Assembly: GCA_016868665.1 (NCBI GenBank) | Contig: VGGK01000004.1 | Coordinates: 1-64,000 of the forward strand | Direction of reading: 5' to 3' | Source: Chlorobiota bacterium | Lineage (GTDB): Bacteria > Bacteroidota > Chlorobiia > Chlorobiales > Chlorobiaceae | DNA: 64,000 nucleotides | Part shown: piece by piece, positions 1 to 64,000 of the stretch | Layout of the letters: each line of letters begins with the position of its first letter | Numbering within the stretch: the stretch's first letter is position 1 | Position numbers and translations under genes: made by a program | The notes under the pieces: model-generated | The model's input: the letters and a program-made list of their open reading frames with translations, nothing else | What the model was told of the DNA's origin: nothing | Databases searched by the model: none

Positions 1-330
1 AGACATCATTCATCATTACCACCAACAAAAACCCGAAAGAGTGGGCAGAGATGCTTGGTGACGAGGTTCTTGCTACGGCGCTGCTTGATCGGCTGCTCTA
101 CAAATGCGAAGTCATCAAACTAACCGGCAAAAGCTACCGGCTCGAACACCGTACAACCATCTTCGAACAACAGCAACCGGCGGAAGGAGGCGCCACCCGC
201 AGAAAAAAGCAACTATCGCTTCAAAAAGTCGTAGGAGATCATGCCGAGATGACGTAATTTAAAGACGCTGCCTGGGTGATTGCTAATTTCCGAAATTGGC
301 TGATTTTTAATTTCCGACTACATCTGCGCC
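1..330 (+). mobile_element. right end of an IS21-type insertion sequence
   Basis: Just after the istB stop codon the sequence contains the decamer taatttccga twice (284-293 and 308-317), separated by a short spacer. Sub-terminal repeats of this kind are usual at the ends of IS21 elements. The precise right boundary is uncertain, because the left end and target duplication lie outside the window; I place it within about 320-360. Confidence 0.5.
3..257 (+). CDS. istB: IS21-family helper ATPase IstB, C-terminal end (5' cut by window)
   Basis: The frame is open from the first bases of the window and reads a segment containing [19 protein letters not shown], then [20 protein letters not shown]. 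This is the characteristic C-terminal end of IstB/IS21 ATP-binding helper proteins (sensor-2 region and the conserved LxGxSYR tail). IstB is the AAA+ partner of the IstA transposase and governs target choice in IS21 transposition. Only about 84 residues are visible; Walker motifs and IstA would lie to the left of the window. The C-terminal tail is basic and polar. The family call is secure; whether the element is still intact cannot be judged. Confidence 0.8.
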
Positions 331-416
331 TCCACCCTGCCGAACCCCGCAAAAAGAAGCAGGAGAAAACACAGCAGTTGTGTGCAAAAGGGGGCAGAAA
401 ACAATTTCACGATCAT

Positions 417-869
417 CTAATGCTGATTCCGAAAAACTTCGGCCTGTATTGCCTCTGGAGAGATATCCTTGATCTCTCCCAAACGCCGCAACTCGGAGGC
501 GGCCTCTTCGGCAAGTGTTTTGGAAAGTTTCAATATGTCTTTATCAAAACCATCAACCCGTTCCGCCTCCAGGGTCACCAGCTGCATCTGGTTGAGGTAA
601 TTCAGAAGAACATGATGCGTGCCGCGTATTGTCGAATAAAAAATATTTGCTTTTTCCTTGCTTGCCTGGTCTTGCTGTCGAAAGGCTTCTCTGGTCAGAA
701 AAAAAATGATTGCGGATGACAGAACGACATAGAACCACCCCTTGACAAGTTCCACCATCGCAAAAATTTGTATTTGGTGGGTAAACAGATAGGCCGCGGT
801 GTCGGTAACAAGAATCCACAGGATGCCGAACACCAGATAGGTCAGCGTTATTTTATGGTATGGACGCAT
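417..869 (-). CDS. small membrane protein with two transmembrane helices, unknown function
   Basis: This 150-residue protein starts at a clear ATG and has two hydrophobic helices (roughly residues 8-28 and 37-60). A charged, largely helical cytoplasmic tail follows. The N-terminus (HKITLTYLVFGILWILVTD) resembles the membrane anchor found at the start of some histidine kinases and GGDEF proteins, but no catalytic domain follows, so it may be a free-standing or truncated sensor anchor. Its start overlaps the stop of the upstream gene by 17 bases, suggesting co-transcription. Downstream lies the end of the IS21-type element. I do not recognise a family with confidence. Confidence 0.5.
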   Translation of the reverse strand: MRPYHKITLTYLVFGILWILVTDTAAYLFTHQIQIFAMVELVKGWFYVVLSSAIIFFLTREAFRQQDQASKEKANIFYSTIRGTHHVLLNYLNQMQLVTLEAERVDGFDKDILKLSKTLAEEAASELRRLGEIKDISPEAIQAEVFRNQH

Positions 870-1116
870 AATGATGAGCGTTTATTGTGATCCGTCCTGT
901 AACCGTGTACACCCTCCTTTCACCGTTAGCACACATGATCCCCTCATTGCAGATAATCAGGTCTGCCTTGCCGTCTCCGGTCAGATAGCGTTCGATGACG
1001 GCAGAGGGATCGATGGTTCCTTTTTTGCCGTCACACGCAACGGCAATTTCCTGTTTGATGATGTATGCTGCAGCTTCCGATTCCGCCATGGCGACTGAGC
1101 CGCAACACAGCAGCAA
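853..1116 (-). CDS. small secreted protein, unknown function
   Basis: This frame of about 87 residues opens with a hydrophobic stretch ending in VAMAES, a plausible signal peptide with an AxA cleavage site. The mature part carries three cysteines (in VACDG and ICNEGIMC) that could form a disulphide or bind a metal. The first possible start is TTG at 1116; an in-frame ATG (VAMAES) lies near 1089 but would remove the signal. The 3' end overlaps the next membrane-protein gene by 17 bases. The protein could be periplasmic. No family is recognised. Confidence 0.4.
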   Translation of the reverse strand: MLLCCGSVAMAESEAAAYIIKQEIAVACDGKKGTIDPSAVIERYLTGDGKADLIICNEGIMCANGERRVYTVTGRITINAHHYASIP

Positions 1117-1470
1117 ACCCTTGACAACTGGTTAGTTCAGGGTATCCCTTCGCCTGCCCTATCGGCAAAGATGGGGGAAGGATGACGGCGGAGTATAACG
1201 CAAATACCCGCAAAACATACCACTATTCCACGCCATCCACAAGAATACGGAGGGGAAAAAGAACGAAAACTCATCACCAAACGCAATTCGCAATACAGTT
1301 TACAGCTTCCGTTGAAATTCCCGACAGACCCGCCGCTTCGTCACCGGTTATTACGAGGTCCCGCCCATCGAAACACTCAAGCTCCCAACCGACTCATAAG
1401 TGCATCCATCTATTTGCGATAATCAACAACGTCCCATTTCCTACCACTCATCTTCAGTGGTTTTGGCTTC
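1117..1470. other. 354-base stretch without a supported gene
   Basis: Short frames exist on both strands, but none has a convincing start, ribosome binding site or protein-like composition. One plus-strand fragment (about 1320-1398) reads RRFVTGYYEVPPIETLKL before a TAA and may be the tail of a lost gene. I see no clear terminator or repeat here. Confidence 0.35.
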
Positions 1471-2937
1471 TTATTGTGTCCACTTTTTTGCTGCGAGTTC
1501 GGGCCGAGCGCGACGTTCGTATGCTTCAATCCAAGTATTTAATCGCTCAGACCGCTTCATAAGATGGGGTGGGAGCATAAAGGTTATCGGATTGCTGTCA
1601 ATACCCTGAGGCGAAGTGATCATCATTACTTTCTTAATAGCAAAAACAATATCGGAAAGATCTAAAAGCTCTTCATCCGTCAACCCGGTGGAAGCACGAA
1701 ACCATCGCTCACTGGTAATAAACTCAACATCATCAATATCCGTTATCTGCAAATGACCATCATCAAGAGCGAGCTGCCAAAGCTTTGAGCCTGGTGTAAG
1801 CAAATGCCATTGAAGGTAAACCTGTACTCCCCAAGTTAGTACCAAGTTTGCTATTTGACTGATATTTTCCCTAATATCCCGTTTACTCTCCCATGGAAAT
1901 CCAATAATAAAAGAAAAAACAGTATCCTTCGCAATTCCGTATTCATGCATCGTCTTTGCACACTTTTCTATACTCTTTGGCTCAATATATTTACCTATAC
2001 GACGTAGCGTATTTGGAAGAAATGATTCTGCCCCTATTAGCACTCCCTTTGTAAAGGGAGCAATGGCTTCTACCAGCTTCTCATTCAAAAGATCCTTTAC
2101 CCGAGCGTCAAAGGTCGCCTGAAAATCAAGACCGCGGTCAGAGATGATTTTTGAGATGAGAATGGCACGATCATGATCTGAGGTAAAGCAATCATCAACA
2201 ATAGTGAAATAGCGGTAGAGCGTTTTTGAGCGGGCTGACTCAAGAAGCTCGATTTTATCCACGAAGCGCTCAGGAGACATCGGTCTCCAGCTTTTCTTGA
2301 AGGGTATTGCACAGAAAGCGCAGTTTCCAAAGCACCCCCTTGATGACTCCACGGTCAAGGACCGATACTTCCCTGGAGTCAGTCTATCATATAAAGGTAA
2401 AGGCAGCTCATCAAGCTCCTGTGGTGAAAGCAATGATGCCATTGGGTTCTGTATAACCCCACCAGAAGCATTTTTGACTACTAGACCTGGAACATCCTCA
2501 AAGCCTATTCCCTTGCGTATGGCATCGAGTAATGGCATTAACACCTTTTCCCCTTCGCCTCGAACGATATAGTCTACAGGATAACGCCGAATAATATCTT
2601 CAGCAAACAAGGTGGCATGAATGCCCCCTAAAATAACGATGGCAGAGGGCTTCTTGCTTTTTAACCACCGAATAAGAAGGCCGCATCCAGGCCAGTTTGT
2701 AGAGTTTGAAGAAAAAAACAGCACATCATATTGATCAAGCTGTTCAACAATCTGTTCGTCAAAAGATTCATTACAAACAAGATCAACTACAGTCACATCA
2801 ATGGAATAACTATAAAGAATACCTGCCAATAGATTCGGCCCAAGGTGCGGATTGCTCCGCACCTTGTCCAGATAACCTGGTCGAAGGACATCTCCATCTC
2901 TCTCAATGATCGGGGTAATAACAAAAGCGGTACGCAT
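1471..2937 (-). CDS. B12-binding radical SAM enzyme beside a RiPP-like precursor
   Basis: This 488-residue protein has an N-terminal cobalamin-binding Rossmann domain (about residues 30-140, with VILGGIHATL and VDYIVRGEGE). A radical SAM domain follows with C202, C206 and C209 in SRGCFGNCAFC. The domain order is that of BchE/P-methylase-type enzymes, which perform methylations and ring chemistry on unreactive carbons. No DxHxxG motif is seen in the B12 domain, as in other members of this class. The gene starts 12 bases after the stop of a 102-residue protein with RiPP-leader features, so the two are probably one operon and enzyme and substrate. C-methylation of that peptide is inference. No peptidase or exporter gene is in the window next to it. 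Confidence 0.8.
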   Translation of the reverse strand: MRTAFVITPIIERDGDVLRPGYLDKVRSNPHLGPNLLAGILYSYSIDVTVVDLVCNESFDEQIVEQLDQYDVLFFSSNSTNWPGCGLLIRWLKSKKPSAIVILGGIHATLFAEDIIRRYPVDYIVRGEGEKVLMPLLDAIRKGIGFEDVPGLVVKNASGGVIQNPMASLLSPQELDELPLPLYDRLTPGKYRSLTVESSRGCFGNCAFCAIPFKKSWRPMSPERFVDKIELLESARSKTLYRYFTIVDDCFTSDHDRAILISKIISDRGLDFQATFDARVKDLLNEKLVEAIAPFTKGVLIGAESFLPNTLRRIGKYIEPKSIEKCAKTMHEYGIAKDTVFSFIIGFPWESKRDIRENISQIANLVLTWGVQVYLQWHLLTPGSKLWQLALDDGHLQITDIDDVEFITSERWFRASTGLTDEELLDLSDIVFAIKKVMMITSPQGIDSNPITFMLPPHLMKRSERLNTWIEAYERRARPELAAKKWTQ

Positions 2938-2949
2938 GCATTATCACTT

Positions 2950-3258
2950 TTATTCTGCTGGTGTAGGCGTCGATAAAACGATAACAGCAGCTATAACCGC
3001 AACAGCAGCCGGATTTTTTGTTTGAGGCACTAACCCGCTGACAATTGCACTCAAGTTTTGCGTATTTAACTTTTGTATGGTTTCTTCATCCATCACGATC
3101 CCCTCTTTCTTAAGCATATCTACATAAGAGGTACTGAAACGTGTGCGAAACTGATCATCGAAAACCAGATTGTTAATCAATGCTGCCATCTGAGTCCTTG
3201 TGGTGTTAACTTTTACACCATCGCGTTCAAACTGTAAACAATCATTATCGCTTTTCAT
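2950..3258 (-). CDS. putative RiPP precursor peptide (leader plus hydrophobic core)
   Basis: This 102-residue protein has an AAGGAGTT ribosome binding site just before its ATG. Residues about 22-70 contain a helical, acidic block with LINNLVFDDQFRTRF followed by MLKKEGIVMDEETIQKL. The pattern (L..L..D..FR..., then a GI..DEE..KL turn) resembles NHLP/Franean1-type RiPP leaders, in which a folded leader recruits the modifying enzyme. The C-terminus switches sharply to a small, hydrophobic, low-charge tail (AAVAVIAAVIVL, then STPTPAE), typical of a core region. It is encoded directly upstream of a B12 radical SAM gene. A GL.PQ junction near residue 75 may mark the cleavage point, which is inference. 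It could alternatively be a small membrane-tail protein. Confidence 0.55.
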   Translation of the reverse strand: MKSDNDCLQFERDGVKVNTTRTQMAALINNLVFDDQFRTRFSTSYVDMLKKEGIVMDEETIQKLNTQNLSAIVSGLVPQTKNPAAVAVIAAVIVLSTPTPAE

Positions 3259-3503
3259 AATGCAACTCCTTTTTGGTTTTATTAGAAAAACAATACCACA
3301 CTAAACTGCACACACCTAATTATCCTTATCCCAAATCTGCTATTATAAATATCAAATAAACACGCAGATAGCTTAATCCACTCATTCACATACTGATTCA
3401 CTAACCTTTTTTTTAATATATTAAATCCACTACGGAAAATAACACAAGCCCGAAAGCAGAAAGCACTTGATTGTTGAAATCGTTTAGTTTGTGACGATTC
3501 GCC

Positions 3504-4991
3504 TCAATTCCCATTGTTCAGCACCCCAAGAATCTCCTGAAAGCTTGCAAGACCGGCTTCGAGGTTTTCGATGATCTCTCCGGCGAGCAGATCGGGGTCG
3601 GGTAGGTTGTCGAGGTCGGCGAGGCTTTTGTCTTTCAGCCAGAAGATGTCGAGGTTGGTTTTGTCTCGGGCAACTATCTCATCGTAGCTGTATTTGCGCC
3701 AGCGGCCTTCCGGGTTTTCCGGTGACCAGGTCTCCTTGCGTTTGTGGCGGTTTGCGGGGTTGTAACACTCTACGAATTCCTGAAGGTCCGAGGCTTTCAG
3801 CGGGCTTTTCTTCAGGGTGTGGTGCACATTGGTTCGGTAGTCGTAGAACCAGACTTCGCGTGTCCAGGGATCTTTATCGGCAGGCATGACGTCGAAAAAA
3901 AAGACATTCGCTTTCACTCCCTGCGCATAAAAGATACCGGTTGGCAGCCTGAGAATGGTGTGCAGTTCGGTCGTTTCAAGCAGTTTCTTCCGCACCAGCT
4001 CCCCCGCGCCCCCTTCAAACAGCACGTTATCGGGAAGCACCACGGCGGCCTGCCCGTAAACTTTCAGGATGGTATGGATATGCTGCAGAAAGTTAAGCTG
4101 CTTGTTGGCGGTTATCGCCCAGAAATCCTGCCGGTTATAAACGAGACTCTCCTTTTCCTGCTCCTCTTCGTCATTGGTGAAGGTCATGCTGCTCTTCTTG
4201 CCGAAAGGAGGATTGGTCAGTACGTAATCGTACTTGATCCCATTATCGGCAACAAGGGCATCGGTGGATGAAACGGCGACATTCCCGTCAAGCTCGCCGA
4301 TGTTGTGCAGAAACATGTTCATCAGGCAGAGCCTTCTCGTTCCGGGCACAATTTCGTTGCCGCCAAACGTTCGATGCTTCAGAAACTCCTTTTCATCCCT
4401 ATCAAGCTTGTAGCGGGTTGTGATGAAATCGTAAGCTTTCAGAAAAAAACCGCCCGTTCCGCACGCAGGATCGCCGATGGTTTTCCGGGGTTCAGGACGG
4501 ACGCACTTCACCATGATCTCGATCAGAGCACGGGGCGTAAAGTACTGCCCTGCTCCGCTTTTGGTATCTTCGGCGTTCTTTTCGAGCAGTCCTTCATAAA
4601 TCTCCCCTTTGACATCGGCCCCCATCATCACCCAGCTCTCCTTGTCGATCATGTCGATAACCTTGTAGAGCATGGCCGGGTCGGCAATCTTGTTCTGCGC
4701 TTTCAGGAATATCTGCCCAAGCATGCCCGGCTTCTGGCCAAGATCGCGAAGTAGTCCGGTGTAGAGCACTTCAAGCTCTGCACCGCGCTTTGCCTTGAGT
4801 TTCGGCCAGGTGTACTCGGACGGAATGTCGATTGTGCGGTTGTATGGTGGCCTTGTGTACTCATCGGCCATTTTCAGAAAGATGAGAAAGGTCAACTGTT
4901 CAAGATAATCGCCATAGCTCACGCCGCTGTCGCGCAGCACGTGGCAGAACGACCAGACTTTCGAGACGATGGATGACGGAGTGTTGGTCAT
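3504..4991 (-). CDS. hsdM: type I restriction-modification methyltransferase subunit HsdM
   Basis: This is the adenine-N6 methyltransferase subunit. Starting at the ATG at 4991 gives 495 residues with the HsdM N-terminal helical domain, the SAM-binding motif DPACGTGG at about 174-181 and the catalytic NPPF at about 260-263. Upstream in-frame codons would extend it into hsdS, so I chose the ATG 10 bases after the hsdS stop. It is the last gene of the hsdR-tcmP-DUF5131-hsdS-hsdM operon. With HsdS it should form the M2S1 methylase and with HsdR the full restriction complex. Length and motifs are complete, so it is probably active. Confidence 0.93.
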   Translation of the reverse strand: MTNTPSSIVSKVWSFCHVLRDSGVSYGDYLEQLTFLIFLKMADEYTRPPYNRTIDIPSEYTWPKLKAKRGAELEVLYTGLLRDLGQKPGMLGQIFLKAQNKIADPAMLYKVIDMIDKESWVMMGADVKGEIYEGLLEKNAEDTKSGAGQYFTPRALIEIMVKCVRPEPRKTIGDPACGTGGFFLKAYDFITTRYKLDRDEKEFLKHRTFGGNEIVPGTRRLCLMNMFLHNIGELDGNVAVSSTDALVADNGIKYDYVLTNPPFGKKSSMTFTNDEEEQEKESLVYNRQDFWAITANKQLNFLQHIHTILKVYGQAAVVLPDNVLFEGGAGELVRKKLLETTELHTILRLPTGIFYAQGVKANVFFFDVMPADKDPWTREVWFYDYRTNVHHTLKKSPLKASDLQEFVECYNPANRHKRKETWSPENPEGRWRKYSYDEIVARDKTNLDIFWLKDKSLADLDNLPDPDLLAGEIIENLEAGLASFQEILGVLNNGN

Positions 4992-5001
4992 GAGTACTGC
5001 G

Positions 5002-6498
5002 TTAATGCGGGTGTTTCTTGGATTGTTTTTTTTCAGCCCTGATCCGCTCAAGCAGCTTCTCGGCAGGCTCCCAGTCCGGATCGTTGCGGGTTGCCGTTAA
5101 CTCCTCCTCACTGAGCAGCTTGCCCTCAAACGCTTTTTTCAGAATGCTTTGCCGTAATGCCTCAGCTTTTTCAAGCGATTCGCGGATTGTTGCCTCCATG
5201 TTGTCGCAAACCGAAAGGCGTGTCTCTATTTCCTGCACGATTTGCTCTTGCTCTTGGAAAGACAGAATCTGTATCGGCAATGAATTGATGATCTGAGAAT
5301 TCAGATTAGCCATTGTCGTTCCTCGACTCTTTTTTTCGAGATAATCGACAATACGTCTTTCACTCAGAATCAGGCTATACAGTTTTGCAAAAAAGTTTTG
5401 CCCTAATCGGATATACAGGCTGCCAGTTCCACAGAACCAGCCTGCCTGAGCTTTTAAAACAGGAGCCGTTCTCCCCATCTCTCCTCTTCTGCCGATAATT
5501 ATATCATTTTCTTCAAGGAAATATTGAGGTAAGGAATTCGCTTTATCTATTGAGATTCTCACTCTTGGAATGAGCTTTTGCTCTTTGATATGTTTTGGAT
5601 TTATCAGCGGAACACCATTTTCTGTATAATCATCATAGTGTAATTGGCTCCCAAATGGACCGATCTGAATTTTCCGAGCAATATCCCCTAATCTCACCCA
5701 TCTCCACCCTTCCGGCAATTCAGTCAACTCATCAAGTTCCACTTTTGCAAGAGGAGTTACCGGCTTGAGTTTCTTACCCTGATTTTTTGCAGCCTGCTCT
5801 CGATCTGCCTTGATTGTATCGAGAAGATCCTGTGCTGACGGGAGGTTGGCTTGCTGTTCGCGCCATAATTTTGTGAGTTCACCTTCAAACGCTTGCTTCA
5901 GAACAGCCTGGCGATAGACTTTAAGCTGCTCCTGCGCTTTTTTCAGGCAGGCAATCCCGTTATCAAGTTCGCTGAAAAGCTGCTCGATTTTGGCAACGAT
6001 GGATAGTTGTTCTGGTTTTGGAGGAATAGGAATTAATACACTTTTAAAAAAAACCGTAGGGACTCTCAACTGCCCGGCACTACCGGTCATATTTCTTTTC
6101 GCTTCTTTTCGAAAAGCAGTCTGAATAACAAAAAAGAATAAATATTTTTTATCTATCGAGCTATGTAAACGAGAAACATGAAATTCTGTTGAGCCATATC
6201 CAACACCATTCACCAGATTGTCAAGAACGGCGACTTTTCCGTTCTCCATGCAGGGCGTAATTTTAGCAAAAATCAGGTCCCCGTTTACAAATGAGGTATA
6301 TCCTTTTTTTACATCCTTATGCTTTCTGATATTTTTCAAGTTGTAACAACCTGAAACCTCCTCAACACAAGCCATAGGCAAAAAAGAAACATCACTGTCT
6401 TCATTCAAGTCATAATCCAGTGATTTCGGATTAATAACCGAGATATCTTCATGCTTTGCCCAGACCCAATTTTCAGGAATAGAGTATTTGTTTTTCAT
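5002..6498 (-). CDS. hsdS: type I restriction-modification specificity subunit HsdS
   Basis: This 498-residue protein (ATG at 6498, 20 bases after the preceding gene) has the two-fold layout of HsdS. The first target recognition domain starts with IPENWVW, and a long coiled-coil spacer (QLFSELDNGIACLKKAQEQLKVYRQAVLKQAFEG) follows. The second recognition domain starts with LPEGWRWVRLGDI, and a second coiled coil ends in RQSILKKAFEG. The two recognition domains read separate half-sites of a bipartite target. The target cannot be predicted from sequence alone. Both halves are full-length, with no sign of the frameshifts that often inactivate hsdS. Confidence 0.93.
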   Translation of the reverse strand: MKNKYSIPENWVWAKHEDISVINPKSLDYDLNEDSDVSFLPMACVEEVSGCYNLKNIRKHKDVKKGYTSFVNGDLIFAKITPCMENGKVAVLDNLVNGVGYGSTEFHVSRLHSSIDKKYLFFFVIQTAFRKEAKRNMTGSAGQLRVPTVFFKSVLIPIPPKPEQLSIVAKIEQLFSELDNGIACLKKAQEQLKVYRQAVLKQAFEGELTKLWREQQANLPSAQDLLDTIKADREQAAKNQGKKLKPVTPLAKVELDELTELPEGWRWVRLGDIARKIQIGPFGSQLHYDDYTENGVPLINPKHIKEQKLIPRVRISIDKANSLPQYFLEENDIIIGRRGEMGRTAPVLKAQAGWFCGTGSLYIRLGQNFFAKLYSLILSERRIVDYLEKKSRGTTMANLNSQIINSLPIQILSFQEQEQIVQEIETRLSVCDNMEATIRESLEKAEALRQSILKKAFEGKLLSEEELTATRNDPDWEPAEKLLERIRAEKKQSKKHPH

Positions 6499-6518
6499 CA
6501 AGTTCTGCTCATTCCTTA

Positions 6519-7241
6519 TTAACCAAACAACATTTCCGGTGTCTGATCCCAAACGCGCCCGTCGAGCATTCGTCCGGCTTTCTTTTTGTTGAACCCGCCC
6601 CATTGCTTGAAGAAGAACGGCACATCGGCTGCAATACATTGCTCCCTGATCTCCTGCACCCATTCCGGGTTCATCGGCCGGGCATTTCTGCCGCTCTCTC
6701 CTCCGACAATGACCCAGTCGATACCCTGCAGATTCATTTCCGGCAATGGCCCGAGCAGTGGCTCGCAGGAGAGAAATTTAACCCGAGCATCGGTATCTCT
6801 CAGCCGGTCGATGCGGTGCATCGTGTTGCGGCTCTCCACCGATACACCCATCCAGATATTATGCGCCCAGTCAAGCCATCTTTCGCTTTCGTAGTATTTG
6901 AGCACATCAGCCCTCTTGGTCAGAACCTGAAAGACATGATGCGGATTCTGCTTCATGACGCTGAACACCTCCCGGATATAGTCTATAGGTACATCTTTGT
7001 GGAACAAATCGCTCATGGAGTTCACAAATACCACACGCGGTTTTTTCCATCTGAACGGCTCCCGAAGCGTTTCGGGGTGCAGGGTAAGCTGAAACCCGTT
7101 ACGGTATTTTTCAACGCCCATCCCCTGAAGACGTTTTGCGAACGCCTCAGCGTAGCAGAACCTGCACCCATCGGATACCTTGTCGCATCCCGTCACAGGA
7201 TTCCAGGTCATCTCCGTCCACTCTATATGTGATTGCGCCAT
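6519..7241 (-). CDS. DUF5131 / phage Gp37-Gp68-like three-cysteine protein
   Basis: This 240-residue protein carries C19, C26 and C29 in WNPVTGCDKVSDGCRFCYAE (C-x6-C-x2-C). This is the hallmark of the Gp37/Gp68 (DUF5131) family, regarded as radical-SAM-like. Further conserved stretches are VFVNSMSDLFH, FQVLTKRA, LGPLP and WVIVGGESG, all typical of the family. Members regularly sit beside a three-Cys-motif partner protein, and here tcmP is 2 bases upstream. The biochemical role of the pair is not known to me. Their insertion between hsdR and hsdS suggests a link to DNA defence or modification, which is inference. Confidence 0.85.
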   Translation of the reverse strand: MAQSHIEWTEMTWNPVTGCDKVSDGCRFCYAEAFAKRLQGMGVEKYRNGFQLTLHPETLREPFRWKKPRVVFVNSMSDLFHKDVPIDYIREVFSVMKQNPHHVFQVLTKRADVLKYYESERWLDWAHNIWMGVSVESRNTMHRIDRLRDTDARVKFLSCEPLLGPLPEMNLQGIDWVIVGGESGRNARPMNPEWVQEIREQCIAADVPFFFKQWGGFNKKKAGRMLDGRVWDQTPEMLFG

Positions 7242-7243
7242 AG

Positions 7244-8131
7244 TTACACCTTTCTGATAATATCCCTTGCTATTTTTACTGCCGTCGGATTATTTGAAGC
7301 AAAGACGAAGTGATAAATCGGGACATTTCGGCTGTTGCGAAGAACCAGCGGTTCCGTCGTCACATGTTTCCAGATTGTTTTCAACTGCCGTATATACAGG
7401 TCTGCAATGTGATGAATCGCTCCCTGTATTTTTTCTATAACCGTCTCTTCACCGAACAAGGTCATTTTTGTTTCCCTTCGAAAAAATTCCTCCCTTATTT
7501 CCGCTTCCGACAACCCGAAAAAAGATTCGAGCCGGGCAATATGTTCCAATTTTGCTGCCCTGTCAAGCAACCTGTTCACAATGACGCCGGTCGGAATGAG
7601 AATCCAAAGGTCGGATCGCGTTTTTGCAAGCCCGGCTATCGCATTCCATTCAACGTGCATTCCGAATGGATCAAGCAACACAAGAGCAGCAAAGTTGTCT
7701 GTTCGTAATGTTTTTCCAAGCTGCACAAGCTCCAGATTGCAGTCTTCCGGCCTGAACAGCAGTTTTTTCCCTTCCGATTCAGGCAACGCCATCAGGCGGG
7801 TTTTCAGTTTATCAAGACTCTGACGATCATCAACAAAATAGTAGTAATCGAAACGCTTGTCCAGCCGTATGACCCGCTCCGCTGAACCTTTATATCCTTC
7901 TTCCTCCTCGGCAGTGAATTGCAGTTGCTCATACAACAACGTCTTCGTGGTTTGCCTCGATCCCGTTCCAGCGAATCCGTCAAAGTAAATGGTTTTCCAA
8001 TATGGGTTTGCCTGCATTATGGTCAGGTATGCATTGACATATTTTGCAAATGCATCAAGCTTCCGTTCCGTCCAGGGACCACCCCAGCTCTCCGAAGGCT
8101 CTCTTACAAAGGTTTGTCCATTTCCATTCAT
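7244..8131 (-). CDS. tcmP: three-Cys-motif partner protein TcmP
   Basis: This 295-residue protein has the TcmP pattern: a Trp-rich N-terminal segment with WTERKLDAFAKYV, then IYFDGFAGTGSR (a nucleotide/SAM-binding-like loop), VLLDPFGMHVEW and a C-terminal helical part. The FAGTG and DPFG stretches resemble Rossmann methyltransferase motifs I and IV, so a nucleic-acid methyltransferase-like fold is likely; activity is not established. The start overlaps the hsdR stop by 4 bases (ATGA) and the DUF5131 gene follows 2 bases after its stop, so the three are translationally coupled. Confidence 0.85.
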   Translation of the reverse strand: MNGNGQTFVREPSESWGGPWTERKLDAFAKYVNAYLTIMQANPYWKTIYFDGFAGTGSRQTTKTLLYEQLQFTAEEEEGYKGSAERVIRLDKRFDYYYFVDDRQSLDKLKTRLMALPESEGKKLLFRPEDCNLELVQLGKTLRTDNFAALVLLDPFGMHVEWNAIAGLAKTRSDLWILIPTGVIVNRLLDRAAKLEHIARLESFFGLSEAEIREEFFRRETKMTLFGEETVIEKIQGAIHHIADLYIRQLKTIWKHVTTEPLVLRNSRNVPIYHFVFASNNPTAVKIARDIIRKV

Positions 8132-10923
8132 ACCGTCAACGCTTCGTTAAGTTCGTCAATAATCCCATCCATACGGTCGCCGAAAAGCTGCCACATCCTC
8201 CCGCGACCCCCATAGGCGTCGAACGGCGTGAGATCAAGGTCGTCCTGCTCCATGTGGATACTTGAAGCGATATGCTCCTTGATCATGCGAAGCCAGTTCA
8301 TCTGCTCTTCGGTGAACTTGACACCGGCGCCGGAGTGCCTGCTGAACACCCACTGCTTGAAGTTCGCGTCAACGGTTCTGTCGTAAACGGTCAGAACCGG
8401 ATCGATGCCGGTTACCCGGCGGATGAGCGCAACAAGGGCAATGAGTTCGTTTTTCGGGCTCGAACCGTTAACCTTTTCGATCTGTTCATAGGCATGCCAG
8501 ATTCGCATCGGGGCAAGCATCGGCCTATCGGCATTGAGACGGTCAAGCACTTCCCTGATCATCCTGAAGGTCAGCTCCCTGCGCCGGTAGGGCTGATTGT
8601 AAAATATTCCGAGCGCGGTGATTTCATCCTTATGCGCTTCAAGATAGGCCTTGAACTCCCCGATCAGTTCTGCTGCCTTTTCGCCACTTTCTGCAGCCCA
8701 TTTTGACCTCGTTACCTGATCGAGATTGACCGTATCGATGATCTGCTCATGCACCCTGCGAACGGTGTCGATAAATTCGTTCAGCGAGCCGTTGAAGGTC
8801 GATCGGGCTTCGTGAAGGAGCGCCTGCTGCGCCTGTTCGAGAAACATGGTTGTTTCGCCTGAAGGGCTTTCGCCCATCTCCTGAACTGCCTCCGGATTCA
8901 TCTCCCGGGCTTTCCGGTTGATGCTGTCGGGATCCCATGAGTCGAGCAGTTCGCGGACAACCTGATTGATGCTCTTGCCTCCGGTTTTGTCGATAAATGC
9001 CGCACGCTCCGATTCGGTAATCTGCTTGTCGAGCCGGGCAAGGCGGTTGGCAAGCGAGGTGTAGAGATCCTCATCCTGTGCCCCGAAGGTTACAGCTTCA
9101 AGCAACTCCTTCAGCGATGCCGTCGGCTTGCGTTCGAGCGGGCGGCTGTCGGTCTTCAGGGATTTTGTCACCCCTACGGCGTCGATGATCACGAAATGGG
9201 TTTTGGCGGAAGTAACCGAAGGGGTAACCTTTTTCAGATCGTCAAAACTGAGCGTCCGTGTGCCCCTCCCTTTCATCTGCTCGAAATAGTTGCTGCTTCT
9301 GACGTCGCGCATGAACAGCAGGCATTCGAGCGGCTTGACGTCGGTGCCGGTGGCTATCATATCGACAGTAACGGCTATTCTCGGATTATACTCGTTCCGG
9401 AACCGGGCAAGCAGCGATTTCGGGTCGTCTTCGGCCTTGTAGGTTATCTTGTTGCAGAATGCGTTCCCTTCGTTGAACTCCTCACGGATGATCTGGATGA
9501 TATCGTCGGCATGGCTGTCGGTCTTTGCAAATACAAGGGTCTTGGGCACCTCGGTTCGTCCGGGAAACAAAACCGGAAGTTCATCACGGAACGCGCGGAT
9601 GACGTTGCGGATCTGGCTCGGGTTCACCACATCCCGGTCAAGCTGCGACGACGTATAGACAACATCATCTTCAAGCTGCTCCCACCTTTTGCGGCGAGAG
9701 AGCTTTTCGCGTTTGTCGATAAACTCGCGAGCCCTTATCCGGGAGCCGTTCCGGGTTATTTCAGTCTCGATGGTATAGACATCGTAACCGACGTTAACCC
9801 CGTCTGCCACGGCTCGTTCGTGACTGTACTCGCTCACGATGTTTTCCTTGAAAAAACCGAACGTGCGGTTGTCGGGCGTTGCGGTCAGGCCGATCAGGAA
9901 TGCGTCGAAATAGTCGAGCACCTGCATCCAGAGGTTGTAGATCGAGCGATGGCACTCGTCGATGACGATGAAGTCGAAAAACTCTATGGGAACCTTCGCA
10001 TTGTATGCCACCGGAACCGGTTCTTTCGGTTGCCAGCTTTTTTCAGCAGGATTTTGCTCCTCAAGCGAAGCGTCAAGCTCCTCCCCTTTCAGGATGGAAT
10101 AGAGCCGCTGGATGGTTGTGATGCAGACCTGGCTGTCGCCGGCAATCGAGCTTGACTGCAACCGCTGCACGTTGTACAGTTCTACGAATTTTCGGTTATC
10201 GTCGTTCGGCGTGTATGCCCTGAACTCCTGCTCTGCCTGTTCGCCGAGGTTGCGGGTATCGACCAGAAAGAGTATCCGTTTGGCATCGGCATATTTGAGC
10301 AAACGGTAAATGAAGGTAATGGCAGCGAAGGTCTTGCCGGAGCCGGTCGCCATCTGGATCAGCGCTCTGGGTCGTCCGTCCCGAAAAGAGCTTTCGAGGT
10401 TGTTGATTGCCATGGTCTGGCACTCCCGCAAAGCGGCAGGATTCAGTCCGGGAATATCATAAAGGCGTTCCCGGAGGCTCCGCTCCTGGCCGAGCCATTC
10501 ACGAAATGTCTCGGGACGGTGAAAAGTAAAGACGGGACGTGAACGGGGTTTAGGATCGCGGTAATCGGTAAAGCGGGTCAACGTGCCGGTGCTTTCGTAA
10601 ACAAACGGAAGAGGAGCGTTGTTGAGATGCTTCAGCTTGCTTTCGGCATATCCGGAAGACTGCTCTTCAACCACGGTAAGATGATGCCCCTCATCCTCTT
10701 TTTTCGCCTCGATAACCCCAACCGGCCTGCGGTCGACAAACAGAACATAATCGGCTTCAAGACCATCCTGTGTAGGATAATGCCTCACGGCTATACCTGC
10801 CGAAACCTGCCAGTCGATACGATTTTTTTCCTGAACAGCCCAATCAGCCAGCCGCAACTGTACATCGATAACATCCCGCGCAATCTGCTCGGGAGTCTGG
10901 TTCAGAGAATATCGTTCCTGCAT
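8128..10923 (-). CDS. hsdR: type I restriction endonuclease subunit HsdR (EcoEI-like)
   Basis: This 931-residue motor-nuclease has a RecB-type nuclease domain at the N-terminus (D58 in GLEADYVLFVD and E72-A-K74 in GVIEAKK). A superfamily 2 helicase follows, with Walker A ATGSGKT at about 192-198, a DECH box (FIVIDECHRS), LTATP and the QMKGRGTRT motif VI. A C-terminal EcoEI-type helical domain binds the methylase. The ATG follows a non-coding stretch holding a conserved inverted repeat. It is the first gene of the operon. All catalytic motifs are intact. Confidence 0.94.
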   Translation of the reverse strand: MQERYSLNQTPEQIARDVIDVQLRLADWAVQEKNRIDWQVSAGIAVRHYPTQDGLEADYVLFVDRRPVGVIEAKKEDEGHHLTVVEEQSSGYAESKLKHLNNAPLPFVYESTGTLTRFTDYRDPKPRSRPVFTFHRPETFREWLGQERSLRERLYDIPGLNPAALRECQTMAINNLESSFRDGRPRALIQMATGSGKTFAAITFIYRLLKYADAKRILFLVDTRNLGEQAEQEFRAYTPNDDNRKFVELYNVQRLQSSSIAGDSQVCITTIQRLYSILKGEELDASLEEQNPAEKSWQPKEPVPVAYNAKVPIEFFDFIVIDECHRSIYNLWMQVLDYFDAFLIGLTATPDNRTFGFFKENIVSEYSHERAVADGVNVGYDVYTIETEITRNGSRIRAREFIDKREKLSRRKRWEQLEDDVVYTSSQLDRDVVNPSQIRNVIRAFRDELPVLFPGRTEVPKTLVFAKTDSHADDIIQIIREEFNEGNAFCNKITYKAEDDPKSLLARFRNEYNPRIAVTVDMIATGTDVKPLECLLFMRDVRSSNYFEQMKGRGTRTLSFDDLKKVTPSVTSAKTHFVIIDAVGVTKSLKTDSRPLERKPTASLKELLEAVTFGAQDEDLYTSLANRLARLDKQITESERAAFIDKTGGKSINQVVRELLDSWDPDSINRKAREMNPEAVQEMGESPSGETTMFLEQAQQALLHEARSTFNGSLNEFIDTVRRVHEQIIDTVNLDQVTRSKWAAESGEKAAELIGEFKAYLEAHKDEITALGIFYNQPYRRRELTFRMIREVLDRLNADRPMLAPMRIWHAYEQIEKVNGSSPKNELIALVALIRRVTGIDPVLTVYDRTVDANFKQWVFSRHSGAGVKFTEEQMNWLRMIKEHIASSIHMEQDDLDLTPFDAYGGRGRMWQLFGDRMDGIIDELNEALTV

Positions 10924-11170
10924 GGCACGAGCATGAATGGTTATGGAGCATAACCCGCATAAGCTTTAAATATAACACAATAATATTGCTTTGGACAGAG
11001 CCATCTTCAAGAGACTCATGGAGGCTCGATATTCAATCGAACCCCGAGACTGAGTCCGGGAATATCCCGTATCACTGATGAAAGAAGGATTTTCAGGATA
11101 CAGATCAGCGTCCCAAAGCCTGCCATTTTTCTTGCAATTCCAGAGATCTCTTGCCAAGATTAGTGATAAT
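10526..11170. repeat. segment also present, degraded, at 12060-12665
   Basis: About 640 bases covering the first 130 or so codons of hsdR and its upstream region reappear at 12060-12665 in the same orientation. By eye the coding part is about 90 percent identical and the upstream part is more diverged. The two copies flank the HEPN-like gene at 11207-11761. A short frame at 10966-11214 falls in this upstream region and is not supported as a gene. Confidence 0.75.
10939..10955. promoter_or_regulatory. inverted repeat in the hsdR leader, candidate operator
   Basis: GGTTAT-ggagc-ATAACC lies 16 bases before the hsdR start codon. The same repeat is preserved at 12438-12454 in front of the decayed hsdR copy. 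Its position in the untranslated leader suggests a regulator site or a hairpin that limits translation of hsdR; the role is inference. Confidence 0.35.
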
Positions 11171-11206
11171 ACAAGCAACGTGTATGTGTTCTGTAACAGA
11201 GTTTTA

Positions 11207-11761
11207 TTAGACAAGATTATAATATTTTGATATAGCTGATCTTATTTTAAAGAACTCTTTTTTCATCCATACTCTACCAGATTCACATCGCTTAATACTT
11301 TCAATATCAATAGTCAAATCATTTATTTCTTTTGGATGCATAATACCATCTCTCAGCTGATAGACAAACAATATTTCATTCCAACCTTTACTCAATAGAT
11401 CTGGCTGATACTCATCGAAAATCAGAGAAACAACTTTAAAATAAGCTTTAAGATTTTCTTTTGTAGCAATTTTCTTTAAAGTCTCTTTTGGAAGTCCGTT
11501 TTCGATTTTCCAATCGTATTCAAAAAGATAAAGCTGGCACTCAAGTGGCAACTTTTTATAGAGTCCACCTTCTGCATTACTCAGCATTTTTTTAAAAATA
11601 TAAATACCACCTTCTATCCATGACGTAAGTGCTTTTATATAAGCCCTTGACTTATATCCAAAAATGGGATCGGAGCTATTTATTTCATTTAACTCTGCAA
11701 TTGATTGTTCAACATCAGCCCAGAGAATTTTTATTAACTTAAGATCGTTTTCAATTCCCAT
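11207..11761 (-). CDS. HEPN-like helical protein, possible RNase toxin
   Basis: This 184-residue, AT-rich, mostly alpha-helical protein has R137-D-G-I-M-H142 near its C-terminus. The R-x4-H motif followed by P is typical of HEPN-domain ribonucleases found in toxins and abortive-infection genes. The protein has no signal peptide or membrane helix. Base composition is clearly more AT-rich than the flanking R-M genes, suggesting separate acquisition. No partner antitoxin gene is seen on either side, only AT-rich non-coding DNA. It sits between the intact and decayed copies of the hsdR 5' region. The family assignment rests on one motif and the helical pattern. Confidence 0.5.
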   Translation of the reverse strand: MGIENDLKLIKILWADVEQSIAELNEINSSDPIFGYKSRAYIKALTSWIEGGIYIFKKMLSNAEGGLYKKLPLECQLYLFEYDWKIENGLPKETLKKIATKENLKAYFKVVSLIFDEYQPDLLSKGWNEILFVYQLRDGIMHPKEINDLTIDIESIKRCESGRVWMKKEFFKIRSAISKYYNLV

Positions 11762-12059
11762 TGATACCTACTCTCTTATTGTTTTGAATAAAAAGTTAAT
11801 AATCGATCTGTAAGATTGTTGACTTATATAAATGTCACACCTTTAACTCTGCTATTATGCGAATAACATAACTCAATAATATCTTGCCACATCAATTCTT
11901 AAATAAGAAAAACCATTTAGTTCATTTATTGTTTATTGTCTCTAAGAAAGAAGTCTAAGTGTATATTTTTTACTTAACATGGACTGTAGATAAAAAGATG
12001 ATTATAATCCAAAAAGCCACATAAAATGAATATCATCCCATATTTACTGATGTACGAAA
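11762..12059. other. AT-rich intergenic stretch of about 300 bases
   Basis: No open frame, RNA structure or repeat stands out. It presumably holds the promoter of the HEPN-like gene that starts at 11761, but no clear -35/-10 pair can be chosen. Confidence 0.3.
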
Positions 12060-12422
12060 GGTAAAGACGGGTCGTGAACGGGGTTTAGGATCGCGTTAAT
12101 CGGTAAAGCGGGTCAACGTGCCGGTACTTTCGTAAACAAACGGAAGCGGATCGTTGTTGAGATGCTTCAGCTTGCTTTCGGCAAATCCGGAAGACTGCTC
12201 TTCAACCACGGTAAGATGATGCCCTTCTTCCTCTTTTTTCGCCTCAATGACCCCCCGACCGGCCTGCGGTCGACAAAGAGAACATAATCGGCCTCAAGAC
12301 CGTCCTGTGTAGGATAATGCCTCACGGCTATACCCGACGAAACCTGCCAGCCGCAACTGTACATCGATAACATCCCGCGCAATCTGCTCGGAAGTCTGGT
12401 TCAGAGAATATCGTTCCTGCAT
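12060..12422 (-). pseudogene. decayed 5' fragment of a second hsdR copy
   Basis: This segment matches the start of hsdR (10526-10923), beginning at the equivalent ATG (12420-12422). A 38-base stretch present in the intact gene (10814-10851) is missing here, removed between two GCCAG direct repeats. A second small length change (+2) lies in the run of C near 12250. Both disrupt the frame, and the sequence stops after about 120 codons, so it cannot make a working subunit. The remnant suggests a second type I system or a tandem duplication that was later deleted. Confidence 0.85.
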
Positions 12423-12665
12423 GGCACCGGCATAAATGGTTATGGAGCATAACCCGCATAAGGTTTAAATATAACACAATAATATTGCTTTGGACAGCGC
12501 CATATTGCAGAGATTCATTGGGGGGTGAAACCACCGAAATTGAATCGAACCCCGCGACACATCTCCCGGATCACTGACGAAAGAAAGGGTTTTTATGATA
12601 CGGATCAGCGTCCCGGATCGTTCTTGTATACGCAAGATTTCTTTGCCATTCTGATTGATATACCC
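12060..12665. repeat. second copy of the hsdR 5'/upstream segment
   Basis: This is the partner of 10526-11170. It includes the inverted repeat GGTTAT-N5-ATAACC at 12438-12454 and the AT-rich tract ttaaatataacacaataata found upstream of hsdR. Confidence 0.75.
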
Positions 12666-12677
12666 CTATGTTAAAAA

Positions 12678-13277
12678 TCACCGACCCGCGCAGGTCCGGT
12701 GCATTTCAGGGTTAGCCCTATCGTAGCACCCACGCCGTGAAGAGGGAGGATTTCCCTCGGTGCCTAACTCACTTTTGTATATGCACAAGACGTCCTCGAT
12801 CTCTCGCGGCTTGAGTTTCTGAAAGGCGTGAGGAAACTCCGATACTGGGATGGATGCACGCGACACGGACAACCCGAGACGACGCGCGCCCACACGAGTA
12901 CCAGCGTGAAGAAAAACAACTGTCGGCTCAAGCCGCAAATGCGCACCAATGCGAAGAGCGGTGTCATAGATGGTCAGTTCACCGATGCCCGGAATTTGCC
13001 CGATTAGTGCCTCTACCGTTTCGTGGAGCTCCTCGAATGATTTGGCTTTGGAAAGCGCTGGCAAAGACACGAACAAGCGGCGGCCGCTTTTCGCAAGAAC
13101 GGACTGAGGAATTCTTCGCTGGTGGGAGAGACGCTTGCCACTTGGGCTTACTGCAAGTGCTGCGTGCGATACGGCTTCTTGGAGCGTACGTTGAATGGCA
13201 AACCACCGTTGCTCTTGTTCTGCGTCGGCTCGGCGGTAACGGATGTAATCGGCAACTATCTCACGCAGAGTCATCAT
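12678..13277 (-). CDS. helix-hairpin-helix protein of unknown function
   Basis: The frame is open from 13472, but the first codons are low-complexity and I prefer ATG-ATG at 13277/13274 (MMTLREIVADYIRYRR), giving about 199 residues. The centre contains IGQIPGIGELTIYDTALRIGAHL, a helix-hairpin-helix-like DNA-binding element. It is followed by VFLHAGTRVGARRLGL, a block I have the impression of seeing in stand-alone hypothetical proteins carried on mobile DNA. The C-terminal 25 residues look non-conserved, so the end may be altered. There is no clear ribosome binding site. Codon use is more GC-rich than the HEPN-like gene beside it. Function is unknown. Confidence 0.55.
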   Translation of the reverse strand: MMTLREIVADYIRYRRADAEQEQRWFAIQRTLQEAVSHAALAVSPSGKRLSHQRRIPQSVLAKSGRRLFVSLPALSKAKSFEELHETVEALIGQIPGIGELTIYDTALRIGAHLRLEPTVVFLHAGTRVGARRLGLSVSRASIPVSEFPHAFQKLKPREIEDVLCIYKSELGTEGNPPSSRRGCYDRANPEMHRTCAGR

Positions 13278-13495
13278 GATTGATACGGCTAATGTGGCCG
13301 CGGATGAGCAGCGCTCCGCGACGGAAAATTTATTTGACGACGCGGAGTGTCTGCTCCAGCCTCTTGTTCGCCCGCCTGCAGGCGGACAGATGGATGTCCG
13401 ATTCGCGGCCACGTTCACTCCTCCGCAGGGCGAGTGAACAATAAAACCGAGGCCTTTTGAATAATAACCCATATCACGTTAATGATACGGATTTT

Positions 13496-13672
13496 TCAGG
13501 AAACCTGTTTATTCTTCCCCCCTGCTCTCCCCACAAAAACTCCACCAGCAACCATCACCACCGCTAACCCAAACGCTGCAAGCGATATATACCGGCCCTT
13601 GTCGAAATCTGAGCAGTCGTAGGTGAAAACGAGTCGTGCTCGACTGCGAGAATACGGACGCCTCGGAGGGCG
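13496..13672 (-). pseudogene. 3' remnant of a yfhO paralogue
   Basis: The minus strand reads FTYDCSDFDKGRYISLAAFG and then a hydrophobic helix ending GGVFVGRAGG. It is clearly homologous to the last 45 residues of the YfhO-like protein at 17690-20263 (FTYDRSDFDKGRNISLVAFG). Homology continues upstream to about 13672 (LRGVRILAVEHD versus IRGVQIPAGEHE), but in another frame, so at least one frameshift is present. Nucleotide identity is roughly 80 percent, so it is an old paralogue or transferred copy, not a fresh duplication. It marks the left edge of the methyltransferase-retron segment. Confidence 0.8.
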
Positions 13673-13688
13673 CACATTATTTTTCTTT

Positions 13689-15263
13689 CTAAAACAGCCC
13701 CAACTGCTCCACACCCAATTCCATTTTGAAATCCGGAATCAGTTCGGCTATCTGCGATGCATCGACATTGGCAAGCTCGTTCGGTTCGAGTTTGTGAAGA
13801 CCTCCTCCGTAAACCCGGCTTTCCCCGAGAAGCTGTTCGGGTGTAATCAGGTTCAGAACTTCCCATACTGAACGAATCAACGAAGGATTCTGAGAGACAG
13901 CTTTTGCAAGCTGCGGTTTTGGATACAGTGCGAGGTAGACGTTCGCTACCGTAGCCATCGAATTATTCAGAATGAAGCGGAAAGGTCGCCCGCTTTTCGT
14001 GTTGCTGCGGCCAAGATACGTGCACACAATAGGAGCAGAAGGTCGGTTTTCCTGGGAATACCAGGGAGTACGGTTGCGGCACAGGTAACGTTCGTGAACA
14101 TCCTCTGCCTTTCCTTCTTCAAGATATGCGTAGAGTGCCGGATACCTTTCTTTGATCTTCTCTTCAGGAAGCTTTGTGTCGAGCAGGAAGAGTTGCCGGT
14201 CAAGCAGGGGGTAACCATCCGCATCGGCAAGTATCTCGTTTTCGACGAGATAGCGAGGGCTTGGCAGAATGGGCCGGAACAGCTCCATCGGCAGGTTTTT
14301 TGCAACAATCTCCTTTCTGTCAAGAATGAAAAAAGCGTTGTCGCCGGTAGCTATACCCCGCCGGATATGGAAGAAGTCGGCTATGACCGCTCTCGCTTCA
14401 TTTGCTCCGGCACCGGTTGCCTTGGGAAACCTTGTCCATTTCGCCTCTCGGGCAAGATCCTCCGCCAAAACATCCCTGCTGCAGCGGGGTTCAAGCAACG
14501 AACCGCCAAAGGAAAACGAGACCTGGTGGTTTTCCGGCGGCGGTGCTTTGCGGAACCAGACGACAGCGGAAGAGACAAGCGCATCGGCAAACTGCACATC
14601 GTCAGGATCGAAGCGATGGATTTTCAGCAGCGTGACCTTTTCGAGCAGGTACCGCTTGATGGCCTTGCCGTAATTCACATCCATGAACTCGCTCGGAATG
14701 AGCCAGCCCGCAATGCCGCCGTCAGCCATCCATGAGTGCGACAAACCAAGAAAATGGCAGTACAACCCGGCAAGACCGCTGATCTTCATGCCGCTTGCAC
14801 AGGCGGTTTTCGCCTGAAGGCGCAGTTTGTCGCCATTCTGCAGGTGGTGGTGCCGCACATACGGGGGATTGCAGATCACCAGATTGAAAGGCACTGAAGG
14901 TTCGCTTGCCGTAAAATCGGCAAGCCTGATCGTGAAACCTGTATCCCTCCAGATATGGGTGGCCGGTTCACCATAATGGGTATCGACTTCAAAACCAAGT
15001 GCAGAGTCGATACGCCCTGCCGGAAAAACCTGCCGGAATGCTGAAAAGAATGAGCCTGTCCCTACAGCAGGATCGAGAAAACGGACAGGTTCATCTTCAG
15101 GAATCAGCGTTGACGCATAGGTAAGGATATCGAGAGCAAGGGCTGTCGGCGTCGCGAACTGGCCGAGACGGTTGCGTTCAGCCTGAGTCTTTCCGGCGTC
15201 AAGTTCGCTTTGCAGCCTGAGGCGGTTCGCCTCGAATGTATCCTGTAAAACCGTCATGCTCAT
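13689..15263 (-). CDS. Eco57I-like adenine-N6 DNA methyltransferase (orphan)
   Basis: This 524-residue gamma-type N6-adenine methyltransferase has GQFATPT near residue 35, SAM motif I FLDPAVGTGSF at about 63-72 and catalytic NPPYVR at 132-137. A C-terminal half with TaqI/Eco57I-type target-recognition features (e.g. YLGRSN) follows. No endonuclease partner is seen; the only neighbour is a truncated frame upstream whose TGA overlaps this ATG. It may therefore be a solitary methylase left after loss of its nuclease, or an enzyme protecting against incoming restriction. The retron lies just upstream on the same strand. Confidence 0.85.
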   Translation of the reverse strand: MSMTVLQDTFEANRLRLQSELDAGKTQAERNRLGQFATPTALALDILTYASTLIPEDEPVRFLDPAVGTGSFFSAFRQVFPAGRIDSALGFEVDTHYGEPATHIWRDTGFTIRLADFTASEPSVPFNLVICNPPYVRHHHLQNGDKLRLQAKTACASGMKISGLAGLYCHFLGLSHSWMADGGIAGWLIPSEFMDVNYGKAIKRYLLEKVTLLKIHRFDPDDVQFADALVSSAVVWFRKAPPPENHQVSFSFGGSLLEPRCSRDVLAEDLAREAKWTRFPKATGAGANEARAVIADFFHIRRGIATGDNAFFILDRKEIVAKNLPMELFRPILPSPRYLVENEILADADGYPLLDRQLFLLDTKLPEEKIKERYPALYAYLEEGKAEDVHERYLCRNRTPWYSQENRPSAPIVCTYLGRSNTKSGRPFRFILNNSMATVANVYLALYPKPQLAKAVSQNPSLIRSVWEVLNLITPEQLLGESRVYGGGLHKLEPNELANVDASQIAELIPDFKMELGVEQLGLF

Positions 15264-15425
15264 ATCCTGAAAAGCGCCATGTCGTCGATGCGTTGTTCCC
15301 AGACCCAGTCGATGCCTTCTTCGGCCTCATATCCAAGATAACCGCTGTCGAAATAACCGTCCACAGCGTAAGCCAGAAAACATGACCGATAAACAGAGGG
15401 AAAGCTTCGATGAATCTCATGACCT
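15260..15425 (-). pseudogene. 3' remnant of a gene coupled to the methyltransferase
   Basis: A frame without a start codon reads YAVDGYFDSGYLGYEAEEG and then a W-rich end (DWVWEQRIDD...) before TGA. That TGA overlaps the methyltransferase ATG as ATGA. The composition and translational coupling look like a real gene end. The frame is closed by TAG about 59 codons upstream with no ATG, and a second frame starting at 15420 overlaps it. It could be the tail of a lost restriction enzyme or an accessory subunit; no family is recognised. Confidence 0.4.
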
Positions 15426-15577
15426 ACGAACTGAAAACGCTACAGGCAGGTAATTAAAAAATGTATTTAAAGCATTCTGGCGCATTAAATACCAAAACAC
15501 ACTCTCCTGATTATTTTTTCAGCTACTGGCGCACAGCATTATGCGATCAAATCTGAAACAACATGCTAAATAATAAT

Positions 15578-16504
15578 TTAAAAAATGATCAAATCACCAT
15601 ATCTGATTTTCATTTTACAAATGAAGTCTGGCTCCACACTATTAACATAAGCTAACATACCCTTCAATTGATTTACTTCATCAACATCAAGATGACCTTT
15701 CGTATATTTATAAATCTTTGACCTTAGCATTCTTTTTTTATCATGACCAATCGATATGCGCCCATCATTCGAAAGAACTAAACCAGTAACCATTCGCTTA
15801 TTAGCCTTGGACAAAAATAAAGTCTTATCTTCATTTAATTTTAGCCTTGGATAAGGAATAATATCCAACAAACGCTTTATCTCAAAAAAAACCTCGCGCC
15901 TTAACAGCGAATCGCTCATAGAAAAAGTCATATCATCAGAATATCTCGTATAGACAATACTTCTACTACTACAAAATTCTACAACTCTTTTATCAAAATC
16001 AGACATGATTATATTAGAAAGCAGTGGCGATGATGGCGCGCCTATCGAAAGACAATAATCCCCTTTATTTCTAGCATAAAACAATATCTTCACCATCTCT
16101 TGAATATCCATATCTGAGTAGCCAAAATCCTTATAAAGCGAAAAATACGAAAGAAAATCCCCCGCCTTGATTGAATAAAAAAAATCCTTAAAATCCAATT
16201 TCATTAAATATTTACTATAGCAATGCGGACTCACGTTCGATAAAAGACCGCATCCTTTCACATAAGCTCTTGCTGCATCATGAACCACAAATTTGCATAA
16301 CACATTTCTGACGATCCAATATTGAAGAATCTTTACCTCTTTTGCTGGCTGAGCTATAACCCTATAACCCTTACCCGAACGCTTTGGAATAGAATATACT
16401 TTGTAACGATACGGCGCACTAAGAATCAACTTTTTCAATTTTTTCTCAGGCAACATGAAGTCATTCGACATTTGACTTATTAGCAATTCATTTGCCATAA
16501 TCAT
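15578..16504 (-). CDS. retron reverse transcriptase
   Basis: This 308-residue retron-type reverse transcriptase has N90-x3-H94 (retron X region), LDFKDFF at 103-109 (first catalytic Asp), GAPSSPLLSN at about 155-164 and the catalytic YSDD at 188-191. The retron-specific Y region V239-T-G241 follows. It should bind the retron ncRNA, prime from a branching guanosine and make msDNA. The start is 3 bases after the effector stop; a second ATG lies two codons on. It is AT-rich compared with its surroundings, as retrons often are. Length and all motifs are complete. Confidence 0.95.
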   Translation of the reverse strand: MIMANELLISQMSNDFMLPEKKLKKLILSAPYRYKVYSIPKRSGKGYRVIAQPAKEVKILQYWIVRNVLCKFVVHDAARAYVKGCGLLSNVSPHCYSKYLMKLDFKDFFYSIKAGDFLSYFSLYKDFGYSDMDIQEMVKILFYARNKGDYCLSIGAPSSPLLSNIIMSDFDKRVVEFCSSRSIVYTRYSDDMTFSMSDSLLRREVFFEIKRLLDIIPYPRLKLNEDKTLFLSKANKRMVTGLVLSNDGRISIGHDKKRMLRSKIYKYTKGHLDVDEVNQLKGMLAYVNSVEPDFICKMKIRYGDLIIF

Positions 16505-16507
16505 AAT

Positions 16508-17467
16508 TTATAAATTATTATGAAATGAACGCCATGCCTTAACCTTATTATCTTGGTTTTTTTTATAAAACTCAACAAACATAGAACTTGATAAAAAAGC
16601 ATTTGATTTTTTTTTATAAGACCATTGCAACCAATCAATAGCAGAGTTTTTTGTAATAAAAAAATCACTATTTCCATAGTGCTTAAAGCCAACCAAACCC
16701 AATGCTTTTAGTAAATTTAGATATTGATCAACATTATTTACATACTTATTCAATCCAAACAATTCTAAAAGCAAACGAAACTCCTCAACAGTTGCTATCT
16801 GCATAACACTTAGCGACGATGCAATCAACAACATAATATGACCAACATCTTCACTTTTCCACAAACTAGTGCTTTTTCGTTTTTCTAAAAATTCTCTTAG
16901 GGCTTGATATAAGCCTGAGGCATCAGGGAAATCATCATCTTTATACTCATCATTCTCAACCCCTCTTTTCCAATTATAAACATATATCGGATTATCACCT
17001 CCGTTATTAAAAGCCCTATTTTTTAAATATTTTATAGGACCTTTCCAAATAAACGATTTCTCGCTTGAAACATCATCTTCATGTAAAACCACAACAAGTC
17101 TATCTTGAATATTATCCAAAACAGAAAAAGAGCCAAGTTCTGCAATCGCTCCGGCACTTTCAGAAAAAACAACAGTTAGTAATGAAATAGCTGCCAAATC
17201 TTTTTCAAACGTCAGCAAATCAGGATAACCTGATCCATCAAAATATTCAATAACCTTCTCTGCTAAAACAATATTTTTACAAATAGAATCATCTTTACTC
17301 TTAACATATGAGTAAAATATATCACGACACGATCCATAAAAACTTGACCCGGATGCAGCCAACTTTCCGCCACAAAGAAAGATATATGATGGGAAATTAA
17401 TGACGCGGGTGTTTGCCAAATCAATAGATTCTACCCACTTACTAAGGACAGGTGTAACCTTCAGCAT
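16508..17467 (-). CDS. retron effector, nucleoside deoxyribosyltransferase-like (type II-A)
   Basis: This 319-residue protein has an N-terminal domain with INFPSYIFLCGGKLA, SCRDIFYSYV and the catalytic-type block FSESAGAIAELGSF (E103, E110). These are features of the NDT-like N-glycosidase effectors of type II-A retrons such as Ec86/Eco1. The C-terminal part resembles a small helical/winged-helix domain. As in Eco1, it lies between the ncRNA and the reverse transcriptase. In that system msDNA and the reverse transcriptase form a filament that holds the effector inactive until phage infection; I infer the same here. The start follows the ncRNA 3' repeat (a2) by about 10 bases. Confidence 0.88.
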   Translation of the reverse strand: MLKVTPVLSKWVESIDLANTRVINFPSYIFLCGGKLAASGSSFYGSCRDIFYSYVKSKDDSICKNIVLAEKVIEYFDGSGYPDLLTFEKDLAAISLLTVVFSESAGAIAELGSFSVLDNIQDRLVVVLHEDDVSSEKSFIWKGPIKYLKNRAFNNGGDNPIYVYNWKRGVENDEYKDDDFPDASGLYQALREFLEKRKSTSLWKSEDVGHIMLLIASSLSVMQIATVEEFRLLLELFGLNKYVNNVDQYLNLLKALGLVGFKHYGNSDFFITKNSAIDWLQWSYKKKSNAFLSSSMFVEFYKKNQDNKVKAWRSFHNNL

Positions 17468-17476
17468 AAAAAATGT

Positions 17477-17630
17477 GCTCTTTACTTAAAAAACGGCACG
17501 TGAGACCGCTTTGGGTTACCAGCGGTGAGCCAAAGCGGTCTCACGTGCCGGTAAATGCTAGCAATAGTTAAAAGTCTGGCGAAGCGCCGGACAAAGCCAA
17601 AAGATACAACAGCTTATAACACTAAAGAGC
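17477..17630 (-). ncRNA. retron msr-msd non-coding RNA
   Basis: On the minus strand the terminal repeats a1 (GCTCTTTA, 17630-17623) and a2 (TAAAGAGC, 17484-17477) are exact complements, as required for the a1/a2 stem. Inside, near 17574-17592, a small msr-type hairpin (GTCcGGCG-ctt-CGCCaGAC) is seen. A very strong msd hairpin follows, with perfectly complementary 21-base arms at 17530-17550 and 17494-17514 and a 15-base loop at 17515-17529. A T-run and a2 follow, then the effector start. The branching G is probably just after a1, within TTTAGTG. The order ncRNA, effector, reverse transcriptase is that of Eco1-type retrons. Confidence 0.88.
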
Positions 17631-17689
17631 TTAATTAAAGATAGCTATAACTGAAACAAAATACAATTATATATATCGTCTATGCTTTA

Positions 17690-20263
17690 CTATTTAACAA
17701 CATTCCCCCCAGCTCTCCCCAAAACAACCCCGCCAACAACCATCAGCACCGCCACCCCAAACGCGACAAGCGAAATGTTACGGCCTTTGTCGAAATCGGA
17801 GCGGTCGTAGGTGAAGGTGAGTTCGTGCTCTCCTGCGGGAATTTGCACGCCGCGGATGAGGCCGTTCACTTCGAGGGTGAATGCTGGTCGGCCGTCGAGG
17901 ATCGCCTGCCAGCGGAGAGGGTAGAATATCTCGCTTGTCACGAGGAACGCTTCGGAGGGGGCGCTGACTTTCAGCGTCATGCTTTCGGCCGTGCGCTGCA
18001 TTGATTGAATGGTGCCTTCGGCGAAGCGTCTGGCGCCCTGCCACTCCGCACCGTCAACGTACACCGAGCGGCAGTTACTGCCGTCCTGCAGCACCTGCGC
18101 GAAAAGGTCGTCGCGGCTGGATAGGCCGGTTACCGTGGTGGCGAACCAGGCTCTCGGGCAGTTTGCTTTCAGGCGGTAGACCCATGCGGGCACGTCGCCG
18201 GATACGAGGCGGAGGGTGCCCTGCTTCACCGGTTCGAGGTCCGGATGCTGCACCTCGGCAGGCGAAACCACGTAGCGAACGTTGAGCATTCTGAGTGCAG
18301 CAAGCGAGGAGAGATTCTCCGTGCGCTGCAGAAACTCTTCGTAATTCCTGAGTTTTGCCGGGTGGTAGCCGCCGACCGATTCGATGCCGGAGAGGGCGAA
18401 CTTGTTTTCGCCGAAAAGAGGGCCGACGGGGTAGATGCGGAACGGGCCTTTCTGTGAAGCAAGAAAGCCCGTGACGTCGTCAGGCGCAAGCGCGGTTTCG
18501 ACCTGCTGACGCTGGACGAGCACGGGAGGGCGGAGCGAGGCTTCCGGGGGGCTGACGATTTTCGCGTTGAGAAGCAGCAGGTCGCCGATGGCGAGCACAA
18601 CGATCACCGAGGCCAGCTTCGAGCCGGAGAGGAACTTCCTCATGCCGGGCCATGCGAGGCCCGCAACGAGAGCTACGAAAAGGGAGGACATGATCACGCT
18701 GTCACGGATGCCCTCCCACCGAACCTTGTTCACCATGAAGGCCAGATCGAAATTCTCGACCGGCGGAGGGGGAAAGATCGAGCGGAAAAAACCCTCGAAT
18801 CCCTCGCCGGCAAGCAGAATAAGCACAATCACAAGGGCGGCAGCGAGCGCGAGCGATTTCAGGGGAATCCGGAGCGACTTTTCTGGCGCGTCGAGCAGCC
18901 AGTGCAGGCCGAAACCGGCGAGCAGCGAGAGGTTGAGCCCTGCGACGATCAGCACCATGGATGGCACCCTGAACCGGCTGAAAAGCGGAGCGAAGTTGTA
19001 GAAAAGGTCGAACACCGGGCTGAAGAAGCTGCCGAAGGAGATGAGCAGCGCAAGCAGCGTGCTGCCGCCGAGAAAGAGCACGAAGGGATCGCGGCGCCGG
19101 GCGACGAATCCCGCCAAAGCAAGCAGGAGCACCACGATGCCCGCATAGTGCGGAAAGTCGGTGAAAGGCATGAATCCCCAGTAGGTAACGCCCCCGAACC
19201 CATAGAGGCCGGGCACGAGAAAGGTGAGCAGCTCGACCGGGTGCATCGACCACATGGTGGCGTACTCCATTGCGGCTCCGCCTCCGCCGGCAGCTCCCCT
19301 GACCGAATATGCGGCATACTCCGATGCGGGCAGATACACTGCTGCCGATATGGCAATACCTACCACGCAGGCTGAAGCGAAAAAACCGGCTTTCTTCAGG
19401 CTCTCTTTCACCGTTTTGTGACCTGAAACAAGCAGCACCACGGCAAGCAGGCCCATGAGCAGCCAGGTGTACCAGGCGATCTGCACATGCGCACGCTGAA
19501 GCTGAAAGCCGAGCAGGATCGCAAGCATCCCCGCGTCCCCAAGCATTGCTGGAGCGCTCAAGGTGCCCTTGGCACCGCGAGTGTCAAGTTCCGGAGCGCG
19601 AGTGTTCAAGGCTCCACTGGAGCCGGGAGTGTCAAGAGTTCCCAAGGAACCCAAAGCGCCTCTGGCGCTGCAAGTATCAAACACTCTGAGTGTAGCCCAG
19701 AGCACCCACGGCATGTAGGCCGCGGTCATGAGCTGGCTGCCGTGGCCGTGCACGAGCATGGCGGTCATGTAGGGGTTCAGCATGAAGGCCGCGCCGCCGA
19801 GAAAGGCCGCGGCATGGTGCAGCCGGAAGCTGCGCAGGAGCGCGTAGCCGCCGAGCCCGGCGAAACAGAGGTGCAGAATCTGCGAACCGATGTCGCCGAA
19901 CGGCAGACGCGAAAAGATGATGTTCGGGTAGTAGAGCCCTCCGAGGTAGCTGAACGCTTCGACGGTCGGCATGCCGGCAAAGGTCCATGGCTGCCAGAGC
20001 GGATAGTGACCCGATGCGTCGCGCAGACGGTCGAGCGCGATGGAGGAGGCCATCGGTACCAGCGAATCGGGCGCGGAGAGCGTCATCGGCAGGAAGAGGA
20101 GCTGGTAGTAGAGCGCGAGTGCAAGCAGCAGGTACGCCGCAGCGGCTGCGGCGTACGGAAGTACCACTTTCTTCGCAGGAATCCCGCTCGATGGCGCCGT
20201 GACCGGATTATCCGGCTTCACTCTTTTTGGCTGCTTTGTCTGCTTTGCTGACTTTTCTGGCAT
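17690..20263 (-). CDS. YfhO-family multi-spanning membrane protein
   Basis: Starting at ATG 20263 (its A overlaps the TAA of the flippase gene) gives 857 residues: a short lysine-rich head, about a dozen membrane helices, then a soluble C-terminal domain and a last helix. YfhO/DUF-type proteins are GT-C-like membrane proteins linked to modification of surface glycans or teichoic acids. Loop motifs SAPDSLVPMASS, PLWQPWTFAGMP and GHGSQLMTAAYMPWVLW fit the family. Residues about 190-236 are an unusual Gly/Thr/Leu repeat (see the repeat entry). The gene is the last of the polysaccharide operon. A diverged remnant of a paralogue lies at 13496-13672. Confidence 0.85.
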   Translation of the reverse strand: MPEKSAKQTKQPKRVKPDNPVTAPSSGIPAKKVVLPYAAAAAAYLLLALALYYQLLFLPMTLSAPDSLVPMASSIALDRLRDASGHYPLWQPWTFAGMPTVEAFSYLGGLYYPNIIFSRLPFGDIGSQILHLCFAGLGGYALLRSFRLHHAAAFLGGAAFMLNPYMTAMLVHGHGSQLMTAAYMPWVLWATLRVFDTCSARGALGSLGTLDTPGSSGALNTRAPELDTRGAKGTLSAPAMLGDAGMLAILLGFQLQRAHVQIAWYTWLLMGLLAVVLLVSGHKTVKESLKKAGFFASACVVGIAISAAVYLPASEYAAYSVRGAAGGGGAAMEYATMWSMHPVELLTFLVPGLYGFGGVTYWGFMPFTDFPHYAGIVVLLLALAGFVARRRDPFVLFLGGSTLLALLISFGSFFSPVFDLFYNFAPLFSRFRVPSMVLIVAGLNLSLLAGFGLHWLLDAPEKSLRIPLKSLALAAALVIVLILLAGEGFEGFFRSIFPPPPVENFDLAFMVNKVRWEGIRDSVIMSSLFVALVAGLAWPGMRKFLSGSKLASVIVVLAIGDLLLLNAKIVSPPEASLRPPVLVQRQQVETALAPDDVTGFLASQKGPFRIYPVGPLFGENKFALSGIESVGGYHPAKLRNYEEFLQRTENLSSLAALRMLNVRYVVSPAEVQHPDLEPVKQGTLRLVSGDVPAWVYRLKANCPRAWFATTVTGLSSRDDLFAQVLQDGSNCRSVYVDGAEWQGARRFAEGTIQSMQRTAESMTLKVSAPSEAFLVTSEIFYPLRWQAILDGRPAFTLEVNGLIRGVQIPAGEHELTFTYDRSDFDKGRNISLVAFGVAVLMVVGGVVLGRAGGNVVK
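19561..19691. repeat. array of short palindromes inside the yfhO coding sequence
   Basis: Four near-perfect small hairpins are spaced through this stretch: GGTGCC-ctt-GGCACC, GGCTCC-act-GGAGCC, GTTCC-caa-GGAAC and AGCGCC-tct-GGCGCT. They are linked by copies of gagtgtcaag or close variants (near 19579, 19599, 19626 and 19671). The stems differ in sequence but keep the same architecture, and the reading frame stays open. The array codes for a G/S/T/L-rich insert in a loop of the protein. This looks like a mobile or expanding palindromic unit tolerated in frame. Confidence 0.75.
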
Positions 20264-21831
20264 TATGATTGTGGACGACGGTTGGGCATAATGGATAAAA
20301 TAAGTTCCCGATCCTCTGCTTCCAACCTGAATAGCATGGTGAGGCCGAAATAGGCTGCCGTGCAGATCGCGATGCCCGACACCGAGGAGACCGCCGGGCC
20401 GAGCCCGAGCAGCCACGGCCTGCAAAGCCAGAGCAATATGGCGGTGCCTGCACCGGCCACCGCTGGTTTCCAGAGCGCGGCGGAGAAGGAGCTGACGCCG
20501 AGCACCCTTGAGACCTGCAGAAGCCTGAGCGCGGAGAGCAGCAGCATGGCGCCGAGCGAAGCCGCGGCCGCACCGGCGGTGCCGTAGAGCGGAATGAGCA
20601 GCACGGAGAGCGCCACCTGCACGGCCAGCGCGACGAGCGCGTTCAGAAAGGTGACGCGCCCGTGGCCCACCATGGAGAGCACGGTGCCGGCGATACCGCC
20701 GAACGCCTGGGCGAACGCGGCGGCGGCAAGCAGCACGAGCGCCGGAGCGGAGGCCGAAAAGCGGGGCCCGAAAAGCAGCAGCACCGGTTCGGGAAGCACC
20801 ATCAGAAAAACCGTGGCCGGGGTGACGAGGAGCACCATCCATCGGGTGACGAGGCGGTAGAGCCTTCCGGTTTCGGCGCTCTCGTCCCCGGCCTGCAGGG
20901 CGGCGACGAGCGGGGCGGCGATGCCGGAAAATGCCGGAAGCACGGCCCTGAGCAGCCCCGCGGTGCGCGCGGCGGGCTGGTAGAGGCCGGAGAGCACCGG
21001 ACCGCCGAGCATGCCGAGCAGAAGGATGTCGAGCCAGTAGGCGATCATGCTCACGAGCGAGACCCCGAGCAGCGGAAAGGCGAAAGCCTTCATCCGGCGA
21101 TCTGCCGGCGCGCCGAGCACCTCCCTTATGCCGGTGCCGGTTTTCAGGCGGAGCTGCCGCCAGATCCAGAGGCAGGAGAGCACGGAGGCCGCCGTATAGG
21201 GCACGAGCAGCGCCGGGCCGGGAGCGTCGGCAAATGCGAGCAGCAGCGTGAGGGCGAGCATGGCGACGGGTGCGATGAGCTGCGTCGCCACGATTTTCGG
21301 CACGAGGTCGCGGTGCCCTTGCAGCGCATGGCCCGCAACCGTGGCAACCACGTTGAAGGGCACGGCCACGGCGTAGGAGAGCAGCGCAAAGTGCAGAAGC
21401 GTGCCGCCGCCGCCCCCCCCAAGCGAAGCGCTAACGCCAAACGGAGCGCTGCCAAGCGAAGCGCTACCAACATTAAACAGCCGGGCCAGCGGCGCGGAAA
21501 AGAGCATGACGAGCAGCGCGGGAACGAGGCTCATGAAGAGCGCGCTGCGGATGGCGAGCCCCGCTGCGTCCGATGCCTTGCGACCTTCCGCCTGGTAGAT
21601 GTTGACGTAACGCACTGCGGCGGCGTCGTAACCCGCCACGCCGAAGGTCTCGACGATCTGCATGACGGCGAGCGCGAGGGCATAGACGCCGAGCGACTCC
21701 TCTCCGAGCATGCGGGCCACCGCCATATTGAAGGCGAAGCGCACGGCCTGGCCGAAAATGAATCCGCCGTAGGAGATGCCGGCCTGTCCGGCGATGAGTC
21801 TGTTCCGGCTTGCGGATCGGTTCCTGTTCAT
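20263..21831 (-). CDS. Wzx-like polysaccharide flippase
   Basis: From ATG 21831 (overlapping the stop of the glycosyltransferase gene by 4 bases) this is a 522-residue protein with about 14 hydrophobic helices. It has the oligosaccharide flippase N-terminus (AGQAGISYGGFIFGQAVRFAFNMAVARMLG). Such proteins move lipid-linked sugar units across the inner membrane. Conserved loop features YALALAVMQIVETFGVAGYD and LLGPRFS-like segments fit the MOP/PST superfamily. A short Ser/Ala/Gly-rich repeat lies near residues 118-140. It is co-transcribed with glycosyltransferases, so it is probably the exporter for their product. Longer upstream in-frame sequence is not part of the gene. Confidence 0.88.
   Translation of the reverse strand: MNRNRSASRNRLIAGQAGISYGGFIFGQAVRFAFNMAVARMLGEESLGVYALALAVMQIVETFGVAGYDAAAVRYVNIYQAEGRKASDAAGLAIRSALFMSLVPALLVMLFSAPLARLFNVGSASLGSAPFGVSASLGGGGGGTLLHFALLSYAVAVPFNVVATVAGHALQGHRDLVPKIVATQLIAPVAMLALTLLLAFADAPGPALLVPYTAASVLSCLWIWRQLRLKTGTGIREVLGAPADRRMKAFAFPLLGVSLVSMIAYWLDILLLGMLGGPVLSGLYQPAARTAGLLRAVLPAFSGIAAPLVAALQAGDESAETGRLYRLVTRWMVLLVTPATVFLMVLPEPVLLLFGPRFSASAPALVLLAAAAFAQAFGGIAGTVLSMVGHGRVTFLNALVALAVQVALSVLLIPLYGTAGAAAASLGAMLLLSALRLLQVSRVLGVSSFSAALWKPAVAGAGTAILLWLCRPWLLGLGPAVSSVSGIAICTAAYFGLTMLFRLEAEDRELILSIMPNRRPQS
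21412..21475. repeat. in-frame short repeat in the flippase gene
   Basis: Three related units, aagcgaagcgct, aaacggagcgct and aagcgaagcgct, are spaced about 18-21 bases apart and follow a run of eight C. They encode GSASLGSAPFGVSASLG beside a poly-Gly run. The unit AGCGNAGCGCT can fold on itself, similar in spirit to the palindromes in the neighbouring yfhO gene. Confidence 0.6.
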
Positions 21832-22988
21832 CCGGCCTCCCTTTCCGATGCGCGAAGCAGCTCGGACTGCATGCGGGCGGCAAGCGCGTCCCAGCTGTGC
21901 TCCCTGGCGAACGCCTGCCGTTCGGCCCTGCGGACGTCGCGGAGCGCTTCGGGCACCATGGCCACGAACTCGCCGGGCGTGCCTGCGATATGGATCACCC
22001 CGCGGGCCGCGCCGAGCGCGCTGCAGTAGTCGATGGCCAGCACCGGCACGCCTGCCGCGAGATATTCGTAGAGCTTGTTGGGGTGCGACGCCCGTTTGAG
22101 GGGATCGCAAAGCAGCGGCATGAGCGCGAGATCGAACCGCTGCACCCATGCAGGCAGTTCGCGGTAATCAATCCTGCCGAACCAGTGCACGTTCGGCAGT
22201 TCAAGAAGCGCCCGGTTCCGATCCTGCCAGGTGCGGTCGTAGGCGGGACCGAGCAGCGCGATCCGGCTGTGCGGGTACGCTGCGGCGGTCTCCTGGAGCA
22301 GCTCCGTATCGACCCAGTCCACCGCGCCGGCATAGCCGAGCAGCGGGCCGCCTTCCGCAGCGAACGCGGCAAGCTCGGGCGGCGCATCCGGAAGAGGCGT
22401 GGCGAAGTGGTCGTACTCGACGCCGTTGCCGAGTTCGACGCAACGGACGGTTGACGGAATCGGAAGCCTTGCGGTGAGTTCCGGACTGACCGAAAAGACG
22501 AGCCCGCACCGTTCAAGGTATCGGGAGAGGTAGTCCGGCAGCCACGAAGGAGAGCCGGGAAAGGCGAGATGGTCGTCGTTGGCGTCGTAGAAGCAAAGAG
22601 CGCACGGCATCCGTGCCGCAACCCTTCCCCAGTACACGTTGCTGAGCCCGACGATGCGGTCGCGCGAAGCGAAACCGAGCCTCCGCAGCCAGAAGCGCAG
22701 GATGAGCTCCCCCGCTGCGGCAACCGCGTTGCGGAAAAGCGCGACGTCGAGCAGCCGACCGATGCGGTAGGGAACGGTTTTCAGGAAGGGCACGGTAAGC
22801 ACGGTGACGTTGCCCCGCGTCACGGGCAGCCAGTGCTCGGGCCTCCCCAGGGCGTACGGTTCGACGAAGAGGATGCGCCAGCGCGACGAAAAACGCTGCA
22901 GCAGCCGCTGCTTTCTGGTGGAGAGAAAATCCCACTGGACTTCCGAGAACCAGACGAGGTCTATCTGGTCACGCCTGCCGGAGCTCAT
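21828..22988 (-). CDS. glycosyltransferase, GT-B fold (GT1/GT4-like)
   Basis: This 386-residue protein has a GT-B layout. The N-terminal half holds IDLVWFSEVQWDFLSTRKQRLLQRF and VFSVSPEL; the C-terminal nucleotide-sugar half holds GYAGAVDWVD, IALLGP, VHWFGRIDYRELPAWVQRFDLALMPL and the HPNKLYEYLAAGVPVLA block that holds the catalytic E-x7-E region. It should add a sugar to a growing lipid-linked glycan at the cytoplasmic face. Its 5' end overlaps the methyltransferase stop by 20 bases and its stop overlaps the flippase start. Donor and acceptor are unknown. Confidence 0.85.
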   Translation of the reverse strand: MSSGRRDQIDLVWFSEVQWDFLSTRKQRLLQRFSSRWRILFVEPYALGRPEHWLPVTRGNVTVLTVPFLKTVPYRIGRLLDVALFRNAVAAAGELILRFWLRRLGFASRDRIVGLSNVYWGRVAARMPCALCFYDANDDHLAFPGSPSWLPDYLSRYLERCGLVFSVSPELTARLPIPSTVRCVELGNGVEYDHFATPLPDAPPELAAFAAEGGPLLGYAGAVDWVDTELLQETAAAYPHSRIALLGPAYDRTWQDRNRALLELPNVHWFGRIDYRELPAWVQRFDLALMPLLCDPLKRASHPNKLYEYLAAGVPVLAIDYCSALGAARGVIHIAGTPGEFVAMVPEALRDVRRAERQAFAREHSWDALAARMQSELLRASEREAG

Positions 22989-23532
22989 GGATCAGCACTT
23001 TTTCGTAGAATGCCCGAAGGAACGGTTTAAAACCGGTAAGGTAAAATGGCCACCGGCGAATGCGGAAGATATCGGAACGGATGCTCCTGAACCCGGCCCT
23101 CTCGAAGAGAGAATCGAGCTCGGAAGGGCTCATCTCGTGGAAATGGTCAGGGCTTTTAAGCAAGGCGGGTTTGGCCGCCGGCACCGAAACGAAGAGCCGG
23201 GCATGGGGCCCTGCAAGCACCCTGCGCACTTCGAGCAGTGCGTGCAGGGGGTTGAAGAGGTGTTCGAGCACCTCGAAGGCGGTCACCACGTCGTAGCTGC
23301 CCGAGAGCGGATCGATATCGAGATCGCAACCGGTGCTGGCAAATGGGCAGCCAAAATGCCGTTCGAGGTCGTCGCAGAGCGGGGTGCGGTCGCCGAGATC
23401 GAGACCTGACGACACCGCAGTGCTCGCGGGCCGCGAACTTTCGACGAAGCTCATGGTTTTCTGCCAGCGGATCATGTTCGCTTCGTCGGCGCAGTAGCGC
23501 CGGTCGATGATGTTCCTGTACTCTGCCTTCAT
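22969..23532 (-). CDS. SAM-dependent methyltransferase (class I)
   Basis: Using the ATG at 23532 (MKAEYRNIIDRRYC) gives 187 residues. SGLDLGDRTPLCDDLE is a shortened motif I region, and YDVVTAFEVLEHLFNPLHALLEVRRVL matches motifs II/III of Methyltransf_11/12-type enzymes. SPDHFHEMSPSELDSLFERAGF is the usual late block. The canonical GxGxG of motif I is degenerate (GLDLGDRT). Sited between two glycosyltransferase genes, it probably methylates a sugar or capping group of the polysaccharide. It overlaps both neighbours by a few bases. Confidence 0.8.
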   Translation of the reverse strand: MKAEYRNIIDRRYCADEANMIRWQKTMSFVESSRPASTAVSSGLDLGDRTPLCDDLERHFGCPFASTGCDLDIDPLSGSYDVVTAFEVLEHLFNPLHALLEVRRVLAGPHARLFVSVPAAKPALLKSPDHFHEMSPSELDSLFERAGFRSIRSDIFRIRRWPFYLTGFKPFLRAFYEKVLIHELRQA

Positions 23533-24377
23533 GATCTGCCGGACGGTTTTCGTGCAAGCGTGTGCAGCAGCGCGCCTGCTGCCTGGGCGACCAGGGCGAA
23601 CGGGTAGAAAATGAATCCGCTCCACGCCCGGTGCTTTCTCATAAGGTACAGCATTGCCGCGCTTTTCCGCAGAATCTTGCGCGGATGCATGCCGCTGCCG
23701 TAGGATGCGGAAACCCGGTGCCACACCCGCGCCGCCGGTTCGCAGACGACAGTGAGGCCGGCTTTCCGAACGCGAAGCGAGAGATCGACATCCTCGGCGT
23801 ACATGCCGAACCGTTCGTCGAAACCGCCGATCCGCTCAAAATCGAGGCTCCGCATGGCAATGCAGCAGCCGGTGGCGTAGCCGGTCTCTTTGCGGCGGGC
23901 GTAAGCCAGGCCGTGCAACTTGCGGATGCCCTCGTGACGCACCAGGCCGAGGCCGAGCCGCACCACTCCGCCTGCGTACCATATCCGGTCGGGATCATCC
24001 ATATACAATATTTCAGGCACGGCAATGCCTGCTTCGGGATCGTCCCGCAGTACCGCCGTCAGCCTGGCAACGGCGTCCGGCGCGACGACGGTATCGTTGT
24101 TGAGGAACACCACGTATTCCGGCCGCCGCTTCATGGCGTGACGGAATCCGGCGTTGTTGCCTCCCGCATAGCCGAAATTGCGGTCGAGCGCAAGCACCTC
24201 CATGGAGGGAAAAGCCTTTCTCACCGCTTCCGGTGAACCATCGGTCGAGCCGTTGTCCACCACAAGCACCCGTAGTTGCTCCGAAAGCAGGGGGTCGAGC
24301 GATCCGAGGCAGCGAAGCAGATCGTCCTTGCCGTTCCAGTTCAGGACGATGACCGTGACGAAGAACCGCGCGTTCAT
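23529..24377 (-). CDS. family 2 glycosyltransferase (rhamnosyltransferase-like)
   Basis: From ATG 24377 this is a 282-residue GT-A enzyme with VTVIVLNWNGKDDLLRCL, VVDNGSTDGSPE, FGYAGGNNAGF, VFLNNDT (the DxD-equivalent NND) and GGFDERFGMYAEDVDLSLR (the catalytic ED block). This set is typical of WbbL/rhamnosyltransferase-like GT2 proteins. A C-terminal hydrophobic segment may anchor it to the membrane. Its start overlaps the previous gene stop by 4 bases. Confidence 0.9.
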   Translation of the reverse strand: MNARFFVTVIVLNWNGKDDLLRCLGSLDPLLSEQLRVLVVDNGSTDGSPEAVRKAFPSMEVLALDRNFGYAGGNNAGFRHAMKRRPEYVVFLNNDTVVAPDAVARLTAVLRDDPEAGIAVPEILYMDDPDRIWYAGGVVRLGLGLVRHEGIRKLHGLAYARRKETGYATGCCIAMRSLDFERIGGFDERFGMYAEDVDLSLRVRKAGLTVVCEPAARVWHRVSASYGSGMHPRKILRKSAAMLYLMRKHRAWSGFIFYPFALVAQAAGALLHTLARKPSGRS

Positions 24378-25510
24378 GGCTTTGCGACCGAACGGATGAA
24401 GTTCGCGGCTTCGCCGGCAAACCGTTCCCACGAGTGGCCTGCTGCGTACTCCCTGACCGATTGCGGCATTGCCGGTCGTCGCGGGTCGCCGAGAAACCCG
24501 ATCACGGCGGCGGCAAGGGCTTCCGAGGAGATTTCCCCGGCAATCCACCCCGTTCTGCCCTGCTCCACTTCGGCGGCAAGCCCTCCTGCAGATGTGACGA
24601 TGACCGGCAGGCCGTATCCACAGGCAAGCTGCGCCACCCCGGACTGCGAGGCCTGACGGTAGGGAAGTACCGCGGCGTCGGCTGCGGCGAAGTATCGGGC
24701 GGCATCGGCATCGGCAGCATAACCGGGTCTGAAGTCAACGCTCGCGGCTATGCCGAGCTGCCCGATCAGCTCCCTGTAGCCGGATTCGGGTTCGTAGAAC
24801 TGCCCGGCAACGAGCAGACGGGTATCGGGCCATGCGTCAAGAATGGCTGGCATGGCGCGCAGCAGGAGGTCGAGCCCCTTGTAGCGGCGCACGTAGCCGA
24901 AAAAGAGGAGCAGGGGGGCGTCCTGGTCATAACCGAGAAAACGGCGGGCTTCACTTTTTTCAGGCTGTTCAATACCGGAAAACGGAGGATAAACCGGATG
25001 GAAGAGCCGGGCGACCGGTTTGGCGTTGCCCGCAGCCGCAAGCGCGCCGGACACTTCGCCGGAAAGCGTGATGTAGCCGTCAGCCGATGCGAAGAGCAGC
25101 TTCTGCAGGAATGGCTCGAGCGCGAAGCGTTCATGCGTGGAGAGGTTGTGCAGCAGCACGACAGTCGGAATACCGGAGAGCTTGCGGATGGCGAAAAGCA
25201 GCGGGGCGAGCAGGCCGGTCCAGTAGGCGACAAGCAGCACATCGGGGCGTTCGCGCTTGAGGTTGCGAAGCAGGGCGAGCCATGTCAGCGGATTATATAA
25301 AACAATAACAGCATCCCCTCCATTTGCAGCACTCCGGTGTTCGGGTACTTCGGGGGAGTGGCCTCGAACGAGAAAGGATGGATAGAGCTTTTTGAAACCG
25401 AGAGGTCGTACAGCGTGCCCTTTCGCCTGCAACTCCCCGGCAAGGAGGCCGCTGAAGCAGGATATCCCACCCTTGAGGGGGAAAAAAGGAGAGATGAAGG
25501 CTATACGCAA
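24374..25510 (-). CDS. family 4 glycosyltransferase
   Basis: This 378-residue GT-B enzyme starts at a TTG codon (25510), chosen because RIAFISPFFPLKGGISCF is the canonical GT4 N-terminus with its glycine-rich loop. The C-terminal half has LLFFGYVRRYKGLDLLLRAM, LLVAGQFYE, AAADAAVLPYRQASQSGVAQLACGYGLPVIVT and an E-x7-E region (GLAAEVEQGRTGW). It is the first gene of the polysaccharide operon that continues to 17690. No strong ribosome binding site is seen before the TTG, so translation may be weak. Confidence 0.87.
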   Translation of the reverse strand: MRIAFISPFFPLKGGISCFSGLLAGELQAKGHAVRPLGFKKLYPSFLVRGHSPEVPEHRSAANGGDAVIVLYNPLTWLALLRNLKRERPDVLLVAYWTGLLAPLLFAIRKLSGIPTVVLLHNLSTHERFALEPFLQKLLFASADGYITLSGEVSGALAAAGNAKPVARLFHPVYPPFSGIEQPEKSEARRFLGYDQDAPLLLFFGYVRRYKGLDLLLRAMPAILDAWPDTRLLVAGQFYEPESGYRELIGQLGIAASVDFRPGYAADADAARYFAAADAAVLPYRQASQSGVAQLACGYGLPVIVTSAGGLAAEVEQGRTGWIAGEISSEALAAAVIGFLGDPRRPAMPQSVREYAAGHSWERFAGEAANFIRSVAKP

Positions 25511-25543
25511 AATGGAAACGGGATAGAGAAAACCTTACGTGTC

Positions 25544-25810
25544 CTACTGCTCGCCGAACCCCTGCTCAAAAAAATCCGCAAGCTGGCGCGCTGCCTCTTC
25601 GGCATCCTCGCCGTCAAGCTTCAGGGTAAGCTTCGTGCCCTTCGGTGCGGCAAGGCTCATAACGCCGATGATGGACTTCGCGTTGATTTCCACCCCCTGC
25701 ATTTCAATGAAAAAATCGGACTTGAAACGCGAGGCAAGCTTGACGACGGCTGCCGCCGGCCTGGTATGCAGGCCTGCATTGTTTCTTACGATAACCTCCT
25801 GAACGATCAC
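25544..25810 (-). CDS. ptsH: HPr-like phosphocarrier protein
   Basis: This 88-residue HPr protein has the phosphorylation site His15 (NNAGLHTRPAA) and the regulatory Ser46 (NAKSIIGVMSL). It ends in the usual helix (EDAEEAARQLADFFEQGFG). In sugar-transporting bacteria HPr passes phosphate from enzyme I to PTS permeases. In green sulfur bacteria a regulatory role with an HPr kinase is more likely, which is inference. No PTS gene is in the window. Confidence 0.9.
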   Translation of the reverse strand: MIVQEVIVRNNAGLHTRPAAAVVKLASRFKSDFFIEMQGVEINAKSIIGVMSLAAPKGTKLTLKLDGEDAEEAARQLADFFEQGFGEQ

Positions 25811-25858
25811 GAATCTCAGCTGTTGAATGGATTATACAATTCCTGTTCTGACCGGCAG

Positions 25859-26335
25859 TCAGAGTTTTTTGACCATGGCAATCTCATCGCATGCCATGAG
25901 TTTCGGACAATGGGTACAGTCGCGCCAGATTTTCTGTGGAAAATACTCTTTTTTAATTTCTGTATATCCAAGACTTCCGAAAAAACCCGGATTCAGCGTC
26001 AGAACGAAAACCTCGGCAACTCCTTCCTCCCTGAGGATCTCCTCGGCTTTCTTCACCAGCAGCCGGCCCGTACCTTTACGTTTATGGCGTGCCAGTACCG
26101 CCACAGAGCGGATCTCGGCCAACCTTGTATTATAAAAGGCTACAGCGCAGCACCCGATTATTCTGCCCTCGTGTTCGGCGACAAAGAAGTTTCGGATGTT
26201 TTCGATCACGTTTTCGGCCGACCGTTCGAGCATGATTCCCTCCCGGGCGTACTCCGCGGTGATCGCCGCAATAGCTCCCGCGTCGGCAAGACGCGCATAT
26301 CGTACAATAACGGTTTCAGCCTGCGCCACAATCAC
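25859..26335 (-). CDS. GNAT N-acetyltransferase, short ArgA-like
   Basis: This 158-residue protein has a GNAT fold: [15 protein letters not shown], then [21 protein letters not shown] (acetyl-CoA P-loop region) and [12 protein letters not shown]-terminal signature [20 protein letters not shown] is seen in short stand-alone N-acetylglutamate synthase-like proteins. Its start overlaps the obg stop by 4 bases. Acetylation of glutamate in arginine synthesis is the best guess; another amine substrate is possible. Confidence 0.78.
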
Positions 26336-27354
26336 TCTTCCTCCTCCGCTCTCCTTTCAATATACTTTTTATCGGACTCGTGGGTCGATACCCTCTGCCA
26401 CAATTCATCCTTCAGCTCTTTGAGACCGCTGCCGGTCACGCTTGATATGGCAAGCACTCTTACGCCCTCTTCGAGCGAAGGCATTGCAAAATCTTCAGGC
26501 GCAATGTCCATTTTCGTAATGATGACGATTCGCTGTTTCAGAAGCAGCGCTTCTTCGAACCGTTTCATTTCGCCAAGCAGCGTTTCATATACCGCAACGA
26601 TATCTTCCGAGTCGGATGCGATCAGGAGCGCGAGCACTTTGGTGCGCTCGATATGGCGGAGGAACTGCAATCCGAGACCCCTCCCTTCGGCGGCGCCCTC
26701 GATAATTCCGGGAATATCTGCCATCACGAACGACTTGTAATCCTCGTACCGCACGATGCCGAGGTTCGGCACCAGCGTGGTGAAGGGATAATCGGCGATT
26801 TTCGGTTTTGCCGCGCTGAGTACCGATATGAGCGTGGATTTTCCCGCGTTGGGAAACCCGACAAGCCCCACGTCGGCCATCAGCTTCAGCTCCATTTCAA
26901 GTTCGAGTTCCTCTCCGGTTCCGGGAGGCAGTGCGAACCTCGGCGCCTGGCGCGTGGCCGTAGCGAAATGCTGGTTGCCGCGTCCTCCCCTTCCGCCAGA
27001 TGCCACAAGCACTTTCTCGTCGTCGACTGTCAGGTCGGCAATGACCTCGCCGGTTGCGGCATTGCGAACAACCGTGCCGCACGGCACGTCGATTACGATA
27101 TCTTCTCCGTCCTTTCCTGTTTTACGAGCCCCCTGGCCGTGCGCTCCACGGCCTGCCGTGTAGTTGCGCTTGTATTTGAAATCAAGCAATGTGGTCAGGT
27201 GACTGTTGGTTCTCAGCCATACATGGCCCCCCCTGCCGCCGTCTCCGCCGTCCGGCCCGCCCTTGGGCACAAATTTTTCTCTTCTGAAACTCACGCATCC
27301 TTTCCCGCCGTCTCCGGCTTTCACTGAAATGAGCGCGCTGTCAACAAATTTCAC
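26332..27354 (-). CDS. obg: Obg/CgtA GTPase
   Basis: This 340-residue protein has the glycine-rich Obg fold at the N-terminus ([45 protein letters not shown]). The G domain has [10 protein letters not shown] (G1), FTTLVPNLG (G2), DIPGIIEGA (G3) and ITKMD (G4). The protein acts in late 50S ribosome assembly and stress control. It is the first gene of a short operon with the GNAT gene, divergent from xseB across 82 bases. Confidence 0.96.
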
Positions 27355-27436
27355 TCAATCACCTGCCTTTTTGTAATAATCACAGTCATTCTGTATCGTT
27401 ACTATGCCCTGATTCGTAACCCAACCATTTCAATCA

Positions 27437-27703
27437 ATGGCAAAAACCGCTGCCGCAGATAAAAACCGGGACAACCTCTCCATCGAAGAGCTGATGTCGC
27501 GCCTCGAAGAGATCACCCGGAACATCGAGAATCCGGATACCGGCATCGAACGTTCCATAGCGCTCTACGAGGAGGGACTCGCCATTGCCGGAAAGTGCAG
27601 GGATCGGCTGCAGGAAGCCCGGAAGAAAATCGAGGTCATCAACCCCGATATTGCAAAAACCTGGCCGGATAACGCCCGGACAAAGGATCTTTTCGGCTCC
27701 TGA
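27437..27703 (+). CDS. xseB: exodeoxyribonuclease VII small subunit
   Basis: This 88-residue protein has the XseB core LSIEELMSRLEEITRNIEN, GIERSIALYEEGLAIAGKCRDRL and ARKKIEVI. It binds XseA to make exonuclease VII, which degrades single-stranded DNA. XseA is not in this window. The gene runs convergent to gatB with 7 bases between the stops. Confidence 0.92.
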   Translation: MAKTAAADKNRDNLSIEELMSRLEEITRNIENPDTGIERSIALYEEGLAIAGKCRDRLQEARKKIEVINPDIAKTWPDNARTKDLFGS

Positions 27704-27710
27704 TCTCCTC

Positions 27711-29138
27711 TCAGGCGTCAAGACGGCTTTTCAGCACATCGTTGACGACCTGCGGATTGGCCTTCCCTTTCATGCGGGCCATGCACTGACCCACAAAAAA
27801 GCCGAACAGCCTGGTTTTGCCTTCGCGGTAATCGGCGAGCTGCTTCGGGTTTGCTGCAAGGATTTCTTCTACCGTTGCCTCGATGGCCCCGGTATCGGAT
27901 ACCTGGGCAAGTCCTTCCTTCGAAACAATCTCCTCGGCGCTTGCGGCATCGGCCTGCATAAGCTCGAACACCTGCTTGGCAATGGTATTGCTGATAGTCC
28001 CCTTTGCGATAAGTGCAATCAGTCCGCCGAGACGCTCCGGGGAAATCGCGAACTCCGAAATATCGAGATACTTTTCCTTGAGGGTTCGCATCACTTCGCC
28101 CATCACCCAGTTCGACGCCGTTTTTCCGTCGCCGCATGCGGCAACAGTCCCTTCGAAATAATCGGCCACATCGCGCTCGACGGTCAGCACTCCGGCATCG
28201 TATGCGGGAATGCCATACTTGCTGACAAAGCGCTCCGCACGCACTTCCGGAAACTCCGGCAGTTCCTGACGCATTCTTTCGAGCATCTCCTGATCTACCA
28301 GCACAGGCACCAGATCGGGGTCGGGGAAGTATCGGTAGTCGTGCGCGAACTCCTTGCCGCGCATAGACCGGGTCTCGCCCTTGTCAGCATCCCAGAGCCT
28401 CGTCTCCTGCACAATCTGTCCTCCGGCTTCGATGACATCGATATGGCGCTGCATTTCGTACTCGATCGCCTTTTCGACGTTCTTGAAGGAGTTCATGTTC
28501 TTGATTTCCGTTCGGGTGCCGTACTCCTCGTCTCCGAACAGCCGGACCGAAACGTTGGCGTCGCAGCGAAGGCTGCCTTCCTCCATGTTGCCATCGGAAA
28601 CGCCGAGATATTTCACGATCTGGCGCAGCTTCTGCAGGTAAGCCGAGGCCTCCTTCGAGGTACGGATATCGGGATAGCTGACGATCTCGAGCAGCGGCAC
28701 GCCGCAGCGATTGACGTCGATGTAGGTGTCGTCGCCGATGTCGTGGATCGACTTGCCGGCATCCTCTTCGATATGAATGCGGATCAGCCGGATATCGCGT
28801 CGGCCTTCGCCGGCATCGATATGCAACATGCCTTCGGTGCAGATCGGTTCCTCGAACTGCGAAATCTGGTAACCCTTCGGAAGATCGGGGTAGAAATAAT
28901 TCTTGCGGGCAAGAATCGAGTGAGGCGCAATGGCGCATCCCGTGGCAAGCCCGAGCTTGACGGCATCCTCGACCACCCGGCGGTTCAGCACCGGCAACGC
29001 TCCCGGCAGCGCCAGGCAAACCGGGCAAACGTTGCTGTTGGCGGGATTGCCGAAACGGGTCGAACAGCCGCAGAATGCCTTGCTGTTGGTATTGAGCTGA
29101 CAATGGACCTCCAAGCCCACTACTAATTCGTACTTCAT
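27711..29138 (-). CDS. gatB: Asp-tRNA(Asn)/Glu-tRNA(Gln) amidotransferase subunit B
   Basis: From ATG 29138 ([15 protein letters not shown]) this is a 475-residue GatB. It has the cradle domain ([28 protein letters not shown], four zinc-type cysteines), [21 protein letters not shown] and RCDANVSVR. The C-terminal YqeY-like tail domain ends with [18 protein letters not shown]. It activates Glu/Asp on mischarged tRNA for amidation with GatA and GatC. Upstream in-frame codons lack family similarity. Confidence 0.95.
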
Positions 29139-29204
29139 TGCATCCTGTTCGTCTTTATTTGATAAACCCCGATCCTTGCCCGCTTCACGCTGCAATAACG
29201 CTGC

Positions 29205-29738
29205 TCAAAGCGGCTTGTAGCTGAACTTCTGTCCTCCGACGGTGGCTTCCGCCATAACGCCGGCTTTGGGAATGACAAAAATCGCCACGCCGTTTGAGTA
29301 ATCGGTATTGGTAGCCATACCTGATGTCACCAGTACAGCTGTCGCCTGTGCGTTGAGTTCGTAATTGCCTTTTTTGAAATTGTCAAGGTCGCCCTTGCTC
29401 TTGAAAAACACGATCTCGGCAAACGACTGGCCTCCAAGCTGCGGCCCGACGTTCAGCTGGGTTATTTTCGACGTTCCGATAAGAGTGTTCAGCTCATAGA
29501 CATATCCGCTGCCATGAGCACCGCCGAGCAGTATAAGACCGCCCTTGTAGACATCCGAAAACACCGCATACCCGTATGCGTGCATGAAAAACCGCTCGAG
29601 CTGCGGCGCGTTTCTCCTGAAAAATTCCACAGATTCCCTCGCATTGTCCTCAACCCTGGGATCCCATCCGGCAAAAGAGTTCTGCACGGCCATTCCGGCC
29701 AGCATGAATACGAGCAATACGATCTTCATCATTTTCAT
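29205..29738 (-). CDS. secreted SYLF-domain (Ysc84-like) protein
   Basis: This 177-residue protein has a clear signal peptide (MKMMKIVLLVFMLAGMAVQNSFA). A SYLF domain follows: AYGYAVFSDVYKGGLILLGGAHGSGYVYE, LNVGPQLGGQSFAEIVFFKS and AVLVTSGMATNTDYSNGVAIFVIPKAGVMAEATVGGQ. SYLF proteins bind phospholipids in eukaryotes; the bacterial periplasmic members are poorly characterised. The gene stands alone between gatB and the short clpB. Confidence 0.82.
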   Translation of the reverse strand: MKMMKIVLLVFMLAGMAVQNSFAGWDPRVEDNARESVEFFRRNAPQLERFFMHAYGYAVFSDVYKGGLILLGGAHGSGYVYELNTLIGTSKITQLNVGPQLGGQSFAEIVFFKSKGDLDNFKKGNYELNAQATAVLVTSGMATNTDYSNGVAIFVIPKAGVMAEATVGGQKFSYKPL

Positions 29739-30026
29739 AGCGCCGCTCCGTTTTTTGTTGCGTTAATAAAATCAAACCGTAGAAAACATGCAATGTCATG
29801 CAACCTAAAATGTATGAATTTCTGCGGAGAAAAGAGAATGGCGGGAGTTGGAGAGAAGAGGAAGTGTTTTGCCCACGGATTGGCACGGATTAACTCGGAT
29901 TTGCGCCTGCTTTGGTCAGCTTTGCTGCTCAATGCAGGCGCGGTTTTTTGTTGGAAGTGGAAGAGCGCGGTTCCCGCTGATTGAAGCGTGGATTTTCACC
30001 GATGGATGACGGGAGTATAGCTCTCT
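29739..30026. other. intergenic stretch with a 10-base repeat and a strong hairpin
   Basis: From 29874 there are three 10-base units: CACGGATTGG, CACGGATTAA and CTCGGATTTG. A hairpin with 8-bp arms (GCGCCTGC at 29903-29910 and GCAGGCGC at 29934-29941) follows, then GGTTTTTT, the layout of a plus-strand terminator, although no plus-strand gene precedes it. No continuation of ClpB is found here in any frame. Confidence 0.5.
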
Positions 30027-31352
<1,326 letters not shown>

Positions 31353-31501
31353 GGTTCGTTCCGTTTTTTCTGTTCATCTGCTCGGCTGTTCATTCAGTAA
31401 GCTTCGCAGAGCATTTGATTCAATCAGGTAACATCTTTTCTGATAACCGCCTTAAACGGAAAAAAGTTAACGGTTCAGAGCAATCCGGAGAACAAAAGCG
31501 T

Positions 31502-31534
31502 AAAAAAAACCGCAGGAGGATATGCTACCTGCGG
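31502..31534 (-). terminator. intrinsic terminator downstream of 31560-31859
   Basis: The minus strand forms CCGCAGG-N11-CCTGCGG followed by eight T. It lies 26 bases after the stop of the 99-residue gene and would end its transcript before clpB. Confidence 0.8.
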
Positions 31535-31559
31535 CATAAATTGAGATGTGATTCGCCAT

Positions 31560-31859
31560 TCAGGCCGACGGGGCAGCGCCTGAAGGCGGTTTCGGCAGGT
31601 TTTTGATGAAAGCGTTGGCTACAAGCCGCATGATCTCTCCTCCAGTGGCAAGCAGTTCGGCGCTTTTTTCCTGGATATAGCGCTGCGTTGCAACCTGATC
31701 CTTGAAATACGCGACGCCGTCGGCATCATAATTCCTGCCGCTCACGTACTCGTCTATCACTTTTTCGGCTTCCGAAAACGGCATATTGAACACCTTGACG
31801 CCGAGTTTGGCCCGTTCGATCGGATCAAGGATTTTCTGACCGGTATGCTGCTGCTCCAT
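31560..31859 (-). CDS. small conserved-looking cytoplasmic protein, unknown function
   Basis: This 99-residue, mainly helical protein (KLGVKVFNMPFSEAEKVIDEYVSG) has a Pro/Ala-rich tail (NLPKPPSGAAPSA). There is no signal peptide or membrane helix. It is transcribed alone and closed by its own terminator, after the Bat operon on the same strand. I do not recognise the family; composition and codon use look genuine. Confidence 0.6.
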   Translation of the reverse strand: MEQQHTGQKILDPIERAKLGVKVFNMPFSEAEKVIDEYVSGRNYDADGVAYFKDQVATQRYIQEKSAELLATGGEIMRLVANAFIKNLPKPPSGAAPSA

Positions 31860-31940
31860 GGCAATGAGGTTTAGTTATAAACAGATCAAGGCTGCTGTCT
31901 GATTCATGAAATGTAAGAAGTTTTTCCAGAAGATACCACA

Positions 31941-32954
31941 TCAGCGAACCATCCTCCTGCCGACCCCGTCCGCCAGCCTCTCTGCGAGAAGCAGAAGCAG
32001 GCCGGCGCCGAGCAGATACCGATAGAGAGGAAACCCCTCCACTTGCACCGCTACAGGACGGGATGCTGCAACGATGCTGCTGATTCGTCGGGCAACGTCG
32101 TCGCCCTTTGCGTTGCCTTCCGCGATATCGATATAGGTTCCGCCAGAGGTTTCTGCAAGACCCCTGAGGGTTTCGGGGCTGAAGCGGCTTTTCACCACTC
32201 CGCCTCCTGCGTCGCGTTTCGCTTCACCGGGACGACGGAAATCGGGAACAACCGTTTCTCCGGCTCTTCCGACGCCAAGCACAAACAGCCTGATGCCCGA
32301 GCGGCCAAGCTGCCGGGCGGCTTCCTCAGCTCCGCCTTCGTGATCCTCGCCGTCGCTCAGGAGCACGATAATCCTCTCTCCGGCGGTTTCCGGCGATCCG
32401 GCGCTTCGCTGCGCTCCGGCAAAAAGCTTCGCCGCCTGATCGAAAGCCTTGCCGAACGCGGTACCCTGCTCGTCAACAAGTGCCGGAGAGGCCATATCGA
32501 CGAGGGCTTCGAAGGTTTCGCGATCTGTGGTCAGCGGGCACTGCACCAGAGGCCTGGCGGCAAACAGCAGCAGAGCCTGCCTGCTTTCCGGCAAACGTCC
32601 TGAAATTTCAAGCGCGGCCTGTTTTGACCGTTCGAGACGGCTGGGAAAAACGTCTCCGGCCAGCATGCTGTTTGAAACATCGAGCATGAACACCACATCA
32701 GCGCTTTTTCGCAATGCAATACGGGTACCGTGGCAGAACCTGGGCCCGGTAAGGGCAAAGAGCAGCAAAGCAATTCCGGCGAACTGCAGTACAAGTCGAG
32801 CAAGCTGTCTGCGCCGGTGGCGGCCGCCGTCCGTACGCCCCACGGATAACAGTTCCTGCGCTGCGACACGTCGCATGAACCCGTAACCGAACAGTACTAC
32901 AAGCGGGATAAGCAGGAGCAGGTAACCGAAATTATCAGGCCAGGCGAAGCACAT
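31941..32954 (-). CDS. batB: BatB-like von Willebrand factor A membrane protein
   Basis: This 337-residue protein has two N-terminal membrane helices, a VWA domain with the MIDAS motif DVSNSM and the matching threonine/aspartate loops (IIVLLSDGEDHEGG), and a C-terminal helix near residue 320. BatB proteins act with BatA in the aerotolerance/MoxR complex at the inner membrane. It follows batA by 33 bases as the last gene of the moxR operon. Confidence 0.85.
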   Translation of the reverse strand: MCFAWPDNFGYLLLLIPLVVLFGYGFMRRVAAQELLSVGRTDGGRHRRRQLARLVLQFAGIALLLFALTGPRFCHGTRIALRKSADVVFMLDVSNSMLAGDVFPSRLERSKQAALEISGRLPESRQALLLFAARPLVQCPLTTDRETFEALVDMASPALVDEQGTAFGKAFDQAAKLFAGAQRSAGSPETAGERIIVLLSDGEDHEGGAEEAARQLGRSGIRLFVLGVGRAGETVVPDFRRPGEAKRDAGGGVVKSRFSPETLRGLAETSGGTYIDIAEGNAKGDDVARRISSIVAASRPVAVQVEGFPLYRYLLGAGLLLLLAERLADGVGRRMVR

Positions 32955-32987
32955 GGTACGCTGGTGTCAATGTTAAAGCATCTGCAG

Positions 32988-33965
32988 TCAGGGAATCCTG
33001 AGCAGTCTGGTGTTTGCGAGAACCGCCTCTCCGAGCAGCAGCAGGAGTGCAGGAACCAGCAGATACAAAAAAAGCTCCGACTTCCGTTTCGCGATAGGGC
33101 TTGAAATCCGGCTTTTTTCCAGCCGGTCTATCTCCCGGAAACTTTCGGACAGCGATGAAAGGCCTCCGGCAAGAAAGTAACGCCCGCCTGATGCACCTGC
33201 AACCTGACGAAGCTCCTCCTCGTGAAGTCCTGAAAAGCCCCCTTTCCGGGAACCGGCCCCGACAGTATGAATCGTTATGGCCTGACTTGCGGCAATACCC
33301 GCCGCGGTCAGCGGATCGATCGAGCCGGCATTCGATGCTCCGTCGGTCAGCAGGATGATGACCTTCCCGGAGGATTGCGATGCCTTGAGTCTGTTGACGG
33401 CAATGAGGATCGCGGTACCTACAGCCGTGCCTTCATCGCGAACGACGTGTGGTGTAACAGCATCAAGCAGCATGCCGGCCACGCGGTGGTCGAGCGTCAG
33501 GGGACAGAGTGTATAGCCGCTTCCCCTGAATACAACAATACCGATACGGTCGTTGTTGCGACGTGCAATAAACTCCCTGGCAATTTCTTTTACTGCGTCG
33601 AGACGGCTTCTGCCTCCGGCATCCTCCTGCAGCATGGATTCGGATATATCGAGCGCGAGCACCATGTCGATACCTCGAGACCGGGCAACAGTCTCTTCCA
33701 GAACAAGGCTGGGCCGGGCCATGGCGAGTACCCCAAGCAGAAGTGCCCCCCAGCGCAGCCGACTGGTCGCACGGCGCAAAAACGGGGGAACCTCGAACCC
33801 CGCTTCGCGCAGCCGGTCGACGTCGGGAAACCGCAGAGCAGGACTCTTCCCTTTCCGCTCCCGCATGCGAAGCCACCAGGCCGACAGGGCCAGCACAGGC
33901 AGCAGCAGCAGCCAGAGAGGATCCTCGATGCCGATCCGCGGTATGTGCGAAAACCATTCGGACAT
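32988..33965 (-). CDS. batA: BatA-like von Willebrand factor A membrane protein
   Basis: This 325-residue protein has N-terminal helices (WLLLLPVLALSAWWLRMRERKGKS, then LRWGALLLGVLAMARPSLVL). The VWA domain has MIDAS DISESM and VIILLTDGASNAGSIDP, and a C-terminal helix (LFLYLLVPALLLLLGEAVL) follows. The arrangement is that of BatA. MoxR ATPases are thought to assemble or activate such VWA partners. It stands between the DUF4381-like gene and batB. Confidence 0.87.
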   Translation of the reverse strand: MSEWFSHIPRIGIEDPLWLLLLPVLALSAWWLRMRERKGKSPALRFPDVDRLREAGFEVPPFLRRATSRLRWGALLLGVLAMARPSLVLEETVARSRGIDMVLALDISESMLQEDAGGRSRLDAVKEIAREFIARRNNDRIGIVVFRGSGYTLCPLTLDHRVAGMLLDAVTPHVVRDEGTAVGTAILIAVNRLKASQSSGKVIILLTDGASNAGSIDPLTAAGIAASQAITIHTVGAGSRKGGFSGLHEEELRQVAGASGGRYFLAGGLSSLSESFREIDRLEKSRISSPIAKRKSELFLYLLVPALLLLLGEAVLANTRLLRIP

Positions 33966-34032
33966 GTGCGCTGTGTTGCTATATCATGTTTGCGGTGTCA
34001 CCCGGATTCAGGTAAAATGCAAAAAGAATCAC

Positions 34033-34968
34033 TCACCCTCCGCCGTTTCCGGGAGAGCGTACGATCTCCCCTGCCTGACGGATGGAGTTGCGCGACTCTT
34101 CCGCTGTGGGTCTGCTGTCGGCGAACTTGACGAGGTCTGCCTGACGCAGGAGGCTCATGATTGCTTCGAACGACGAGATGCCGAGTTTGCGCAGATCGCG
34201 TTCGATCTCCGGCGTCACGGCTTCGAGTGCCGGGATATGGTAGTGCCGTTCGAGGTACTCCCGCATGATGGTGCTGAGTTCGGCATAGCACTCCGAAGGA
34301 AGCATGCCGGAGGAAAGACGAGTGTCGAGTCTGCGGAGCTTCCTGCTGGCAACCTGTGCCGGATCGACCGCTTCGGAGAAAAGACGCACCCGCCGCTTGA
34401 CGAAAAAGAGAACAAGCAGCACTGCAGCGGCAAATCCAAAAATGCCGAGCAGAACAGGAAGGAATAGCATAAACGGAAATCCGGGTGCTGTCGGCGGCTT
34501 GAGCGGCCGAAGTTCGAGCATTTCCTGCGGGGTGAAGGTTTTAACAAAGACAGCCGCCGGCCGGAACTCCTCCCGACCGGAGATCCGGCCCCGGCTATCG
34601 AAAAACACGAGCGTCAATGGAGGCAGCCGCTGCGATCCCGAACCGAAAACAGCAAATTCCATCTCGACACGCTCTTCGGCTGCCGATGCGGAGAGCGGCT
34701 TCGAGCTTTGCTTTCTGCCGATGAGCATGAATGGGCTCAGCGCTGCGGAATCCGGAAGTTCGACGGCAACCGCCGTGCCGCGAGGGTGCTGAATATCTGC
34801 GATGCATACAATGCGTTCTCCGGCATAGAGGCTGTCGGGAGAGACCCTCACCGTCACGGTCGGCTGCGCCGCGCGGACATGCGGCGTAACGGCGATCGAC
34901 AGGAACGCAAGGATGAGCGGAACAATACAGCGCGCAGTGTTCCTCAACCGTTCAATAACGCCTCTCAC
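34033..34968 (-). CDS. BatD/DUF4381-like secreted-anchored protein
   Basis: This 311-residue protein has a signal peptide (IVPLILAFLSIAVTPHVRAA), a periplasmic beta-rich domain (TVTVRVSPDSLYAGERIVC), one membrane helix at about 168-190 and a cytoplasmic helical tail. The tail (CYAELSTIMREYLERHYHIPALEAVTPEIERDL) is typical of DUF4381 and of BatD C-termini. It overlaps the DUF58 gene by 17 bases. It appears to be the BatD-type partner within this operon, alongside a second, more typical BatD at 45611. Confidence 0.78.
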   Translation of the reverse strand: MRGVIERLRNTARCIVPLILAFLSIAVTPHVRAAQPTVTVRVSPDSLYAGERIVCIADIQHPRGTAVAVELPDSAALSPFMLIGRKQSSKPLSASAAEERVEMEFAVFGSGSQRLPPLTLVFFDSRGRISGREEFRPAAVFVKTFTPQEMLELRPLKPPTAPGFPFMLFLPVLLGIFGFAAAVLLVLFFVKRRVRLFSEAVDPAQVASRKLRRLDTRLSSGMLPSECYAELSTIMREYLERHYHIPALEAVTPEIERDLRKLGISSFEAIMSLLRQADLVKFADSRPTAEESRNSIRQAGEIVRSPGNGGG

Positions 34969-35851
34969 GGTAACGGAAAAAGGTGTTGAGTTCGCCTATG
35001 AACGATCGTCCGGTCTCAAGGCTGACGGTATCGATTTTCATGCGCATGAGTTTCTGGCGGAGATCGCCTGACTGGGTGAGCTGCCCGTTTCGAAAGCGCT
35101 CAAGCGCATACGGGCTCCCTGCGTCTATCGTGATGCGGCTGCCGGTTTCGGGGTCTTCGAGATCGAGCAGGCCCGTCCGGGGCAGTTCCCGTTCAAGCGG
35201 ATCGCTGATATGGATGAGTACGAAATCATGGCGTGCGTTGAGCAGTTTCATGCCCCGTTCGTAACCGCCGCCCTGCAGGTCGCTGAGCAGAAAAACGATC
35301 GATTGCCGTCGGCGGGTATGAATCACGAAAGAGAGCGCCGCATCGATATCTGTTTTCCTGTGTTGCGGCTGCATCCTGAAAAGCGCTTCGAGTATCAACT
35401 GTACCTGCCGCCGTCCTTTCAACGGCGGGATGTAGGTTTCAATCCGGTCGGTGAAGATAACGAGCCCGACCTTGTCGTTGTTCTGAATTGCGCTGAATGC
35501 AAGCACGGCGCCGACTTCGGCCGCCAGGCGCCTTTTGCTTCGGTCTCCGCTGCCGAACAACATCGAGGCCGAAGCGTCGACGAGAAGCAGCATGCTGCGC
35601 TCTCGCTCTTCGGTGAACTGCTTGACGTAGAGGCCGTGCTTCCGGGCAGAGGTATTCCAGTCGATAGTGCGCACATCGTCGCCGTACTGGTATTCGCGAA
35701 CGCTCTGGAATTCGATGCCCCTGCCTTTGAAAGACGAGTGATATTCGCCGCTGAACAGCTCGGAAGCAAGACGCCTCGAGCGGATTTCTACCCGGCGGAT
35801 GGTTTCCGGTGGTTCGGAATAATCAGGTCGGGTAAGCTTATTCACCTGCAT
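34952..35851 (-). CDS. DUF58 domain protein
   Basis: This 299-residue cytosolic protein has the DUF58 core: GRGIEFQSVREYQYGDDVRTIDWNTSARKHGLYVKQFTEERERS. A VWA-like stretch follows with LLVDASASM and IVFLLSDLQGGG. DUF58 proteins are invariably found with MoxR ATPases and VWA proteins, as here (moxR 60 bases upstream, BatD-like gene overlapping downstream). Confidence 0.9.
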   Translation of the reverse strand: MQVNKLTRPDYSEPPETIRRVEIRSRRLASELFSGEYHSSFKGRGIEFQSVREYQYGDDVRTIDWNTSARKHGLYVKQFTEERERSMLLLVDASASMLFGSGDRSKRRLAAEVGAVLAFSAIQNNDKVGLVIFTDRIETYIPPLKGRRQVQLILEALFRMQPQHRKTDIDAALSFVIHTRRRQSIVFLLSDLQGGGYERGMKLLNARHDFVLIHISDPLERELPRTGLLDLEDPETGSRITIDAGSPYALERFRNGQLTQSGDLRQKLMRMKIDTVSLETGRSFIGELNTFFRYRERRY

Positions 35852-35911
35852 ATCGGCTTATCTGGTTTTGGCCGGCGGTTCCTGCCGGAAACCGTACCGG
35901 ATTGTAACGGC

Positions 35912-36910
35912 TCACGGAACCTGCACATGCTGCAGGATATCGCGGATAAAATCGTCGGTACTGATATTATCGGCTTCGGCTTCGTAGCCTGGAATGATCC
36001 TGTGACGCAGGGTATCGAAGGCAAGCGATTTGACGTCTTCAGGAGTGATGTAGGCCCGGTGCTGCAGAAACGCATGCGCTTTAGCTGCCAGCAGAAGGAA
36101 AATCGATGCCCTAGGCGAAGCTCCGTATTCGATCATGGTCTCAAGTTTCTGAAGCCCGTAAGCGGCGGGGTTTCTCGTGGCGACCACGAGATCGACGATG
36201 TAGCGCTGTACCCTCGAATCCACATAGATTCGGTCGATCAGGCTGCGGGCCCTTGCGATGTCGCCGGGCTCCACTACCGGACGGATTTCGGCAAGGGGCG
36301 GCGATGCCGATGCGAGTAGCATGATTTCGAGCTCCTCTTCGTAATTGGGGTAATCGACAATGACTTTCATCATGAACCGGTCAACCTGCGCTTCGGGAAG
36401 GAGATAGGTGCCCTCGTGCTCGATCGGGTTCTGGGTGGCAAGCACCATGAACGGAGAAGGAAGGGGAAATGTAGCGCTGCCGATGGTGACCTGTTTTTCC
36501 TGCATGGCTTCAAGCAGCGCCGACTGGACTTTCGCAGGAGAGCGGTTGATCTCGTCGGCAAGAATGACGTTGGCGAACACCGGACCCTGGCGCGGATGGA
36601 ATTCCATATCCCTGGGATTGTAAACCATGGTGCCGACGAGGTCTGCCGGAAGCATGTCGGGGGTGAACTGGATGCGGCGGAACTGCAGATTCATGGATGC
36701 GGCGAACGATCGGACAATAAGTGTCTTTGCCAGCCCGGGCACGCCTTCGAGCAGAATATGCCCGCCTGCAAGCAACGCGATGAATACCCTGCGGACGACC
36801 TCTTTCTGGCCGATGATGCATGAGGATATCTGTTCGGCGGCGCGATCGAGAAATACCGATGACTCCGCTATCTCGCGACCGAGTTCCTCAAGAACTGCTG
36901 CATGCTGCAT
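35912..36910 (-). CDS. moxR: MoxR-family AAA+ ATPase
   Basis: This 332-residue AAA+ protein has Walker A GVPGLAKT, Walker B VILADEINRSPAK, sensor 1 LATQNPIE and the MoxR block EGTYLLPEAQVDRFMMK. It leads the operon moxR, DUF58, BatD-like, batA, batB. MoxR proteins use ATP to mature VWA-containing complexes; the client in this organism is unknown. Confidence 0.93.
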   Translation of the reverse strand: MQHAAVLEELGREIAESSVFLDRAAEQISSCIIGQKEVVRRVFIALLAGGHILLEGVPGLAKTLIVRSFAASMNLQFRRIQFTPDMLPADLVGTMVYNPRDMEFHPRQGPVFANVILADEINRSPAKVQSALLEAMQEKQVTIGSATFPLPSPFMVLATQNPIEHEGTYLLPEAQVDRFMMKVIVDYPNYEEELEIMLLASASPPLAEIRPVVEPGDIARARSLIDRIYVDSRVQRYIVDLVVATRNPAAYGLQKLETMIEYGASPRASIFLLLAAKAHAFLQHRAYITPEDVKSLAFDTLRHRIIPGYEAEADNISTDDFIRDILQHVQVP

Positions 36911-36967
36911 ATTCGATCCCCCCTCCCTTTATGATATTGCGGAGCGCCTCTCCCGGTACGGAACCGC

Positions 36968-37195
36968 TCAGGGCTTTCTGTAAAGCCTCCTGAAACCCAG
37001 CACAAGCAGCGCAATGCCCGCAATCAGCGACGGCCATGTGTAGATATCCGGAATGTAGAAACCGCTGTTGAGAATGCCGAATTCGGGCGCCAGAAGAAGA
37101 ATGAGGTCGGCGCCGACGAGGATCATGAGTACACCTGTAAAACTCACTTTGACCCTTGGTTTGCTATTGTTTGCCGGTTTGTTAGCTTTTGCCAT
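36968..37195 (-). CDS. small membrane protein with two helices
   Basis: This 75-residue protein has a basic N-terminus ([17 protein letters not shown]) and two hydrophobic helices ([19 protein letters not shown] and [21 protein letters not shown]). The pattern resembles the LiaI/LiaF-type membrane anchor, without its C-terminal domain. It is divergent from tsaD and upstream of moxR. Function is unknown. Confidence 0.6.
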
Positions 37196-37216
37196 ACGTC
37201 CAGAGAAAATGGTGCC

Positions 37217-38272
37217 ATGAATATATTAGGTATAGAAACAAGCTGCGATGAAACTTCAGCGGCCATTCTGATCGACGACAGAGTCGGTTCGAATGTCATC
37301 AGTTCGCAACGCTGCCACACCGGTTTCGGCGGAGTCGTACCGGAACTCGCCTCAAGGGAGCACGAGCGGATGATCGTCCCCATTGTCGAGAGTGCCGTAA
37401 CAGAAGCCAATATAACGAAAAATGAGCTCGATTGCATAGCGGCGACCGCGGGCCCCGGCCTTATCGGCGCCGTCATGGTTGGCCTGTGTTTCGCCGAAGG
37501 CATGGCATTCGCCCTCGATATTCCGTTCGTACCGGTCAATCATATCGAGGCCCACATGTTTTCGGCCTTCATACCGGAATCGCCGAACCATCGCGTACCT
37601 GAAGGCCCGTTCATATCGCTCGTGGTATCCGGCGGCCATACCCTCCTGTCGCTCGTCCGCGAGGATCTCGGCTACGAGGTGATAGGCAGGACTCTCGACG
37701 ACGCCGCCGGGGAGGCTTTCGATAAAACCGGCAAGATGCTCGGCCTGCCCTATCCTGCAGGACCGGTTATCGACCGGCTCGCATCAACCGGCGACCCGCA
37801 CTTTCATTCGTTTCCCAAAGCATTGACATCACAATCACAGACCAGCAGAAACTACCGGGGCAACTTCGATTTCAGCTTTTCCGGCCTGAAAACGTCTGTG
37901 CTGACCTGGCTGCAGAAACACCCTCGGGATTTCGTTGCGGCTCATCTGAACGATATCGCGGCATCGATCCAGCACGCAATCGTGAGCGTACTGGTCGAAA
38001 AGGCAATCGCCGCCGCACGGCACTTCCGCGTAAGTGCGGTTTCCGTTGCCGGAGGAGTAAGCGCAAACTCGGCACTTAGGGAAGCAATGAAGGAAGCGTG
38101 CGCGCGCCACGGCATCGATCTCCATATTCCGGGAACCGTCTATTCGACCGATAATGCGGCCATGATCGCCTCGCTTGCCGGGCTGATGCTTTCGAAAGGC
38201 ATGGTCGGCGATAACCGTTACGATGTCGCACCATTTGCAAGCTTTGGTGCCGCATCCCGCAAGTCGCATTGA
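37217..38272 (+). CDS. tsaD: tRNA N6-adenosine threonylcarbamoyltransferase TsaD
   Basis: This 351-residue protein has [15 protein letters not shown] at the N-terminus, [13 protein letters not shown], the metal-binding [56 protein letters not shown] and the late D in STDNAAMIA. It installs t6A at position 37 of ANN-decoding tRNAs with TsaB, TsaC and TsaE. It is complete and typical in length. Confidence 0.96.
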
Positions 38273-38338
38273 AATAGTCAGCTTAATAGCGTACATTATT
38301 GTTCGTCTATCCATTTTTACACCTTTGACCATCCATTC

Positions 38339-38695
38339 ATGCACGAACTTATTTCAACACTGCTGCTTTTCGCTCCGCCAGCCGGAGGCCAGAATCCCAA
38401 TCCCTTTATCCAGCTCGTTCCTCTCGTCCTTATTTTCGTCGTCTTCTACTTTTTCATGATCCGCCCACAGCAGAAAAAGCAGAAGGAACGGGAAAAGGTG
38501 CTCGACAGTTTAAAACGGGGCGACCGAATCGTTACGATCGGCGGGATTCATGGCACCGTAGCCGGTATAGATACGGAAAAGAAAACCGTCCTTGTACAGG
38601 TGGGCGACAACGTAAAACTGAAGTTTGACCGCACGGCGGTCGCCAATGTTGACAGACAGGAATCGGGAGATAAACTTACTACTACGAAGGAATAA
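38339..38695 (+). CDS. yajC: Sec translocase accessory subunit YajC
   Basis: This 118-residue protein has one membrane helix (FIQLVPLVLIFVVFYFFMIRP) followed by the YajC signature QQKKQKEREKVLDSLKRGDRIVTIGGIHGTV. It associates with SecDF at the inner membrane. It lies 66 bases after tsaD and 9 before carA, so it may share their transcript. Confidence 0.92.
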   Translation: MHELISTLLLFAPPAGGQNPNPFIQLVPLVLIFVVFYFFMIRPQQKKQKEREKVLDSLKRGDRIVTIGGIHGTVAGIDTEKKTVLVQVGDNVKLKFDRTAVANVDRQESGDKLTTTKE

Positions 38696-38704
38696 CAAAC
38701 AAGC

Positions 38705-39814
38705 ATGCAAGAGACAAAGGCTCTACTGGTTTTGGAAAACGGATCCGTCTACAGGGGGACGGCATTCGGCCACATCGGCGAAGCATCAGGCGAAGTTGTC
38801 TTCAATACCTCTCATACCGGCTATCAGGAGATTCTTACCGATCCATCCTATGCCGGACAGATGGTGATAATGACCTATCCGCTTATCGGCAATTACGGCA
38901 TCACCCCCGATGACAACGAATCGTCAAAAGTATGGGCTTCAGCCTTCATCGTTCGCGAAGTTTCGAATATCCACAGCAATTTCGAATCGTCGGGAAGTCT
39001 TGATGCCTACCTGAAGCAGGCGAAGGTGATGGGGCTTGCCGGTATAGACACAAGAAAACTGGTACGGGAAATCCGCGAGAAAGGTGCCATGCGCGGCGTG
39101 ATCTCGGCGGTTGACTTCAACGAGGAAAACCTGAAAACGAGAGCGCTTTCCATCCCGGAAATGACCGGACAGGACCTGGTGAAAACCGTCACTTCAACTG
39201 AAAATTACGTGCTTGACAAACCGGAAGCACGCTATCATGTCGCAGCATTCGACTACGGCATAAAAACCAACATTCTCCGCATTCTGCAGAACTGCGGATG
39301 CAAGGTTACGGTGCTCAATGCCGCGACACCTGTCGAAGATGTGCTGAAACTCAATCCGGACGGCGTGTTTCTCTCGAACGGACCCGGCGACCCTTCGGCG
39401 GTAGACTATGCCATCGACACCATCAGGGCGATAGCCGACTATAACCGCACGACAAGGCCGCTGCCGGTCTTCGGCATCTGCCTCGGCCATCAGCTTCTCT
39501 CGCTGGCTTTCGGTGCCGAAACCTACAAACTGAAGTTCGGCCACCACGGCAGCAACCACCCTGTCAAAAACATGGAAAGCAGCAGAATCGAAATCACTTC
39601 GCAGAACCACGGGTTCGCTGTAAAAATGGATTCTCTTCCGGAAGATCTCGAAATGACCCATCTCAACCTTTACGATCAGACGGTAGAGGGTATTCGGCAC
39701 CGTTCGCTGCCCTGCTTCTCGGTACAGTACCATCCCGAGGCCGCACCCGGTCCGCACGATTCCCATTACCTCTTCGACCAGTTCACCGAAATGATGGACA
39801 AGGCGAAAAACTGA
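38705..39814 (+). CDS. carA: carbamoyl-phosphate synthase small subunit
   Basis: This 369-residue glutamine amidotransferase has the CarA N-terminal domain ([41 protein letters not shown]). The class I GATase domain has nucleophile Cys in [16 protein letters not shown] and His/Glu in [13 protein letters not shown]. It feeds ammonia to CarB for pyrimidine and arginine synthesis. CarB is not in this window. Confidence 0.96.
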
Positions 39815-39854
39815 ACACCGGAAGTTTTTATAACCAAACAACCTTTCCGAAGAG

Positions 39855-40991
39855 ATGAAAAAAAGACTGTTCACCCCGGGGCCGACCCCTGTGCCTGAAA
39901 ACGTGATGCTCCGCATGGCTGCACCCATCATCCATCACAGGAACCCCGAGTTCATGGAAATCCTTACTCGCGTCCACGAGGATCTCAGGTATCTCTTCAG
40001 AACGACCCAACCTGTCGTGGTACTCAGCTGTTCGGGCACCGGTGGCATGGAAGCTGCCGTTTCGAGCGTTTTCAAACAGGGCGAAAAGGTCATTACCGTC
40101 AATGCGGGTAAATTCGGGGAACGCTGGGGACAGCTCGTACGGATTTTTACCGGCAACTGCATCGAGGAAAAGGTACAGTGGGGTACTGCCATTCAGCCCG
40201 AGCGCATGGCCGAGCTCCTCGTGCAGCACCCGGACGCGAGGGGCGTCTGCCTTACCCATTCGGAAACATCCACCGGCACGGCTGCAGACATCAAGTCGCT
40301 TTGCTCGCTTATCCGCGAAAAATCGGATGCACTCATCCTTGTTGACGGCATTACCGCTATCGGCGCCCATGAGTTCCATTTCGACGACTGGGGCGCGGAC
40401 ATCTGCATCACCGGTTCGCAGAAAGGACTCATGATGCCTCCGGGCCTCGCGCTTGTAGCCATGTCGGAAAGAGCCCAGGATGTCATCAATGCGCACACCA
40501 ACAGCCAGCAGTACTATCTGAGCCTGAAAAAAGCACTGAAAGCCCATGCCGCCGAAGACACCCCGTTTACACCTGCCGTATCGCTCGTCATAGGTCTCGA
40601 CGAGGCACTGCAGATGATCAAGGCAGAAGGCATAGAAAATATCTGGAAACGCCATGAACGCCTTGCTTCGGCATGCCGCCAGGGATGCAGCGCGCTCGGC
40701 ATGCAACTCTTCAGCGACTCCCCTTCTTTTGCCGTAACCCCGGTCTGGCTACCGGAAGGCGTCGACTGGTCGGCATTCAACAAGGCGTTGAAACAGAAAA
40801 ACGGCATCACGGTAGCTGCCGGGCAGGACGAGTACAAAGGCAGAATTTTCCGGATCTCCCACCTCGGGTTCTACGACGAACTCGACATGCTGACCGTTAT
40901 CGGTGGTCTGGAACGCGCTCTGAAAGATATCTGCTACCCCTTCGAAACCGGAGCGGGAGTAAGCGCCGTCCAGAAAGCCTTCCTCGGCTGA
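39855..40991 (+). CDS. class V aminotransferase (serine/alanine-glyoxylate type)
   Basis: This 378-residue PLP enzyme has LFTPGPTPVPENV at the N-terminus, LSCSGTGGMEA, the PLP-binding LVDGITAIGAHEF with D164, and the Schiff-base lysine K190 in TGSQKGLMMPPGLA. These place it with the alanine-glyoxylate/serine-pyruvate aminotransferase subgroup. The substrate may be serine, alanine or aspartate with glyoxylate or pyruvate. A strong terminator follows. Confidence 0.9.
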   Translation: MKKRLFTPGPTPVPENVMLRMAAPIIHHRNPEFMEILTRVHEDLRYLFRTTQPVVVLSCSGTGGMEAAVSSVFKQGEKVITVNAGKFGERWGQLVRIFTGNCIEEKVQWGTAIQPERMAELLVQHPDARGVCLTHSETSTGTAADIKSLCSLIREKSDALILVDGITAIGAHEFHFDDWGADICITGSQKGLMMPPGLALVAMSERAQDVINAHTNSQQYYLSLKKALKAHAAEDTPFTPAVSLVIGLDEALQMIKAEGIENIWKRHERLASACRQGCSALGMQLFSDSPSFAVTPVWLPEGVDWSAFNKALKQKNGITVAAGQDEYKGRIFRISHLGFYDELDMLTVIGGLERALKDICYPFETGAGVSAVQKAFLG

Positions 40992-41016
40992 GAAGGAAAA
41001 ACCCTTCTCACGAAAA

Positions 41017-41048
41017 AGCCGCCCGGGAAAATAACGGGCGGCTTTTTT
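41017..41048 (+). terminator. intrinsic terminator after the aminotransferase gene
   Basis: AGCCGCCCG-N9-CGGGCGGC followed by TTTTTT lies 26 bases after the stop at 40991. It separates that transcript from the BatC-like gene. Confidence 0.9.
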
Positions 41049-41113
41049 ATTGCTGCAACTTTTTCCGACTTCGGAATTCCCTCTCTATCTTTCGATAACG
41101 AACCACCCGGATC

Positions 41114-41788
41114 ATGATGCTGCTGTTCCTGCCCGTCATCCTGCTTGCAACCGCATGGAACCTGCCCCGTGAGTTCCGTGACTACCGGACGCTGCAGGAG
41201 GCTTACATGCTCTATGGTAACGGCGACTTCTCCGGCGCCGAACAACGCTACATGCAAACGCTTGCAGAAACTCCCGGACAAAATGGCAGAAACAGCTTCG
41301 CCATTCGCTTCAATCTTGCAGGAACGCTTGCCATGCAGAAAAAGTATCTTCCGGCCCGCACTATCTACCGGAACCTTGCAATGAACCATCATGCGACCGA
41401 AGAGATCCGGAATGCGTCGATTTACAACGAGGGCAACTGCCTCGCCGAGGAGGCGCTCGAAGCTGGAAAGAGCGAACGGAAAAGAGAATTTTTCGAACAG
41501 GCCCTTCAGCGATATATCGCCGTGCTCCGCGATAAGCCTGGCGATATGGACGCACGCATCAATTATGAAATCGTGCTCAGGATGCTTGAAAACCTTAATA
41601 ACGGTTCCGGTAGCGAACAGGACAACCAGCTAGACCTGACAGAAACAGCTTCATCGGCAAACGGAAGGATGAATGCTGCGGAGCGTCTGCTCCGGCAGGT
41701 GCAGATGCAGGAGAACCGGACGATGCTCCGGATTCCTCATGCATCGTCCGGGGGCAAGGAAGAACGGTCAGGCGGTAAAGACTGGTAG
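41114..41788 (+). CDS. BatC-like TPR protein
   Basis: This 224-residue protein has an N-terminal hydrophobic helix (MMLLFLPVILLATAWNLP), helical TPR-like repeats (EAYMLYGNGDFSGAEQRYMQTL, ALQRYIAVLRDKPGDMDARINYEIVLRML) and a polar, low-complexity tail. In other bacteria BatC follows batA and batB; here it is separate, 8 bases before a radical SAM gene. It probably scaffolds the Bat complex in the periplasm, by family analogy. Confidence 0.7.
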   Translation: MMLLFLPVILLATAWNLPREFRDYRTLQEAYMLYGNGDFSGAEQRYMQTLAETPGQNGRNSFAIRFNLAGTLAMQKKYLPARTIYRNLAMNHHATEEIRNASIYNEGNCLAEEALEAGKSERKREFFEQALQRYIAVLRDKPGDMDARINYEIVLRMLENLNNGSGSEQDNQLDLTETASSANGRMNAAERLLRQVQMQENRTMLRIPHASSGGKEERSGGKDW

Positions 41789-41796
41789 AGACTCCC

Positions 41797-43215
41797 ATGA
41801 ATCAGACAAAAAAAGTCCTGCTGGTCTTTCTTCCATCCGAAAGCGGCGTCGACGGCGCGCGGTCCCTTTACGACGAACCTGAAACCGGCTCCATCCGACA
41901 ACGGTTCAACCACTCCGTCAGAACCCTCATCAAGCAGAGCCAGTTCGCCATTCCGCCACTCGCGCTGATGATCCTCGGCTCGATCGAGGTTCCGGGAGTC
42001 GAACAGCAGCTTTGCGATATGCGGTTCGAAGAGTTTCCTTACCGGAACGACTGGGATCTCGTGGGTATCAGCGTACAGACCGGTATGGCCCGCAAGGCGT
42101 TCGAACTTGCCGACAAACTGAGGAGGCAAGGCATTCCGGTAGCGCTTGGAGGCGCCCATGTCTCGCTCTTCCCGGATTCGTGCCGTTCCCACGCCGATCT
42201 GCTGGTGCACGGGGAAGCCGACGACATGTGGAAAACGGTACTCGAGGATCTCAGGGCGGGATCGCTGAAAACCGATTATCGCGCTGACGGATTTCCGGAT
42301 CTGTCGCTGCCCCGTCCGGTCAGCAAGCATATGCTTCAGAGAAATCGATACTTCACAACAAACCTCATCCAGACAGGACGGGGGTGCCCGTACAACTGCG
42401 ATTTCTGCAATGTCCACGTGCTGAACGGACGATCGCTGAGAAGACGCGCCATCAGCGACATCGTCGCCGAAGTCGGACGGTTTCTGCAGGATGACCGGCG
42501 AATTTTCTTTTTCGTGGACGACTCCGTCAATGCTGACCCGTCTTACGCCGAAGAACTTTTCCGGCGGCTGATCCCTTACCGTATCAGCTGGTTCGGTCAG
42601 GCGACCACGACGCTCGGCCAGCAGCCCCGCCTGCTTGAAGCATTCGCAAAATCGGGATGCCGCGCGCTGCTCGTCGGCATTGAGAGTGTGGAACCGGCAA
42701 GCAGAAACGCCCACCGCAAGAACCAGAACAAGGCCGCGGAACTCGCCGCGGCGATCCGGAACATCCGGAACGCAGGAATCAGCCTCTACGGCAGTTTCAT
42801 TTACGGCCTCGACGGCGATACGCTCGATACGCCTGCGGCCATTCTCGACTTCGTCTCGCAAACAAAGCTCGATGTGCCAGGCATAAACATCCTCCGCCCT
42901 ACTCCCGGTACCGGAGTGTTCGACCGGCTCAGAGAAGAAGGCCGCCTGCTTTTCGATCCGGATGATCCTACGGCATTCCGGTACACATTCGGCCAGGAGA
43001 TGCTCTACCGGCCGAAAAGAATTCCGCTCGACGCATTCGTCGAGAGCTACTCGACGCTGACCCGGCAGCTTTTCTCGCCCGCACAATCCATCCGGAGAGG
43101 CATCGGCGCGCCAAGTGCAAAAACGGCCGTTCTCTTTTTCAACCTCTTCTACACCCACCTCTACGGACTGTCGAGAAACGATCTTAAAAAACAGATTGCC
43201 TCACGGTTCGGCTGA
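41797..43215 (+). CDS. B12-binding radical SAM enzyme (BchE/P-methylase class)
   Basis: This 472-residue protein has a cobalamin-binding domain at about 50-150 (WDLVGISVQTGMARKAFELA, VALGGAHVSLFP). The radical SAM cluster C197, C201, C204 sits in RGCPYNCDFC. The domain order is that of BchE and of BchQ/BchR, the methyltransferases that alkylate the C-8(2) and C-12 positions of bacteriochlorophyll c, d or e. It may act in pigment biosynthesis, but it could be another B12 methylase. It lies between the BatC-like gene and two cytochrome genes. Confidence 0.83.
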   Translation: MNQTKKVLLVFLPSESGVDGARSLYDEPETGSIRQRFNHSVRTLIKQSQFAIPPLALMILGSIEVPGVEQQLCDMRFEEFPYRNDWDLVGISVQTGMARKAFELADKLRRQGIPVALGGAHVSLFPDSCRSHADLLVHGEADDMWKTVLEDLRAGSLKTDYRADGFPDLSLPRPVSKHMLQRNRYFTTNLIQTGRGCPYNCDFCNVHVLNGRSLRRRAISDIVAEVGRFLQDDRRIFFFVDDSVNADPSYAEELFRRLIPYRISWFGQATTTLGQQPRLLEAFAKSGCRALLVGIESVEPASRNAHRKNQNKAAELAAAIRNIRNAGISLYGSFIYGLDGDTLDTPAAILDFVSQTKLDVPGINILRPTPGTGVFDRLREEGRLLFDPDDPTAFRYTFGQEMLYRPKRIPLDAFVESYSTLTRQLFSPAQSIRRGIGAPSAKTAVLFFNLFYTHLYGLSRNDLKKQIASRFG

Positions 43216-43313
43216 AAAAACCATTTTGTCGTACGGCAAATTATTCATAAAATTATAGCCAACGATTTTCAGTACCTGACACAACCACACAATCCATAAT
43301 AACGGAGAACGCC

Positions 43314-43745
43314 ATGAAACGCTTTTTGCCAGTTTTCGCCGCCGGTATGCTCTGCCTTGGCGCATGCGGCCTTGAAAAACCGCCTGCCAAGCTCGAATTT
43401 CCGGAATCCAAGGAAGAAGCAGCAGCTCCGGCTGAAGCAGCAGCCCCCGCGGAAGCACCCGCAGCTGAAACGCCTGCCGATCCCAAACTTGCCGCCGGTA
43501 AAACCATATACGAATCAAAAGGATGCAACGGCTGTCACGATGCCGGCATGATGGGCGCTCCGAAACCGGGCGATAAAGCCGCATGGAAAGACCGCATCGC
43601 ACAGGGCCTGGATGTGATGACCAAGAAATCGATCGAAGGATATACCGGATCTGCCGGCATGATGCCCGCCAGAGGCGGCAACCCCGACCTGACCGACGAA
43701 GAGGTAGGTAATGCCGTAGCATACATGGCCGAAATCTCTAAATAA
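43314..43745 (+). CDS. lipoprotein-like c-type cytochrome (c5/c-555 family)
   Basis: This 143-residue protein has a signal with lipobox LGAC (Cys18) and an Ala/Pro/Glu-rich linker at about 30-58. A single haem domain follows with CNGCH (C71, C74, H75) and a downstream Met ligand in SAGMMPARGG. The domain is close to the c-555 protein encoded 220 bases further on (shared MMGAPKPGDK/IMGAPKTGNK and MPA.GGN). The lipid anchor and linker would tether it to the membrane as an electron carrier, perhaps to the reaction centre or sulfur-oxidation enzymes; partners are inferred. Confidence 0.88.
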   Translation: MKRFLPVFAAGMLCLGACGLEKPPAKLEFPESKEEAAAPAEAAAPAEAPAAETPADPKLAAGKTIYESKGCNGCHDAGMMGAPKPGDKAAWKDRIAQGLDVMTKKSIEGYTGSAGMMPARGGNPDLTDEEVGNAVAYMAEISK

Positions 43746-43777
43746 GCCATTTCAGGCACCGTTCGGATCTGAACAGA

Positions 43778-43815
43778 AAACGGAGCGCGTCCCATGGGCG
43801 ATACTCCGTTTTTTT
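43778..43815 (+). terminator. intrinsic terminator between the two cytochrome genes
   Basis: AAACGGAG and CTCCGTTT enclose an 18-base loop and run into TTTTTTT. It lies about 35 bases after the stop of the lipoprotein-like cytochrome and would separate it from c-555. Confidence 0.8.
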
Positions 43816-43963
43816 ACCCACCGGATAACTATATACGCATAAAAAATCCGCGAACGTTTGGAAGGCTGATTTTTTAATGCTAAAATAACCGGCTTGAGGT
43901 TTTTTGCACAACCGGCACACGACCTAACATCAACAAATTTTAACTTTTGCAAGGGAGAATTCT

Positions 43964-44287
43964 ATGTCTCGTTTCGTATCTGCTGCTTTCTGCGCACTGT
44001 TTATGATCTCTTTCAGCCTGACCGATGCCAACGCCGCTACCGGCAAAGCTGTTTATGACGCAAGCTGCGCAGCATGCCACAAGGATGGCATCATGGGCGC
44101 CCCGAAAACCGGTAACAAGCCGGCCTGGACCGCCCGCATCGCCCAGGGCATGAACGTATTGGTCGATAAATCCATCAAGGGTTACCAGGGCAAAAAAGGT
44201 TTGATGCCGGCTAAAGGCGGCAACGCGAAACTCTCCAACGCCGACGTCAAACTCGCCGTCGAGTACATGGTCAACCTGAGCAAATAA
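43964..44287 (+). CDS. cytochrome c-555
   Basis: This 107-residue protein has a signal peptide ending TDANA, the haem site CAACH and the axial methionine in GLMPAKGGN. Size and sequence match the soluble periplasmic cytochrome c-555 of green sulfur bacteria, which shuttles electrons from thiosulfate/sulfide oxidation to the photosynthetic reaction centre. AGGGAGA before the ATG is a good ribosome binding site. It is a single-gene unit with its own terminator. Confidence 0.92.
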   Translation: MSRFVSAAFCALFMISFSLTDANAATGKAVYDASCAACHKDGIMGAPKTGNKPAWTARIAQGMNVLVDKSIKGYQGKKGLMPAKGGNAKLSNADVKLAVEYMVNLSK

Positions 44288-44310
44288 GCTCGTTTCGCAA
44301 GCATTGCAGT

Positions 44311-44341
44311 AAAAGGCGGGAGCTCGATCTCCCGCCTTTTT
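44311..44341 (+). terminator. intrinsic terminator of the cytochrome c-555 gene
   Basis: AAAAGGCGGGAG-atc-like loop-CTCCCGCCTTTTT forms a perfect strong stem with a T tail 24 bases after the stop. Confidence 0.92.
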
Positions 44342-44445
44342 GCGTTTATTCCGCTGCGCTCAGGGTTTTTCCAAACCGGTATTTCAGGAGGGACTCTCCT
44401 CTTCGTATATTAGCCTCCGCACCAAAAGCCAATCATGGAGAACGG

Positions 44446-44706
44446 ATGTACTATTATTCAAGCGAGATGCTCGGTTTCGCAGCCGGCATCATCACCACGC
44501 TCGCGCTTCTGCCTCAGGCGCTGAAGATCGTCGCGACGCGCCAGACTCGCGATATAAGCCTCGTATGGGCTGTAAGCATGAATATCGGGATCGTGCTCTG
44601 GCTCCTCTACGGCCTTGAGAAAAACGACCTGCCGATGATAGGCGCCAACAGCGTTTCGCTGGCCCTGCTCTTCGTCATTCTCCTCTTCAAGCTTCGCTAC
44701 CGGTAG
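44446..44706 (+). CDS. SemiSWEET-type small transporter
   Basis: This 86-residue protein has three membrane helices and the PQ-loop signature (GIITTLALLPQALKIVATRQTRDIS). The block SLVWAVSMNIGIVLWLLYG, seen in SemiSWEET sugar transporters, follows. SemiSWEETs work as dimers. The substrate in this presumably autotrophic organism is unknown. Confidence 0.87.
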   Translation: MYYYSSEMLGFAAGIITTLALLPQALKIVATRQTRDISLVWAVSMNIGIVLWLLYGLEKNDLPMIGANSVSLALLFVILLFKLRYR

Positions 44707-44791
44707 AAAAACCGCGGTCACCCTGCTGGAAATAGCAGCGAAAAAACGTACATATCGTTACAACCAGTCACCAACAATTCCAGATTTACCG

Positions 44792-45595
44792 ATGAACAGA
44801 CTCCACACCGGCTTTATCGGCACCGGCAGAATCGCCCGGGCGCTGATCGCAGGACTTGCTGCAAAAGAGAACATGCAGTTATATGGCTTCGATACCCTGC
44901 CCGCTGCTATTGAAAGCGTATCGGCTGCCTACCCTGTCGATGCGGCCCCTTCAATCGAAGCTCTTGCCGGAAAAGCTTCGGTTATCATCCTTTCAGTGAA
45001 GCCTTACCAGATAGAGGGCGTACTCGGTGAACTGAAACCCTTTCTTACCGACAAACATCTGCTTCTGAGCGTTGCTGCAGGCATTTCGTCGGAATTCATC
45101 CGCCGCCACACCTGCGACAAGGTGAAGGTCATCCGGGTTATGCCAAACACTCCGGCGTTTGCGGGCGAAGGGATGACCGCACTCTGCAGGGGAGCTGCCG
45201 CGAATGACGGGGATGTCGCTCTTGCCGAAGAACTGTTCAGGGCTATCGGGAGAACCGTGGTGCTCGATGACGAAAGGCTCATGGATGCGGCTACAGCAGT
45301 ATCGGGCAGCGGTCCGGCCTACATGTTCCATATCATCGCTTCGCTTGCGGAAGGGGGAGTGCAGTGGGGCCTTTCACGCGAAGATGCCCTGCTCCTGAGT
45401 GCGCAGACCATGCTCGGTGCGGCAAAAATGGTGCTCACGGGCAGCAAAAGCCCTGAAGAGCTGATCAGCGAAGTCACAACACCCGGCGGCACAACCGAAG
45501 CCGGACTGAAAGTGATGCAGGAGAGGAATATCAGGGAAATCCTTGTCGATACGGTAGCCGCAGCGGCAACCCGGTCGCGGGAACTGATGAAATAG
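44792..45595 (+). CDS. proC: pyrroline-5-carboxylate reductase
   Basis: This 267-residue protein has the NAD(P) Rossmann start TGFIGTGRIARALIAGL, VIILSVKPYQ, VIRVMPNTPAFAGEGM, the catalytic-domain block VSGSGPAYMFHIIASLAEGGVQWGL and the family end TPGGTTEAGLKVM. It catalyses the last step of proline synthesis. Confidence 0.95.
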   Translation: MNRLHTGFIGTGRIARALIAGLAAKENMQLYGFDTLPAAIESVSAAYPVDAAPSIEALAGKASVIILSVKPYQIEGVLGELKPFLTDKHLLLSVAAGISSEFIRRHTCDKVKVIRVMPNTPAFAGEGMTALCRGAAANDGDVALAEELFRAIGRTVVLDDERLMDAATAVSGSGPAYMFHIIASLAEGGVQWGLSREDALLLSAQTMLGAAKMVLTGSKSPEELISEVTTPGGTTEAGLKVMQERNIREILVDTVAAAATRSRELMK

Positions 45596-45610
45596 CGATC
45601 GTTGGTAACC

Positions 45611-46948
45611 ATGCGGAACCTCCTCAGGCCCTTCCTGAGCGTCCTGCTTTTCGTCGCTGCGACGCTCCTGCCCGCTGTAATCGCGGCTGAGACCGTTCGG
45701 GAACCATTTATCCGCGCTGAGGCAACGTCAACCAATCCGTTTGCCGGTGAAGAGATCCTGCTTACCTATACCCTTTTTTTCACCGGCGATGGACCGCAGG
45801 TTTCGGATGCGTCCAATCCTTCCCTGGAAGGGTTGTGGGCCGAGGAACTCGACCCTGGGCGATTCGTCAGAAGCCTGAAGGTTACCGTTTCGGGAGTGGT
45901 ATGGCGCAGCGCCATCATCAGGCAGTTCAAGCTTTCCGCAATCCAGCCCGGACGCCTTGTGATCGACGGATTTCGACTGAACTGCCTGATGCCGGCAACT
46001 CCGTCGGTACCGGCCGGCAGAAACCTTACGCTTTCCGCGCCTGCCGTTGTCCTGCATGCGAGAAAACTGCCGGAACCGGTTCCGGAGGGGTTCAGCGGAG
46101 CTGTGGGATCCTTTTCTTTTACCATCGGTGCCGAACCGACAACCATAAGAGCAGGAGAACCGGTAACGCTGACGGCAAGCGTAAAGGGCAAAGGAAACCT
46201 CCCCTCCATCATCGTGCCATTGCCGGAGATCTCTCCATCCGTACGCAGGAGCGCGACATCAACCGCTCTGTCTCTCGACTCTCAGAGCGAACTTTCTTCA
46301 GGCACCCACAAAACGACACTGACCATCTATCCTGAAAAGACGGGCACGCTCGACATCCCGCCAGCACGATTCGTCTGCTTCGATCCCGCAACTGGCCGGT
46401 ACCGGACGTCAGCGTCCGGCCCGATAACAGTGAGAGTGCTTCCCGTCAGGCGGACGGAATATTCCGTATCCGAAACGGAGCAGCAATCCGGCATAACGAA
46501 AAGTCCGGCAGCAGAGGACTCGCGTATTATGCCATTCGCCGTATCGCTTGCCGCACTCATGCTTGCTCTGGGAGCGCTCTACACCGCAGGCAGAAAACTC
46601 TCTGAAATGAGACGCACGAAAATCGTGAGCGGCCGAGGAAACCCTGCAACCGGCAGCGAAAGTCCCGTTCTGCTCAGGAGCCGCCTCTACGCAGCAGTAT
46701 CCGAAAGGGGAGTTGCCAGACCTGAAAGCCTGACGAAAAAAGAGCTTGCCGACGCTCTCTACAAAGCGGGAATTTCGGCAGATACCTCCGAAAGAGTAAA
46801 TCGGTTGCTCGATCTGATCGACAGGTCGCTTTACAGTCCGTTGAGGCTGAGCGAAGATGAGCTGATCGGGCTGCAGCGGGAAACCGCCGCGGTCACAAAC
46901 GAACTGCGGCAACCGAAAAATCCTGCCAGGGAAGAAGGGTACAGGTAA
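45611..46948 (+). CDS. batD: BatD-like membrane protein
   Basis: From ATG 45611 (a TTG three codons earlier is possible) this is a 445-residue protein. It has a signal peptide, repeated periplasmic beta domains (TSTNPFAGEEILLTYTLFF, FSFTIGAEPTTIRAGEPVTLTASVKGKGNL), one membrane helix near 315-335 and a cytoplasmic tail (LRSRLYAAVSERGV...KELADALYKAGI). This is the BatD pattern, the oxygen-tolerance protein of Bat operons. Here it lies 10 kb from batA/batB, after proC. Its end overlaps the convergent moeA by 56 bases. Confidence 0.85.
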   Translation: MRNLLRPFLSVLLFVAATLLPAVIAAETVREPFIRAEATSTNPFAGEEILLTYTLFFTGDGPQVSDASNPSLEGLWAEELDPGRFVRSLKVTVSGVVWRSAIIRQFKLSAIQPGRLVIDGFRLNCLMPATPSVPAGRNLTLSAPAVVLHARKLPEPVPEGFSGAVGSFSFTIGAEPTTIRAGEPVTLTASVKGKGNLPSIIVPLPEISPSVRRSATSTALSLDSQSELSSGTHKTTLTIYPEKTGTLDIPPARFVCFDPATGRYRTSASGPITVRVLPVRRTEYSVSETEQQSGITKSPAAEDSRIMPFAVSLAALMLALGALYTAGRKLSEMRRTKIVSGRGNPATGSESPVLLRSRLYAAVSERGVARPESLTKKELADALYKAGISADTSERVNRLLDLIDRSLYSPLRLSEDELIGLQRETAAVTNELRQPKNPAREEGYR

Positions 46949-48140
46949 CCGTCATTCCGGGCCGAAGCGGCTCCGGAGAGGGCGGGGTGCCGATGATGGC
47001 ATTCGCTCCGGCGAGCGAGGTGATCATGTGCGACTCCAGTTTCCCGCTCACCCTGCACAGAAGCTTTCCGCCCTGCTCCCGCACCGTTCCGGGAAGAAAA
47101 CGGTGGCGCTTTCTGTCCGCAGGAAAGGGTTCTTCAAGCTCGGCAGTGATACCAGCCGGAACCTTCCGACCCTGCATGAGGCAGATCGCAGGAACCACAT
47201 ATTCGATAAAGCAGGTGATCGCCGAAACCGGATTGCCCGGAAGTGCGAACACAGGACGGCCGTCGCCTGTCAGGCCGAAATAGAGCGGTTTTCCCGGTTT
47301 CTGCGCTACCCTCCAGAATCGGGGAGTCACTCCGGCTTCGCGAAGCAGTTCCTGCACATAGTCGTATTCGCCCGTCGAAATCCCTCCCGCGGTAATGAGC
47401 ATATCGCTGTCGGCAAGGGCATGAAAGATTGTGTTCCGCAGCGCGTCGCGATCATCGGGTGCATGCAGCGTCATCGCAGGCTCGATTCCCCATGCGCGCA
47501 GGAGCGCTTCCATCATGCTGCGGTTGCAGTTGTAGATTTCGGCATCTCCTTCGAGGGTTTCTCCGGGAAGCCGTAGTTCGCTGCCTACCGTGACCAGGAC
47601 GATCTTCGGCAGATCGAACGCCATTGTCCCGCCGATACCGAATGCGGCGAGCACGGAAATCTCTCCCGGCGTCAGCACGGTGCCCCGCTGAAGCAATGAT
47701 GCTCCACGGGCAATCTCTTCTCCAGCATAACGGATATTTGCGCCTTTTTTCGGCACGGAAAAGATCGAAACCTCGCTGGTGCCGAATCCGCTGGTCTGTT
47801 CGAACGGAATGACCGTATCGGCCCCATCCGGCATGGGCGCTCCGGTCATGATCTGCGCGCAGGTTCCCTGCCGCACCTTTTCAACCGGTACAGCCCCGGC
47901 GGCAACTTCCGCGATTACCTGCAGGATTACCGGCGTTTCGGACGAGGCTGCAGCAATATCGGCATGACGCAGCGCGAATCCATCCATAGCGGAATTGGTG
48001 AAACGCGGCATCGGAAATGGTGCGGACAGTTCCTCTGCAAGCACCCTGCCCTGAAGGAGGGAAAGCGGCTGGTAGTGAGCCGGCAGCACGGAAACCGATT
48101 CCCTGATGATCATGCGGGCATCTGCTACGGAAATCATCAT
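46893..48140 (-). CDS. moeA: molybdopterin molybdenumtransferase MoeA
   Basis: This 415-residue MoeA has FTNSAMDGFALR, AAGAVPVEKVRQGTCAQIMTGAPMPDGADTVIPFEQT, LVTVGSELR, ITAGGISTGEYDYV and LPGNPVSAITCFIEYVVPA. It inserts molybdate into adenylated molybdopterin. It is co-transcribed with the moaC-mogA fusion (starts and stops overlap by 4 bases) and is convergent with batD. Confidence 0.95.
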   Translation of the reverse strand: MMISVADARMIIRESVSVLPAHYQPLSLLQGRVLAEELSAPFPMPRFTNSAMDGFALRHADIAAASSETPVILQVIAEVAAGAVPVEKVRQGTCAQIMTGAPMPDGADTVIPFEQTSGFGTSEVSIFSVPKKGANIRYAGEEIARGASLLQRGTVLTPGEISVLAAFGIGGTMAFDLPKIVLVTVGSELRLPGETLEGDAEIYNCNRSMMEALLRAWGIEPAMTLHAPDDRDALRNTIFHALADSDMLITAGGISTGEYDYVQELLREAGVTPRFWRVAQKPGKPLYFGLTGDGRPVFALPGNPVSAITCFIEYVVPAICLMQGRKVPAGITAELEEPFPADRKRHRFLPGTVREQGGKLLCRVSGKLESHMITSLAGANAIIGTPPSPEPLRPGMTVTCTLLPWQDFSVAAVRL

Positions 48141-49078
48141 GCGTGGCCCTCCCCTTTCAGCATGGAAAAAGCATGAAACACTGCCGGAACCAGCACTTCG
48201 AGCGCATCCGCTGCAGCTCCCGGACTTCCCGGAAGGCAGACGAGCAGCGAGTCGCCTATCGTACCTGCGGCAAGCCGCGAAAGCATGGCCGTTTTCGTTT
48301 TCCCCTGACCCCAGTTGAAAAGCGCCTGTTCGATACCGGGAAGCTTTCGCGTGAATTTCGGCTGCAGCGCTTCAACCGTCACATCGCGAGGGCCGAGACC
48401 GGTTCCTCCTGACGTTACGATCAGTTCGACGCCTCCTGCGACCCACTCGTCTATGACAGCCTCGATCTCCTCCCTGCTGTCCGGAACGATCCGCAGTTCT
48501 TCAACCGGGCATCCGGCAGCTTCGAACCCTTCGCGCAAGAGCATCCCCGACCGGTCAAGCCCTTTGCCTGCAGCAATGGAGTCGGAAAGCACGAGAATCG
48601 AGGTTCTCGGCCTGTACTCCGCGGCATGCTGCTTTTTTCCGCCGGTTTTGGCATCGAGCCGTATTGAGCCGATCTCCATGGTGGTATCGACGGCCTTGCA
48701 CATATCGTAGATTGTCAGCGCGGCAACGGAAACCGCCGTGAGCGCCTCCATCTCGACGCCGGTGGCCTCTCTCGTTTTCACTGCGGCCGTTATGGCAATC
48801 CGATCGTCGTGCATGGTAAAGGAGATTTCCACCCAGGAAAGGTTGAGCTGGTGGCAGAGCGGAATGAGATGGGCGGTCTGCTTTGCCGCCTGGATGCCGG
48901 CGATCTTCGCGGCCGTAAGCACATTGCCTTTGGGAATTGAGTCCTCACGAAGAAGGCGCAGCGTTTCATGCTGCATGGAGATGCTTCCCGATGCAGATGC
49001 GGTACGCATGGTGCCTGGTTTACGGGAAACGTCTACCATGGCGATATTGCCTCGCTCGTCGAGATGGCTGAATTCCAT
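48137..49078 (-). CDS. MoaC-MogA/MoaB fusion protein
   Basis: This 313-residue protein joins two Moco enzymes. Residues 1-155 are MoaC (MVDVSRKPGTMRTASASGSI, KGNVLTAAKIAGIQAAKQTAHLIPLCHQL, GVEMEALTAVSVAALTIYDMCKA), the cyclic pyranopterin monophosphate synthase partner of MoaA. Residues 160-313 are a MogA/MoaB domain (SILVLSDSIAAGKGLDRSG, ELIVTSGGTGLGPRDVT), the molybdopterin adenylyltransferase. The fusion covers the first and a late step of the pathway. Confidence 0.93.
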   Translation of the reverse strand: MEFSHLDERGNIAMVDVSRKPGTMRTASASGSISMQHETLRLLREDSIPKGNVLTAAKIAGIQAAKQTAHLIPLCHQLNLSWVEISFTMHDDRIAITAAVKTREATGVEMEALTAVSVAALTIYDMCKAVDTTMEIGSIRLDAKTGGKKQHAAEYRPRTSILVLSDSIAAGKGLDRSGMLLREGFEAAGCPVEELRIVPDSREEIEAVIDEWVAGGVELIVTSGGTGLGPRDVTVEALQPKFTRKLPGIEQALFNWGQGKTKTAMLSRLAAGTIGDSLLVCLPGSPGAAADALEVLVPAVFHAFSMLKGEGHA

Positions 49079-49105
49079 AGAATTGTTCTTTTCGGGTACC
49101 GGAGT

Positions 49106-49933
49106 TTATGCGTTCAGCCCGGGAAGCCTCAGCGCCAGTTCGGGATGATCGGTGATGATGCCGTCAGCCCCCATACGCTTCATGGCGAGCATATCTTCGA
49201 CGCGGTTGACCGTCCAGGGAATCACGAGCGACCCCATGGCGTGCAGGGCGTCGACCATTTCAGGGCTCAAAACTTCAAAATACGGATTCACATAGGCAGG
49301 AACAAAACCGGGCTCCCAGGGGAAGGGATCGAAATGCGAAAAATCATCTGCAAGAAGTCCGAAAACAAGATCGGGAGAACGCCTCCAGACCTCTGTAAGC
49401 AGCCTCCTGTCAAAAGACTGTACCCGAACTCTCGATGCCGCCGCACAGAAATCGATCAGTTCCGAAACGATGTCCGCGTAAGGCCCGGGACCGGGATGCA
49501 GCCGTCCGTCGCCTTCAGGCCATGATTTCAGTTCGATATTGAATATAACCGGCGGCAATGTATCATCATGCCTGACGGCATCGATTTGCTGAAGGACGTT
49601 GGAGAGCAGCGGCCTGACGGCAGGAACCGCCCTCTGTAACGGAAACGATGGATCCGCCATGCCGCAGTCGAACTGCGCGATCTCGTCGTAGTCCATCCGG
49701 TAGATCAGGCGACGCTCCTTTCCGGAGCGCCCGGGCTGTTTGCCGTCGGGATCCGGGCATAAAGACCCGCCTATCCATGGATCGTGAGAAACCACAAGAC
49801 GATTGTCCCGGGAAACGACAACATCGAGTTCGATAACCCTGATGCCGAGATCGACCGCTCCCTGGAAAGCTGGAATGGTGTTTTCCGGGAATAAAGCCCG
49901 CGCTCCCCTGTGTGCCTGTATTTCAAACTGCAT
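49106..49933 (-). CDS. glycerophosphodiester phosphodiesterase
   Basis: This 275-residue GDPD-family protein begins QAHRGARALFPENTIPAFQGAVDLGIRVIELDVVVSRDNRLVVSHD, with the catalytic HR, E-N, E-L-D and H-D residues. It ends with the family block IPWTVNRVEDMLAMKRMGADGIITDHPEL. No signal peptide is seen, so it is probably cytoplasmic, cleaving glycerophosphodiesters from lipid turnover. Confidence 0.92.
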   Translation of the reverse strand: MQFEIQAHRGARALFPENTIPAFQGAVDLGIRVIELDVVVSRDNRLVVSHDPWIGGSLCPDPDGKQPGRSGKERRLIYRMDYDEIAQFDCGMADPSFPLQRAVPAVRPLLSNVLQQIDAVRHDDTLPPVIFNIELKSWPEGDGRLHPGPGPYADIVSELIDFCAAASRVRVQSFDRRLLTEVWRRSPDLVFGLLADDFSHFDPFPWEPGFVPAYVNPYFEVLSPEMVDALHAMGSLVIPWTVNRVEDMLAMKRMGADGIITDHPELALRLPGLNA

Positions 49934-49999
49934 TGGGTAAAAAATTGTGTTTCAGGCCTGGAAAGCAAAAGCCGGCCGGAAGACCGGAATGATCGAGCC

Positions 50000-50308
50000 T
50001 CAGGAACCGCGTTTGCCGGGAGTAAACCTTGCGGGCTTTGACGGCGGCTTTCCTGTCGATTTTCTCTTCTGGACTTTGTTGCCTCGCGAAGCTTTTGGCG
50101 TGACAGGCGATTGAAGACTGTTGTAGCCGGGAGAATCGGATGTTTTCTTGCTGCGGTTCTTGTTGAACCTGTTTTTACGATACTTTTTTTCCAGGTCTGC
50201 GTAAGGACTTGGCGGATCGGGTGAGGTATTGGGGTTATTAAAGTTCGGCTCGTCGATCACCTCATCAACATCATCCAAAACCACGTCGGGATGAACTGTT
50301 TTATGCAA
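50000..50308 (-). CDS. short basic disordered protein, unknown function
   Basis: This 102-residue protein has an acidic head (HPDVVLDDVDEVIDEPNFNNPN) and a long Lys/Arg/Ser/Pro-rich tail (KKYRKNRFNKNRSKK, KVQKRKSTGKPPSKPARF). It is low in hydrophobic residues and so probably disordered, possibly binding nucleic acid. There is no recognised domain. Confidence 0.5.
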   Translation of the reverse strand: MHKTVHPDVVLDDVDEVIDEPNFNNPNTSPDPPSPYADLEKKYRKNRFNKNRSKKTSDSPGYNSLQSPVTPKASRGNKVQKRKSTGKPPSKPARFTPGKRGS

Positions 50309-50571
50309 AATAATTCAATTTATGTTCAGAAAACCGGGAGCAAGCAATTGTTACCACCCTGGAACGCTTCGAAGGGGACTCTAATTTAAAACTTTATCGA
50401 TAAAAAACAACAGACTCCCTAAAGAAGCCGACATGGGCGGTTTTCGTTGGTTGTTGTCAGGAGAAGTCGTAAATTTCAAAGAATTTACCATTAAGTACAA
50501 ATTCAGGGAACCTCGATTGACAGGCCAAGTAAAGCCTTCAAAAAAGAAACCCTCTCAAACCGGAGCCCGTT

Positions 50572-50742
50572 ATGGACATTCGTCGCTGGATTCTTGCATT
50601 CATCCTTCCCCCCGCAGCCGTCATGAACAAAGAGGCCGGAACCATCATGCTTACCGGTATTCTTACACTTCTCGGATGGGTACCCGGCGTTGCCGCGGCT
50701 GTGATCATGCTCGTACAGGAAAAGATGCAGGCAAGAGCCTGA
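50572..50742 (+). CDS. Pmp3/YqaE-like small membrane protein
   Basis: This 56-residue protein begins MDIRRWILAFILPPAAVMNK and continues with a second helix (ILTLLGWVPGVAAAVIML). It is the layout of the UPF0057/Pmp3 family (two helices, LPP and LLGWLPG-type motifs). Members affect membrane potential and salt stress. A ribosome binding site (GGAG) lies before the ATG. Confidence 0.75.
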   Translation: MDIRRWILAFILPPAAVMNKEAGTIMLTGILTLLGWVPGVAAAVIMLVQEKMQARA

Positions 50743-50839
50743 GATCGGAACCGGTTACAATAATCCGAATCCGGATAACCCGGCAAAACGTTCCCCGGAG
50801 TCTCAAGCGAGATCAGACGATCGGCGTTAATACCAGTTC

Positions 50840-51961
50840 ATGCTTTTTCATCCATATGAAATAGCGTTTTCCGGTTTTTCCGGAACCGGAAAAACGACGC
50901 TGGCCGCAGCTGTCGCAAAACATCTTTCTGAACGTTTTGCCGTAGGCTGCTACAAGCACGGATGTCACCGGTTCGATATGGATCGGAAGGGCAAGGACTC
51001 GTTCATATTCAGAGCTGCCGGAGCGGAAACCGTCATGATTTCCGATCCGGTCAAAAAAGCCGTCATTTCCGGATCAGCCTCGGGCGATATTTCGGAGAGC
51101 CGGATATTCCGTTCATGCGATCTGCTCATCGTGGAAGGTCTCAAGGAACTGCCTCTTCCGAAACTGCTTATGGTCGACAGGAACAGAAAAATCCTTGACC
51201 TGCTCGAACCGGGCGGCATACCCGAGGTCGTCGCACTCGTGGAAACCGGAGATGAGCCGAAGGAACTCGAAAAGCGGTTCGAATTGCCTGTTTTTCAACG
51301 CGACGATGTCGCTACCATTACCGCATTCATCGAATCCCGCTTCGGAGCAACAGCTGCGGCGACTCCTCTCTCCGGCCTTATTCTTGCAGGCGGCAGAAGT
51401 GCGAGAATGGGCACAGACAAAGCACTTCTCTGCTACCACCAGGATAATCAGCTCATGCATACCGCAAACCTGCTCCGGCGCTACTGCAATGAGGTGTTCG
51501 TCTCATGCCGTCCCGATCAGGAATACCGATATGTCGATCATGGATTGCCGGTAATCACCGACCGGTATCTCGAAACAGGACCCCTCGGCGGCCTGCTCTC
51601 GGCGCAGCGCCTGTATCCGGAGCGGGCATGGCTGACCGCAGCATGCGACATGCCGTTTATCGAGACCGGTCTGCTCGACACCCTCGTCGACAACAGGATG
51701 CCTCTGCGCTTCGCAACAGCCTTCCGTGATGCTGAAACCCTGCGTTACGAACCGCTCCTGGCCTGCTACGAGCCGAAATCACATCAGGAACTTCTCGCGC
51801 GACATGCAGAAGGAAACAGTTCTCTGCACTCCTTTCTTGCCGGATCACGAACGGGCGACATTATTCTGCCCGACATCGGTCCTCTCCGTAATATCAACGA
51901 TCCCGCGGCAGCAGGGAAAGCTCGCAACGCTTGCCGCATGTCCACAAAAGAACCGACATGA
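50840..51961 (+). CDS. MobB-MobA fusion (molybdopterin-guanine dinucleotide synthesis)
   Basis: This 373-residue fusion has a MobB P-loop protein at residues 1-170 (FSGFSGTGKTTLAAA, CYKHGCHRFDMDRKGKDS). From about 177, MobA follows (LSGLILAGGRSARMGTDKALL, VITDRYLETGPLGGLLSAQ, LTAACDMPFI). MobA adds GMP to Mo-molybdopterin. Its stop overlaps the usp start as ATGA. Confidence 0.93.
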   Translation: MLFHPYEIAFSGFSGTGKTTLAAAVAKHLSERFAVGCYKHGCHRFDMDRKGKDSFIFRAAGAETVMISDPVKKAVISGSASGDISESRIFRSCDLLIVEGLKELPLPKLLMVDRNRKILDLLEPGGIPEVVALVETGDEPKELEKRFELPVFQRDDVATITAFIESRFGATAAATPLSGLILAGGRSARMGTDKALLCYHQDNQLMHTANLLRRYCNEVFVSCRPDQEYRYVDHGLPVITDRYLETGPLGGLLSAQRLYPERAWLTAACDMPFIETGLLDTLVDNRMPLRFATAFRDAETLRYEPLLACYEPKSHQELLARHAEGNSSLHSFLAGSRTGDIILPDIGPLRNINDPAAAGKARNACRMSTKEPT

Positions 51962-52410
51962 ACATTCTTGCCGCAATCGATTTTTCCGGCGTCACGGACG
52001 ATGTCGTCCAGAAAACGCGTACGCTTGCCTCCGCGCTTCATGCAAAAGTGTTTCTGCTCCACGCCATAGCCCCGGCGACTCCTGTTTTCGATATTGATAC
52101 AAACATCGATGCCTGGACGCCGGTAGCAAAGATTGCGGAATCCGACCGTCCGGAACTTCCTGCATACGACCGCCTGCTTGAAATCGCCAGAGAACTGCAG
52201 AACGCCGATCTTGACGTATCGGTAAGCATAGCCCATAACAATGAGGCCGATGCCATTATCGAGGCCGCAGTAACATCCTGCGCCGACCTGATCATCCTTG
52301 GTTCTCACGGCCATGGCGCGCTGTACCATCTGCTTGTCGGCAGCGTCTCCGAAGGAGTGGTACGAAAAGCCTCATGCCCTGTCGTCATCGTCCCCGCACG
52401 GAAGCAATGA
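51958..52410 (+). CDS. universal stress protein (UspA family)
   Basis: From ATG 51958 (MNILAAIDFSGVTDD) this is a 150-residue UspA-like protein with an ATP-binding-type loop IILGSHGHGALYHLLVGSVSEGVVRKASCPVVIVP (G-x2-G-x9-GS). It may bind ATP and act in stress adaptation. It is convergent with the metal transporter permease, overlapping by 26 bases. Confidence 0.9.
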   Translation: MNILAAIDFSGVTDDVVQKTRTLASALHAKVFLLHAIAPATPVFDIDTNIDAWTPVAKIAESDRPELPAYDRLLEIARELQNADLDVSVSIAHNNEADAIIEAAVTSCADLIILGSHGHGALYHLLVGSVSEGVVRKASCPVVIVPARKQ

Positions 52411-53206
52411 CGAATCTCGCCATATGGACAAGCAGAAAGACTGACCCGGCAAGCACGATAATGGCAGCGCCCGAAGCAAGATCGAGCTGGTAGGAAATCC
52501 ACAGACCTGCAAGACTGAAAAGCGCCGAAAGTATCGTGGCAAGCAGCATCATTGCACCGAGGCTTCGGCTGAAAAGCCGTGCTATAGCCGCAGGGATGGT
52601 CAGCAGCGCGATAACGAGCACAATCCCGACAACCCTCATGAGAATGACGACCGTCAGCGCGATAAGACAGAGCAGGAGAAGATAGAACAGAGTGGTTTTC
52701 ACTCCCGATACCTCTGCATATTCCTCATCGAAGGAAATAGCAAGAAACTCCTTGCTGAAAAGCCAGGTCAAAGCGGCAATGCAAAGATCGAGGATGAAGA
52801 TCATCCGGAGATCGTCAGCCGGCACCGTCAGGATATTGCCGAACAGGTAGCTGAAAAGATTCGGAGCATATCCCGGCGTAAGGCCGATAAGAATGACGCC
52901 CGCAGCCATGCCGACAGCCCAGAATGCTCCGATTGCGGTATCTTCGGCCACCCTTGCTTTCCGGCTGAGCAGGCCGATGGCGACCGCCGCGAAAAGGCTG
53001 AAGGGAATCACGCCGAAAAGAGGATTGATGCCGAGATAGTAGCCGAGCCCTATGCCGCCGAAGGCCGTATGGGCAATGCCCCCGCTGATGAATCCGATTT
53101 TATTCACCACCACGTAACTGCCTATGATACCGCATGCTATGCTGGCGAGCAGTGACGCGAACACTGCGTTGCGCAAAAACTCGTATGCGAAGAGATCGGT
53201 AACCAT
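52385..53206 (-). CDS. znuB: metal ABC transporter permease (ZnuB/MntB family)
   Basis: From ATG 53206 this is a 273-residue integral membrane protein of about eight helices. It has the ABC-3 permease features GIIGSYVVVNKIGFISGGIAHTAFGGIGLGYYLGINPL and the EAA-like loop AEVSGVKTT. It starts 4 bases after znuC and forms a complete importer with znuC and znuA. Confidence 0.9.
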   Translation of the reverse strand: MVTDLFAYEFLRNAVFASLLASIACGIIGSYVVVNKIGFISGGIAHTAFGGIGLGYYLGINPLFGVIPFSLFAAVAIGLLSRKARVAEDTAIGAFWAVGMAAGVILIGLTPGYAPNLFSYLFGNILTVPADDLRMIFILDLCIAALTWLFSKEFLAISFDEEYAEVSGVKTTLFYLLLLCLIALTVVILMRVVGIVLVIALLTIPAAIARLFSRSLGAMMLLATILSALFSLAGLWISYQLDLASGAAIIVLAGSVFLLVHMARFVIASVRGR

Positions 53207-53210
53207 GGAA

Positions 53211-53975
53211 TCAGGATTTTGAGGTTGGCTTCCGGCCCCTGTCGGCATGATGCACAAGCAGGTCGACCTTGTAGGGATAGGCCTGCTCGATAGCCTGGCC
53301 GTCTGGACGTGAGGAGGGAGCCTCACGCTGCACCATGCCGCAGTTAAGGCAGAGCACACGGCTGACGAAACGGCTGACCGTCCCGGTATCGTGCGTAACC
53401 AGCAGGATGGTCATGCTTTTTCGCAGACGATCAAGCAGATCGTAGATTGTTGTTTTCATCTCAGGATCGACGCTCGCCGTCGGCTCATCGAGCAGCAGCA
53501 GTTCGGGTTTTCCGGCAAGCGCCCGGGCAATAAGCGTTCTCTGCAGCTCACCTCCCGAAAGTGCGCCTATCCTTCGGTTCGCAAGCGAAGAGAGTCCGAC
53601 CGTGCGCAGCGCTTCTCCTGCGGCTTCCCGATCGGCCTTGCTGTAACGCTGAAAGGGTGTTTTCAGCGCAATGCGCCCCATCAGCACGGCATCCATCACG
53701 CCGAGAGGAAAATCGCGGTCGAAAAACAGCCGCTGCGGCACATACCCTGTTCTGCCCGGAGAATTCCCCGGTTGGGCCCCGAACACGCTGACGCTGCCGG
53801 ATGAAGGCTTCTGCAAGCCAAGCAGCACCCTCAGCAGGGTAGTTTTTCCTCCGCCGTTCGGACCGACAACTGCAAGAAACTCACCTTCATCTACTGAAAA
53901 AGAGAGATCTCTCAGCACGGCTGCTCCGCCAAGCTCGACACAAAGACCTTCGCAGCGGATGACTTCATGGTTCAT
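53211..53975 (-). CDS. znuC: metal ABC transporter ATP-binding protein (ZnuC-like)
   Basis: This 254-residue ATPase has Walker A GPNGGGKTT, the signature LSGGELQRTLIARAL, Walker B LLLLDEPTASVD and H-loop THDTG. Its start overlaps the znuA stop by 4 bases. Regulation by the linked Fur-family protein is likely. Confidence 0.92.
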   Translation of the reverse strand: MNHEVIRCEGLCVELGGAAVLRDLSFSVDEGEFLAVVGPNGGGKTTLLRVLLGLQKPSSGSVSVFGAQPGNSPGRTGYVPQRLFFDRDFPLGVMDAVLMGRIALKTPFQRYSKADREAAGEALRTVGLSSLANRRIGALSGGELQRTLIARALAGKPELLLLDEPTASVDPEMKTTIYDLLDRLRKSMTILLVTHDTGTVSRFVSRVLCLNCGMVQREAPSSRPDGQAIEQAYPYKVDLLVHHADRGRKPTSKS

Positions 53976-54895
53976 CGCATAGCCCCGGAAAAAGCGTCAG
54001 TCGCCTTGCGAAGGTTGTCCATATAGTCATGGGCGAGCGGATCGACCGTCCCTGTCCTGCCGCCGATATCCCTTGCGATCGCTTCCGCCTGGACATTACT
54101 GAACTGGGGCGAAATGAACACCACCCTGATATCGGCCGCTCTGGCTTGTTCGATGACCTTCTGCAGCTGACGCGGGGTAAGCGTTTTACCCTCCTCTTCG
54201 GCGGCTATCTGTTTGAGGCCGAATTCATCGGCATAGTATCCCCAGGCAGGATGAAAGACGAGAAATCTGCGATTCCTGACAGGCTCGAGCCTGCTGCGAA
54301 TATCGAACCGCAGGGCTTCAAGCTCGGAGACAACTTCATCTGCGTTGGCAGTATAACGTTCCCGGCGCTCAGGATCGACAAGAATCAGGGCTTTTTCGAT
54401 ATTGCGTGCGATGATGATGCCATTTTCCGGAGAAAGCCAGTAATGAGGATCGAAACGGCCGTGGTGATGATGATCGGCATCTTTGCGGAGATCTTCCGCA
54501 TGGGTGCGTTTTTCATGCGCATGATCTTCATGGTTCACGGCAATAAGCCTCACCCCTTCCGATGCGTCGCATATCTGAAGTTCCGGATTGAGCGAAAGAA
54601 TGCGAGGCATCCAGTCAAGTTCGAATTCCACCCCGGAACCGGCCTTGACGAACAGTGAGGCACCGGACAATGACGACATCTGTCTCGGGGTCGGTTCATA
54701 GCTGTGCGGATTGCCTCCCGGAGGTACCATGGCAGTTACGGCAACATGGTCGCCGCCGATTCTTTCGACGAAATAAGCAAAAGGCACAATGGAGGTGACG
54801 ACCTGCAGCCGCCCGTTTTCCGGAGTGTTGACGCAGCCGTTCTGGAGCAGCAGAATCATCAGCATTGAAAGAAGGGCTACGGATCTGTGGATCAT
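53972..54895 (-). CDS. znuA: zinc-type metal ABC transporter solute-binding lipoprotein
   Basis: This 307-residue cluster A-I binding protein has a lipoprotein signal (NGC at about 19-21), VTSIVPFAYFVERIGGDHV, GGNPHSYEPTPRQ and a His-rich loop (NHEDHAHEKRTHAED and DADHHHHGRFDPHYWLSP). Metal His residues are in PHSYEP and DPHYWLS. The His-rich loop favours zinc over manganese. It stands between zur and znuC with ATGA overlaps on each side. Confidence 0.92.
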   Translation of the reverse strand: MIHRSVALLSMLMILLLQNGCVNTPENGRLQVVTSIVPFAYFVERIGGDHVAVTAMVPPGGNPHSYEPTPRQMSSLSGASLFVKAGSGVEFELDWMPRILSLNPELQICDASEGVRLIAVNHEDHAHEKRTHAEDLRKDADHHHHGRFDPHYWLSPENGIIIARNIEKALILVDPERRERYTANADEVVSELEALRFDIRSRLEPVRNRRFLVFHPAWGYYADEFGLKQIAAEEEGKTLTPRQLQKVIEQARAADIRVVFISPQFSNVQAEAIARDIGGRTGTVDPLAHDYMDNLRKATDAFSGAMR

Positions 54896-55323
54896 GATCG
54901 GGAATGGTTCGTTTGCAAAAGACAGGATCCGCAGATCCCCTCGAACTGCATGGCATGGGTAAGCAGCCGGTATCCTCCGACCATCATACCATCATGATAG
55001 CGGCACTCCCCGACTTCGGAGATACGGCCGCAGTAGATGCAGATGATATGATGCTGGTGAGGGTTATCAGGATTCGGACAAAGGGCATAACGGCGTACCC
55101 GTCCGAATCCGGGGATACGGAAAAGAATCCCGCTTTCGGCCAGAGCTTCGAGATTGCGATAAACTCCGGGAAGACCGCTTCTGCCGAACTTCTCCAGGAG
55201 ATGGTCATGTACATCCCTGGGCGAGAGCGGCCTGACGCTGTCCGAAAGAAGCGTCAGAATGGCAAGACGGACCGGCGTTACTTTCAATCCGGCTTTCCTG
55301 ATTATTACCGGAGCATTCCGCAT
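54892..55323 (-). CDS. zur: Fur-family regulator, probably Zur
   Basis: This 143-residue Fur protein has a winged helix (LKVTPVRLAILTLLS) and a metal domain with HQHHIICIYCGRISEV and a second Cys pair (ICGSC) near the C-terminus, for structural zinc. It is the first gene of the zur-znuA-znuC-znuB operon and has a perfect palindrome directly upstream. It probably represses this operon when zinc is plentiful; Fur for iron cannot be fully excluded. Confidence 0.88.
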   Translation of the reverse strand: MRNAPVIIRKAGLKVTPVRLAILTLLSDSVRPLSPRDVHDHLLEKFGRSGLPGVYRNLEALAESGILFRIPGFGRVRRYALCPNPDNPHQHHIICIYCGRISEVGECRYHDGMMVGGYRLLTHAMQFEGICGSCLLQTNHSRS

Positions 55324-55329
55324 ATCTTA

Positions 55330-55348
55330 AATGGAAATAATTTCCATT
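55330..55348. promoter_or_regulatory. perfect 19-base palindrome, probable Zur/Fur operator
   Basis: AATGGAAATAATTTCCATT is symmetric about its central base and lies 7 bases before the zur start codon. Fur-family boxes are palindromes of this size and AT-rich type, so autoregulation of the zinc operon is likely. Confidence 0.75.
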
Positions 55349-55369
55349 CAAGATACAAAAAACATGGAG

Positions 55370-55401
55370 AAAAAGCAGACCGGAGACTGACGAAGCTCCG
55401 G
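55370..55401 (-). terminator. intrinsic terminator of leuA
   Basis: The minus strand forms CCGGAG-N10-CTCCGG followed, three bases later, by a run of T. It sits about 13 bases after the leuA stop. Confidence 0.65.
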
Positions 55402-55413
55402 CCGCGTAACCGT

Positions 55414-57102
55414 TTAGGGAAGGCGGTTCAGCGAACTGACGATCGCCTTGATAGATGCAAGGCTGATATTCGAATCGATACCGGCGCCAAAAGAGACCCT
55501 GCCGTCGGGACACCCTATTCGAATGTATGCCACAGCAAGCGCGCCGGCACTGTGACCGATCGCATGTTCGGCATAATTCTCGATGGTGAATTCGAGACCG
55601 CTGACCTCAACAAACCCTTTCACAAAGGCATCGACCGGACCGTTGCCCCTGGCATCCACATGAAACTCCCGGTCTTTCATCTGAACCGTGCAGGTAATAA
55701 TGGTCGCCTCTTCATCGTTACGGTCAGGGTCCTCGTCATCCCAGCTTATATGACATTTCTTCAGTACGAACGGCTCCTTGAGTTTCACGTACTCCTGGTG
55801 AAAAAGGTCGTGTATGCGCTCCGGCGAAAGTTCCTCTCCCGTACGGTCGGCAACCGCCTGTACTGCCTCCGCAAAGTCGGGCTGCATCCATTTGGGAATC
55901 TGGATACCGTAGTCCTGCTCAAGCACATAAGCCACTCCGCCCTTGCCGGATTGGCTGTTTATGCGAACGATCGCTTCATAGTTGCATCCCACGTCCTGCG
56001 GATCTATCGGCAGGTAGGGAACATCCCACGTGCCGTCAGCAGAGACCTTGTGCGCTTTCATCCCCTTGCTGATGGCATCCTGGTGCGAACCTGAAAATGC
56101 CGTATAGACAAGATCACCTGCATAGGGATGCCTCGGATGAACGTCCATGCGGGTGCATTTACGGTAAATTTCCCGAATCTTCGGGAGGTCGGAAAAGTCC
56201 AGCTCGGGATCAACGCCCTGGGTAAACAGGTTAAGCGCCATGGTGACGATATCCATGTTGCCACAACGCTCGCCATTGCCGAACAGTGCCCCTTCAACGC
56301 GATCCGCTCCGGCCATGACTGCAAATTCAGCCGTAGCCACGGCCGTACCGCGATCGTTATGCGCATGGACGCTGATCAGCACCGCTTCGCGATCCCTGAT
56401 ATGCCGGCAGAACCATTCGATCCGGTCGGCATAGATGTTCGGCCTCGACATTTCGACGGTCGAAGGCAGATTGAGAATGATCCTGTTGTCGGCAGACGCC
56501 CCCCAGGCGTCCATTACGGCATGGCAGACTTCGAGAGCATAGTCGAGCTCCGTACCGGTAAAGCTTTCCGGACTGTACTCGAAACGGATACCCGGATTGC
56601 CGCTCTCCTCTTTCAGCCTTCGCACGAGTTGTGTTCCCTCCACGGCAATAGCCCTGATCTCATCCTTGTTCTTGCGGAACACGACATCCCTCTGCTGTCT
56701 CGATGTCGAATTGTAGAGATGCACGATCACGCGGCCTGCTCCCTTCACCGATTCGAAAGTCCTGCGTATCAGGTGCTCCCGAGCCTGGGTCAGCACCTGT
56801 ATGGTCACATCCTCGGGGATGAGATTCTGCTCGACAAGCCGCCGTACGAATGCGAACTCGGTAGCCGATGCCGACGGAAATCCTATCTCTATCTCCTTGA
56901 ACCCGATGGAAACCAGCAACTGAAACATGGCCACCTTTTCATCGACGCTCATCGGCACCGGAAGAGCCTGATTGCCGTCTCTCAGGTCTACGCTGCACCA
57001 TACCGGTGCTTTGGTGATGGTGTTATCCGGCCACGTTCTGCCGGCAATCTCAACTGCGGGATATGCAGTGTATTTCCGATAATTCATCCCATTCTTTTTC
57101 AT
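55414..57102 (-). CDS. leuA: 2-isopropylmalate synthase
   Basis: From ATG 57102 (after AGAGGA, a good ribosome binding site) this is a 562-residue LeuA of the long type. It has VWCSVDLRDGNQALPVPMS (metal Asp), SVHAHNDRGTAVATAEFAVMAGADRVEGALFGNGERCGN and the metal His pair. A C-terminal regulatory domain (FTIENYAEHAIGHSAGALAVAYIRI) binds leucine for feedback inhibition. The 11-codon upstream extension overlaps the ribosome binding site and is not used. A leader peptide and terminator lie upstream. Confidence 0.95.
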   Translation of the reverse strand: MKKNGMNYRKYTAYPAVEIAGRTWPDNTITKAPVWCSVDLRDGNQALPVPMSVDEKVAMFQLLVSIGFKEIEIGFPSASATEFAFVRRLVEQNLIPEDVTIQVLTQAREHLIRRTFESVKGAGRVIVHLYNSTSRQQRDVVFRKNKDEIRAIAVEGTQLVRRLKEESGNPGIRFEYSPESFTGTELDYALEVCHAVMDAWGASADNRIILNLPSTVEMSRPNIYADRIEWFCRHIRDREAVLISVHAHNDRGTAVATAEFAVMAGADRVEGALFGNGERCGNMDIVTMALNLFTQGVDPELDFSDLPKIREIYRKCTRMDVHPRHPYAGDLVYTAFSGSHQDAISKGMKAHKVSADGTWDVPYLPIDPQDVGCNYEAIVRINSQSGKGGVAYVLEQDYGIQIPKWMQPDFAEAVQAVADRTGEELSPERIHDLFHQEYVKLKEPFVLKKCHISWDDEDPDRNDEEATIITCTVQMKDREFHVDARGNGPVDAFVKGFVEVSGLEFTIENYAEHAIGHSAGALAVAYIRIGCPDGRVSFGAGIDSNISLASIKAIVSSLNRLP

Positions 57103-57141
57103 TGATGCTTTTCCTCTTATTGTAATTTTGGTCATATAAAC

Positions 57142-57175
57142 AAAAAAAGCCGCCTTCCCCTGAAGGGCGGCGGCT
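57142..57175 (-). terminator. attenuator terminator upstream of leuA
   Basis: The minus strand forms AAGCCGCC...GGCGGCTT with an upper CTTC/GAAG stem and a small GCC bulge, followed by seven T. It ends about 40 bases before the leuA start. Its place between the leader peptide and leuA shows that it is a regulated, conditional terminator. Confidence 0.85.
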
Positions 57176-57206
57176 TAAACTCTGTTCCTTTCCAGCGGAA
57201 AACGAA

Positions 57207-57293
57207 CTAAAACGCACCTCCCCCAAGAGCCCCCGAGCTCTGAAGTAGCAGGCATAGGCCTGTGGAAAGGCTGTTCAGGTTCACTGTAAACAT
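57207..57293 (-). CDS. leu leader peptide (28 residues)
   Basis: ATG at 57293 opens a 28-codon frame ending in TAG. Seven of its 28 codons are leucine (CTG, CTT, CTA, CTG, CTA, CTT, CTT), with the cluster L-C-L-L-L at residues 13-17. It sits 114 bases before leuA and 32 before the terminator stem. Hairpins overlap it (CAGGC-ctat-GCCTG and AGAGC-N5-GCTCT). This is the architecture of amino-acid-responsive attenuation, in which stalling at leucine codons prevents the terminator. A TTGACA-like -35 lies near 57356-57361. Confidence 0.78.
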   Translation of the reverse strand: MFTVNLNSLSTGLCLLLQSSGALGGGAF

Positions 57294-57446
57294 TTTTTCC
57301 GATGAAAACGGTTTTCGACGCGATTATTAATTTACGCAATATAAAAAAATCAACCTGTCAACACAATCATCAGTTAAGAGAACCTGTCATATTGCTCCAT
57401 GGTTCCCCGGCAGTTCCCTCAGGCATCCATGCTGAGGCTTCAGCGA

Positions 57447-57932
57447 TCACCTCGCCGCAACAAGTTCCATGACCGTTCTTCCCCGGCTGTCGAACAGGAT
57501 GAGGCGCCGTCCGGATATATCATAGGATGCTGTAATGCGAAGGGCATCGAGAAAACGCCGCTCCTGTTCCATGATACGCGGCGAACAGGCCATGCGCGTC
57601 GTCCCGATCGAACCGAAAGAGAGTCTGCCTCTATGGCTCGTATAGCTTCCGTTAAGATTGTTGCAGCCGGTCGAACCGCTCACTCTGCCATAGCTGTAAA
57701 GAATGATATGGGCATCCATTTTCTGGCCGGGGTAGAACGACGCCCTTCTGCCCATGATCTCCACTGCACGCCATGTAGTATTGAGCAGACGCGTACCTTC
57801 ATCAGGATAAACTCCACCCGGCCTGTCGGGCCTTGCGTATTGCACTGTGCATCCTGTCACGGCGAAAAAAAGAATAAGCAGTACTGAATAGAGCGGCAGA
57901 TTGACGGCTCTTCTGGCAACACGACGATTCAT
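57447..57932 (-). CDS. META-domain (HslJ-like) lipoprotein
   Basis: From ATG 57932 this is a 161-residue protein with a lipobox near residue 28 (FFAVTGCTV). A META domain follows: LLNTTWRAVEIMGRR, GRVSGSTGCNNLNGSYT, LSFGSIGTTRMACSP and MEQERRFLDALRI. META/HslJ proteins are periplasmic or outer-membrane lipoproteins linked to heat or oxidative stress; the exact function is not settled. The long upstream frame extension is not part of the gene. Confidence 0.85.
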   Translation of the reverse strand: MNRRVARRAVNLPLYSVLLILFFAVTGCTVQYARPDRPGGVYPDEGTRLLNTTWRAVEIMGRRASFYPGQKMDAHIILYSYGRVSGSTGCNNLNGSYTSHRGRLSFGSIGTTRMACSPRIMEQERRFLDALRITASYDISGRRLILFDSRGRTVMELVAAR

Positions 57933-58024
57933 GGTCTTTACTGTTCTGGTTTCGGAAACACGCTCTCCTGCAGCAGTCGGCACAATTCTATTACCGCCTG
58001 TCGTCTTATAAAGTTCATTCGGCA

Positions 58025-58420
58025 TTATCCGATCCAGTGTCTGCTGATGCTGTGAAGGCTGACCGCAAAAAGGAGGACACAGAAACCTCCGGGAACGGCG
58101 AGGTCGATCTGTACCGGCAGAAGCTGTTCTCCGCCCATGGCATGGCGCAGGATATCGACTCCGTAGGTCAGCGGAAGAAGATACGAAAGGAATTGAAGCG
58201 GATCCGGCAGGGAGCTGACCAAAAAAAAGCCGCAGAGAAAAATCATGGGAAAACGCACGAAATTCGACAGCGTCTGCACCTCGAACACCTCCGTTGCCAA
58301 TAGTGCAAGCAGCAGGCTCAGGTAGGTGGAAACGAGCGCCGTCAGCAGAACTGCCGCAGCAACCAGACTCCATGAAACTCCCGAAAGGGTGGAAAAGATG
58401 AAGCCGAGAGCGCTATCCAT
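58025..58420 (-). pseudogene. C-terminal half of an ABC-2 exporter permease
   Basis: This 131-residue frame holds three or four membrane helices with LLATEVFEVQTLSNFVRFPMIFLCGFFLVSSLPDPLQFLSYLLPLTYGVDILR. This is the second half of a DrrB/ABC-2-type permease, which is normally about 250 residues. The first half is missing and the frame begins 4 bases after the stop of the likewise damaged ATPase. Together they look like a degraded exporter. Confidence 0.7.
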
Positions 58421-58424
58421 CGCT

Positions 58425-58889
58425 TCATCGGCGGGCCCTCCCCTCTTTTTCCCCCGTCATGGAGCCGGATCCGATACCGGTAACCTCGACGAACAAATCC
58501 TCGAGCGACAGATGCCGTTTCCTGGCTTCGAGTACCTCGACTCCCTTGTCTTCGAGATAGCGCGCAACCGATCCGGCTTTAATCGGTGCGCAGGTCTCGA
58601 TCCTGAGTTCGTTTTCTCTCTTCTCGTAAAAATCAAGCCAGGGAAACGCGTCGTGCAGATCTGCATGCGGGACGGCAGAACTGCCGGACACCGTAACCGT
58701 CATCGCATGGATGCCCCGCACCGGCTGAAGCAACCGCTCGAGACTTTCGGTGCGAACAATCCGTCCGCTGACGATAAATGCGACCCGGTCGCATAACCGT
58801 TCGGCGTCTTCGATGTCAACCGCCCGGACAGTCCCGAACAGCTTTACCAGACCATGAGCCCGGATAGCCGCTTGCACAGAAGATTCCAT
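58425..58889 (-). pseudogene. ABC-2 exporter ATPase with internal deletion
   Basis: The frame begins like an ABC ATPase (AIRAHGLVKLFGTVRAVD, residues 8-25). It then jumps directly to a segment after the H-loop (DAERLCDRVAFIVSGRIV), followed by the C-terminal DUF4162-like part (RHLSLEDLFVEVTGIG). Walker A, the signature, Walker B and the H-loop are all absent, so an in-frame deletion of roughly 150 codons has removed the catalytic core. The protein cannot hydrolyse ATP. The partner permease gene is also truncated. Confidence 0.8.
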
Positions 58890-58902
58890 CTCCAGTTACG
58901 AT

Positions 58903-59853
58903 TCATCCGTTTTTCAGAACCGTGCCCGTGGCCATTGCTGCAGCTTTTTCCCTGATTGTGCGGAACTGCTCGCTGACGGCTTCGATTCTCGACTCCCACA
59001 CCGGATCGGGGGCGGTCCTTTCGGCTTCATCGAGAAATGTCAGCAGTGTCGAGGTGCAGGCGACAGGATCGAACAGTATCCACTTGGCCGCAATACCGAG
59101 AAACAGCGCAAGTATGAATAGAGCGAACTTGCCGAATGCCCATGACTGGGGCAGAAACAGCGCAACGGCGCCGAGAGGCACCATAAACAAAACGGTGGTG
59201 AAAATGACGAAAATATAGCTAAGAAGAGTCAGGGCTACAGCATTCTTCAAAAGAGATTTCCATGATTGACAGTATATGATGATGCCTGATTTTGCCGCAT
59301 CAAAAACGTTAGGGTTTTTCGTACGGAAGGTCCATGCAATAACGGACTCGTCGATATAGGTGAGACTGAAAGTCACGATCCGCTGCACGACGGATGCAAG
59401 TCCTTCAAGTGCCGGAATGGGCAAGGCCTGCATGATGTTGAACAGGGTGCGGTTGAGCGATACAAGCACTCCTTTTACCAGCTGATCGACAAGTGCGAGT
59501 ACGCTGACCTCCCTGAAATAACCCATGACCCGTTCTTTGGCCCATGACGTCTGGGAGATGCCCTGGGGCAACGCGCCATTTTCAACAATTTCCGTAATCA
59601 GGGCGATATGCCCTGCCTGCAGCAGATAGAGCACATACTCCCGTATAAACCTGAAACCGAATCCTCCGGCAAAGAGAGCAAGAAAAAAAAGCACTGCCGC
59701 CGCTCCGCCGCCGAAAACGCTTCCGATGAGCGCAAGAATTCCAAGAAACACGGCAACCGCGCCAACAAGCGCGCCGTAGACCATTGCCCGGTAGAAAAGA
59801 TACGCGCTGGTACGCATGACGATACCCGTTGCCTTGCCAAGTTGAAGAGCCAT
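58903..59853 (-). CDS. multi-spanning membrane protein, unknown function
   Basis: This 316-residue protein has about six hydrophobic segments (e.g. AMVYGALVGAVAVFLGILALIGSVFGGG and ALTLLSYIFVIFTTVLFMVPLGAVALFL). It has an internal amphipathic region (ESVIAWTFRTKNPNVFDAAKSGIIIY) and a charged C-terminal tail. No transporter signature is recognised. It follows mtgA by 14 bases and probably shares its transcript. Confidence 0.7.
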   Translation of the reverse strand: MALQLGKATGIVMRTSAYLFYRAMVYGALVGAVAVFLGILALIGSVFGGGAAAVLFFLALFAGGFGFRFIREYVLYLLQAGHIALITEIVENGALPQGISQTSWAKERVMGYFREVSVLALVDQLVKGVLVSLNRTLFNIMQALPIPALEGLASVVQRIVTFSLTYIDESVIAWTFRTKNPNVFDAAKSGIIIYCQSWKSLLKNAVALTLLSYIFVIFTTVLFMVPLGAVALFLPQSWAFGKFALFILALFLGIAAKWILFDPVACTSTLLTFLDEAERTAPDPVWESRIEAVSEQFRTIREKAAAMATGTVLKNG

Positions 59854-59867
59854 AATCGATATCCGCT

Positions 59868-60779
59868 TTAAGGGTTTGAAGTTCCTGAACCCGCATCGTC
59901 TTCTGCTCCTTCGGGCTTACCGACGGAGGACTCGATACCGGAAACCGGATCGGGCTGTTCGGCTGCACCGGACGCTGTGCTGTCAGCAGATGCGGCCTGT
60001 CTGACAAGATAATCGGGCACCCCGACAACGACTGAATCCACAGCTGTGGTATCGGGAGAAACGGTCATTACCGCTTTGTAGTCGGGAAGCACGACGCCCC
60101 TTCTGATCATGATAGCATAGATCCGTTTTGCCCGGTTCCGGACATATCGCGATGGATTGACGGGAGAATATTTCAGCGGATTGGGAAGAACGGCGGCAAG
60201 ACGGGCTGCCTGCTGCGGAGAGATACCGGCAGCGCTCACACCGTAATAGGTACGCGCTGCCTGCTCGACACCGAAAATGCCGTCGCCCCATTCCGCCACG
60301 TTCACGTAGAGTTCGAGGATCCTGCGTTTCGAAAGCGTTTTCTCGATTCTCCAGGTAAGAATAGCCTCCTTGATCTTGCGCACGGGATTCCTGGAAGGAG
60401 AAAGATAAAGATTCTTGGCAAGCTGCTGGCTGATGGTGCTGGCTCCCGACTTGAACTCCCTTGCTTCGATATTTTTTTCGATGGCCATTTCGATAGCTTC
60501 ATAATCGAATCCCCTGTGCTGCCAGAACTTGTTGTCCTCGGCAATGAGCACCGCCTTGACGAGGTTCGACGAGACCCGGTCGAGCGATACCCAGCGCTGA
60601 CGTACCCGCTTGTCGTCGAGTCCCTCCTGCTTCCACTGTGCCTCGCGATACTCCATGAACGCGGACATGGAAGGATTTTCTACCGACAGGCGACCGATAT
60701 CCGGATAAAAAAAATACCGTCCGACATCGATGGCAAAGAACAGCAGGACAATTGTGATACTGTTTCTCAGAAGCTTCAT
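59868..60779 (-). CDS. mtgA: monofunctional peptidoglycan glycosyltransferase
   Basis: From ATG 60779 this is a 303-residue protein with one N-terminal membrane helix (SITIVLLFFAIDVGRYFFYP). A GT51 domain follows with VKAVLIAEDNKFWQHRGFD (catalytic Glu), SGASTISQQLAKNLYLSPSRN, RKIKEAILTWRIEKTLSKRRILELYVN and the second Glu in NVAEWGDGIFGVEQAA. It polymerises lipid II into glycan strands. The C-terminal tail after residue 250 is long and Ser/Pro/Gly-rich, unlike most MtgA. Confidence 0.92.
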   Translation of the reverse strand: MKLLRNSITIVLLFFAIDVGRYFFYPDIGRLSVENPSMSAFMEYREAQWKQEGLDDKRVRQRWVSLDRVSSNLVKAVLIAEDNKFWQHRGFDYEAIEMAIEKNIEAREFKSGASTISQQLAKNLYLSPSRNPVRKIKEAILTWRIEKTLSKRRILELYVNVAEWGDGIFGVEQAARTYYGVSAAGISPQQAARLAAVLPNPLKYSPVNPSRYVRNRAKRIYAIMIRRGVVLPDYKAVMTVSPDTTAVDSVVVGVPDYLVRQAASADSTASGAAEQPDPVSGIESSVGKPEGAEDDAGSGTSNP

Positions 60780-60989
60780 CGCCTGGTGATTAAAAAGGTT
60801 AAGCATACTCAGCAAAGCAAGATACCAAATATCCGAAAGATGACACAACTATCACCCGGCTCGGGTTCAGCAATGCGATGGCGTCAGGGAAAAGGCATGG
60901 AGTAATGACCGTAAATGGCGGCGGCAACTGCAGGTAAAAAAGCGATTATGCCGGAGGCAACTCATCCGGAGCATATGATTTGGCATAAA

Positions 60990-61014
60990 AAAAACAGGGA
61001 GCGACCCTGTTTTT
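60990..61014 (-). terminator. intrinsic terminator downstream of tRNA-Arg
   Basis: AAAACAGGG-agcga-CCCTGTTTT is symmetric and T-rich on both strands, so it can end transcription of the tRNA on the minus strand 36 bases after its 3' end. Confidence 0.8.
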
Positions 61015-61049
61015 CTATTGTCCGTCGACCAAGAACGGAATTAACCCTG

Positions 61050-61122
61050 TACCCTTGGGCAGACTCGAACTGCCGACCCACAGTTTAGGAAACTGTTGCT
61101 CTATCCACTGAGCTACAAGGGT
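61050..61122 (-). tRNA. tRNA-Arg(CCT)
   Basis: The minus strand folds into a full 73-base cloverleaf: acceptor ACCCTTG/CAAGGGT, D arm GCTC/GAGC, anticodon stem ACAGT/ACTGT with loop TTCCTAA (anticodon CCT), T arm GGCAG-TTCGAGT-CTGCC and discriminator A. The 3' CCA is not encoded. It reads AGG codons and lies between mutL and mtgA with its own terminator. Confidence 0.95.
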
Positions 61123-61171
61123 ATAAGGCGATAATGTAATTGTTTTCGGACAAACATGCAATAAAAGCGCC

Positions 61172-63061
61172 TCACGTACGCCCGAACATCCGGTCGAGCT
61201 GGTCAAGCATGAGTTTGACGATAACCGGCCTGCCATGGGGGCAGGAGTATGGTACTCGCGTAGCGAAGAGATTGTCTATGAGAGAGCGCATCTCGTCCAG
61301 ACTGAGTTTCTGGCCTGCCATGATTGCATTACGGCAAGAATAGGATTTCGCAAGATTATCCCGCTTTTCAAGCCTGAGCTTCGAGGCGTTCTCCTGATAA
61401 CCGGCGATCATGTCCTGCAGGATGGTGACCTCGGTCCCTGATCGTACGTCCTGCGGAATCCCTTCGATCATGACGGTTCTCGACCCGAAATCACGAAGAT
61501 TGAACCCGAGCCGGTAGAGGTCGTCGCGGATCTCCTCGAACACCTCGTACTCCCACTGGCGAAGCTCCACCTTTTGAGGAAAAAGCAGCTGCTGCGAATT
61601 TGGCACATTCTGCTCCATGACGTCGAGCGCACGTTCATAGAGTACCCGTTCATGGGCCACATGCTGATCGATGATCATCATGCCATTCTTGATCTGGCAA
61701 ATGATATACTTGTTATGAAGCTGCCAGATTTTCGGCTCGGCAGTTACCGGCTCCACGGACCCCTCGTCATCATGAAAACGCGACTGAAGCATTGTGGGCG
61801 GCACGTCGTCGCCCTGCATCACCTCTGACGCTCCGCTCCATTTTTCATCGGGCTCCCGAAGCGGAAACATTTCAGCCTGACGGGGTTCCATAGGATCGTC
61901 ACTGCGGATACCTGACGGAAGGGAGTTTTCACGGAATCCGCTGTAGAGATCTTCCATGGTGCCCGCCCGGCCCGGTTCATTGTAGATGAGCCTCCTGTAT
62001 AAGGTCTCATCCTCAGCACCTGAATGGTTCCCCTGCCGGACCGTCGGGGAAACAAACGCTGCGTCAGGAGAAAAATCGTGGAGCTGAACAGCCCGCCTGA
62101 TGACCGGATAGAACATGTTTCGCACGTTGCGCTCATCCTCGAATTTCACTTCGAGTTTTGCCGGATGCACATTGATATCGACACGGGAAGGCTCGATGCC
62201 GAGAAAGAGCATGGCAAACGGGGCCTGGCGTTCCTCGAGCAACTCGCCATAAGCCTGCTGCAATGCCTGGATGAGCATCCGGTTCTGTATGATCCTCCGG
62301 TTGATATAAAACAGCTGGTCGAATTTCTGGCGCTTCATCATGCCCGGCTTTCCGATGAATCCGTTGATGGAGAGATAGTCGTTCTCTTCGGTAATGGGTA
62401 TAAGCCCCTCGGAAAAGCCTTTTCCGAAAAAGTAGTCCAGACGTTCGAAAATATCGGGGCTCCTGAAATGGAACAGCTCTTCGTCGTCGCTGAACATGCG
62501 CCACTCGATCTCCGCATAGGCAAGCGACAGCGCCCTGACGGTTTCGAAAATATGACGGAATTCCGTGGCGTTGGATTTCAGGAACTTACGGCGGGCCGGA
62601 ACATTGAAGAAGAGATTCCTTACACTGACCGATGTGCCCGATTCCCCTGCTGTTTCGTTTTCCTCGACCAGGAGGCCGCCCTCGTAACGAAATCTCATGG
62701 CAAGCGGATCGGACTCCTGACGTGTCCTGAGTTCGAAATGCGACACAGAGGAGATGCTGGCAAGCGCCTCGCCCCTGAAACCGAGACTCATGAGCGTATC
62801 GAGATCCCGTACATCCGAAAGTTTGCTGGTGGCGAACCTCTCGACGCAAAGCAGAGCGTCCTGGCGGTTCATACCTGAGCCGTTATCGATAATCCTGATC
62901 AGTTCCTTGCCGGCATCCTTGATCACAACGGTTATTTTCGATGCTCCTGCATCTATTGAATTTTCCAGGAGCTCCTTGACAACCGAAGCCGGACGCTGCA
63001 CGACCTCGCCTGCCGATATTTTATTGGCGACAGAGTCAGGTAATCGTGAAATTTTTGCCAT
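61172..63061 (-). CDS. mutL: DNA mismatch repair protein MutL (endonuclease type)
   Basis: From ATG 63061 (MAKISRLPDSVANKISAGEVVQRPASVVKELLENSIDAG) this is a 629-residue MutL. The N-terminal GHKL ATPase has IIDNGSGM, RFATSKL and GFRGEALASI. The C-terminal dimerisation domain at about 460-475 has DQHVAHERVLYE, which fits the nicking endonuclease motif DQHA(x)2E(x)4E with Val for Ala. SYSCRNAIMAG and YSCPHGRP complete the metal site. It is thus a methyl-independent, endonuclease-type MutL. Confidence 0.95.
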   Translation of the reverse strand: MAKISRLPDSVANKISAGEVVQRPASVVKELLENSIDAGASKITVVIKDAGKELIRIIDNGSGMNRQDALLCVERFATSKLSDVRDLDTLMSLGFRGEALASISSVSHFELRTRQESDPLAMRFRYEGGLLVEENETAGESGTSVSVRNLFFNVPARRKFLKSNATEFRHIFETVRALSLAYAEIEWRMFSDDEELFHFRSPDIFERLDYFFGKGFSEGLIPITEENDYLSINGFIGKPGMMKRQKFDQLFYINRRIIQNRMLIQALQQAYGELLEERQAPFAMLFLGIEPSRVDINVHPAKLEVKFEDERNVRNMFYPVIRRAVQLHDFSPDAAFVSPTVRQGNHSGAEDETLYRRLIYNEPGRAGTMEDLYSGFRENSLPSGIRSDDPMEPRQAEMFPLREPDEKWSGASEVMQGDDVPPTMLQSRFHDDEGSVEPVTAEPKIWQLHNKYIICQIKNGMMIIDQHVAHERVLYERALDVMEQNVPNSQQLLFPQKVELRQWEYEVFEEIRDDLYRLGFNLRDFGSRTVMIEGIPQDVRSGTEVTILQDMIAGYQENASKLRLEKRDNLAKSYSCRNAIMAGQKLSLDEMRSLIDNLFATRVPYSCPHGRPVIVKLMLDQLDRMFGRT

Positions 63062-63139
63062 TGAAACTACTTTGTAAGAACGTTTTTCTATCGTAAAGAG
63101 GGCCGGGCCATACCAGCCCGGCGCCATTATGCATACGGT

Positions 63140-64000
63140 TCATTCGTCGCCGCCGGAAAGACTCTTCCAGATTTCCCGCAAAGCCGCTTCTGCGAATCGC
63201 TGCTTGCACTGCAGCCTCGTCCCGTACAGACGAAAGGTGTGCGTTCGCGCGGCCACCCCGCCATCCGGCACTTTTCTTGCAAGACCTATACAGAGCGTTC
63301 CCACTGGTTTTTCCTCAGAACCTCCCGAAGGTCCTGCTATACCAGTGGTGGAAACCGCCACATCGGCCCCGCTTAGCCGGAGAGCGCCGAGAACCATCGC
63401 TTCGGCTACGGGTTCGCTGACCGCACCATGAGCTTCGATAATCTGACGGGAAACGCCGAGCAAAGAAATTTTCGCCTCATTGCTGTAGGCCACAATACCT
63501 TGAAGAAAATAGGCTGAGGAACCCGGAATATCGGTCAGGCGACTTGCGACAAGCCCGCCTGTACAGGATTCTGCGGTTGCGATGGTCAGGCCTTTTGCGG
63601 CAAGCAGACCGCCTATAGTCTCTTCGAGCGATGTTTCTCCGGTCGCATAGATATAGCGCCCTGCACGTGCGGCAATGGCTTCGATAACCATTCGGTTTTC
63701 CCGCGCGACAGCATCCTGCTTCGCACCGGTCGTGCTGACCATGAGATCAACGCCTGCAACATGAGGAAGATAGGCAAGAGTCGTGCCGTCGGGCAGGCGG
63801 TCTTCGACCGCGACAAGCAGCTCCGCAAGCTGCGACTCGCCTATTCCGACGGTTTTTACAGGAGTATGCTGCATGAAGGAAGAACTCCCGGAAGCAAAAA
63901 AAGGAAGCACCGTTTCCCGCATCATTGCCTGCATCTCCAGAGGCACGCCCGGCATCAGCACCAGATATCGGTTGCCGAAACGCTCTCCGCAGGAAAGAAT
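63140..64000 (-). CDS. cinA: CinA-family nicotinamide mononucleotide deamidase/competence protein, 3' part
   Basis: The frame is open to the window edge (ILSCGERFGNRYLVLMPGVP at the start of what is seen), giving 286 residues of a longer protein. It begins in the MoCF-like domain (LMPGVPLEMQAMM). The C-terminal CinA domain has TIATAESCTGGLVASRLTDIPGSSAYFLQGIVAYSNEAK and VSTTGIAGPSGGSEEKPVGTLCIG. That domain carries NMN amidohydrolase activity in several bacteria. The gene lies 78 bases upstream of mutL on the same strand. Confidence 0.9.
   Translation of the reverse strand: MLSCGERFGNRYLVLMPGVPLEMQAMMRETVLPFFASGSSSFMQHTPVKTVGIGESQLAELLVAVEDRLPDGTTLAYLPHVAGVDLMVSTTGAKQDAVARENRMVIEAIAARAGRYIYATGETSLEETIGGLLAAKGLTIATAESCTGGLVASRLTDIPGSSAYFLQGIVAYSNEAKISLLGVSRQIIEAHGAVSEPVAEAMVLGALRLSGADVAVSTTGIAGPSGGSEEKPVGTLCIGLARKVPDGGVAARTHTFRLYGTRLQCKQRFAEAALREIWKSLSGGDE

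Follow-up and report, generated by a model that had tools for sequence, protein, structure and literature searches.

In the window (the whole 64,000-nt stretch of DNA that was analysed, base 1 of which is the end of the contig), an open reading frame (ORF) of 102 codons with an ATG start was called on the minus strand at positions 2950–3258. A ribosome-binding site, AAGGAG, could be read directly 7 nt 5′ of the ATG (3266–3271, minus strand). The ORF agrees with the 102-residue protein originally predicted here. The next gene on the minus strand (1471–2937) starts 12 nt past the stop codon of this precursor gene and encodes a 488-aa B12-binding radical SAM enzyme, the presumed core C-methyltransferase. 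Residues 31–134 form a B12-binding domain (2536–2847, minus strand; PF02310, 54.5 bits, cut-off 32.1) and residues 197–359 a radical SAM domain (1861–2349, minus strand; PF04055, 52.1 bits, cut-off 29.5). Both scores exceed the cut-offs, which bears out the claim of an adjacent radical SAM gene with a cobalamin domain.

A two-gene unit shared with Chlorobium ferrooxidans

In C. ferrooxidans DSM 13031 (L040), the precursor and enzyme genes occur in the same order, with a gap of 5 nt. The two precursors share 65% aa identity, all 102 codons could be aligned without an indel, and dN was 0.24 versus a dS of 1.4; judged by this indel-free homologue and these rates, the ORF is a real gene. The G+C content of the precursor gene (40%) and the enzyme gene (44%) is lower than that of the window (54%). 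Among the 86 genomes of the family that were searched, 65 of them from the same genus, that of C. ferrooxidans was the only further one with the precursor. The system occurs in green sulfur bacteria, as proposed, but its spread there, sporadic at two of 86 family genomes, had been overstated. The precursor was not found in plasmid and phage collections or viral contigs, and a sequence search of the PDB with the precursor pair gave no match. Six weak phylum-wide matches (L004–L009, E 0.002–0.008) were dismissed as chance, being located inside or across unrelated genes.

Comparison of the DNA of the two neighbourhoods gave one match (1501–3270 in the window; 72.6% nt identity), which begins at the ribosome-binding site and stops where the enzyme gene ends. 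Outside it nothing matched and the flanks on both sides are unrelated, indicating that the unit consists of exactly two genes, as the idea of a minimal system had implied. Homologues of the small gene lacking a radical SAM neighbour would have spoken against the original prediction; the one true homologue has such a neighbour, whereas eight other Chlorobium genomes hold remoter genes of the Os1348 family (77–85 aa) that stand without an enzyme. Only two homologous pairs exist, which limits every evolutionary argument made below.

No exporter, peptidase or epimerase adjoins the pair, as had been noticed at the outset; the contig continues for 1.47 kb past the enzyme gene, and the region beyond lies outside the data. 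A protease, exporter or immunity gene linked to the pair was likewise not found. Peptidase_C39 was absent from both the window genome and that of C. ferrooxidans, in a search that was positive in 8 of the 14 genomes of a control set, and no YydG-type epimerase reached E 1e-8 in either genome. A C-terminal fragment of IS21 istB (51–257) is located at the contig end beside the cassette.

The precursor carries an Os1348-like leader region

Residues 23–69 of the precursor (3052–3192, minus strand) matched three RiPP leader models: NF038399 (Os1348 family NHLP clan; 23.6 bits, E 3.9e-5, against a curated cut-off of 40 bits), TIGR04509 (NHLP-related RiPP; E 1.1e-3) and PF14407 (Franean1_4349; E 2.7e-3). 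The C. ferrooxidans precursor matched NF038399 (21.9 bits, E 1.4e-4) and TIGR04509 (E 1.2e-4) at the same place, and did not match PF14407 at E 0.05. Reversed precursor sequences, used as a control, matched no RiPP family. The similarity is therefore significant and in the right register, and a modifying enzyme is linked; since no leader match reaches its curated cut-off, formal membership of the Os1348 family is not claimed here. The classical NHLP/Nif11-type leader model TIGR03793 did not match at E≤10. Consequently, of the leader families proposed for checking, the RiPP-type leader was recovered in the Os1348/NHLP clan and more weakly as Franean1_4349, and the classical NHLP type was not. 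The precursor sequence has no Gly-Gly cleavage site, in contrast to classical NHLP and Nif11 precursors, which agrees with Os1348, PosA and PflA, likewise without one.

Upstream of this domain, an N-terminal extension at residues 7–20 (FERxGVKVNTT; 3199–3240, minus strand) is conserved in the pair and was predicted as a β-hairpin in a structure model of low confidence (pLDDT 62). A fold search with this model gave no match, and the model was given no weight. Profile–profile comparison with other Os1348-like peptides of Chlorobium gave an E of 0.0013, yet a probability of just 18%. As a whole, the sequence comparisons give good support to a resemblance of the precursor to RiPP precursors with an Os1348/NHLP-clan leader.

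The enzyme is a class B radical SAM protein of its own lineage

The enzyme combines an N-terminal B12-binding domain with a radical SAM domain that carries the CxxxCxxC motif (C202-x3-C206-x2-C209; the Cys residues are invariant in a 13-row alignment), and together with the fold match this places it among the class B (cobalamin-dependent) radical SAM enzymes. It was 76% identical to the C. ferrooxidans enzyme, its only close relative within the genus, and about 25% identical to the next relative. When 17 other proteins were included in a tree, the window and C. ferrooxidans enzymes paired on a long, separate branch; in sequence terms, the enzyme represents a separate lineage. Its best NCBIfam model was ApyD (NF050148; 107.5 bits against a cut-off of 750), followed by the curated models TIGR04013 (88 bits) and BchE (86 bits), both far under cut-off. 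An assignment to the ApyD family or an aminopyruvatide cluster is not indicated, as the score falls short and no MNIO or P450 neighbours were recognised among the nearby window ORFs. The enzyme was rejected as BchE (86 bits against a cut-off of 481) and as BchQ/BchR, all of which form separate, well-supported clades in the tree. Plasmid matches from Burkholderia, Solidesulfovibrio and Deltaproteobacteria belong to other clusters with multiple radical SAM genes and are only about 26–28% alike, and at three loci with enzymes of about 27% identity (L041–L043) no Os1348-like small ORF was seen adjoining.

When the enzyme profile was compared with solved structures, MgmA (9ccb) ranked first (E 5.6e-16). 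The predicted fold (pLDDT 77, pTM 0.77) again matched MgmA first (E 9e-21), followed by OxsB, AprD4 and TsrM. Because the presumed core is aliphatic and contains no aromatic, Cys or His residues, C-methylation is the most likely reaction, and we infer that the enzyme likely C-methylates the precursor core.

B12-dependent radical SAM enzymes also carry out non-methylating chemistry. The pair could accordingly be a RiPP system in which the enzyme subjects the V/I/A core to a different radical reaction, such as formation of a C–C bond (cyclopropylglycine from Val), desaturation or ring formation. The separate lineage of the enzyme, at about 25% identity to any other row compared, and the presence of the non-methylases OxsB and AprD4 in its fold list would fit such a reaction, and the radical SAM enzyme TvgB is known to turn Val into cyclopropylglycine (PMC9062424). 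However, a methylase is nearest both by sequence and fold (MgmA) and among the curated models (ApyD), and the reviewed class B enzymes that act on RiPP peptides are C-methylases (PMC11285071). We therefore consider a non-methylating enzyme unlikely, although it is the best of the alternatives to C-methylation of the core.

The hydrophobic tail is the most conserved segment

The presumed core TKNPAAVAVIAAVIV corresponds to residues 80–94 of the precursor (2977–3021, minus strand). Residues 82–101 include no charged residue, and the mean Kyte–Doolittle value of residues 83–97 is +2.37, which confirms the hydrophobic, uncharged V/I/A tail that had first drawn attention to the protein. In the window and C. 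ferrooxidans, all 15 aa of TKNPAAVAVIAAVIV are identical, and 6 of the 15 codons are synonymously changed. In the leader domain, 30 of 50 residues were kept (60% identity) and 12 of those 30 codons are synonymously changed, so that the rate of synonymous change is equal in the two segments. The core has no nonsynonymous differences at a pS of 0.46, and the pN of the leader is 0.23. The difference between the core and the rest of the precursor gave a Fisher p of 0.0009 for one sequence pair and a segment picked after viewing, and the longest identical run in the precursor pair gave a permutation p of 0.029, again for one pair and a segment picked post hoc.

Since the tail is identical in both genomes despite the synonymous changes in its codons, it appears to be under selection. 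This pattern suggests that the tail is functional and is the most constrained segment of the precursor, and it speaks against a leader joined to a freely varying core. That the core is better conserved than the leader is the opposite of the usual RiPP pattern.

Such conservation could also be expected if the small protein were neither cleaved nor modified but assisted the radical SAM enzyme as a partner or scaffold, anchored in the membrane by its hydrophobic tail, and the enzyme acted on another substrate. The hydrophobicity of the tail equals that of a short membrane helix, and the lack of a linked protease or exporter, and of any C39-type peptidase in either genome, would be explained. On the other hand, the N-terminal part is similar to RiPP leader families, whose members are substrates; the tail is short, with about 15 hydrophobic residues from a Pro onward; and Os1348-type precursors elsewhere also have no linked protease, yet are modified (PMC12636437). 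A scaffold role is consequently improbable in our judgement, even more so than a non-methylating enzyme.

Defence genes surround both copies

Both copies of the cassette sit among defence genes. In the window, the flank is a type I restriction–modification locus (3504–10923) with hsdM, hsdS and hsdR. Two genes inserted in this locus (6519–7241 and 7244–8131) match the PADLOC candidate PDC-M41. A retron St85/type II-A (15578–17467) is located 12 kb from the cassette; its reverse transcriptase, at 341 bits, and its NDT-like effector, at 186 bits, each exceed the NCBIfam cut-off. The flank in C. ferrooxidans contains AbiEi/AbiEii and an HNH nuclease. This setting fits a mobile, competition-related cargo of the kind reported for lanthipeptides (PMC12715929), though it is no proof of one.

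A defence or toxin-like cassette, whose hydrophobic peptide, modified or not, kills the producer or competitors under phage attack, would also suit these surroundings, including the retron, and the enrichment of lanthipeptide clusters near defence systems (PMC12715929), but it is very improbable, given that defence islands gather unrelated mobile genes, that n = 2, and that the enzyme matches many unrelated B12-dependent radical SAM families at least as well as it does PADLOC PDC-M51A (43 bits).

Other RiPP-like loci

A Chlorobium locus (L089, G304:C290, 2910–6117) encodes a 93-aa Os1348-like precursor, a YydG-like radical SAM epimerase and an ApyD-like B12-dependent radical SAM enzyme (310 bits), in this order, and is probably an undescribed RiPP cluster that combines an epimerase with a C-methylase. 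C. ferrooxidans has a second Os1348-like precursor (L090, G225:C20, 2908–4258), which ends in CVTGGGGGCGIA and overlaps a downstream PapB-like radical SAM/SPASM gene. The orphan 77–85-aa Os1348-family proteins of eight Chlorobium genomes (L091–L098; MPTTPLSTEAKQ...) are strongly conserved, have no modifying enzyme nearby and occur in differing neighbourhoods. At another locus (L109, G324:C463, 6278–10555), a radical SAM/SPASM enzyme precedes an ApyD-like B12-dependent radical SAM enzyme (194 bits). Several small ORFs lie upstream, and the locus is possibly another RiPP cluster. Nif11/NHLP-like precursors were seen at three loci (L100 in G075, L101 in G105 and L103 in G278), in L103 as a run of about eight; L100 and L101 also hold genes that by their appearance are putative NHLM-type exporters.

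The recurrence in the genus of an Os1348-type leader paired with a radical SAM gene supports the RiPP reading of the window locus. Several different precursors of the Os1348 type are present in green sulfur bacteria, and their radical SAM partners differ. RiPPs are not new to this group, since a 2010 report described NHLP precursors from Chlorobium luteolum together with heterocyclisation genes and an exporter (PMC2887384).

Proposed model

We consider it probable that the locus is a minimal, horizontally mobile RiPP cassette that consists of a precursor and a class B radical SAM C-methyltransferase, with the protease and exporter encoded elsewhere. The 102-aa precursor would comprise the N-terminal extension, a helical Os1348/NHLP-clan leader and a V/I/A core of 15–23 residues, and the leader would present the core to the downstream enzyme. 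The enzyme would C-methylate the core at unactivated sp3 carbons, with Cβ of Val and Ile as the likeliest sites and Pro or Ala as possible ones. A protease encoded elsewhere would then release the modified hydrophobic core, which would probably act at membranes, e.g. as a competition peptide. On this model, C. ferrooxidans DSM 13031 would be expected to contain a fragment around NPAAVAVIAAVIV that is methylated.

A bolder version, which we put forward only tentatively, is that the pair represents a new class of RiPP, a two-gene cassette whose hallmarks are an Os1348-like leader extended by a β-hairpin, a V/I/A core free of aromatic residues and Cys, and a stand-alone B12-dependent radical SAM enzyme of a new lineage, in which multiple methylation would yield a membrane-active peptide of the tert-leucine type, carried as defence-island cargo.

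Overall, the leader, the linkage, the selected core and the two-gene unit of the candidate RiPP have stood, and the likeness to proteusins and the group-wide spread have not. If the model is correct, the cassette would rank among the smallest RiPP systems based on a radical SAM enzyme, with one precursor, one B12-dependent enzyme and no epimerase or exporter seen, and would offer a simple substrate–enzyme pair for the study of C-methylation of unactivated aliphatic carbons. A homologue is available in C. ferrooxidans DSM 13031, a strain that is in culture and has been sequenced.

Comparison with known systems

Polytheonamide, a proteusin modified by PoyC and PoyB, shares with the window pair a hydrophobic core bearing Val and Ile, and PoyC methylates Cβ of Val and Ile (PMC11285071). 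The original comparison with proteusins nevertheless had to be given up: the enzyme scores far under the cut-off of the PoyB/PoyC family (TIGR03975, 64.3 bits against 281.85) and has CxxxCxxC instead of CX7CX2C, the classical NHLP leader (TIGR03793) and a GG site are absent, and no epimerase is adjacent. ApyD likewise is a B12-dependent radical SAM enzyme in a RiPP pathway, where it methylates Cβ of Tyr (PMC11117315), whereas the core of the window precursor lacks Tyr and the pair is not flanked by an MNIO, P450 or methyltransferase gene.

The Os1348-type precursors PosA and PflA of Pseudomonas resemble the window precursor in length, in a leader with a D-x-x-F-R block and in having neither a double-Gly site nor a linked protease. 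They are real RiPP precursors (PMC12636437) and are modified by neighbouring enzymes (PMC12636437, PMC7726476). The window precursor differs from them in a score below the family cut-off, an additional N-terminal extension of 20 residues and a different core, and their modifying enzymes are HEXXH and MNIO–nitroreductase proteins instead of a B12-dependent radical SAM enzyme.

In the literature, no described equivalent of the precursor–enzyme pair was found, as expected for an undescribed minimal system. The nearest solved structure, MgmA, the C-methyltransferase of an MCR glutamine in methanogens, is about 21% identical in the structural alignment and acts on a metabolic enzyme rather than a RiPP, yet its target is an sp3 carbon within a polypeptide, as is presumed for the window enzyme. 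The pair is a so far unreported variant; both NHLP precursors in Chlorobium and B12-dependent radical SAM enzymes of RiPP pathways are already known.
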